Assembly: GCA_947624775.1 (NCBI GenBank)
Contig: CANQLT010000018.1
Coordinates: 1 to 33,112 of the forward strand
Source of the DNA: an uncultured Monoglobus sp.
GTDB taxonomy: Bacteria > Bacillota > Clostridia > Monoglobales > Monoglobaceae
Direction: 5' to 3'
Length of the DNA stretch: 33,112 nt
Shown: positions 1-33,112 of the stretch, one piece after another
Numbering within the stretch: the first letter of the stretch is position 1
How the letters are laid out: every line of letters begins with the position of its first letter
Notes under the pieces: generated by a model
Database searches by the model: none
Seen by the model: only the letters and a program-made list of their open reading frames with translations
What the model was told of the DNA's origin: nothing
Position numbers and translations under genes: made by a program

Positions 1-264
1 CGTGACCTCATTCAAGGCGTTATACTGCTCCGGATCCTTGAAAAGCTGACCGTCGATGCCCGTAATGGTCATGCCGCCCAGCTCCGACGGAATGTTGAAC
101 TCGGCCGTGACGCTTCCCGAATATTCGTTGAGCGTTATCGTGCCGTCGGCGTTCTCGGTATAGGTCCAGCCGTCAGCTTCCTTCGCCGCGAAAGCCGAGC
201 CGCACAGCGCCAGACTTAAAATCAGCGCCGACACAAAAACCAAACACATTTGTTTTAACTTCAT
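1..264 (-). CDS. Secreted leucine-rich-repeat-like (BspA/LRR_5 type) protein, 5' part only
   Basis: The frame stays open from the ATG at 264 to the window edge (88 codons), so the C-terminal part is missing. Residues 1-27 form a clear signal peptide: a KLK start, a hydrophobic core and a cleavage site after SAFA. The mature start has the pattern seen at the head of BspA-like LRR_5 proteins, a 'DGTITLNEYSG' stretch followed by IPSELGGMTITGIDGQLF, the usual 'IP..(I/L)GG..(V/I)T.I....F' repeat unit. Such proteins are exported and often bind host or matrix ligands; that role is family knowledge, not seen here. A strong AGGAGG lies 7 bases before the ATG and a TATAAT box at 318-323. The ribosome site and first codons resemble those of the small ORF at 1045-1125. 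Confidence 0.75.
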   Translation of the reverse strand, partial: MKLKQMCLVFVSALILSLALCGSAFAAKEADGWTYTENADGTITLNEYSGSVTAEFNIPSELGGMTITGIDGQLFKDPEQYNALNEVT

Positions 265-317
265 ACAAATTCCTCCTTTTTCTTTTTGTTAACATATTCT
301 TTTTCTTTTTCAAAATA

Positions 318-372
318 ATTATATCGCAGAAATAAGTGAAAATTTTTGCGCCCATAGTGATATTATCTACTT
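318..372 (-). promoter_or_regulatory. Promoter region of the LRR-like gene
   Basis: On the minus strand a TATAAT (318-323) sits about 54 bases before the start codon. There is no consensus -35; instead there is an A/T-rich stretch, AAATTTTCACTTATTT, which recurs almost unchanged before the TATAAT at 1306-1311. A missing -35 suggests dependence on an activator. Two direct copies of AAGTAGAT lie further upstream (365-372 and 397-404, 32 bp apart) and are possible activator sites. Confidence 0.5.
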
Positions 373-416
373 ATTATTTATTATATAGCGACATTCATCT
401 ACTTGTCAATACAAAT

Positions 417-466
417 GTTGATAATTCTCTCAACTTTGCCCATAATAGTTGAAAATAGTCTATAAT
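417..466 (+). promoter_or_regulatory. XRE gene promoter with GTTGA/TCAAC half-sites
   Basis: A TATAAT at 461-466 lies just before the GAGGTGGT ribosome site of the XRE gene. Upstream are three half-sites, GTTGA (417-421), TCAAC (430-434) and GTTGA (448-452); the first two form an inverted repeat. This arrangement suits autorepression by the adjacent XRE protein. No good -35 is visible: TTGCCC at 436-441 would give a 19-bp spacer. The operator role is inferred. Confidence 0.45.
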
Positions 467-485
467 TTACTTGAGGTGGTGAACA

Positions 486-797
486 ATGATCGGAGAGAGA
501 TTATCAGAGCTGCGCAAGGACGCGGGCATGTCACAGCAGGAGCTGGCGGATATGCTTTCGCTGACGAAATATACAATTTCGTCATACGAGCGCGAAAAGA
601 CCATGCCCGGCGATGACATTAAAGTAGAATTGGCTAAAATATTTAACGTTTCTCTTGATTATCTGCTCGGTCTGATCGACGAGCCAATACCGTATAAGAG
701 AAGCGATAAATATATCAAGCTCCCGGATACTCTGCCCGACAACGCCGTTGACGCCGTTAACACCGTTATCACCGCACTCAAGGAATATTACAAATAA
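486..797 (+). CDS. XRE/Cro-family helix-turn-helix regulator
   Basis: This 103-residue cytoplasmic DNA-binding protein has an HTH_3/XRE domain over residues 1-62. The recognition region reads SQQELADMLSLTKYTISSYE, followed by the typical (P)xxDxxxxLAxxFxVSxDYLLG end of the domain. The remaining 40 residues are a short tail of unknown role, too short for a peptidase or ligand domain. It is preceded by GAGGTGGT at a good distance from the ATG. It is transcribed away from the LRR-like gene, with a shared 220-bp control region holding repeated half-sites. Small XRE proteins like this are common in mobile elements and accessory loci; its targets are unknown. Family assignment is secure, role is not. 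Confidence 0.92.
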   Translation: MIGERLSELRKDAGMSQQELADMLSLTKYTISSYEREKTMPGDDIKVELAKIFNVSLDYLLGLIDEPIPYKRSDKYIKLPDTLPDNAVDAVNTVITALKEYYK

Positions 798-865
798 CTT
801 GCCCAAACGCCCATTTTTGCCTCGCCCCAAAACCCGTAGGTGACGGCGCCCTCGACGTCCCGCTT

Positions 866-925
866 GCCTCGCCTTCCTTTAGGAGGGAGAGGTGGCGCCG
901 AAGGCGACGGAGAGGGAGGCGAGGC
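866..925. repeat. GC-rich inverted repeat (dispersed-repeat fragment)
   Basis: GCCTCGCC at 866-873 pairs with GGCGAGGC at 918-925, and inside is a core with a smaller hairpin (GCC..GAA..GGC). Its CTTCCTTTAGGAGGG segment recurs at 27430-27450, so this is probably a short fragment of the same dispersed repeat family. It is the main content of the 798-985 interval, where I see no gene. Confidence 0.6.
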
Positions 926-985
926 TAATACGTTATCTCTCCAAATTCCATTATAAGCCGCTTAATTTCAGCCGTCAATATTTTA

Positions 986-1035
986 TGTCCAAGTGGGAAC
1001 CCATCATGTCTAAGTGGGATTTTTTGTCCCCACAA
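986..1035. repeat. Tandem TGTC(C/T)AAGTGGGA repeats, possible IS end relic
   Basis: TGTCCAAGTGGGAA (986-999) is repeated 21 bp later as TGTCTAAGTGGGAT (1007-1020), and a third TGTCCCCACAA follows at 1025-1035. Multiple short direct repeats beginning with TGT are typical of the ends of IS21-family elements. No istA/istB-like gene or opposite end is visible, so at most this is a relic. Confidence 0.35.
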
Positions 1036-1044
1036 TGAATTATA

Positions 1045-1125
1045 TCACAAATATTTCTCTATGCACGCAACCTTGCGTAAGTCGCATATTTCTTTGCGTA
1101 ACCTGCAAATTTGTTTTAAATTCAT
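1045..1125 (-). CDS. Small ORF (26 aa) with a strong ribosome binding site
   Basis: The ORF is ATG at 1125 to TGA at 1045. It has a GAGGAGG ribosome site, and the stretch from that site through the first six codons closely matches the start of the LRR-like gene at 264 (MNLKQIC here, MKLKQMC there). After that the sequence diverges into a charged, Cys-containing tail with a near-repeat (ICRLRKE, ICDLRKV). It lies downstream of a promoter-like block at 1306-1334. It may be a relic of a duplicated secreted-protein gene in which only the head is left, or a genuine short peptide. The lack of a hydrophobic signal segment favours a relic. I do not recognise it as an AgrD-type pheromone precursor. 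Confidence 0.3.
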   Translation of the reverse strand: MNLKQICRLRKEICDLRKVACIEKYL

Positions 1126-1305
1126 ACAAATTCCTCCTCATTATATATGACAACTTTTAAAGCTGAAAACGACCACTTTTTTCAATAAAATTTATTCAAT
1201 TTCCGAATTTTGTGTAAATTTAACAATTTCATCTTTTTGTGCCGCCTCGCATTGTGCATATTTTGTCGTTATCATATACTGATGAAATGCCTTTTTAACA
1301 AAAGA

Positions 1306-1365
1306 ATTATAACATAAAAATAAGCGAAAATTTTTTCATGTAATAATTAGGCCGTTTCATGTAAT
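1306..1365 (-). promoter_or_regulatory. Promoter-like block with 21-bp-period direct repeats
   Basis: On the minus strand TATAAT (1306-1311) is preceded by the same A/T-rich -35-region block seen at 324-346. Just upstream are two perfect copies of an 11-mer (TTTCATGTAAT on the plus strand, 1334-1344 and 1355-1365), starting exactly 21 bp apart. LytTR regulators such as AgrA bind paired direct repeats about two helical turns apart beside a weak -35, so this is a candidate target of the neighbouring RR1. The binding is inferred. The rest of 1126-1305 shows no gene I can support. Confidence 0.45.
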
Positions 1366-1414
1366 TTTTAATTTAAAATCGGCCGTCCAAACATTACAAT
1401 AAAACTATATCAAT

Positions 1415-1440
1415 AAAAAAAGAACGCTGTCAAGCGTCCT
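1415..1440 (-). terminator. Rho-independent terminator of the RR1-HK1 operon
   Basis: Read on the minus strand, AGGACGCT and AGCGTTCT form an 8-bp stem (one G-U pair) with a TGAC loop, followed directly by a run of seven T. It lies about 45 bp past the HK1 stop codon. Confidence 0.85.
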
Positions 1441-1462
1441 TTGGCACGAAACGCGCTAAAAT

Positions 1463-1490
1463 AGGCACGAAGTGAAAAAATATTTTTTAT
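1463..1490. repeat. 28-bp exact repeat, copy 1 (end of HK1)
   Basis: This 28-bp sequence (starting AGGCACGAAGTG on the plus strand) is identical to 6658-6685. It includes the HK1 stop codon. The flanks differ immediately on the 1462 side, while on the HK1 side some weaker similarity continues (TTTGATATATAA against GTTGATTATAA). Confidence 0.9.
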
Positions 1491-2776
1491 ATATCAAACA
1501 GAATTATATTTGTCTCATAAAATCCGTTATGGCACGAGGCTCTGAATATACCGTTATATCTTTCTACAACTTCGGTAATATTATTAATGCCGATCCCGTG
1601 ATTTATTTTATCGCTCTTGTCGGTCAACGGCTTTCCGTTCGCAAACTCAACTTTTTTATCGGTTGTATTTCGTATTCCTATAAACAGCTGACGTTGACGA
1701 AACAATATATCAAAAATTATTTTCCTCTTTTCGGGTTCTAATTCTAAACACCCTTCAATGGCGTTATCAAAAAGGTTTCCGAGCAGCATACAACACTCTA
1801 CACCGGTTAATTTTAAATCACAAGGCAGCTTTTTAATATTTAATTCTGTTGTGATATTATTTTTATGCGCCTGTGATATTTTTGAGTTTATTATGGAATC
1901 AAGCGACAGATTTCCTGTATTCATTACTTCATCGTCATTGTCGAGCTGCTCAACGCCCAATTCCAAAATATATTTTTCTGCTTCATCAATATTTTTGTCT
2001 TTTAATAGTGAAAACAGAATTTGCAAATGGTTTTTAAAATCATGTTTTATTGAAATCATTTTTTTATTATCATAAGTTTGCTTTTTCATATATTCGTTCT
2101 GTTCGTCAACATGACTTTCCAATAAAGCGTTTTTTAATTTTGTTTCAAATGTCTCAATTAGTCTGTCAAATAAATAAAAACTGATAACACTGCTATACAT
2201 TGTGCATATCATCAAAATTAACATCGGCACTTCACTTTCGGGTGAAACCGATTTGAAAAAATATACAACAGACATCACAATTGCCATATTCATTATCGGC
2301 AAAGTCATAAGCGCTATCCAATAATTTCGATAAATATGCGAATACTTTTTATTCCAAAATATACAAATAAATTTAATTGCTATAAACAACAGTATTTTAG
2401 AAGAAATCATTCCTACTATGCGGTATGTCGTTTCATCAATCAAGTCAATAGGCCGAATTTGATTTAGAATTAAAAGCAACGCTCCCGCTATGTACTCCAT
2501 CGCATCGGAAATCAGCGCGATGCCGAACGCGCAAAACAATTTCGATTTCCAATCAGCGTCATAGCACATTGTTCCTATAAGTGCCGCGGCTATATAAATT
2601 ACAGTAGTTACAATCAGACCTCCGCCAATAAGATAATTTGTCAATAAAATCAGAATAAAAAATATTTTTAAAACGTTTTTTAATACCTTCTTATTACACT
2701 CCATAAAATTGTCATATAACATATATGTCATAATCATTTGAAAAGTAATAATCGCAATATTTAAAAATAAAAACAT
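1487..2776 (-). CDS. HK1: GHKL sensor histidine kinase (AgrC/HPK10-like)
   Basis: This 429-residue protein has about six hydrophobic membrane segments in residues 1-205, a linker, then a kinase domain of the AgrC/ComD class. The phospho-acceptor is H245 in SIKHDFKNHL, the N-box is N338 in LFDNAIEG, and the ATP-lid glycine box is NHGIGINNI near residue 393. Such kinases usually sense a peptide and phosphorylate a LytTR response regulator. It follows RR1 by six bases, with its ribosome site inside the RR1 stop region (AGGTGA), so the two are translationally linked. A terminator follows. Its sequence is markedly richer in A+T than HK2 or the core genes, which suggests separate ancestry or later arrival. 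The kinase half is not the one shared by HK2 and HK3. The ligand is unknown. Confidence 0.9.
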   Translation of the reverse strand: MFLFLNIAIITFQMIMTYMLYDNFMECNKKVLKNVLKIFFILILLTNYLIGGGLIVTTVIYIAAALIGTMCYDADWKSKLFCAFGIALISDAMEYIAGALLLILNQIRPIDLIDETTYRIVGMISSKILLFIAIKFICIFWNKKYSHIYRNYWIALMTLPIMNMAIVMSVVYFFKSVSPESEVPMLILMICTMYSSVISFYLFDRLIETFETKLKNALLESHVDEQNEYMKKQTYDNKKMISIKHDFKNHLQILFSLLKDKNIDEAEKYILELGVEQLDNDDEVMNTGNLSLDSIINSKISQAHKNNITTELNIKKLPCDLKLTGVECCMLLGNLFDNAIEGCLELEPEKRKIIFDILFRQRQLFIGIRNTTDKKVEFANGKPLTDKSDKINHGIGINNITEVVERYNGIFRASCHNGFYETNIILFDI

Positions 2777-2782
2777 AATCTA

Positions 2783-3493
2783 TCACCTCATTCCAATAAC
2801 AAAATTTAAATATGTATTTTCAAAGTTTTCTCTGCAGGAGTTGCTTATCGGGATAACATCACCGTTTGACAATGTCACTTGGCTTTTGGTGCGCTTAACG
2901 ATATAAGCCGGATTTACGCAAAATGAATTGTGGGTTATAACAAACCCGTGCTGCAAAAGTATTTCTTTATAGTCTTTTAATTTTCCCCAAAACTCATATA
3001 TTGTATCGTGTGTATGTAAAACAATCTTGCGCTTATCGCTGTTTAAATACAGAATTTCATCATATGTTATTCTGTATTCCTGTCTGTTATTTTTAAATGT
3101 AAAGTAATTTGAATTGACAACATCTAACGCAACCCGTTCCAATGTGCTTTTAAGCTCCTCATAACTCACGGGTTTGTCAAGAAATCCGGATGGAGCGCAC
3201 TCAAAACAATCACGAATATATTTATCATAATTCGTCAAAAAGATAATTATTATCTTTTTATCCATTTTCCGAATTTTACGGGACAATTCAATCCCGTTTA
3301 TGCCGTCTAATTCAATATCCGCGATTAAAACATCATATTTACGGCCTTTAGTATAACAATCTAAAAGTTGTTCTCCTGAGTAAAATACATCCCAAGTAAT
3401 GTTTTTATATACTTTATTTAACCGAACAAGATGATTTTCAAGATGATTTATCCAACTGTTCTCATCATCACACACGGCTATCCGAAGCGTCAT
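2783..3493 (-). CDS. RR1: LytTR-family response regulator
   Basis: The 236-residue protein has an N-terminal receiver (residues 1-125: acidic DD at 9-10, phospho-acceptor D59 in LIADIELDG, lysine in FLDKP) and a C-terminal LytTR DNA-binding domain (about 135-236, with YLNSDKRKIVLHT and NSFCVNPAYI). It is the AgrA/VirR type, which binds paired direct repeats. GAGGTGA lies 4 bases before the ATG. It is the first gene of an RR1-HK1 operon whose promoter nearly matches that of RR2. Candidate targets nearby are the direct repeats at 1334-1365. The first ten codons resemble those of RR2, but the rest of the two proteins is clearly diverged, so they are paralogues rather than recent copies. Confidence 0.93.
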   Translation of the reverse strand: MTLRIAVCDDENSWINHLENHLVRLNKVYKNITWDVFYSGEQLLDCYTKGRKYDVLIADIELDGINGIELSRKIRKMDKKIIIIFLTNYDKYIRDCFECAPSGFLDKPVSYEELKSTLERVALDVVNSNYFTFKNNRQEYRITYDEILYLNSDKRKIVLHTHDTIYEFWGKLKDYKEILLQHGFVITHNSFCVNPAYIVKRTKSQVTLSNGDVIPISNSCRENFENTYLNFVIGMR

Positions 3494-3514
3494 GTCATCA
3501 CCTCTCTCTTTTTT

Positions 3515-3543
3515 ATTTTACAAACAAAAAGAGGTTTTGTCAA
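3515..3543 (-). promoter_or_regulatory. Sigma-A-type promoter of RR1-HK1
   Basis: On the minus strand, TTGACA (3538-3543), a 17-bp spacer and TAAAAT (3515-3520) lie close to the RR1 ribosome site. CCTCTTTTT in the spacer and AAAAGAGAGAGG downstream form an inverted repeat around the -10, possibly an operator. The -35 and half the spacer are identical to the RR2 promoter. Confidence 0.85.
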
Positions 3544-3567
3544 TTTAAAATTCACGCGAGCGGGGGG

Positions 3568-4184
3568 TTATTTTGGGGGAATATGGAGTAATACCAGCGT
3601 TCTGAAAAATTTATTTTCTTTATCGTAGCTCCAGTCCAGGCTGCTGTTATATTTTTTCAGGGCATTATTTATGCTCCTTATTCCGAGGCCGTGTTCATCG
3701 GGATCGTCTTTTTGCGTTTGAGGCATGCCGTCTGAAACAACAGGCTCCCGATCCGCGTTGTTTTCCACCTTCACCGCGGAAAAAGCCCCGTTTACCGTAT
3801 ATAAATCCACAAAGATCTCTTTCTTTTCCGTATCGGCGGAGGCTTCTATGGCGTTGTCAATTAAATTTGAAAAAATAGTCACGGTGTCAATATCCGATAT
3901 AAATGACAAAGTCGGCGAATCGGAATGAATATGGATCTCTATTCCCGCGTCACGGCACTCCCGCGCCTTTTGAGCAAGTATGACGTTCAAAATATTATTA
4001 TCCGTGTAGCGAGCGTAATCCAGATCTCTTTGCGAAAACTGCAATTCCCGCATGTACTTTTTCGCCTTTTCGTTATCTTCCGAGATCAAATCACTCAACA
4101 CGGCCAACAGCTTGCGAAAATCATGGCGCATAATTTTTGTATTCTCGTATTTTTCCGCCAAGATACGATATTCGACCAATTCGG
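3568..4184. repeat. 617-bp duplicated kinase-domain segment, copy 1
   Basis: It matches 6704-7320 at a constant offset of 3136. Reading both copies side by side I find six mismatches, all between about 4055 and 4184; the first roughly 490 bp from the stop codon are identical. All six are synonymous. Similarity stops at the HK stop codon on one side and at a conserved Glu-Leu codon pair on the other. Confidence 0.93.
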
Positions 4185-4836
4185 CCATATTTTTTTCTCG
4201 TTCCTGTTGAAGAAGTTTAAGCTGTTGATTTTTTTCACTCATTCTTGCGTGGATATAAAATGTTATTATATTTATAATCAGCAATACCGAACACATGACA
4301 GAAAAAATCGTATAATTTATCTCTGCCGTTACCAGTATTATGACGCAAATAATCGTCATCAAGGGAATAACTATAAGCCCTAAATTAATTTCGGCATTGG
4401 GAAACGCTTTTCTTTTTGATAAATGTTTTAAAATTATAACTTCCATCAAATAACTTAGTTTGCTTCCTGTCAAAATAGTGAAAACCTGCTGCGCGGTGTA
4501 ATCATCGCGGGAAAAATGAAAGCGGACTCCGTACCAATATGACAAAGCAAATTCACTTAAAGTTGAAAAGGCGTCCAAAAGTATACCGTAAAATATCGCG
4601 GTTTTAAGCGAAATTATATACTCAAACCGCAGCAGAATAACATTGATCGCGAAAAAAGCCGCGATAGAAATTACCACGCTGTTTAACAGCCCCGCCATCC
4701 ATATTATAACGTAACCCAAAAACGCGACAGCCGTGCTTTTCGGGTAGCTTTTCCGCGGCGTAAGATTGGTATTCGCAAAATACGTAAAAATGAGATATTC
4801 GGATAAACAGCCGAATAAATATCCAATATCGATCAT
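3568..4836 (-). CDS. HK2: GHKL sensor histidine kinase (AgrC-like)
   Basis: This 422-residue protein has a hydrophobic multi-pass sensor half (about residues 1-195), a charged coiled-coil linker (195-217) and a kinase domain. H238 sits in IMRHDFRKLL, N328 in FSNLIDNAIEAS, and the glycine box is EHGLGIRSINN. It overlaps RR2 by four bases (ATGA), so the two are translated together and RR2 is its evident partner. Residues 218-422 are identical to the end of HK3, and the DNA differs at only six silent sites, all in the upstream fifth of the shared stretch. The sensor halves of HK2 and HK3 are not alike. It ends only 25 bp before the RR1 -35 box, and I see no hairpin terminator between. Ligand unknown; an extracellular peptide is the usual family signal. 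Confidence 0.92.
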   Translation of the reverse strand: MIDIGYLFGCLSEYLIFTYFANTNLTPRKSYPKSTAVAFLGYVIIWMAGLLNSVVISIAAFFAINVILLRFEYIISLKTAIFYGILLDAFSTLSEFALSYWYGVRFHFSRDDYTAQQVFTILTGSKLSYLMEVIILKHLSKRKAFPNAEINLGLIVIPLMTIICVIILVTAEINYTIFSVMCSVLLIINIITFYIHARMSEKNQQLKLLQQEREKNMAELVEYRILAEKYENTKIMRHDFRKLLAVLSDLISEDNEKAKKYMRELQFSQRDLDYARYTDNNILNVILAQKARECRDAGIEIHIHSDSPTLSFISDIDTVTIFSNLIDNAIEASADTEKKEIFVDLYTVNGAFSAVKVENNADREPVVSDGMPQTQKDDPDEHGLGIRSINNALKKYNSSLDWSYDKENKFFRTLVLLHIPPK

Positions 4837-5543
4837 CGAAGTTCACTGCTCCATTTCTTGAACTTTTTATCAAATTCGGCATATTTCCTTTTGGAAATAT
4901 ACACGGTGTATTCTTTATCATTGCATCGGCAGACTATATCGGTCTTATTGTATTCCGTAACGTAATTTAAATTGACATAATAGCTACCGTGCGTTTGCAC
5001 AAAACAATCCCGATCCAATTGCTTTGCTATGTTTTGAAAAGTATCATATGTTTTTATCTCTTTTCGCGCGGTGACAATGTTTGTGAGACGATTGCTGTGA
5101 TAAACATATATAATGTCCCGCAAAGGAATTTCTATTCTATTTTTTTCCGATGTGGTAACTACCGTTCTGTTTGCCCGCATCTCTTTGAGAGCCGATTGAA
5201 TACCGTATATCAGCCGAGTTTTGCTGAGCGGTTTTGTCCAGAACCGAAAAGCGTGTTTGTTCAGCGCGTCATCCATATAATTCTCATGGTATGTTATAAA
5301 ATAAATAAAGCATCTCGGACTTTTTTTGTGAATACGTCCCGCCGTTTCTATTCCGTTTATACCAGCCATTTCCACATCCAAAAACACCATTTGATAGATT
5401 TTATCCGAGGCGAGCATATCATCCGAATCAGAAAAAGTGTCGATCTTCCACTCTATATTATCGGGCAAAACGCTTTCGATGAGTTCGGCCTCCTGCCTCA
5501 AATCTTCTGTTTCATCATCACATACGGCTATCCGAATCGTCAT
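4833..5543 (-). CDS. RR2: LytTR-family response regulator
   Basis: Two-domain regulator of 236 residues: receiver (DD at 9-10, phospho-acceptor D56 in MVFLDVEMAG, lysine in RFWTKPLS) and C-terminal LytTR domain with VYHSNRLTNIVTA and QTHGSYYVNLNYV. The open frame extends upstream to 5594, but I place the start at ATG 5543. That codon follows a GAGGGGTGATAAC ribosome site and matches the RR1 start, whereas the upstream extension runs through the promoter itself. It overlaps HK2 by ATGA. Since HK3 has exactly the same kinase domain as HK2 and no regulator of its own, RR2 is the likely output for both; that is inferred. No target site is assigned. Confidence 0.93.
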   Translation of the reverse strand: MTIRIAVCDDETEDLRQEAELIESVLPDNIEWKIDTFSDSDDMLASDKIYQMVFLDVEMAGINGIETAGRIHKKSPRCFIYFITYHENYMDDALNKHAFRFWTKPLSKTRLIYGIQSALKEMRANRTVVTTSEKNRIEIPLRDIIYVYHSNRLTNIVTARKEIKTYDTFQNIAKQLDRDCFVQTHGSYYVNLNYVTEYNKTDIVCRCNDKEYTVYISKRKYAEFDKKFKKWSSELR

Positions 5544-5565
5544 GTTATCACCCCTCTCTTTTTTT

Positions 5566-5594
5566 ATTTTACAGCCGAAAAGAGGTTTTGTCAA
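5566..5594 (-). promoter_or_regulatory. Sigma-A-type promoter of RR2-HK2
   Basis: TTGACA (5589-5594), a 17-bp spacer and TAAAAT (5566-5571) on the minus strand. The stretch from AATTTTAAA before the -35 to the end of CCTCTTTT in the spacer is the same as at RR1, and the A-rich, GAGAGG-containing leader is also shared. This implies common regulation of the two operons. Confidence 0.85.
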
Positions 5595-5627
5595 TTTAAA
5601 ATTTTCGTGGCGAACCTGCGTATATTT

Positions 5628-5659
5628 TTATAAAACAGGCGCCCCGTTACGGGACGCCT
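5628..5659 (-). terminator. Rho-independent terminator after the truncated surface gene
   Basis: On the minus strand AGGCGTCCCG and CGGGGCGCCT form a 10-bp stem (one G-U) with a three-base TAA loop, followed by TGTTTTAT. It lies about 30 bp past the stop at 5692 and insulates the RR2 promoter from upstream transcription. Confidence 0.82.
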
Positions 5660-5691
5660 TGCGTATTTATTGGGAAGATTTAATTTTTTTC

Positions 5692-6663
5692 TTATTTAAA
5701 GCTTATTTCTTTTGTCTCGGATAAAGGCTCTGCCGAGCTGAAATCGCTCCAGACAAAGGCTTTTATCGAGCCGATCTTCCGGGTCTGAGGCGGAATGTTG
5801 AACCCGAAAGAATAGTCATAATCGGGCGCGAAGTCGGCGCGCACGTAGTCGATATTCAGCAGTATGCCCTCCTCGTTATATACCGCGACAAATACATAGT
5901 CCTTTGAGCTTTCGTTCTTTAGCTTTCTGAGCGTAACCTCCGCCTCAAAACTGCCGTTTTCGGGCGGCGCGTCGAGAGCTTCGCCCGCCTGAGTAAGTAT
6001 CGACAGGCCGCCTATTTCGTACAGATAATCAATATCGGGCGCCTCGGTCGGCTGAGTCTCGGCTGTCTCGGTGGGAAACGGCTCGACTGTCGCCGAGGGT
6101 ATGGGCGATGATGTTTCATCGGGCTCATCTGTCGGTTCGGGTTCATTGCCGATATCCACACGCTCATAGCTCGCGTTGCCGCTTGTGTCAACGGCGCAGA
6201 TCACTATGGATCTATCCGTCTTTATAGTTCCGCCGGAAACCGAAATCGGTTTTCTCTCTGTCAGGAAAAATTCATCCGTGCCGTTGTCGGACCTGCCTAT
6301 CTGTTTAAGCTCAACATCGGCATAATCAATTCTCGCGACGCCGATATTATCTGCGGCTGTCACCTTTATTTCCGACGGTTCTTTTTCGGACGCGGGTACT
6401 TTCACGTCAAAGTCGATCTCGGGCGGCTTGGTGTCAATTTGAGACGGTTTTGACAGCTCCTTCGACACAACCGTGTATTTTCCCTCGGAGTCTTCGATAA
6501 ACAGGTTGTATGAGCCGGTATATTTTAGATTATACGCGCCGTTTTCATCGGGCTTTACCTCAAGTCCGGAGTTTATGAAGCTGTCCATCAGCTTTGAGAT
6601 CCTATCATCGTATCGGGCGTTGCAATAGTCGGGCGGCAAAGATTCCGGCCATGAACCAGGCAC
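5692..6663 (-). pseudogene. 5'-truncated fragment of a large surface protein
   Basis: The open frame (323 codons from a GTG at 6663) has no signal peptide and no ribosome site, and it starts exactly where the 28-bp repeat begins, so it appears to be the 3' part of a once longer gene cut at a recombination point. Visible parts: residues 70-175, an Ig-like or cadherin-like beta region (DTKPPEIDF, VTAADNIGVARIDYADVELKQIG); about 175-210, a Pro/Thr/Glu linker like that in the SLH protein at 10419; and a C-terminal domain with VFVAVYNEEG and IKAFVWSDFSSAEPLSE, a pattern typical of the last domain of clostridial exported proteins. A terminator follows. It could be translated as a cytoplasmic fragment, but a functional surface protein is unlikely. 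Confidence 0.65.
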
Positions 6664-6685
6664 GAAGTGAAAAAATATTTTTTAT
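6658..6685. repeat. 28-bp exact repeat, copy 2 (between HK3 and surface fragment)
   Basis: Identical to 1463-1490. Here it lies between the HK3 stop (6704) and the truncated surface gene, and its outer edge coincides with that gene's artificial start. It probably marks a recombination or deletion junction. Confidence 0.9.
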
Positions 6686-6703
6686 AATCAACAAAATGGG
6701 TTT

Positions 6704-7320
6704 TTATTTTGGGGGAATATGGAGTAATACCAGCGTTCTGAAAAATTTATTTTCTTTATCGTAGCTCCAGTCCAGGCTGCTGTTATATTTTTTCAGGGCA
6801 TTATTTATGCTCCTTATTCCGAGGCCGTGTTCATCGGGATCGTCTTTTTGCGTTTGAGGCATGCCGTCTGAAACAACAGGCTCCCGATCCGCGTTGTTTT
6901 CCACCTTCACCGCGGAAAAAGCCCCGTTTACCGTATATAAATCCACAAAGATCTCTTTCTTTTCCGTATCGGCGGAGGCTTCTATGGCGTTGTCAATTAA
7001 ATTTGAAAAAATAGTCACGGTGTCAATATCCGATATAAATGACAAAGTCGGCGAATCGGAATGAATATGGATCTCTATTCCCGCGTCACGGCACTCCCGC
7101 GCCTTTTGAGCAAGTATGACGTTCAAAATATTATTATCCGTGTAGCGAGCGTAATCCAGATCTCTTTGCGAAAACTGCAATTCCCGCATGTACTTTTTTG
7201 CCTTTTCGTTATCTTCCGAGATCAAATCGCTCAACACGGCCAAAAGCTTGCGAAAATCATGGCGCATAATTTTTGTATTTTCGTATTTTTCAGCCAAGAT
7301 CCGATATTCGACCAATTCGG
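6704..7320. repeat. 617-bp duplicated kinase-domain segment, copy 2
   Basis: Partner of 3568-4184 in the same orientation. Immediately past the HK3 stop the sequence departs from HK2's flank and instead resembles the end of HK1, suggesting the tail of an originally HK1-like gene was overwritten by HK2 sequence. Confidence 0.93.
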
Positions 7321-8005
7321 TCTTGTTCTTGCTCTCGATCTCCCTGAGTCTTTTTATCTGAATGTTTTTGTCAATAATCCTGTCGCATACCAGATACGCC
7401 GCAAAATTGGATACTATCAATATAAAGCACATCACCATAAAAGCGATATTCGTCTCATATTTCAGGCCTGCCTTGACATGATTATACATCAGGAAAAACC
7501 CGAACGTAAATATCGGCAGGGGCAAAAGCCAGAACATCTCATAAAATTTATTGCCGCTGTTTCTGCTGACGGTATAATACTTCAGCATAACGACTAAAAT
7601 AAAATATAGAGTTTTGGACATAAGCGTAAAAAGAAGATCTTGAGCAATACTTAAATAGTTCGGGTCCTCGACAATCTCCACACCAAGAAGAAACGACGTC
7701 ACCAATTCGGTAAACATCATAAACACCGTAATAATAATTACTTTTAGTATAATGCTCAATATATTTTCGGCAAACCCGATATATAAGACCAAAAAATTGA
7801 CCGCGATGAATCCCAAAACATTCAGGATCGGTTGGCCGATAAAACATAAACAGCAGTATAAGGCATAGCCGATCACTATGCAAAGATTGCTCTCAAATCT
7901 CGAATGTTTGTAAGTCATAACCGAATTTGTATAATAGAGCAGCACAAAGCACTCGATCACAATTACCGGCGCTGTTAAAATACACTCAATGAATTCTATA
8001 TTCAT
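6704..8005 (-). CDS. HK3: orphan GHKL sensor histidine kinase with HK2's catalytic domain
   Basis: This 433-residue protein has a strongly hydrophobic multi-pass sensor (about residues 1-210), a linker (IKRLREIESKNK) and, from ELVEYRIL on, the same 205 residues as HK2: H249 in IMRHDFRKLL, N339 in the N-box and the EHGLGIRS glycine box. The sensor shows no clear relation to that of HK2, so it should read a different signal but pass phosphate to the same regulator. No complete response regulator accompanies it; a relic lies just upstream (8002-8067). The start ATG overlaps the relic's stop as ATGA, the same junction as RR2-HK2, so the start is supported despite a weak ribosome site (GAGGCGG is rather far away). 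The two parts are each intact, so this is probably a working gene. Confidence 0.88.
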   Translation of the reverse strand: MNIEFIECILTAPVIVIECFVLLYYTNSVMTYKHSRFESNLCIVIGYALYCCLCFIGQPILNVLGFIAVNFLVLYIGFAENILSIILKVIIITVFMMFTELVTSFLLGVEIVEDPNYLSIAQDLLFTLMSKTLYFILVVMLKYYTVSRNSGNKFYEMFWLLPLPIFTFGFFLMYNHVKAGLKYETNIAFMVMCFILIVSNFAAYLVCDRIIDKNIQIKRLREIESKNKTELVEYRILAEKYENTKIMRHDFRKLLAVLSDLISEDNEKAKKYMRELQFSQRDLDYARYTDNNILNVILAQKARECRDAGIEIHIHSDSPTLSFISDIDTVTIFSNLIDNAIEASADTEKKEIFVDLYTVNGAFSAVKVENNADREPVVSDGMPQTQKDDPDEHGLGIRSINNALKKYNSSLDWSYDKENKFFRTLVLLHIPPK

Positions 8006-8067
8006 ATAATTTCTTTTGCCGCCTCAAAAAACTTAATGCAAAAATCCTGGTATCCCCCGGCCATCAT
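8002..8067 (-). pseudogene. C-terminal relic of a LytTR response regulator upstream of HK3
   Basis: An open frame of 21 codons ends with TGA overlapping the HK3 ATG. Its last 16 residues, YQDFCIKFFEAAKEII, line up without gaps with the end of RR2, YAEFDKKFKKWSSELR: identical at Y, F, K, F and E, with D/E and I/L alike. With the same ATGA overlap, this looks like the tail of HK3's lost regulator, the rest having been deleted. The match is short, so it is suggestive rather than proven. Confidence 0.5.
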
Positions 8068-8092
8068 GGCATTAGATATGCGGCAAAATAAT

Positions 8093-8119
8093 TCACCTCT
8101 TTTTCTATTATTTATTTTA
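8093..8119 (-). promoter_or_regulatory. Relic of the response-regulator promoter/leader upstream of HK3
   Basis: On the minus strand TAAAAT (8114-8119) is followed by AAATAATAGAAAAAGAGGTGAAT, cut here only for description: an A-rich leader with GAGGTGA (8093-8099) like those of RR1 and RR2. The -35 position is not TTGACA but falls in a GGGGAGCTGTC repeat sequence, so a repeat seems to have landed there. It may still drive HK3 weakly. Confidence 0.45.
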
Positions 8120-8160
8120 GTGCCGAGAACATCTCGACAGCTCCCCCCCAAGGGGGCGCC

Positions 8161-8263
8161 ACGGGCGGCAGATTGCCGCCCCTACGGGTTTAATGCAATT
8201 CGTATGTATTACGGCAATACAATACATCACCGGCGCCCGTAGGGGCGGATATTATCCGCCCGT
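8161..8263. repeat. 103-bp nested palindromic element
   Basis: The ends are perfect inverted repeats (ACGGGCGG and CCGCCCGT). Each arm is itself a hairpin (GGCGGCA/TGCCGCC and GGGCGGATA/TATCCGCCC), and the two arms share a second inverted pair, CCGCCCCTACGGG with CCCGTAGGGGCGG. It has no coding capacity and resembles MITE or REP-type elements seen in gut Clostridia. Together with the unit at 8287-8442 it fills the gap between HK3 and the GH51 gene. Confidence 0.75.
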
Positions 8264-8286
8264 TAGGCTCTCCTCCTTTTAAGGGG

Positions 8287-8442
8287 GAGAGCCTATTTTT
8301 GCCTCCCCTGCAATAGTGGGGGAGGGGGACTGCGGCCGGAGCCGCGAAGCGGGTTCGTGGCACTAACGTATTTCGTTTGCACAAATAAACGAGGCCACAA
8401 ATCATTAACATAAGCGGACATGACGCGACAGCGGTGGAAGGG
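8287..8442 (+). repeat. Dispersed ~155-bp repeat, copy A
   Basis: It shares long near-identical stretches with the reverse complement of 27275-27430: a TTTTTGCCTCCCCTGC block, GGCCGGAGCCGCGAAGCGGG followed by TTCGT, GCCACAAATCATTAAC and GCGGACATGACGCG. It ends four bases before the GH51 stop codon. It holds no gene and is a non-coding repeat of unknown mobility. Confidence 0.8.
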
Positions 8443-8445
8443 ACC

Positions 8446-10359
8446 TTATTTATGAGGCAGATTTATCACCGTAAGCGAATACGGATTTAGCGCAGGTGCG
8501 GCGCGGAGGGCGAAAACTTCCGTTTTCGGCGTTATTTTGTCGGGGTTTTCAAAGGTGTTTTTCGCGGTCGGGCTGTCGGCGCAAAGGACCGTTATATCTC
8601 CCTCCGCCGCGGCGTTAAGCCCGGCTGAGATATTTAGCTCGACTTCGATTTCATTTTCGGTCGGATTGACAAGCTTTATTATCAAATCTCCGTTTTCGGT
8701 CAAAGAGGCCGCGACGTAAACTCCGTCGCCCGCCTCGCATTTGAGCGCGAAAGCGCCCATATTTTCTGCGAATAATTTCTGCACATAATAATTCGGAGTT
8801 TTGACGATCCTTTCGGCGTCGAACCAGATCATATCAGGCGCCCAATGACTGTGCGGCGGCTTTTTTGAAAACAAAGGCGCGTATGACGCCATGATAACGT
8901 TTTCCGCCCGCTCCAGTCCGCAGAGAAACGCCGCCTCGGAAAGCGCCGATATCATATCGTTAAAGCGCGTCTCTCCGCCCGCCTCATAGGGCTTTGCCGC
9001 GTATTCGCCCAAATACACCGAAATTCCGCCGCCGCGGCCCTCGTAAAAATCCGCGTTCTCGAAAAACCATTCTTTTGTGTTGTAATTATGCTCGTCCACG
9101 GCGAAGGCATAATTGGGATTTTTCGCCGACTTTTCCTTGAGCCGCTTATGCGCCGCCTTATAGCGTTCCTCTCCCACTCGCGGCCCCGCGGAAAATATCA
9201 AGTCGATCTTCGGATATTTTTCATGTATAGCCTTTTCAAAGGCCTCGTAGCGCTCAAACCATTGGTTTGTCTCGGTCTGCCACTGCTCGTTGCCTATAGC
9301 GAGCATACGCAGATTAAAGGGCTCGGGGTGACCCATGACGCTCCGCAGCCCTCCCCATTTTGTGTCGGGCGCGCCGTTTGCGAACTCTATCAAATCGAGA
9401 GCGTCGTTTAAATATTCCGAAAATTCGGGCGTGTAATTACCGTTTTTGTCGTAAAGCGGCACCGTCTCAGAGGTGTTGAACTGGCACGCCATACCCGCGT
9501 TGATAACCGGCAGCGGCTCGCAGCCCAGATATTCGCACAGCAAAAAATACTCAAAAAAACCTATGGCAAAGCTCTGGTTATATCCCGGCTCCTTAAAAGC
9601 CCAGCGGCTGAAATCCTGTTTTCTCCTATGCGCCGGGCCGACCGTACGTTTCCAGCGGTACGCGTTTTTGAGGTCATAGCCCTCCACCGCGCAGCCGCCC
9701 GGGAACCTCAGAAATCCGGGGCGCAGCTCTTTCATCGCCTCGGCCATATCGCGCCTGAAAATCCCAAATGCCGCGTCGGACGGGATCAGCGACAGCATTT
9801 TTATATCTACGCTCTCGCCTTTTGAGAGATCGGGAAAAGACAAGCGCAGTCGGCAGTCTGCCGCCTCGCTCTCAGCCTTGAGCACTCCCGCTCCGTTTTC
9901 GCCGATAATGCAGCGCGCCATAACTTTTCCGCCCGAAACTGCCTCAAGGATTATTTTGCCCGAATATCCGCGCGCGTCCGCGGTAAGCGCCGCTTTATAC
10001 TCCGCGCCGCGTCTCAGCGCGAAACCGCCAAACGCCGAGTTAATTGCCGCCGCGCCGTTCTCTCCGCCGCGCAGCCGCATAAAATAAAACCCGTCCTCGT
10101 CTTTGAGATATTCGGCCGAGCCGCGCGTGATCTCCCAGCCGAAACCCGGCTCGGGCGCGGAGCCTGACAAACGCTCGCGCGTCCTTCCGCTTTCGTCGGT
10201 ATAAAACTCAAAATCGGGCGTGATATGCCCGAACGAACGGTTCTCGACCAGCTCCGCCGAGAGGCCGCCGTCGGCGGCACAGCTTATGTCCTCAAAAAAC
10301 AGGCCTATCATGTTGGGAGCGATTTTCGCGGTTTTTTCCGCGGTGATTTTAATTTTCAT
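8446..10359 (-). CDS. Alpha-L-arabinofuranosidase, GH51 family
   Basis: This 637-residue enzyme should release terminal alpha-L-arabinofuranose from arabinoxylan, arabinan or their oligosaccharides. The N-terminal part has the GH51 opening (IAPNMIGLFFEDIS..ADGGLSAELVENRSF), then a beta-rich insert, then the (beta/alpha)8 core: RFPGGCAVEGYD, W-rich PGYNQSFAIGFFEYF, acid/base E358 in AIGNEQW, DEHNYNTKEWF, and the probable nucleophile E452 in LGEYA. A beta-sandwich closes the protein. Length fits the longer GH51 subgroup. There is no signal peptide, so it acts in the cytoplasm on imported oligosaccharides. GAGGTAA precedes the ATG. It lies 59 bp after the SLH gene across a terminator, and I see no separate promoter in that gap. 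Confidence 0.92.
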   Translation of the reverse strand: MKIKITAEKTAKIAPNMIGLFFEDISCAADGGLSAELVENRSFGHITPDFEFYTDESGRTRERLSGSAPEPGFGWEITRGSAEYLKDEDGFYFMRLRGGENGAAAINSAFGGFALRRGAEYKAALTADARGYSGKIILEAVSGGKVMARCIIGENGAGVLKAESEAADCRLRLSFPDLSKGESVDIKMLSLIPSDAAFGIFRRDMAEAMKELRPGFLRFPGGCAVEGYDLKNAYRWKRTVGPAHRRKQDFSRWAFKEPGYNQSFAIGFFEYFLLCEYLGCEPLPVINAGMACQFNTSETVPLYDKNGNYTPEFSEYLNDALDLIEFANGAPDTKWGGLRSVMGHPEPFNLRMLAIGNEQWQTETNQWFERYEAFEKAIHEKYPKIDLIFSAGPRVGEERYKAAHKRLKEKSAKNPNYAFAVDEHNYNTKEWFFENADFYEGRGGGISVYLGEYAAKPYEAGGETRFNDMISALSEAAFLCGLERAENVIMASYAPLFSKKPPHSHWAPDMIWFDAERIVKTPNYYVQKLFAENMGAFALKCEAGDGVYVAASLTENGDLIIKLVNPTENEIEVELNISAGLNAAAEGDITVLCADSPTAKNTFENPDKITPKTEVFALRAAPALNPYSLTVINLPHK

Positions 10360-10379
10360 ATTATTACCTCGATTCGCAA

Positions 10380-10403
10380 AAGGCTCCCCGAACGGGGAGC
10401 CTT
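10380..10403 (-). terminator. Rho-independent terminator after the SLH protein gene
   Basis: AAGGCTCCCC and CGGGGAGCCTT form a near-perfect stem with a three-base loop; on the minus strand it is followed by TTTTGCG. The stem is symmetric, but the T run and position fit the SLH gene at 10419. Some read-through into the GH51 gene is possible. Confidence 0.78.
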
Positions 10404-10418
10404 AAACATTTTAATTCA

Positions 10419-12353
10419 TTATTTGCCGAGGCTGTTGTAAAGACCGTAGAGCATCTTTGCGGCCTCTGCTCTGGTGGCGGGATTTCCGGGATTGAAGTTG
10501 CCCTGATCGTCGCCACTCGCTATTCCGCTGTTGAACAGATACGAAACCGCGTCTACCGCGTAGTCGGATATGGTGCCCGAATCGGGGAACTGATGCGCCT
10601 CTGTCGCGGGCGAACCCTGAGCTCTGTAGATTATAACGGCTATATCCTGACGCGTAATCTCATCGCCAATGCCGAAAGTTTGGTCGGGACGGCCTGTGAT
10701 AATGCCGTTCTGAACCGCAGCCGCGATATAGGGTGTGTACCAATCTCCCGCATCGTCGCTGAAATCCGTTGTCGCGCTCTGGTCGATCGAATAACCCATA
10801 ACACCCACGATCATCTTTGCGAACTGCTCGCGCGTTACGTGGCTCTGAGGCTCGAATCTGCCGTCGCCCATGCCGTTTATGATTCCCAAACTGCTGAGCG
10901 CGTTGATCGAGGGAACAGCCCACTCAACGTCCGCCAGATCTACGAACGCCGACGACTGGATTCCGCCGGTCTGATCCGCTATGGGAGCTGCTGTGGCGCT
11001 TGTTCCGTCGCCCAGCACGCTGCCGTAGTACGGGTTGTTGTAATTTGTGCTGCTGCTGCTCGAACCGCTGCCGCCATAGGTGGTGCCGGTGTAGCCGCTG
11101 CTTCCGTATACGAAGCTCGCCGAAATCAACATAACACCGTTTACAACGTAGTTCTCGATATTCGCCGCGCTGATCGACAGCGTGCTGCCGCTCAGGCTCA
11201 CGTTTCTGTTATTGATTCTGACATTGCTCAGAGTGTAGCCTGTTGTCGAGCTGAATTTGAGCGTCAGGGCATATCCGTATTCTACGTTCGTGAAGTAATC
11301 GCTGGCATTGGAAGTCGCCGCATTGACTGTGGCTTCCAGCGCGCCCTGGAACACTATTCTTCCGCCGTGGCTTACATTGACCTGTATCTCATAGGTGCCG
11401 TCCTGATTATTTCCGCCCATTCGCTCGATCAGCTCGTCGATTTGGTCGGTGACCTCGTCAAGCTCGCTCTGGATAGAGGTGACATCGTTTCTGGCGTATT
11501 CGGTCACATTGTCGTCTCTGATGAGATTGTTGAAAAGCGTGTATTCATCTTTAAGGCCGACAAGCAGCTCCTTTGCGTCGCTGATCAGGCTTCTCATATC
11601 TCTGATATCCGCCGCGTCATACGATGACGAGTTGTTGATATATCTAGACGTGTATGTATTAAGGTTCGCCGTAACGTCGTTATACTGGTTCTGAGCGCTT
11701 CTATAAAGCTGCTGGTCGTTCATCTGTGCGGTTTCGGCGCAAATAACTATATCCGACGCAGGCATTTCGATATAATCGTCAACACTTTCTACGTCGCCTG
11801 ATATAATTTCGTATGTCGAATCAGTATTGTACTTATAATACAACCTTGTGTAATTATAACCTCTCGCGGCGCGGGCTTTGATTCTTACTCTCGCGCCCTT
11901 TAACGCCGAATTAGTCGCGACTGAATTTACATATGTCTTTACCGTTGAAAGACTGTTGGGCTCAAATGTGATGTTGAATCTGGTGCCTGCCGTCGCTGTG
12001 GCGGTGGGCACGGGCGTGGCGGTCGCGTTGGGGTCGGCCGTGGCGCTCGGGTCCTGGGTTGCGTCGGGAGTCGATGTCGCATCAGGCTCCGCCGTCGCGT
12101 CGGGGTCCTTGGTTACGTCGGGTTCCGCCGTTACATCGGGCTCCTCTGTAGCATCGGGCGTCTCCGTAACCTCGGGCGTTGCCTCAACGTCGGGTGTTTC
12201 GGTCGGTGCGGGCGTCGCCTCGGTTTCAGTGTCATCCGCGGCGGCCGTGAGCGCGCCTGTATCATTAGCGCTTGTCGCGCCGACAACGATCGGAAGCGTT
12301 GAAAGCACCATGCAAAACGCCACAAACAGCGCCAGGTTCTTCAAATATTTCAT
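10419..12353 (-). CDS. Exported cell-surface protein with three C-terminal SLH domains
   Basis: The 644-residue product starts with a signal peptide (KNLALFVAFCMVLSTLPIVVGA). Next comes a low-complexity linker (about 40-115) of short PDAT/PEVT/PDVT units, then a beta-repeat region (FNITFEPNSLSTV, RIKARAARGYNYTRLYY), a helical stretch around 230-320, a second beta domain and a Gly/Ser-rich spacer. The last 165 residues are three SLH repeats (GIINGMGDGRFEP..TREQFAKMI; GIITGRPDQTF..ITRQDIAVIIYR; GIASGDDQGNFNP..TRAEAAKMLYG). SLH domains bind pyruvylated wall polymer, so it should sit on the cell surface. I chose ATG 12353 because GGAGG lies 7 bases before it; the longer frame to 12419 crosses the -10 region. 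The middle domains are not recognised. Confidence 0.9.
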   Translation of the reverse strand: MKYLKNLALFVAFCMVLSTLPIVVGATSANDTGALTAAADDTETEATPAPTETPDVEATPEVTETPDATEEPDVTAEPDVTKDPDATAEPDATSTPDATQDPSATADPNATATPVPTATATAGTRFNITFEPNSLSTVKTYVNSVATNSALKGARVRIKARAARGYNYTRLYYKYNTDSTYEIISGDVESVDDYIEMPASDIVICAETAQMNDQQLYRSAQNQYNDVTANLNTYTSRYINNSSSYDAADIRDMRSLISDAKELLVGLKDEYTLFNNLIRDDNVTEYARNDVTSIQSELDEVTDQIDELIERMGGNNQDGTYEIQVNVSHGGRIVFQGALEATVNAATSNASDYFTNVEYGYALTLKFSSTTGYTLSNVRINNRNVSLSGSTLSISAANIENYVVNGVMLISASFVYGSSGYTGTTYGGSGSSSSSTNYNNPYYGSVLGDGTSATAAPIADQTGGIQSSAFVDLADVEWAVPSINALSSLGIINGMGDGRFEPQSHVTREQFAKMIVGVMGYSIDQSATTDFSDDAGDWYTPYIAAAVQNGIITGRPDQTFGIGDEITRQDIAVIIYRAQGSPATEAHQFPDSGTISDYAVDAVSYLFNSGIASGDDQGNFNPGNPATRAEAAKMLYGLYNSLGK

Positions 12354-12409
12354 TTTCATTCCTCCATAATATAAAAATTTATCGTATGTTTTGTTTTCAT
12401 ACTTTTTAT

Positions 12410-12438
12410 GTTTTACCATACTTTTTGTAATAAGTCAA
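12410..12438 (-). promoter_or_regulatory. Promoter of the SLH protein gene
   Basis: TTGACT (12433-12438), 17-bp spacer, TAAAAC (12410-12415) on the minus strand. The leader of about 50 bases repeats AAAAAGTATG on both sides of the -10 and can form a small GTATG/CATAC hairpin before the GGAGG. Confidence 0.8.
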
Positions 12439-12490
12439 GCGATTTTGAAAATTGTTAAAATTTGTTACCTAAAAGAAACAATTGTCATTT

Positions 12491-13543
12491 TCAGCCGAAC
12501 GCTCCCGTGATAATACGTATTATATCGTTCCAGGTGGCGTACAGCATCAGCCCCATCAGAAGCACAAATCCCGCGAAGTGGACATAGCCCTCCTTGTCTC
12601 TCGGCACGGGCTTTCTGAAAATTATCTCTATCAGCACAAACAGTATCCTGCCTCCGTCCAGCGCGGGCAGCGGCAGCAGATTCATAACGCCGATGTTGAC
12701 CGCCAAAAATCCCGCGAAGAATATAAAGTCCATAAATCCCGAACGGGCAACCGTACTCATAGCGGAAACCACGCCCACGGGTCCCGACAGGTCGGAAACT
12801 CCGGCCTCGCCCTTAAACAGCATACCAAGCGATACGAACACCAGCTTCACCATCCAGACGGTCTGGAAAAAGCTCTCGTGCAGCACGGTCAAAACATTGA
12901 CCGGGTTCTGCTTGATCGTGAAACCCACCAGATAATAGGGGCTGCCGTCCTCGAGAGTCGTTTGCATCGGAGTAAATTTTTCGGTATGTTTTTCCCCGCC
13001 GCGCTTAAACTCAAGCTCGCATTCACCGCTGCCGCTGTACATTCCCAGTTCAAACGAGAGGTCGCGCCTGATATTAACGCGCGTGCCGTTTATGCCCACT
13101 ACCCTGTCGCCAGGCTGCAGGAACCGCGCCGCATCGCTCTCGGGCTCCACGCTCTCGATCGTGGTGGACGGCACAAATCCGTTTTGGCACGACGAGCTTG
13201 TGACGATTATCGTGACTATCACAAAGCCGAGAAGCAGGTTCATGGCGGCGCCGGCCGCCAGAACTATCATCCTCTGCCACGGCTTTTTGTTGTTAAAGGC
13301 GCGCGGATCGTCGTTTTCCTCGTCCTCGCCCTCCATCGCGCAGAATCCGCCCATCGGCACCGCTCTGATCGAATAAAGCGTCTCTTTTCCCTGCTTTTTG
13401 TATATAGCCGGGCCCATGCCGATGGCGAACTCGTTGACCTTTACTCCGAAGATCCTCGCCGCGATAAAGTGCCCGAACTCGTGGACAAAAATTATCACGC
13501 CAAAAACCACTATAGCCGCCAGTATGGTTAAAACTGTTGACAT
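12491..13543 (-). CDS. rseP: Site-2 zinc metalloprotease RseP (M50)
   Basis: This 350-residue intramembrane protease cuts membrane-anchored anti-sigma factors or other substrates after a first cleavage. HEFGH at residues 21-25 in the first membrane helix supplies the zinc ligands and catalytic Glu; the third ligand is in NLLPLPALDGGRILF near the C-terminus. A single PDZ domain lies at about 110-175 (QPGDRVVGINGT), and three to four membrane helices are seen. The start overlaps the end of dxr by 16 bases, with the ribosome site GAGAGGTG inside dxr. It is the last gene of the operon; I see no clear hairpin terminator after it. Confidence 0.95.
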   Translation of the reverse strand: MSTVLTILAAIVVFGVIIFVHEFGHFIAARIFGVKVNEFAIGMGPAIYKKQGKETLYSIRAVPMGGFCAMEGEDEENDDPRAFNNKKPWQRMIVLAAGAAMNLLLGFVIVTIIVTSSSCQNGFVPSTTIESVEPESDAARFLQPGDRVVGINGTRVNIRRDLSFELGMYSGSGECELEFKRGGEKHTEKFTPMQTTLEDGSPYYLVGFTIKQNPVNVLTVLHESFFQTVWMVKLVFVSLGMLFKGEAGVSDLSGPVGVVSAMSTVARSGFMDFIFFAGFLAVNIGVMNLLPLPALDGGRILFVLIEIIFRKPVPRDKEGYVHFAGFVLLMGLMLYATWNDIIRIITGAFG

Positions 13544-14703
13544 ATTTTACGCACCTCTCTATTTGTCTCTATTATATCCTCAATGCTCGGATCGTCTTTC
13601 GGCTCGATCATATCCATGGCCTTTTCCACAAAATCGGCTATCTCGGTGAACCCGATATCGCCTCTTAAAAATTTCGCCACCGCTGCCTCGTTGGCGGCGT
13701 TCATTATCGTCGGCATCGTGCCGCCTTCCGCTCCCGCGCGGATCGCCAGGTCAAGGCACCTGAAAGTCTTTCTATCGGGCTCAAAAAATGTCATTTTTCC
13801 CAGGTCCTTAAACGAAACCTCGCAGTCGGGCGAGGGCAGGCGCTCAGGATAAGTGAAGGCGTACTGTATCGGATGCTTCATCGAGGGCAGCGACAGCTGC
13901 GCTATTATGCTCTTGTCCACAAACTCGACCATCGAGTGTATTATGCTTTCGCGATGGATAACCACCTCTATATCGTCTATCCCCACGCCGAACAGCCACT
14001 TTGCCTCAAGCACCTCAAGGCCCTTGTTCATCATGGTCGCGCTGTCTATCGTTATTTTTGCGCCCATGTTCCAGTTGGGATGCTTGAGCGCGTCGGATTT
14101 TTTGACGCTTCTAAGCTCATCGGCAGTCATGCCGAAAAACGGGCCGCCGCTGGCGGTGAGCAGGATTTTTTTGATCTCCGAGCGGGCGCCGCCTCTGAGA
14201 CTTTGAAAAATGGCGGAATGCTCGCTGTCAACAGGCAGCAGGCGCACTCCGTGTTCACTGATCTCGTCCATAAACAAGCCGCCCGCGGTGACAAGCGTCT
14301 CTTTGTTGGCGAGAGCTATGTCCTTGCCGCGTCTTATTGCCTCTATCGTGGGAACCAGACCCGCGAAACCGACGATCGCCGAAAGCACCATATCGGCTCC
14401 GCTCTCCGCGGCCGCCTCGATCAGGCCCTCATCTCCCGCCAAAACCCTGACATCGGTGTCTGCCAGTCTGAGCTTGAGCTCCTCGGCCGCCTTTTCATCG
14501 TGAAGCGCCGCGACTTTCGGCTTATACTTCCGCGCCTGCTTTTCGATCAGTTTGGCGTTGCGCCCCGCCGCGACCGCGGTTATCTCTATGTCCTTTATGC
14601 CGCGAAGGTCGTCCGCCACCTCAAGGGCCTGAGTTCCGATCGAGCCGGTCGAGCCCAGGATCGCGACCTTGAGCGGCGCGCTGCTTTTGTTTGTCATATT
14701 CAT
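13528..14703 (-). CDS. dxr: 1-deoxy-D-xylulose 5-phosphate reductoisomerase
   Basis: This enzyme converts DXP to 2-C-methyl-D-erythritol 4-phosphate with NADPH, the committed step of the MEP isoprenoid pathway. The NADP-binding loop is VAILGSTGSIGTQAL. Further family signatures are LANKETLVTAGG, the metal/substrate motif PVDSEHSAIFQSL, and KITIDSATMMNKGLE. Length (391) is normal. I use ATG 14703, ten bases after GGAG; the longer frame to 14745 has no ribosome site. It feeds precursors to uppS, three genes upstream in the same operon. A stable hairpin lies between cdsA and this gene and may adjust its expression. Confidence 0.96.
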   Translation of the reverse strand: MNMTNKSSAPLKVAILGSTGSIGTQALEVADDLRGIKDIEITAVAAGRNAKLIEKQARKYKPKVAALHDEKAAEELKLRLADTDVRVLAGDEGLIEAAAESGADMVLSAIVGFAGLVPTIEAIRRGKDIALANKETLVTAGGLFMDEISEHGVRLLPVDSEHSAIFQSLRGGARSEIKKILLTASGGPFFGMTADELRSVKKSDALKHPNWNMGAKITIDSATMMNKGLEVLEAKWLFGVGIDDIEVVIHRESIIHSMVEFVDKSIIAQLSLPSMKHPIQYAFTYPERLPSPDCEVSFKDLGKMTFFEPDRKTFRCLDLAIRAGAEGGTMPTIMNAANEAAVAKFLRGDIGFTEIADFVEKAMDMIEPKDDPSIEDIIETNREVRKICQQF

Positions 14704-14730
14704 TATATATACACTCCAAAAATAAATTCC

Positions 14731-14775
14731 AAAATTAAACGGCAAAACGGTTCGGACAAATCCCCCGCTTTGCCG
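14731..14775 (-). terminator. Possible internal attenuator or processing hairpin between cdsA and dxr
   Basis: On the minus strand CGGCAAAGCGG and CCGTTTTGCCG (10 of 11 Watson-Crick, one G-U) form a long stem with a 14-base loop, followed by TTTAATTTT. It looks like a terminator but sits inside the operon; partial termination or RNA processing is inferred. Confidence 0.45.
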
Positions 14776-14787
14776 CAGCTGTATGTT

Positions 14788-15642
14788 TTAAAAAAACATG
14801 TTTATCTGAGAGGCGAACAGATATATCACCGGCGCCACCAGCACAATGCTGTCGCATCTGTCGAGCATTCCCCCGTGGCCCGGAAAAAGATTTCCGAAAT
14901 CCTTGATCCCGAACTGCCTCTTTATAAGTGACGCCGTCAGGTCGCCCACCTGAGCCGCAAGCGCCGAGATAAGACCCAGCGCGAAGGTCAGAGCGCAACT
15001 CATTTCGGCGTTGATGATATCCGCAAAAAACAGATTGATTATCAGCGCGAACAGCAAAAAGCCCAAACCGCAGACTATCGTGCCTCCGACCGCTCCCTCC
15101 ACGGTCTTTTTGGGGCTGATCTCGGGGCACAGCTTGTGCCGCCCAAACAATTTTCCCGAAAAAAACGCTCCGCTGTCGGTCATGAACGAGCCGACGAACA
15201 CCAGCCATGCCAGCACTTTTCCGAATTCAAGCTGCCTGATAAACAGCACGTTTGAAAGCAAAAACGGGATATATATAAGTCCCATGATCAGCATCGCTAT
15301 ATCCGTTATCCTTATCCTTTTGTGGCTGAAAAGCATCATCAGAAACAGAATAAGCAGATACAAAAATGCGCAGGTCATAATCATTATCGGCTCCAAAAAC
15401 GCGCAGAACGGCAAAGCGGCCGTTCCGATAAATCCGACTATGCACAGCGGCATTTGCCGCCTGAGAAGCCCCACGGCTCCGTAGTACTCAAATGTGCCTA
15501 TCAAAGAACACAAAATCGCCGCCGCCAGCATGACCCACACCGGCGCCAGCAAAATTATGATTATGACCGGGATCCCGACCGCCGCGGTCAAGACCCTCAG
15601 CTTCAGGCTCGGTTTTGATTTAGATTTTGATTCGGATCCCAT
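14788..15642 (-). CDS. cdsA: Phosphatidate cytidylyltransferase
   Basis: This membrane enzyme makes CDP-diacylglycerol from phosphatidate and CTP, the branch point for anionic phospholipids. The 284-residue protein has about eight membrane helices after a short lysine/serine-rich head. The family signature near the C-terminus is present: SLIKRQFGIKDFGN followed by PGHGGMLDRCD, with Cys where an aliphatic residue or Thr is usual before the final Asp. GGGGGAG lies 7 bases before the ATG. It is followed by the hairpin at 14740-14775 and dxr. Confidence 0.95.
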   Translation of the reverse strand: MGSESKSKSKPSLKLRVLTAAVGIPVIIIILLAPVWVMLAAAILCSLIGTFEYYGAVGLLRRQMPLCIVGFIGTAALPFCAFLEPIMIMTCAFLYLLILFLMMLFSHKRIRITDIAMLIMGLIYIPFLLSNVLFIRQLEFGKVLAWLVFVGSFMTDSGAFFSGKLFGRHKLCPEISPKKTVEGAVGGTIVCGLGFLLFALIINLFFADIINAEMSCALTFALGLISALAAQVGDLTASLIKRQFGIKDFGNLFPGHGGMLDRCDSIVLVAPVIYLFASQINMFF

Positions 15643-15679
15643 CCGAGAGCTCCCCCAATGCTTTCATTTTTCGCGTATC

Positions 15680-16432
15680 TTAAACATTTCCGAAACGCCT
15701 GTCGCGGCTTTGGAAATCAATGATCGCCCGCTCCATATCCTTTTCCTTAAAGTCGGGCCAGCATATGTCACTGTACCAGAACTCGGCGTACGCCGCCTGC
15801 CACAGCAGGAAATTCGACAGCCGCTTTTCGCCGCTGGGACGTATGATCAGATCCACCTCGGGCAGATCTGCGGTGTACATAAGCCCGCCGAGATATTTTT
15901 CATCAATATCATCGGGGCTTATTTTTCCGCTTTTCACGTCCTCGGCCGCCAGACGCGCGGCCCGCGCTATCTCGCTTCTGCCGCCGTAGTTCAGGGCAAT
16001 ATTAAGCACCATGCCGTCGCCGCTCGCGGTGACTTCCTCGGCATGGATGATCGCTTTTTTTATCTTGTCGGAAAGAGGCGCCGTGTCGCCGCTGATCCTC
16101 AGCTTCATATTGCGATTTTTGAATTTTTCCTCAACGGTCAGCAAATAGCCGTAGAGCAGATCCATCAGCGCGTCTATCTCGCTTTGGGGCCTGCTCCAGT
16201 TCTCGGTGGAAAAAGCGTACACCGTCAGCGCCTTGACGCCGATAGAGCCGCAGTAGTCGCATATCGCCTCCAAGTTATCGGCACCGGCCTTGTGTCCCAC
16301 GCTGCGCGGCAGGCCCTTGCGCCTCGCCCAGCGTCCGTTTCCATCCATTATCACGCCTATATGCGCCGGAACGCGACTGAGATCAAGCTCGGCCTGCTCC
16401 GGCTCCTTGGCGCTTTTTCGAAACAATTTCAT
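15680..16432 (-). CDS. uppS: Isoprenyl (undecaprenyl diphosphate) synthase
   Basis: This cis-prenyltransferase makes the C55 lipid carrier for peptidoglycan and other wall polymers. The 250-residue protein has the catalytic Asp at D30 in GVIMDGNGRWA, then GHKAGADNL, YAFSTENWSRP, LNYGGR, and the C-terminal substrate motif RPSGEKRLSNFLLWQ with AEFWYSDICWPDF. The start follows frr by 9 bases with only a weak GAAG-type ribosome site, so translation is probably coupled to frr. Its substrates come from the MEP pathway, of which dxr lies in the same operon. Confidence 0.96.
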   Translation of the reverse strand: MKLFRKSAKEPEQAELDLSRVPAHIGVIMDGNGRWARRKGLPRSVGHKAGADNLEAICDYCGSIGVKALTVYAFSTENWSRPQSEIDALMDLLYGYLLTVEEKFKNRNMKLRISGDTAPLSDKIKKAIIHAEEVTASGDGMVLNIALNYGGRSEIARAARLAAEDVKSGKISPDDIDEKYLGGLMYTADLPEVDLIIRPSGEKRLSNFLLWQAAYAEFWYSDICWPDFKEKDMERAIIDFQSRDRRFGNV

Positions 16433-16441
16433 AAATTTTTA

Positions 16442-16984
16442 TTATACTTCGGCGATCTCGGTCTCTTTTTCCTTAACGATCTCGTCGATCTTTTTAACAA
16501 ACTTATTGGTAAGCTTCTGGATATCGTCCTCGAGATCGGCCAGACCGTCCTCGGTTACCTCTCCGGCCTTTTTCTGCTTTTTAAAGCGCTCTATCGCGTC
16601 GCGTCTCACGCCGCGGACGGCCACCTTTGCCTCCTCGCCGCGCTTTGACACCTGCTTTACCAGCTCTTTTCTTCTCTCGCCGTCAAGAGGCGGGAACACC
16701 AGACGGATAACCTTGCCGTCGTTGTTGGGATGAATACCGATATCCGAGGCGTTGATCGCGCGCTCGATCGCTTTGAGCAGCGTGGCGTCCCAGGGCTGAA
16801 TTATTATCATTCTCGCCTCGGGGACCGATATGGTGCCCACCTGCGCCAGCGGCGTGGGAGCGCCATAATACTCAACGGTCACCTTGTCAAGTATCGCGGG
16901 ATTCGCTCTGCCCGCGCGAATACGCGACAAATCTCTTTCCAAAGCCTCGATGGCCTTTCCCATTCTTCTTTCGGATTCCTGCAT
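16442..16984 (-). CDS. frr: Ribosome recycling factor
   Basis: Splits post-termination ribosomes together with EF-G. It has 180 residues, slightly shorter than the usual 185 because the N-terminus is short. The family features are clear: LERDLSRIRAGRANPAILDKVTVEYYG, GAPTPLAQVGTISVPEARM, WDATLLKAIERAI, and the C-terminal long helix of domain I. GGAAG precedes the ATG at a suitable distance. It sits between pyrH and uppS as in most Bacillota. Confidence 0.97.
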   Translation of the reverse strand: MQESERRMGKAIEALERDLSRIRAGRANPAILDKVTVEYYGAPTPLAQVGTISVPEARMIIIQPWDATLLKAIERAINASDIGIHPNNDGKVIRLVFPPLDGERRKELVKQVSKRGEEAKVAVRGVRRDAIERFKKQKKAGEVTEDGLADLEDDIQKLTNKFVKKIDEIVKEKETEIAEV

Positions 16985-17040
16985 AACAATCTTCCTTTCT
17001 TTTTTTATTTCCTGATTTTTATATCACTGTGTATTTTTAC

Positions 17041-17745
17041 TTACGACACGATCGTGCCGATATTGTCGCCGCAAAGCACATTAACTATATTCTCGGGGTT
17101 ATCAAGGCCGAACACCAGCAGCGGGATGTTGTTGTCCATGCACAGCGTCGCCGCGGTCGTGTCCATAACGCCCAGTCCCTTGTTGAGCACATCCATAAAC
17201 GTCAGCTTGTCAAACTTCTTGGCACTTGGGTTAATATTCGGATCGCTGTCATACACGCCGTCAATCTTTTTGGCGAGAAGTATGACTTCGGCCCCGATCT
17301 CGGCCGCGCGGAGCGCCGCAGCCGTGTCTGTCGAGAAGAACGGGTTTCCGGTGCCGCAGCCGAATATCACGACCCTGCCGCGGGTCAGATGAGCGCCCGC
17401 GCGGAGCCTTATGTACGGCTCGGCGATCTGCCGCATCTCGATCGCGGTCTGGACTCTGGCTTCAACTCCGAGCCTCTCAAGCGCGTCGAGCATCGCCAGA
17501 CAGTTTATCACCGTCGCCAGCATACCCATATGGTCGGCTCTCGAACGGTCCATTCCCTCGCCGTCGCGGCCCCTCCAGAAGTTGCCGCCGCCTATCACGA
17601 TGCCTATCTCGCAGCCCATGTCGTGGCAGCGCTTTATCTGCTTTGCTATGGACTCGATCGTATCGTGGTCAAGTCCGAATCCGGTGTGTCCCGACATAGC
17701 CTCGCCGCTTATCTTGATCATTATCCTCTTATACTTAGGTGTCAT
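17041..17745 (-). CDS. pyrH: UMP kinase
   Basis: Phosphorylates UMP to UDP; bacterial hexameric amino-acid-kinase fold. Signatures: [14 protein letters not shown] at the N-terminus, [26 protein letters not shown], and [14 protein letters not shown]. Length is 234, as expected. The frame is open to 17784, but AAAGGAG 7 bases before ATG 17745 and the family N-terminus fix the start there. It is followed by frr after 56 bases. Confidence 0.97.
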
Positions 17746-17787
17746 ATCCGTTCTCCTTTCGGGATATATTAAATCGGACGCCAATAA

Positions 17788-18240
17788 TTAATTGTCGTCC
17801 ATATTCATTTCATCGTCATTTCTGCTTCTTGACGCATTTGAAGCGCTCGAAGTCTCCGAATCGTCGTCCATCTCGGAGTCTCCGACAAAGCTGTCCTCGT
17901 CATTGAGGTAGTTGTCGTAGCTGTAGCTCCTCGACGAAGAAGTGCTCGATGATGACCCGCTCTTTTTCCTATAACTTTCAAGCTCCGACTCAACAACGTC
18001 CAGCTGATCCTGCAGCAGTTTGGTGTCGCTCTTGAGCTTGACGTTTTCCTCGGTCAGTGTGCGCACCTGCTCGTCTCTCTGCTCGATCGGGTTCACTATC
18101 ATATTGAACGACAGTACAAACGCCGCCAAAAACAGTGAAATATTGAGCAGAATAATACCTATGACAAGCATCGGCCTGCTGCCGCGCTCGGGTCTTTTTT
18201 TGTACTCATAATTTTGATTATCGGAATAATTATTGCTCAT
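17788..18240 (-). CDS. Small single-pass membrane protein with coiled coil and Ser/Asp-rich tail
   Basis: This 150-residue protein of unknown function has a basic, Asn/Tyr-rich head (1-23), one membrane helix (about 24-47), a coiled coil (about 52-93, with heptads in EENVKLKSDTKLLQDQL), then a low-complexity tail rich in Ser, Asp and Asn, probably disordered. The layout recalls FtsB/FtsL/DivIC-type division proteins, but I see no specific sequence match, and the acidic tail is unlike them. AAAGGAA precedes the ATG. It lies in the operon 42 bp before pyrH. A role in envelope assembly is possible only by context. Confidence 0.75.
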   Translation of the reverse strand: MSNNYSDNQNYEYKKRPERGSRPMLVIGIILLNISLFLAAFVLSFNMIVNPIEQRDEQVRTLTEENVKLKSDTKLLQDQLDVVESELESYRKKSGSSSSTSSSRSYSYDNYLNDEDSFVGDSEMDDDSETSSASNASRSRNDDEMNMDDN

Positions 18241-18303
18241 TTGATTTTCCTTTCATAATCGTTTTCGATAACATTTTCATTTTTATCAGCACGGCGATCC
18301 CGC

Positions 18304-18813
18304 CTATTTCATAAGCCACTGGCCGAAAGCGCCCAGATTCAGCACTCCGGTCACGAGCAGCGTCATAATCGCTCCGCTCGTCATTATCCCCAGCAGCACC
18401 GCGGGCAGCGCGTATTTCGCTCTCATGTCCAAAAGTCCCGCTATCATCGAGCCGGTCCACGCGCCCGTTGTCGGAAACGGGATCGAAACAAACACGTATA
18501 TCGCAACGGCTGCGGCTCCCGCGCTTTTTCGGGATATATCGCCCGCCTTGCGGTGAGTCCTGTTTTCAAGCCACCGCGCAAATCTGCCCAAAAGCTTTGT
18601 TTTTTTGAGCCATTTGATAAGCGGCCTGAACGCTATCAATATAAACGGTACGGGCAAAAAGTTCCCGATTATCGAAATGCCATATATCTTTAATATATTC
18701 ACAAATGTCTGATCTACCTGCGACAGACCGTATATCATCGAGCCTCTGATCTCCGACACAGGCATGACCGACAGCAAAAACGTCGTTAAATATGTTGTCA
18801 GTGTTTCCGTCAT
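18304..18813 (-). CDS. Small multidrug export family (COG2426) membrane protein
   Basis: This 169-residue, highly hydrophobic protein has four to five membrane helices. Family marks are the amphipathic start TTYLTTFLLSVMPVSEIRGSM, GNFLPVPFILIAFRPL, the basic loop RFARWLENRTHRKAG, and IPFPTTGAWTGSMIAGLL, typical of the Sm_multidrug_ex (COG2426) family related in style to DedA proteins. Despite the name, export activity is not well supported. I use ATG 18813 (GGAGG six bases before it); the longer frame to 18906 runs through the inverted-repeat leader. It is the first gene after the promoter at 18963-18991. Confidence 0.85.
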   Translation of the reverse strand: MTETLTTYLTTFLLSVMPVSEIRGSMIYGLSQVDQTFVNILKIYGISIIGNFLPVPFILIAFRPLIKWLKKTKLLGRFARWLENRTHRKAGDISRKSAGAAAVAIYVFVSIPFPTTGAWTGSMIAGLLDMRAKYALPAVLLGIMTSGAIMTLLVTGVLNLGAFGQWLMK

Positions 18814-18851
18814 TCTGTTCCTCCGTGATTTTTCAAACAAACCGCGTTTGC

Positions 18852-18936
18852 GTAAACACTGATTAAATATGGTGCGTTGATTGCGCCGCCGCAAGCGGCG
18901 CGCCAAGCCGAAAGGCGTTATTTATTCAGCGTTTAC
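18852..18936. repeat. 85-bp inverted-repeat element in the operon leader
   Basis: The two ends pair over 18 positions with two mismatches (GTAAACACTGATTAAATA against GTAAACGCTGAATAAATA), enclosing a very GC-rich hairpin (GCCGC/GCGGC) and a GCC-GAAA-GGC hairpin. It sits in the 5' untranslated leader before the COG2426 gene. It is either a small insertion element or a structured leader. Confidence 0.6.
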
Positions 18937-18962
18937 CTATGCGATTCATTACATTAAATATT

Positions 18963-18991
18963 ATTATACCATGAAAAACGCTCCATAGCAA
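18963..18991 (-). promoter_or_regulatory. Promoter of the pyrH-rseP operon
   Basis: On the minus strand TTGCTA (18986-18991), a 17-bp spacer and TATAAT (18963-18968), with a TG one base before the -10 (extended -10). It should drive the COG2426 gene through rseP. The leader is about 140 bases, with the inverted repeat at 18852-18936. Confidence 0.85.
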
Positions 18992-19037
18992 GATATTTTA
19001 TGTAAACAATTATTGAATTTTTGAAAATCCCGTCTTT

Positions 19038-20696
19038 TTATCTGCGCGTATCCCGCGGCGGCCGCCTTGAGGACGAATTTCTGCGGCGCCTTTCGGCGAT
19101 TTTTATGTTCTTTCTGATGTTCACTATCATGTACACGATAAACAGAACCAGCGCGATAAGCAGCACTATTATAAGTATTCTGATAAACAGAATGCTCCAC
19201 AGGAAGCTGAAGAACTGCATCAAAAATCCCAACGGATGGCGCTTTACTCCCGCGTCGGCTATGAGCCGTCCGCTGCCCACGACCTTGCCTTGGTACATGA
19301 CCTCAACCGTGCCTATCTCGTCGCCCTGGTTCACGGGAGCCACCAGATATTCGGGGATCCTCGGCTCAACGCTCAGCTCGTCCTCGTTGGCGTCCTCGGG
19401 TATCGTGACGAGAATGTCGCCGTCGGTTGAGAGCGTCGTGTGGTCGGAGCCGGAGCCGAAACGCACCCTTATCTCGCTGACCATGTCGCCCTTTGTGACG
19501 GCGGTCACGGCCTTATAGTTATCAAGCGCGTATTTCAGCAGATTCCTTGAGTCATAATGCCGATCATCCTCATCGGCGCCGTTCATAACCACGCCGATTA
19601 CCTCAAGCGCGCCCTTTTGTCCGGCGGAAACCAAACAGTAGCCCGCCTCGGATGTGTGGCCGGTCTTTACTCCTATGGCATTTTCGTAATAATAATTCGG
19701 GTATTTCAGCGTGGACAAAAGTCCGTTTGTGCTGATAAACGTCCTCTGGGTCGTTTTGTCTGTGGCGGGTATAATGACCCTCGGCATTGCGGCCAGCTCG
19801 CGGAAGGTGTTGTTTTTCATAGCCTCAAGTGTAAGCGTCGCCAGATCGGCGGCTGTGGTGTAATGCTCATCGTCGTGCAAGCCGTGAACGTTGACAAAAT
19901 GCGTGCCGCTCATGCCGAGCTCGGCGGCTCGGTCGTTCATGCGCTGCACAAAAGTCGGGATATCACCGCACACGATTATTGCAAGCGCCTGAGCCGCATC
20001 GTTTCCCGACTCGACCATAAGGCCCTGGAGCAGCTGCTCAACCGTGATCGTCTCGCCCTCCTTGAGCAGCATGCTGGAGCCGTCGGCCGGAAGGTCAACC
20101 AGCATTTCGGGCATAACCAGAAAAGCGGCGTGCAGATTGAGCTCGCCTCTGTCTATTGCCTCAAGGGTCAGCAGCGCCGTCATTATCTTGGTGGTGCTGG
20201 CGGGATATACCCGCTTGTCCTTCTCCTGCTCGAACATGACCTCGCCGTTTGTCGCGTTTATCAGCACCGCGGTCTGATTCGCGTCCATCACGGGGCGCCC
20301 GTTTTCGTCAACTCTCGGGTCGCGCGTGGGAGACGGCTCAGGCTTGTTCTCGTCCGAGTCATCATTATTAACGTCCTCATCCGTATCGTCCGCGCTCTTT
20401 TTCGGGGACTTTGTAGCCGAAGGCTTGTCCTCGGATTCCGAATCGGTATCGGACGACGAGTTTTTGCCGCGTATCGTGCCGCGCTCGTCATTCCTCGCAG
20501 AGCCGTTATCCTCCGCGGTTTCGCTGTCTTCGTCAGCACCGTCCACTACAGCGCTTTCGGTGTCCGACTGCGAGGTCTCGTCGTCCGGCGCCGCCAAAAC
20601 GCTTATCGGAGCCGCGCAAAGCGATAGGCACATCAAAAACACGGTCAGCGCCGATAAAAATTTTTTTATAATATTATCCGAAAAAATACTTCTCAC
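19038..20696 (-). CDS. D-alanyl-D-alanine carboxypeptidase (S11, PBP5/DacF-like)
   Basis: Trims the terminal D-Ala from peptidoglycan stem peptides. The three active-site motifs are present: S167-T-T-K170, S230-G-N232 and K344-T-G. A signal peptide (about 1-34) comes first. A long acidic/serine-rich stretch (about 36-120) separates it from the catalytic domain, which is unusual because family members normally start the domain right after the signal. After the PBP5_C-like domain there is a membrane helix (about 505-530) and a basic cytoplasmic-type tail rich in Arg. The start is GTG 20696, overlapping the tsaB stop as GTGA, with AAGGAGAGG upstream inside tsaB. It is the last gene of tsaE-tsaB-dac. 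Confidence 0.94.
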   Translation of the reverse strand: MRSIFSDNIIKKFLSALTVFLMCLSLCAAPISVLAAPDDETSQSDTESAVVDGADEDSETAEDNGSARNDERGTIRGKNSSSDTDSESEDKPSATKSPKKSADDTDEDVNNDDSDENKPEPSPTRDPRVDENGRPVMDANQTAVLINATNGEVMFEQEKDKRVYPASTTKIMTALLTLEAIDRGELNLHAAFLVMPEMLVDLPADGSSMLLKEGETITVEQLLQGLMVESGNDAAQALAIIVCGDIPTFVQRMNDRAAELGMSGTHFVNVHGLHDDEHYTTAADLATLTLEAMKNNTFRELAAMPRVIIPATDKTTQRTFISTNGLLSTLKYPNYYYENAIGVKTGHTSEAGYCLVSAGQKGALEVIGVVMNGADEDDRHYDSRNLLKYALDNYKAVTAVTKGDMVSEIRVRFGSGSDHTTLSTDGDILVTIPEDANEDELSVEPRIPEYLVAPVNQGDEIGTVEVMYQGKVVGSGRLIADAGVKRHPLGFLMQFFSFLWSILFIRILIIVLLIALVLFIVYMIVNIRKNIKIAERRRRNSSSRRPPRDTRR

Positions 20697-21388
20697 TTCG
20701 AAAGCCTCTCCTTTCTCTCCCTCTCGGCCTGGGAAAGCCTTATGTAATTTGGAACAAGATCGCCGCAGCTTATCGTCTCTCCGCGCCTAAGCATCTCCCC
20801 GGCGAGGAACGCCACAGATGCCGCAGAGTTAAGCAGCGCGTTGGGCGGCGCGAAGCTCGCTCGCTCCCCCATTCGCGATTCGATCTCGGCGCGGTAGGGG
20901 AAAACTCCGTCGCCGAGAAACAGCGCCTTTTTTCCATCAAGCTCATCAAGCAGAGCTTTGAGCGCCAGCGCCCTGTCGTCCGTAAGGCGCTTTAAACTTC
21001 CGTCCCCCGAAAACAGCGCGTTATACACCTGATTTCGGCGCGCGTCCATGATAGGACAGATCACTCCGCCGAAATAACGCGCGTTGTTCGCCAGCGCTTC
21101 AAGCGTCGACACCGCGGCGCAGACCGCTCCCGAGCCACGCGCCATTGCTTTTACCGCGGCGGTGCCGATCCTGACTCCGGTGAAAGAGCCCGGGCCGGCG
21201 GCTGCCGCATAGCAGTCGATATCCGACGGCGCAATATCCAGATGCCTCAACATCTGCTCGATCAGCGGCATTATCTTCTGAGAGTGAGTCTTGCCGCTGT
21301 TTATCGTAAACTCACCGATTATTTTCTCACCGTCGTACACAGCCGCCGTGGCGGGCATACAACAGGTGTCTATTCCGAGTGTCAGCAT
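20693..21388 (-). CDS. tsaB: tRNA threonylcarbamoyladenosine biosynthesis protein TsaB
   Basis: This 231-residue ASKHA-fold partner of TsaD is needed for t6A37 synthesis on ANN-decoding tRNAs. Signatures are LGIDTCCMPATAAV at the N-terminus, the SGKTHSQKIMPLIEQML helix and AAAAGPGSFTGVRIGTAAVKAMA. It overlaps tsaE by seven bases upstream and the carboxypeptidase by four downstream, so the three genes are translationally coupled. TsaD itself is not in the window. Confidence 0.95.
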   Translation of the reverse strand: MLTLGIDTCCMPATAAVYDGEKIIGEFTINSGKTHSQKIMPLIEQMLRHLDIAPSDIDCYAAAAGPGSFTGVRIGTAAVKAMARGSGAVCAAVSTLEALANNARYFGGVICPIMDARRNQVYNALFSGDGSLKRLTDDRALALKALLDELDGKKALFLGDGVFPYRAEIESRMGERASFAPPNALLNSAASVAFLAGEMLRRGETISCGDLVPNYIRLSQAERERKERLSK

Positions 21389-21798
21389 ATTTTTATCTCC
21401 CTGAAATTCTCTCCCATAGCGGGATCTTTGGAAATCTCGACGCGAACCGTTTCCTCAGGAAGCATGTCCGCTATGTTGTCCGCCCACTCGATCACGCATA
21501 CTCCGTCCCCGAACAGGTACTCGTCAAGCCACAGACGGGTCTCGTCGTCGGGATCCTCTATTCTGTATACGTCGAAATGATAGACGGGAACGCTCCCATC
21601 GTAATGATTGACAAGAGTGTAGGTAGGGCTCGTGACCGACGCCGCACCGAAACGGGCGGCTATGCCCTTTACAAAAGCCGTCTTTCCGGCGCCCAAAGGG
21701 CCGGTCAGGGCCACGACCGAGCCGGGAGCGAGCCGCTCGGCAAACCTCAGAGCGACGCTTTCGGTCTCCTCCGGAGAGGCGGTTCTGAATATTTCCAT
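21382..21798 (-). CDS. tsaE: tRNA threonylcarbamoyladenosine biosynthesis ATPase TsaE
   Basis: Small P-loop ATPase of the t6A complex, 138 residues. The Walker A motif is GPLGAGKT (33-40); SPTYTLVNHYDG and the following HFDVYRIEDPDD are family signatures, and VCVIEWADNI ends the core. GAGGT precedes the ATG. It is the first gene of tsaE-tsaB-dac, with a strong promoter 40 bp upstream. Confidence 0.95.
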   Translation of the reverse strand: MEIFRTASPEETESVALRFAERLAPGSVVALTGPLGAGKTAFVKGIAARFGAASVTSPTYTLVNHYDGSVPVYHFDVYRIEDPDDETRLWLDEYLFGDGVCVIEWADNIADMLPEETVRVEISKDPAMGENFREIKIC

Positions 21799-21839
21799 AT
21801 GATAATTTACCTCTGTACAAAAATTTACCGTTTTTATAT

Positions 21840-21868
21840 ATTATATTTGCAATACGCGATAAAGTCAA
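21840..21868 (-). promoter_or_regulatory. Promoter of tsaE-tsaB-dac
   Basis: TTGACT (21863-21868), 17-bp spacer, TATAAT (21840-21845) on the minus strand, about 40 bp before tsaE. It is back to back with the comEB promoter, whose -35 starts only 10 bp away. Confidence 0.87.
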
Positions 21869-21878
21869 TAAGAAACTA

Positions 21879-21907
21879 TTGAATATTTTAAAAAAATGAA
21901 TTATAAT
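21879..21907 (+). promoter_or_regulatory. Promoter of comEB-addA-ugtP
   Basis: TTGAAT (21879-21884), 17-bp spacer, TATAAT (21902-21907). A perfect 7-bp GC hairpin (CCGCCGC/GCGGCGG, 21932-21952) lies in the leader just before the GAGGAGG ribosome site and could tune translation or RNA stability. Confidence 0.8.
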
Positions 21908-21968
21908 ATTGCTGTTGACAAAATTCGAAATCCGCCGCGAAGGCTGCGGCGGCCGAGGAGGTTAGATC

Positions 21969-22457
21969 ATGAAAAGGGTCGATAAGGAAAACTATTATCT
22001 CGACATCGCCGAGACCGTGATAGAGCGCGGCACCTGCCTGCGCCGCAACTTCGGCGCGATCGTGGTGCGCAACGACGAGATCATATCCACCGGCTACACC
22101 GGAGCGCCGAGAGGACGGGAAAACTGCTCCGATCTGGGCTACTGCATGAGAGACAAGCTGGGCATTCCCCGCGGCGAGAGATACGAAATGTGCCGCAGCG
22201 TACACGCCGAGGCCAACTGCGTGATAAGCGCCGCCAGGCGGGACACTATCGGAGGCACCCTGTATCTTGTGGGCAAGGACGCCAAAACGGGCGAACTGGT
22301 TGAAAACGCCAACTGCTGCGCCATGTGCAAACGGCTGGTTATCAATTCGGGCATCGAGAAAGTCGTTGTGCGGCGCACCCCCACAGAGTATGAAGTCATA
22401 CCGGTCAAGAGCTGGATAGATAACGACGAGACTCTCGAGGGAGTATTGGGATACTAA
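21969..22457 (+). CDS. comEB: dCMP deaminase / ComE operon protein 2-like
   Basis: This zinc-dependent deaminase makes dUMP from dCMP for thymidylate synthesis. The 162-residue protein has the zinc and catalytic motif H79-A-E81 and the pair C117..C120 in NCCAMCKRL (the usual Pro before the first Cys is Cys here). GTGYTGAPRGRENCSDLGYC is not exact but the stretch STGYTGAPRG with a following Cys-rich turn is the expected substrate loop. GAGGAGG precedes the ATG. It is probably co-transcribed with addA 30 bp downstream. The symbol follows the Bacillus naming; no competence genes are nearby. Confidence 0.9.
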   Translation: MKRVDKENYYLDIAETVIERGTCLRRNFGAIVVRNDEIISTGYTGAPRGRENCSDLGYCMRDKLGIPRGERYEMCRSVHAEANCVISAARRDTIGGTLYLVGKDAKTGELVENANCCAMCKRLVINSGIEKVVVRRTPTEYEVIPVKSWIDNDETLEGVLGY

Positions 22458-22487
22458 AATCTGAATCAATAAAAAACGGAGGAAAAT

Positions 22488-25400
22488 ATGGACTGGACCA
22501 AAGCGCAGACGGACGTTATCGAATACGACGGGAAAAAGAATATTCTGGTGTCCGCGGCGGCAGGCAGCGGCAAGACAGCCGTGCTGGTCGAGCGGGTAAT
22601 ACGCAGGATACTCGATGAAAAAGATCCGCTTTCGGTGGACGAGATCCTTGTGCTCACCTTCACCAACGCGGCCGCCGCGGAGATGAAAAGCAAAATATCC
22701 GCCGCCATAGAGGAACGGCTCCGCGAAGATCCGGCCAACAAACATCTGGCGGCGCAGATCATGAAGCTGGGCGCTGCCGACATTTCGACGATCCACGCCT
22801 TTGCGAAAAAAATTCTGACAAACAATATACATAAAACAAACCTTCCGGCGGGCTTTTCGGTCATGGACGACAGCGAGGGTGCGATCCTGCTCGGTGAAGC
22901 TCTTGACGACTGTCTTGAACGCTACTACGCCCGCATCGACAAGCTGACATCCTTTTCGGACCTCACACTCGGGCACGGCGGTATCAAAAACGACAACAAC
23001 CTGCGCGACATTATAACCGACCTGCGCACGTTCGCCCGCACGCTGGCAAGCCCCGAAAAATGGCTGAACCGTTCGGTGAATATGTATAAGCGCGTGTATA
23101 AGACCGGCTCGATAACCGGCACCCCCTGGGAGGACGCTTATAAAGACGGAATATGCGAGATAATCGACGACTGCTCCAAAATGTATCGTGTCGCGCTCGA
23201 TATTCTTGAAAAAGCTTTCCCGGATGGGCACAGGATAACAGCGTTTTATGCCAATGAGGCGGCAAAATTAGCTGAGCTGAAAAAATTTGACACGATCGAA
23301 GAGTTTCTCGACAAAAAAAACAGCCTAAAATTTGAAAGGGCGCTGACTCTTCCGAAAGCCGAAAAGGCCGACCCGTATCTCGCGGCGGCCAACAAGTCCG
23401 CCTCCGAGATACGTAAAATGATAAAAAAACTCTACAATGAACACGCGCTGCTTAAGTATAGCGGAGAGGAGGCTGTCACAAAAACGATCGCCGGACTTTG
23501 GCCGCGCATGAGGACGCTTAAAAACATCACGCTGATGCTGATGCGCAGGTACCGCCGACTCAAATTAAAGCGCGGGCTTCTGGATTTCGGCGATCTTGAG
23601 CATTATCTGATCGAGCTTATCATGAACCGCGACGGAACGCCCAAAGAGCTTTGCGCAACACTCGGCGGCAGATACAAGGAAATATACGTTGACGAGTACC
23701 AGGACACCAACAATATCCAGGACACCCTTTTCCGCCTGCTGTCGGGAGGCAGAGGCAATATCTTTATGGTGGGCGACATCAAGCAGAGCATCTACCGCTT
23801 CCGCGCCGCCTCGCCCGCGCTGTTTATTGAAAAATACGAAAGCTACCTGGGCGACGGAGACGGAGAACTCCAGGTGCTGTCTGACAATTTCCGCAGCCGC
23901 GAATCGGTGATAAGACCGGTGAACGAGCTTTTTGAAAATATCATGTACAAAAAAACCGCGGGCATCGACTACAACGAAAGCGAAAAGCTGAAAGCAGGCG
24001 CGGAATATCCCAAGCCCGACGACGAAAACGCTTACGCCGCGGAAATTATCATGACCGACGTTATGGTGAGGAACGCCGAAAACGATCGGCTCGTGACCTC
24101 ACCCGCAAAGACCGAGCTGGAGGCGGAATCAATAGCGGCCCGCATCGTCCGACTGGTCTATGACGAAAAGCTGCCGATATATGACCGCTCTATCGGAGCC
24201 TCGCGTCCCGTTGAGTTCGGCGATATCGCCGTGCTTATGAGAAGCACAAAGAGCACGGCGCCTGTTTACGAAAAAGTGTTCCGCGAGTACGGTATTCCGA
24301 CCGTTTCGAAAGCGGGCGGTTTTCTGGCGTCGATCGAGATAGGGACCGTGCTGGCGTTTTTAAACATAATCGACAACCCGATACAGGATATACCGCTGCT
24401 GACCGTTATGCGCAGCCCGATATTCGGCTTCACGGCCGACGAGCTCGCGGAAATACGCGCAAACAGCAAGGGCGGCAGCTTTTATGACGCGGTGCGCAAG
24501 GCGAAAGACGACCCCAAAGCCGCCGAGTTTTTGAAAATCCTTAATGAGCTCAGAGACTGCTCGGCATACATGGGCATAAACGAACTGATATATAAAATAT
24601 GCTTTGAGCTTGACTATATCACGATCGCGGAGGGCATGAAGGGCGGCGCGGTCAGACGCGCCAATCTGGAGCTGCTGCTAAAAACGGCCGCCGACTTTGA
24701 GAGCAAGGGTCTCAGCGGTCTGTTTGAGTTTATGAAATATCTGGACAAAACGGCCGAGAAGGGCGAGCTTCGGCAAGCGCTTTCTGTCGGCGAAAACGGC
24801 TCCGCGGTGCTGATAACCACGATACACAAATCAAAGGGCCTTGAGTATCCGATAGTAATTTTGGCGGACACCGCTCATAAATCAAAAGACAGAAGTCTGC
24901 TCTCATTCAGCGAAAAGCTGGGGATCGGGCTGCCGTATGTGGACGTTGAGCGGAGGCTGAGATACGCGTCGTTTCCCAACACCTTGATTAAGTATTATAA
25001 CACCAAAGAGGAAAACGCTGAGGAAATGCGTCTGCTCTATGTGGCCCTGACTCGGGCCAAGGAAAAACTGATAATTTCATGCACCAACGGCGGACAGTCC
25101 AAAAACTGGATAAACCCGATCATTGACCGCGACGGACGCGTCATGCGGCAGCAGATCGAAGCGACGACCGTGTTCCGCGACTGGATAGTTTTCGGATTTA
25201 TGAACAACATAAATCTTGGAAACATGCGTAACCTGATGACTACGGATGTATCGGACGCCCGGTTAAGCGGAGACGCGCCTATTAAAATGACATACATACC
25301 GGTAGACAGGGTGAAAAAAACAAAGAGCGAAAAGGCCGAGATCAAAGAGCTGGCGCGGCCCGAGGCGGCGCCCGTTATCGACCCCAAAAAGCTCAAACAA

Positions 25401-26099
25401 ATACTTGACTATAAATACCCCCGCGAAGAGCTGACAAGGATACCGCTCAAGCTGACGGTAAGCGAGCTGAAAAACAGGCTGCGCGAGAGCGCGGTCGAGG
25501 AGGAATGGGAATACACGCCGCGACTGATGAGCGCGGCGGACAGAACGTTCCACTCGGCAAGCGAGGGAGACGCGGCCGAGATCGGAACCATAACCCATTT
25601 CGCGCTCCAGCACATCGACCCTAAAAGGACAAACACGCCCGAGGAAACCGAGGCGCAGCTCAAAGAATTGGCGGAGCGGGGCGTTATCACAGAAAATCAA
25701 CTCAAAAGTGTGCGCGCGGATCGAATATCAGCTCTGTTTGAGTCCGAAACCGGAGCGCTGATACGGGACGCGGCCGAAAGCGGCGGACTTATGCGCGAAT
25801 TCAAAATGCTGTTTCCGGTCAAGGCGGCCGAAATATACAAAGAGCTTGAAAACACGACCGGCGGCGAAGCGGAAATAATCATACAGGGCGTTGCTGACTG
25901 CGTGTGCGTAAAAGACGGCAAGGCGGTTCTGATTGACTACAAGACCGACCGCTGCGGCGCGGAGCAAGCCGCGGAAAAAGCGGAAAACTACAGAGTTCAG
26001 ATAGACTGCTACACAAGAGGGATCGAGGAGATACTGGGCGTTAAGGTCAAGAAAAGGATCGTATACTTCTTAACTCCGGGCACAGCGGTCAGCATATAA
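22488..26099 (+). CDS. addA: ATP-dependent helicase/nuclease subunit A (AddA)
   Basis: Large subunit of the AddAB double-strand-break resection complex that prepares 3' ends for RecA. The 1203-residue protein has the UvrD/Rep helicase core: Q-motif region WTKAQTDVI, Walker A AAAGSGKT (23-30), LVLTFTNAAAAEMK, Walker B D402-E403 in YVDEYQDTN, VGDIKQSIYRFR, LITTIHKSKGLEYP and LLYVALTRAKEKL. The C-terminal RecB-type nuclease keeps D1150 and K1152 in VLIDYKTDR. Start fixed by GGAGG seven bases upstream. The partner addB, normally just upstream, is not in the window; the gene follows the deaminase and is followed 16 bp later by the glycosyltransferase. Confidence 0.96.
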   Translation: MDWTKAQTDVIEYDGKKNILVSAAAGSGKTAVLVERVIRRILDEKDPLSVDEILVLTFTNAAAAEMKSKISAAIEERLREDPANKHLAAQIMKLGAADISTIHAFAKKILTNNIHKTNLPAGFSVMDDSEGAILLGEALDDCLERYYARIDKLTSFSDLTLGHGGIKNDNNLRDIITDLRTFARTLASPEKWLNRSVNMYKRVYKTGSITGTPWEDAYKDGICEIIDDCSKMYRVALDILEKAFPDGHRITAFYANEAAKLAELKKFDTIEEFLDKKNSLKFERALTLPKAEKADPYLAAANKSASEIRKMIKKLYNEHALLKYSGEEAVTKTIAGLWPRMRTLKNITLMLMRRYRRLKLKRGLLDFGDLEHYLIELIMNRDGTPKELCATLGGRYKEIYVDEYQDTNNIQDTLFRLLSGGRGNIFMVGDIKQSIYRFRAASPALFIEKYESYLGDGDGELQVLSDNFRSRESVIRPVNELFENIMYKKTAGIDYNESEKLKAGAEYPKPDDENAYAAEIIMTDVMVRNAENDRLVTSPAKTELEAESIAARIVRLVYDEKLPIYDRSIGASRPVEFGDIAVLMRSTKSTAPVYEKVFREYGIPTVSKAGGFLASIEIGTVLAFLNIIDNPIQDIPLLTVMRSPIFGFTADELAEIRANSKGGSFYDAVRKAKDDPKAAEFLKILNELRDCSAYMGINELIYKICFELDYITIAEGMKGGAVRRANLELLLKTAADFESKGLSGLFEFMKYLDKTAEKGELRQALSVGENGSAVLITTIHKSKGLEYPIVILADTAHKSKDRSLLSFSEKLGIGLPYVDVERRLRYASFPNTLIKYYNTKEENAEEMRLLYVALTRAKEKLIISCTNGGQSKNWINPIIDRDGRVMRQQIEATTVFRDWIVFGFMNNINLGNMRNLMTTDVSDARLSGDAPIKMTYIPVDRVKKTKSEKAEIKELARPEAAPVIDPKKLKQILDYKYPREELTRIPLKLTVSELKNRLRESAVEEEWEYTPRLMSAADRTFHSASEGDAAEIGTITHFALQHIDPKRTNTPEETEAQLKELAERGVITENQLKSVRADRISALFESETGALIRDAAESGGLMREFKMLFPVKAAEIYKELENTTGGEAEIIIQGVADCVCVKDGKAVLIDYKTDRCGAEQAAEKAENYRVQIDCYTRGIEEILGVKVKKRIVYFLTPGTAVSI

Positions 26100-26115
26100 G
26101 GAGGCGCATATCGAC

Positions 26116-27228
26116 ATGAGGGGACTTATCTTATCAATAACCGCGGGACAGGGACATAACCAGACCGCAAAGGTCATCAACGAGGAATTTAAAAAACGAG
26201 GCATTGACACCGAGTATCTCGATGTTTACAAATACATCAACCCACTGCTCTCGGATTCCATAAACCGAATTTATCTGATGTCCACAAAGAATATTCCGAA
26301 GGTCTACGGCAGTATGTACCGTCTGGCGGAAAAAAGAAATATACAGCCCAAGGTGGGCGTGCGCGGCATGACAAAGCTGACAAACTCAGTGCTGTCACGC
26401 AGCCTTATAAAGCTGATATCCGAAAAGAAGCCCGACTTTATAATCTGCACCCATATATTCGCAGCCCTGCTTGTGACGTATATCTCGTCGATCGAGCTGC
26501 TAAAGGCAAAAACCATCGGCATAGTGACCGATTTTACCGTGCACCCCTATTGGGAGGACTCCTATCTTGACTACTATATCCTGCCCGACAAACGGCTGAC
26601 GATCCAGGGAATGAAAAAAGGCTTTCCCGAAAATCGGCTCCTGCCGTTGGGCATACCGATCAACCCAAAATTCGCGGTAAAACGCGGCAAGGACGAGGCA
26701 AAGCGCGAGCTTGGGATAAAAACCGAGCGCAATGTGCTGGTTATGAGCGGAAGCATGGGCTTCGGCGACATAATAAGCGAGATCATACAGCTTGACAAAC
26801 TGAATATCAACTTCGGAATAGTTACGATCTGCGGCAGGAACAAAAAACTCAAGGCGCGCATCGACGGGCTCAAAACCAAAAAGAAAATATATAACCATGG
26901 CTTCACTGACAAAGTTGATCTGTTTATGGACGCCTGCGACTGCATAATCACAAAACCGGGCGGCCTGACAACAAGCGAGGCTCTGGCGAAGGAGATACCC
27001 ATGCTGATGAACAACCCTATCCCCGGACAAGAGGATCGGAACGTGGAGTTTTTGCTGAACGCCGGAGCGGCCATGAAGATCAGCCGCACCAACCCGCTTG
27101 ACGAGGCGGTCTATCAGATGTTCATAAACGACGAGCACCGCCGGTTGATGCAGGAAAACATGCGGCTGCTGGCAAAGCCCAACGCCGCCCGCGACCTGGT
27201 CGATTTTGTAATAAAAGAAATAAAATAA
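26116..27228 (+). CDS. UgtP/MGDG-synthase-type glycosyltransferase (GT28)
   Basis: This 370-residue cytoplasmic or membrane-associated enzyme probably adds sugar from a UDP-sugar to diacylglycerol, making glycolipids and lipoteichoic acid anchors. The N-terminal domain carries the GxGHxxxA loop (GQGHNQTA, 11-18) and a long MGDG_synth helix region (YKYINPLLSDSINRIYLM). The C-terminal nucleotide-sugar domain has VMSGSMGFG, ICGRNKKL, and KPGGLTTSEALAKEIPM with NPIPGQEDRN. AAGGAGG precedes the ATG; the gene lies 16 bp after addA. MurG is the nearest alternative, but the head of the protein fits the MGDG-synthase group better. Confidence 0.88.
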   Translation: MRGLILSITAGQGHNQTAKVINEEFKKRGIDTEYLDVYKYINPLLSDSINRIYLMSTKNIPKVYGSMYRLAEKRNIQPKVGVRGMTKLTNSVLSRSLIKLISEKKPDFIICTHIFAALLVTYISSIELLKAKTIGIVTDFTVHPYWEDSYLDYYILPDKRLTIQGMKKGFPENRLLPLGIPINPKFAVKRGKDEAKRELGIKTERNVLVMSGSMGFGDIISEIIQLDKLNINFGIVTICGRNKKLKARIDGLKTKKKIYNHGFTDKVDLFMDACDCIITKPGGLTTSEALAKEIPMLMNNPIPGQEDRNVEFLLNAGAAMKISRTNPLDEAVYQMFINDEHRRLMQENMRLLAKPNAARDLVDFVIKEIK

Positions 27229-27244
27229 GCGCCCTACGGCGCTT
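27227..27244 (+). terminator. Hairpin at the end of the glycosyltransferase gene
   Basis: AAGCGCC and GGCGCTT form a perfect 7-bp stem with a four-base loop starting at the stop codon. There is no T run after it (GCCTCGCC), so it is a weak terminator candidate at best. Confidence 0.35.
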
Positions 27245-27274
27245 GCCTCGCCAAATGGCGAATTATGGAAACGC

Positions 27275-27430
27275 CCCTACCACCGCTAACGCGTCATGTC
27301 CGCTCACGTTAATGATTTGTGGCTTTGATTATGCTTGCAAATGAAATACTTTGGCTAAACGAACCCGCTTCGCGGCTCCGGCCACAGTCCCCATCCCCCA
27401 CTTGCGCAGGGGAGGCAAAAATCAGGCTCC
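27275..27430 (-). repeat. Dispersed ~155-bp repeat, copy B
   Basis: Inverted relative to copy A at 8287-8442, with several long shared blocks and a diverged middle (around TTTAGCCAAAG against TGGCACTAACG). In this copy it is followed at 27425-27452 by a hairpin (GCTCCCCTTCC/GGAGGGGGAGC) and a CTGTCTGCGCAGCAGACTG core. It is the first part of the 460-bp gene-free stretch between two convergent genes. Confidence 0.8.
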
Positions 27431-27536
27431 CCTTCCTTTAGGAGGGGGAGCTGTCTGCGCAGCAGACTGAGGGGGAGGTCCTAGATCCTATTTCCTAGTC
27501 CCTACGTTCCCACCTCCGTCAGGCTTACGCCTGCCA

Positions 27537-27554
27537 CCTCCTCCCGGGAGGAGG
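27537..27554. repeat. Perfect 18-bp palindrome
   Basis: CCTCCTCCCGGGAGGAGG is exactly self-complementary. It lies within the repeat-rich convergent gap and is probably part of the same repeat family rather than a protein operator. Confidence 0.6.
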
Positions 27555-27586
27555 CATTAACTAGGCGCCACAAGGCGCTTAATTCT

Positions 27587-27659
27587 CCCAAAAACGCTCG
27601 CGTTTTTGGGAAAGAGGAGGGAACCCGAAGCAGGCGAACTTTTCCGCTGCGCGGAAAAG
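27587..27659. repeat. Two strong hairpins between convergent genes
   Basis: CCCAAAAACGC pairs perfectly with GCGTTTTTGGG (27587-27610, two-base loop), and CTTTTCCGC pairs with GCGGAAAAG (27639-27659, three-base loop). Neither has a clear T run, yet both lie just past the M13 peptidase stop and might serve as bidirectional termination or RNA 3'-end structures. Confidence 0.5.
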
Positions 27660-27687
27660 CGAGCAAGCGCAGGGATTCCCGACGACG

Positions 27688-30243
27688 TTACCATATCTTC
27701 AATCTGTCTTTTTCGGCGCGGTACATGGCGCAGCCGGGCTGCATATGATAAAGATTCAAAAATTCCTCAAAGTTCGAAAGCACCATGTTCACCCTTATTC
27801 GATTCGGCGAGTGAACATCGGTCGACAGCAACATTTTCGCATACTCGTCGGTGCAGACCACGCGGTATGTTCTGGCGTAGGTCTTGAACAGTTCGTCAAG
27901 GTTCGGATTATCCGCTCCCGCGATATCGAGTATGCACGCCATGGCGCCTATGTCGGCTATGTTCTCGCTGAGCGTCAGACTGCCGTCGACAAAGCTTCCG
28001 GGCATGACCTCAATTTTTCCGTATTCACTGACAAATTTGCGGCATATTTCGTTGAACGCCGTATAATCCTCCGAAAGCCACCAATCGCGGTAATTTCCGT
28101 TTTTATCGAATTGCGAACCCACGTTGTCAAAGGCGTGGGTGATTTCATGAGCAATAACGCTGCCTATGCCGCCCAGGTTGGTCTCAAACGACGCATTTGG
28201 ACTGTAATACGGCGCCTGGAGCATGCCCGCGGGGATCACTATGCAGTTTCCCGCGCGGTCATAGTAGGCGTTGACCGACTGCGGCGTGAGGCTCCACGCG
28301 CCCTTGTCAGCCGACACACCGTTGTTTATCAGCTCATTATTTTTGTCGCTCTGCATTTTGTTGTAGTCGATAACGTATTCCATCAGGCTGCCGCCGTCCT
28401 CGATGCTGCGGACCTTGAAATTATTGTTCACGTATCCCATTAAATAGTCCGGATACCCTATATGCACCGATATCGACTCAAGCTTATCCTTGGCGACCTC
28501 CTTGGTGGCGGCGTTCATCCATTCGAGGTTGTCGATCCGCTTTTCAAAGGTCTTTATTATAAGATTTGCCAGATCCTCTATCTCCTTTTTGGAGTCGGCA
28601 GAAAAATATCTTTCGATATATTTTTCGCCCAGTTCCAAGCCCATAAGCGACTGAGTTATCGTCACGGCGTAGGCGGACGGTGAAACCATTGAGCTCGTGC
28701 CGCTTATCGCGTTGATATAGCTTCTGTACGCCTCAAACATCTGCGCGTTGAGATACAGCGCCGAGCAATCCAAAAGCGCGGCCTTCAGATACTGTTTCAA
28801 AGCGTCGAGATTTCTGGATTTAAGCTCTGAATTGATTGCCTTCGCCAGCTCCTTGTCAAAAACAATAACATTGTCTGCGGAGTTGTAACCCAGATTCTTT
28901 ATGTAATTCTTTATATTTATGTTCGAGAAAAGCTCTTTAAGCTCCTTTTCGGAGCAAACGTTGTATATTATCTCGGGTTTGTCCCAGAGAGAGTCGTCCA
29001 TTGTGGCCTCGCCCAAACGAACGCATATTTCCGTCGCCGCGTCAGCGTTCTCTGCGGCCTCGTGCGCCGACTGGCCCGACGCGATAAACAGATTTTGTAT
29101 GTAGAGTCTATACGCCGATTCCACGTTCGCGTAGTCTCCGCTTTTGATAACTCCCGGCTCTATTCCGGTGTAGCACGCCTCAAAGCTGACGCGGTTCCGT
29201 GTGGAATCCGAGAAGTCGGAATTGATCCTGATCGGGATAAGCGAATGGAAGCCGGCTTTTTCAAGCTCCGCCAGCGCGCGCGGCAGGTCGCTTATATTCT
29301 CGATATCGTCGATCAGTTCAAGATAAGGCCTGATCGGCTCAATGCCCACGCTCTCGCGGTATTTTTCATTTGCGGCCGCCAAGTATATATCGAGGATCTT
29401 CTGCTCGTTTGTTCCCTTGGCAGGCACGTTTCCCACATAATAATCGGTTATGATCTCGCCTATGATGCTTTGAATACGATAGGCATTGTTCTGGGAAAGC
29501 TGCTCCACATTGGACCATTTGGCGTAGCCCTCGGGCAAAGTCGTCTCGCTCAGCCACTGCTCATTGACATATTGGTAATAGTCGTTTTTATAAAGCTCGC
29601 CTCCGGGCAGCGCTGCGCGGAACGCCAGCAGGCGGTCGTACACCAGAGTTATCTGCTCATAGAGCATATAATCATACGAGCCCAAAGTTCCGTCGCCGTA
29701 GCCGTACACCAGCCCCGCGTTTTTGAGCCGCTCTATATCCTGCACAGCCCATTCGGGAACATCGGTAAAGAAATCGCTGCCGTCGCCCAGGTCGGTGGGC
29801 AGATCGTTGCGCGCCAGAATACGGCTGACTATCGCGAAGCTTTCGACGCGTGTCACATAATCGTTAGGATGCAGCATACCGTCGTCGGAGCCGTTCACCG
29901 CGCCCAAAGCCACGGCCAGACCCATCGAGCGGCGGCTGTCGGCGTCAAGCGCCTCGTAATCCGAGAACACCGTGAGGTCGGCGGGCATGATCGCCTTGAG
30001 CTCGTCGCCCAGACCATCTATCAAAATATCCACCGCCTGCGCTCGTGTCACATAATCATCCGGTTTGAGCGTTGTCTCGGTATTTTCTGCGAATTCTTCA
30101 ACAGCTTCGGCTTCCTCCACCGGGTCGGGCACCTGTCCGGGCATGACCACGGTTATTATGTCATCCTCCGCCCAAACGGGAAAAGGAGCCGAGAAACATA
30201 CAAAAAGTATAATTGCCATAAACAACGACGACAACTTTTTCAT
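27688..30243 (-). CDS. Exported M13-family metallopeptidase with N-terminal SLH repeats
   Basis: This 851-residue zinc peptidase is of the neprilysin/PepO family. After a signal peptide (about 1-26) come three SLH-like repeats (about 35-205: DDYVTRAQAVDILIDG; GAVNGSDDGMLHPNDYVTRVE; GLVYGYGDGTLGS), then the M13 domain from YKNDYYQYVNEQWL. The active site is intact: H699-E-I-T-H703 and the third zinc ligand E760 in SENIADIGA; the protein ends with Trp, typical of M13 enzymes. It should be anchored to wall polymer on the cell surface and cut peptides there. The start is ATG 30243, nine bases after AGGAG; a TTG at 30252 is too close to the ribosome site. It follows leuA by 55 bp, possibly by read-through. 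Confidence 0.92.
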   Translation of the reverse strand: MKKLSSLFMAIILFVCFSAPFPVWAEDDIITVVMPGQVPDPVEEAEAVEEFAENTETTLKPDDYVTRAQAVDILIDGLGDELKAIMPADLTVFSDYEALDADSRRSMGLAVALGAVNGSDDGMLHPNDYVTRVESFAIVSRILARNDLPTDLGDGSDFFTDVPEWAVQDIERLKNAGLVYGYGDGTLGSYDYMLYEQITLVYDRLLAFRAALPGGELYKNDYYQYVNEQWLSETTLPEGYAKWSNVEQLSQNNAYRIQSIIGEIITDYYVGNVPAKGTNEQKILDIYLAAANEKYRESVGIEPIRPYLELIDDIENISDLPRALAELEKAGFHSLIPIRINSDFSDSTRNRVSFEACYTGIEPGVIKSGDYANVESAYRLYIQNLFIASGQSAHEAAENADAATEICVRLGEATMDDSLWDKPEIIYNVCSEKELKELFSNINIKNYIKNLGYNSADNVIVFDKELAKAINSELKSRNLDALKQYLKAALLDCSALYLNAQMFEAYRSYINAISGTSSMVSPSAYAVTITQSLMGLELGEKYIERYFSADSKKEIEDLANLIIKTFEKRIDNLEWMNAATKEVAKDKLESISVHIGYPDYLMGYVNNNFKVRSIEDGGSLMEYVIDYNKMQSDKNNELINNGVSADKGAWSLTPQSVNAYYDRAGNCIVIPAGMLQAPYYSPNASFETNLGGIGSVIAHEITHAFDNVGSQFDKNGNYRDWWLSEDYTAFNEICRKFVSEYGKIEVMPGSFVDGSLTLSENIADIGAMACILDIAGADNPNLDELFKTYARTYRVVCTDEYAKMLLSTDVHSPNRIRVNMVLSNFEEFLNLYHMQPGCAMYRAEKDRLKIW

Positions 30244-30275
30244 GCTTCTCAACTCCTAAAACAGTTTCTATATTC

Positions 30276-30298
30276 AATTTATGCGTTTTTCATAAATT
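30276..30298 (-). terminator. AT-rich hairpin after leuA
   Basis: AATTTATG and CATAAATT form a perfect 8-bp stem with a seven-base loop directly at the leuA stop. No T run follows on the minus strand, so termination is doubtful and the M13 gene may be read from the leuA transcript. I see no separate good promoter in this 55-bp gap. Confidence 0.3.
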
Positions 30299-31975
30299 CT
30301 AATCCAAATTGCCCTTTTGCCGGTAAATTCTGTTTATCGCGCTGATAAGGGCTATAATCGACGCGTTGATAATATCGTTGTGTATTCCGACGCCCCAGGT
30401 CACGTTTCCGTAAGGGTCCGAGAGGCCAATATAGGCGCAGGCCTGTGAGTTCGATCCCGTGCTTATCGCATGCTCCTCGTAGGTCTCTATCGTGTACTTT
30501 CCGTGGAGCACATCGCCGAACGCGTTTGTCACAGCGTCCAGACGGCCGTTGCCCTGACCGGTGAGAGTTTCGGTCTTTCCGTCCTCCTCAAGAGTGATGT
30601 GGGCTATAATTCCGTCCTTCTGCTCGAAGTGCGCCTCTATCATCTTGATCTTTGTCTCTATGTTTATGTAATTCTCCCTGAAGATATTCACGATCTCATC
30701 GGGCTGCAGCTCCTTGTGCAGATGGTCGGACACGTCCTTTACCATATATCCGAAGTCCTCGCGCATCTTTTTGGGAATGTTGAATCCGAACCTCTGCTCC
30801 ATAAGATAACCTATGCCGCCCTTTCCGGACTGGCTGTTTATTCTGATAACGTCGCCCTCATATTCTCTGCCCAAATCCTTGGGGTCAATGGGAAGATATG
30901 GCACTGTCCAATAATTCTCGTGCCTCTCATCCCTGTACTTCATGCCTTTTGCGATCGCGTCCTGATGCGAGCCCGAGAACGCCGCGAACACCAGCTTACC
31001 TCCGTAGGGCTGTCTGGGATCCACGTGCATTCCGGTGAGCCGCTCGTAGTGCTCAACCACGTCCTGTATATCAGAAAAATCAAGCCCCGGGTCAACGCCG
31101 TGGGTGTACATATTAAGCGCCAATGTCACTATGTCCACGTTTCCGGTCCTCTCGCCGTTTCCGAACAGAGTTCCCTCAACGCGGTCGGCTCCTGCCAAAA
31201 GTCCGAGTTCTGTGTCGGCCACGCCCGTGCCTCTGTCGTTATGGGGATGGAGCGACAGCACCACGTTCTCGCGGTAGCGCATGTTCTCGCTCATATACTC
31301 GATCTGCGAAGCGTAAACATGGGGCAGCGACATCTGCACCGTCACGGGAAGATTGATTATTACCTTGCGATCGGGAGTGGGCTTCCACACGTCGAGCACC
31401 GCGTTGCACACCTCGAGGGCATATTCGGGCTCGGTGCCCGTAAAGCTCTCGGGACTGTATTCAAAGCGGTAGTCCGCGCCCTCCTCCTCGGTCAGCTTTT
31501 TGAGCAGCTTGGCTCCGTCCACCGCGATTTGCTTTATCTCGTCTCTTGACATTCTGAACACCTGCTTGCGCTGCGCCAGAGAAGTCGAGTTATACACGTG
31601 AACAATGGCGTTTTTGGCGCCTCTCAGCGCCTCGAAGGTCTTTTTGATTATATGCTCTCTCGCCTGAGTCAGAACCTGAATGGTAACATCGTCGGGAATC
31701 AGATTATCCTCGATCAGTCTGCGAAGAAAGAGGTACTCCGTCTCGGACGCGGCGGGAAATCCCACTTCGATTTCCTTAAAGCCTATCTTGCATAGATATA
31801 TGAAAAACTCCAGCTTTTCTTCAAGGCTCATCGGCACCACCAAAGCCTGGTTTCCGTCTCTTAGATCGACGCTGCACCAGATGGGCGCTTTTTCGATAGC
31901 GTCTTTCTCGACCCACTTCATTGATTTTACGGGCGGCATAAAGTAGCCCTTTTTGTACTTATTAAAGTTTTTCAT
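30299..31975 (-). CDS. leuA: 2-isopropylmalate synthase (long form)
   Basis: First step of leucine synthesis: acetyl-CoA plus 2-ketoisovalerate gives 2-isopropylmalate. This 558-residue protein is the long form with an N-terminal extension (MPPVKSMKWVEKDAIEKAPIW) like the actinobacterial and yeast enzymes. The catalytic TIM barrel has SVDLRDGNQAL, GFKEIEVGFPAASETE, metal ligands in LSLHPHNDRGTGVAD and GTLFGNGERTGNVD. A C-terminal regulatory domain (about 430-558) is present, so leucine feedback is likely. A GGAGGAGG ribosome site precedes the ATG. No other leu genes are in the window. Confidence 0.96.
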   Translation of the reverse strand: MKNFNKYKKGYFMPPVKSMKWVEKDAIEKAPIWCSVDLRDGNQALVVPMSLEEKLEFFIYLCKIGFKEIEVGFPAASETEYLFLRRLIEDNLIPDDVTIQVLTQAREHIIKKTFEALRGAKNAIVHVYNSTSLAQRKQVFRMSRDEIKQIAVDGAKLLKKLTEEEGADYRFEYSPESFTGTEPEYALEVCNAVLDVWKPTPDRKVIINLPVTVQMSLPHVYASQIEYMSENMRYRENVVLSLHPHNDRGTGVADTELGLLAGADRVEGTLFGNGERTGNVDIVTLALNMYTHGVDPGLDFSDIQDVVEHYERLTGMHVDPRQPYGGKLVFAAFSGSHQDAIAKGMKYRDERHENYWTVPYLPIDPKDLGREYEGDVIRINSQSGKGGIGYLMEQRFGFNIPKKMREDFGYMVKDVSDHLHKELQPDEIVNIFRENYINIETKIKMIEAHFEQKDGIIAHITLEEDGKTETLTGQGNGRLDAVTNAFGDVLHGKYTIETYEEHAISTGSNSQACAYIGLSDPYGNVTWGVGIHNDIINASIIALISAINRIYRQKGNLD

Positions 31976-32034
31976 GTCAAACCTCCTCCTTTCAAAGATT
32001 TTTAAACAAATTATGTGATAATGAAAACTCTAAC

Positions 32035-32089
32035 CTATCGCTGTTACCCGATAGAATTTAATTATAGCATATTAAAAATTTTTTTGCAA
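32035..32089 (-). promoter_or_regulatory. leuA promoter and leader hairpin
   Basis: On the minus strand TTGCAA (32084-32089), 17-bp spacer, TATAAT (32061-32066) with TG one base before it. The leader starts with a CTATCG/CGATAG hairpin (32035-32054). There is no T-box signature or Leu-rich leader peptide that I can see. Confidence 0.82.
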
Positions 32090-32200
32090 GACGATTTTAT
32101 ATTAATATCTCAGTTTTTTCAAGTTTGGATAAATATGCAAATTTTGTGCTTTTTCACGGTTTTTTTGAGGGATATTACACAAAATGAAAAACTCCCGTAA

Positions 32201-32229
32201 TACAAATGTAACCTGTTTTGTGATATAAT
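32201..32229 (+). promoter_or_regulatory. ftsK promoter
   Basis: TATAAT at 32224-32229 with a TG at 32221-32222 (extended -10). The -35 is weak (TACAAA, 32201-32206, 17-bp spacer). It points away from the leuA promoter. Confidence 0.7.
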
Positions 32230-32267
32230 TTATTCTGAATAATAACGCCTTTAAAGGAGAAATCGTA

Positions 32268-33112
32268 ATGGCGGCAAAAACAAAATCGACCAAAAAACCA
32301 AAACCGAAAAAAACGACGGCAAAAAGACAGCAAACTGGCACTTCCCGCGGCGCGGCGAGAGCGGCCGCGAGGACCGAAAAGCCGATCGCGGTCAAAAAAC
32401 CGGTAAAGCGCATGTCGGGCGAGGTGCAGGGTATTCTGCTTATCACGGCGGCGCTGCTGCTGGTGTGCGCGTTTTTCGTGCCCGCCGCGGGGATCGTGGG
32501 CGAGTTTATCAAAAACGTGTGCTACGGTCTGTTCGGCGCCGCGTCGTCGGTGTTTTTCGTATATTTTATCTTGGCGGGCATCAACTCGTTCCGCCTCAAG
32601 GAAAACGAGAGCGCGGCCTATAAGTGGGTAGTCCTGATCGGACTGATGATCTGCTCGGGCGTGATATTCGCCCTTGTGAAGCACGACACCTCATTCACGG
32701 GCGGCGGCTTTATGTCAAATCTCCGCGCGCTCTACGAAAACGGAATTGACGGGATAGGCGGCGGCATAATCAGCGGCTTTATATGCAAAGTCCTGACGCT
32801 GCTCATCGGATACATGGGCGCGTGGGTCTGCGCCTGCGCCCTGACGCTGGTGCTGTTTATAATTCTGACCGGTATCTCGGTTGAAAAAATATTCAGGGGC
32901 ATAGGCGGATTTTTCGCGAAAATACGCGAGAGCTTCCGCAGGCGCATGGAGCGCGAGATCGAATTTGATCCCGAGGACCCGCCTCACACCACCGAAAAAG
33001 CCGACAAGCAGCCCTCCACCCTAAAACTTATGAAAGACCGCCGCGCGGCAAAAAAAGAGGCGAAGCGCCTCAGACGCGAAGCGCGAAGCAGCGTTGATCA
33101 GACGCTTCGCGT
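32268..33112 (+). CDS. ftsK: DNA translocase FtsK/SpoIIIE, N-terminal part only
   Basis: The frame stays open to the window edge (281 codons). Residues 1-48 are a very basic Lys/Arg/Ala tail. Then about four membrane helices (roughly 53-75, 84-104, 113-135 and 160-205), as in the membrane anchor of FtsK/SpoIIIE, followed by a charged linker (RMEREIEFDPEDPPH, and a Lys/Arg-rich helix). The motor and gamma domains lie outside the window, so the call rests on topology, length and linker type; other N-terminally anchored proteins are possible. AAAGGAG lies eight bases before the ATG. Full-length family members segregate the chromosome terminus at the division septum. Confidence 0.8.
   Translation, partial: MAAKTKSTKKPKPKKTTAKRQQTGTSRGAARAAARTEKPIAVKKPVKRMSGEVQGILLITAALLLVCAFFVPAAGIVGEFIKNVCYGLFGAASSVFFVYFILAGINSFRLKENESAAYKWVVLIGLMICSGVIFALVKHDTSFTGGGFMSNLRALYENGIDGIGGGIISGFICKVLTLLIGYMGAWVCACALTLVLFIILTGISVEKIFRGIGGFFAKIRESFRRRMEREIEFDPEDPPHTTEKADKQPSTLKLMKDRRAAKKEAKRLRREARSSVDQTLR

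Follow-up and report, generated by a model that had tools for sequence, protein, structure and literature searches.

The window analysed here, a stretch of 33,112 nucleotides, comes from a MAG of a gut bacterium, Monoglobus (G000; 182 contigs, 96% complete). It was compared within a set of 12 Monoglobus genomes, the window's own included, in which the relatives are labelled uncultured Monoglobus sp. in the public collection, come from 'Lapin' samples and are represented by one MAG per species. Over the housekeeping DNA from rseP to uppS, G003 is 95% identical to the window, G010 and G008 93%, G007 91%, and G004 and G009 79%. The window carries an array of GHKL sensor kinases (HK) and LytTR response regulators (RR), in which HK2 is paired with RR2 and HK1 with RR1, and RR3, the own regulator of HK3, is a remnant. 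The features are:

1487..2776, minus strand: HK1, GHKL kinase, partner of RR1; an array-end flank starts at its stop codon
2783..3493, minus strand: RR1, LytTR response regulator of the next cassette
3509..3552, minus strand: cassette promoter repeat 5' of RR1
3568..4836, minus strand: HK2, GHKL sensor kinase of 422 aa, the source type of the catalytic half; 95-96% identical to HK2 of G010 and G004
3568..4184, minus strand: catalytic half of HK2, partner copy of the 617-bp repeat
4833..5594, minus strand: RR2, LytTR response regulator overlapping the start of HK2; presumed target of both kinases
5560..5603, minus strand: cassette promoter repeat 5' of RR2 (TTGACA-17-TAAAAT), 93% like 3509-3552
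5692..6663, minus strand: truncated surface protein remnant, lacking the first ~197 codons and one internal block of the 873-aa G010 protein
6654..6703, minus strand: flank probably transferred with the HK2-type half of HK3, ending at the GCCYGGTT microhomology joint
6704..8005, minus strand: HK3, very probably chimeric GHKL sensor kinase of 433 aa (S3 sensor, codons 1-229, plus HK2-type catalytic half)
6704..7320, minus strand: HK2-type catalytic half within HK3 (H box RHDF from residue 248, N box NLIDNAIE, G box HGLGI)
6704..7198, minus strand: part of HK3 identical to HK2, about 495 bp, up to the stop codon; putative recent conversion tract
7199..7320, minus strand: joint-side stretch of HK3, about 121 bp, holding all six silent differences; putative older stratum
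7321..8005, minus strand: S3 sensor half of HK3, aa identity 89% to HK3 of G010 and 68% to HK3 of G004
8005..8057, minus strand: RR3 remnant, last ~18 codons, overlapping the start of HK3
8082..8136, minus strand: RR3 remnant, internal piece from the LytTR region; neither receiver domain nor promoter is present
8137..8447, no strand assigned: repeat element, represented by about 29 partial copies across the G000 genome; it occupies the place of the first ~510 nt of RR3 and of its promoter

Protein class and the repeated catalytic half

The reading frames of HK2 and HK3 are intact GHKL kinases (Pfam HATPase_c_5, PF14501; E 2.6e-18 and 9.9e-19, respectively), and the catalytic motifs of HK3 are intact. 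The sensor halves are polytopic, with at least 4-5 hydrophobic segments in a simple scan, and helices appear in an AlphaFold model of HK3 that is itself poor (mean pLDDT 57). These sensor halves had been taken as unrelated by a sequence-only reading of the locus; this was overstated, since the two are distantly homologous (22% identity along 210 residues, E 5e-12). The architecture is AgrC-like (AgrC/ComD-like, HPK10 type), and the kinases do not belong to an agr system: AgrB (PF04647) has no match in G000, and its matches in other species adjoin other kinases. Among the NCBIfam equivalogs, AgrA scores far below the cut-off (33 and 26 of 400 bits) and AgrC gives no match. A plasmid search with HK2 returned remote GHKL kinases only, at an identity below 60%.

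A repeat search of the window finds the two catalytic halves as a direct repeat pair with a spacing of 3136 bp, and the 617-bp block occurs just twice in the G000 genome. The same reading had described 617 shared bp with six silent differences at the upstream end and abrupt borders. Comparison of 3568-4184 with 6704-7320 base by base bears this out to the exact coordinates: there are six mismatches, at window positions 4063, 4093, 4108, 4144, 4156 and 4165, all of them silent and at third codon positions (p 6e-5 for a silent-only outcome). The 3' border of the match is the stop codon, and the 5' border lies within the linker helix, upstream of which identity falls to background.

The differences are distributed non-uniformly (6/121 vs 0/496, Fisher p 5e-5). 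In the first 121 bp, HK3 diverges from HK2 as much as HK2 diverges between species; when polarised, three of the six sites are derived on HK3 and one on HK2, two being ambiguous. Over the remainder, the 0/496 between HK2 and HK3 stands against 23 differences between HK2 of G000 and that of G010 (p 2e-7), and over the last about 495 bp HK2 and HK3 each differ from the G010 HK2 at 22-23 sites. The lack of silent changes is not explained by selection at the protein level. What is seen is a sharp-bordered tract of identity within diverged genes and at odds with the orthologues, the pattern by which gene conversion is recognised; crossover may be an alternative route to the same identical 3' tract. 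Conversion may have run in either direction between HK2 and HK3.

The HK3 address in related species

In G010 a colinear array lies on one contig in the order arabinofuranosidase, RR3, HK3, surface protein, RR4, HK4, RR2, HK2, RR1, HK1. RR3 is intact there, and RR4-HK4 is missing from the window. HK3 of the window is 89% identical to HK3 of G010 in the sensor and 40% in the kinase half; to HK2 it is 23% identical in the sensor and 100% in the kinase half. The orthologue alignment proposed in the sequence-only reading thus reveals sensor and kinase affinities that disagree, and the halves of HK3 have different closest relatives, as expected of domain shuffling. Because the sensor S3 sits on a native kinase half (K3) in G010 and on the half of HK2 in the window, HK3 is very probably a natural chimera that arose by replacement of its kinase half. 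The AU clade tests are weak on such short halves (the kinase half of HK3 has identical rows and a short alignment; the sensor gives p 0.03-0.05), so identity values are used as the basis. A family-wide search finds K2-type halves at 95% identity or more in G000, G004 and G010 only.

At the same address in G008, RR3 (92%) and the K3 kinase half (93%) resemble those of G010, and the sensor, S3b, is a different one (48%). By blocks, G008 and G010 share 86-98% in RR3, 43-68% in the sensor except for its last block (81%), and 78-100% in the kinase. Three species therefore present three combinations at one address: S3b-K3 in G008, S3-K3 in G010 and S3-K2 in G000. No kinase was found at the HK3 address in G003, the nearest relative, or in G007. 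An old pair conserved in relatives, which would have spoken against a recent exchange, was not found.

Joints, regulator loss and competing explanations

Both joints are resolved to base level. The sensor-side joint lies in the linker, at a CCGA microhomology and at the homologous codon; the number of residues is the same as in the native gene, so the register of the helix is kept. The alignment is gapless across it, and a single helix (183-242) is predicted over it with low confidence. Behind the HK2-type half of HK3 there follows a flank of about 50 bp that is absent behind the window's own HK2; it matches sequence 3' of HK1 in G000 and G010 and 3' of HK2 in G004, and meets the surface protein at codon ~197 at GCCYGGTT. 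Given this array-end flank, the donor was most likely an HK2-type gene at an array end, like that of G004. Since a foreign flank, a microhomology joint and 121 bp diverged as between species go together, the fusion appears older than the homogenisation of the 3' part. This fits a history in two steps: an illegitimate fusion with an HK2 copy at an array end came first, and conversion of the 495 bp at the 3' end is recent. The domain swap proposed in the sequence-only reading is thus upheld by the orthologues, but not as one recent event. HK2 DNA is 94% identical to that of G004, against a background of 79%, and HK2 is apparently a gene that moves between species. For the right part of the array, dS to G010 is 0.07-0.19, against a background of 0.32-0.36, which suggests that this part was exchanged recently.

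RR2 is intact in the window, and RR3 is present as fragments. A promoter-like site with TTGACA and TATAAT boxes precedes RR3 in G010; the repeat element takes its place in the window, and no sigma-70-like site was seen on the minus strand in 8005-8446, upstream of HK3. With the RR3 promoter gone and no promoter-like site in its stead, expression of HK3 may be weak or absent.

We propose that the ancestor would have carried S3 on K3 together with its own RR3, a state kept in G010. Recombination in the linker helix would then have exchanged the K3 half for the 3' half of an array-end HK2-type gene; later, within the genome, HK2 and HK3 would have become identical over their 3' 495 bp by gene conversion or crossover. 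At some point, before or after these steps, a repeat-associated deletion would have removed RR3 and its promoter. As a rule, the DHp domain sets the choice of regulator, which makes RR2 the natural target for a K2 half. Today S3 would drive autophosphorylation of the HK2-type histidine and phosphotransfer to RR2, so that two sensors would serve one regulator, and the identical DHp domains would permit mixed HK2-HK3 dimers. Signalling from HK3 to RR2, and with it the convergence of two signals supposed in the sequence-only reading, is plausible, RR3 being deleted and RR2, the partner of HK2, intact; the lost promoter speaks against present activity, and we regard the proposal as evenly balanced.

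Alternatively, the chimera may be non-functional, a by-product of deletions in a decaying array that has kept its frame only through its young age and a recent overwriting by conversion. RR3 has lost its promoter and receiver, with the repeat element standing there; HK3 lacks a promoter-like site; and the neighbours are decaying, the surface protein being truncated and RR4-HK4 gone. However, its 433 codons are free of stops and frameshifts, the changes in the kinase stratum are silent only, the three derived on HK3 included, and the native sequence directly upstream of the HK3 start is retained. The intact frame is weak evidence of function, as recent conversion could erase damage in the kinase half. 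For the HK3 sensor, dN/dS against G010 is 0.17, similar to the 0.21 of HK2, and on the G000 branch it has 19 silent vs 13 replacement changes; by these measures its constraint is normal. A non-functional chimera is a serious possibility, though we doubt it on balance.

The remaining explanations concern whether and how such a gene exists in cells. Wrong joining of strains or copies would yield an S3-K2 gene present in no cell, and this misassembly had been named earlier as a way in which the swap could fail. The S3-K2 gene is indeed known from one MAG of 182 contigs, the single genome available for its species, and the exact 495-bp repeat is longer than ordinary short reads. However, six private differences in 121 bp tag the sensor-kinase joint and a unique flank tags the far one, so that neither joint falls within the exact repeat; moreover, the given path is the only linear one for two direct copies, and an equivalent pair exists in the independent MAG G004. 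An artefact is therefore very unlikely. Recent duplication of HK2 with fast divergence of one sensor half would account for identical kinase halves joined to remotely homologous sensors. It is contradicted by the G010 gene: S3 occurs with another kinase half in G010 (89%) and G004 (68%), which makes S3 older than the shared half, and we give this explanation practically no credence. The long, largely exact same-strand direct repeat, whose identity indicates recent exchange, might also point to programmed variation, in which the 617-bp copies recombine in culture, RR2 and most of HK2 are lost, one chimeric gene remains before RR1 and cells differ in wiring. Yet such a loss would be irreversible, the deleted form is in no genome searched and no recombinase gene was seen in the array, so programmed variation is highly improbable. 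Taken together, the whole explanation, a chimeric origin of HK3 with signalling to RR2, seems to us somewhat more probable than its negation.

Paired kinases in the genus and known systems

Genus-wide, kinase halves at least 80% identical were found in 3 of 166 within-genome kinase pairs: HK2/HK3 in G000 (kinase 100%, sensor about 23%), C40/C12 in G004 (99% and 32%) and C2/C27 in G010 (89% and 30%). The G004 pair, from an independent MAG and on two contigs, shows, from the stop codon, one difference, 371 bp without any, six silent differences and then divergence. The C40 sensor is 91% identical to that of HK4 in G010, and the AU test rejects a grouping of the C40 sensor with that of C12 (p 6e-8); the kinase halves group within G004 (support 98/97), with the orthologous grouping not rejected (AU p 0.13). 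G004, like G010, has just one close copy of RR4, which leaves one RR4 for two kinases in G004. In all three pairs one member is without its own matching regulator (in G000, RR3 is deleted), a regularity that is suggestive only, three pairs being few. Recombination might repeatedly keep the catalytic half of a regulator-less kinase matched to its regulator-bearing sibling, so that different sensors stay on one regulator by concerted evolution in Monoglobus; we offer this tentatively and think it rather unlikely. The halves are near-identical in G000 and G004 and older in G010 (89%). Concerted evolution between halves of histidine kinases did not turn up in our searches of the open-access literature.

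In many-to-one two-component networks, such as the sporulation kinases that feed one phosphorelay, the kinases have diverged and the target is kept. The present case would likewise join several sensors to one regulator, if RR2 is the target; the catalytic halves of HK2 and HK3, in contrast, have been kept alike through recombination. The AgrC allelic groups of the agr hypervariable region of Staphylococcus aureus (PMC10482373) also combine a GHKL kinase and a LytTR regulator, with a variable sensor and a conserved catalytic half. However, those are alleles of one locus, linked with AgrB and AgrD, whereas Monoglobus has two paralogues in one genome, no AgrB, and an HK3 in which the kinase half rather than the sensor was swapped. 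The sensor part also defines input specificity in the ComD pherotypes of streptococci (PMC5629823), where the receptor gene varies by allele and is linked to a signal-peptide gene; HK3 is non-allelic, no such gene was recognised with it, and its regulator is lost. Shuffling of histidine kinase domains creates new input-output combinations from rearranged modules, direct shuffling being rare or unseen in the groups studied (PMC8895600; PMC4603909; PMC3040137), and loss followed by gain has been suggested over direct exchange (PMC4603909). Here, in contrast to that literature, relatives without the swap can be seen, as can the two joints and a conversion tract of later date. Sensors that vary on a conserved kinase are known from agr and com alleles; added here are a non-allelic replacement of the kinase half, the states before and after it, resolved joints and later homogenisation.

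How old modules give rise to new signalling pathways is mostly deduced from deep trees. Here close species hold the states before and after: G008 and G010 share regulator and kinase but differ in the sensor, and G010 and G000 share the sensor but differ in the kinase. The base-resolved joints preserve the helix register, which is the design aim of engineered sensor swaps. The locus offers a testable case in which recombination would hold kinase halves together while their sensors differ.

Probable transfer of RR2-HK2, and sensor exchange

Between the window's own genome (G000) and another Monoglobus genome (G004), the cassette of response regulator RR2 and sensor kinase HK2 is 94% identical (window 3568-5603 against L048 6607-8641), whereas housekeeping DNA of the two is only 79% identical. 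Because of this difference, horizontal transfer of the cassette is likely. In G008:C1 (L175 10254-12286) and the sister species G010 (L049 8375-10413), regulator and kinase match at more than 90% at one address, where the sensor half has been swapped.

Remnants and RR4-like genes

Two further features lie in the window:
5692-6663, surface protein remnant
27270-27422, further location of the repeat element

The repeat element at 8137-8447 occupies the former place of the RR3 promoter and the first part of RR3; about 29 partial copies are present in G000. The surface protein varies in length among species (873, 542 and 515 aa).

An RR4-like regulator (76%) is found at G000:C78:8000-8999 (L174); after it comes the remnant of a kinase, 111 residues long and lacking a sensor. 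In G009:C1 (L156 3932-4636), the C-terminus of the RR4 orthologue is altered, and the gene looks frameshifted.

Promoter repeats

The promoter and start region is near-identical before RR1 (window 3509-3552) and RR2 (5560-5603), and also before RR4 of G010. These repeats are a likely site of recombination between cassettes.
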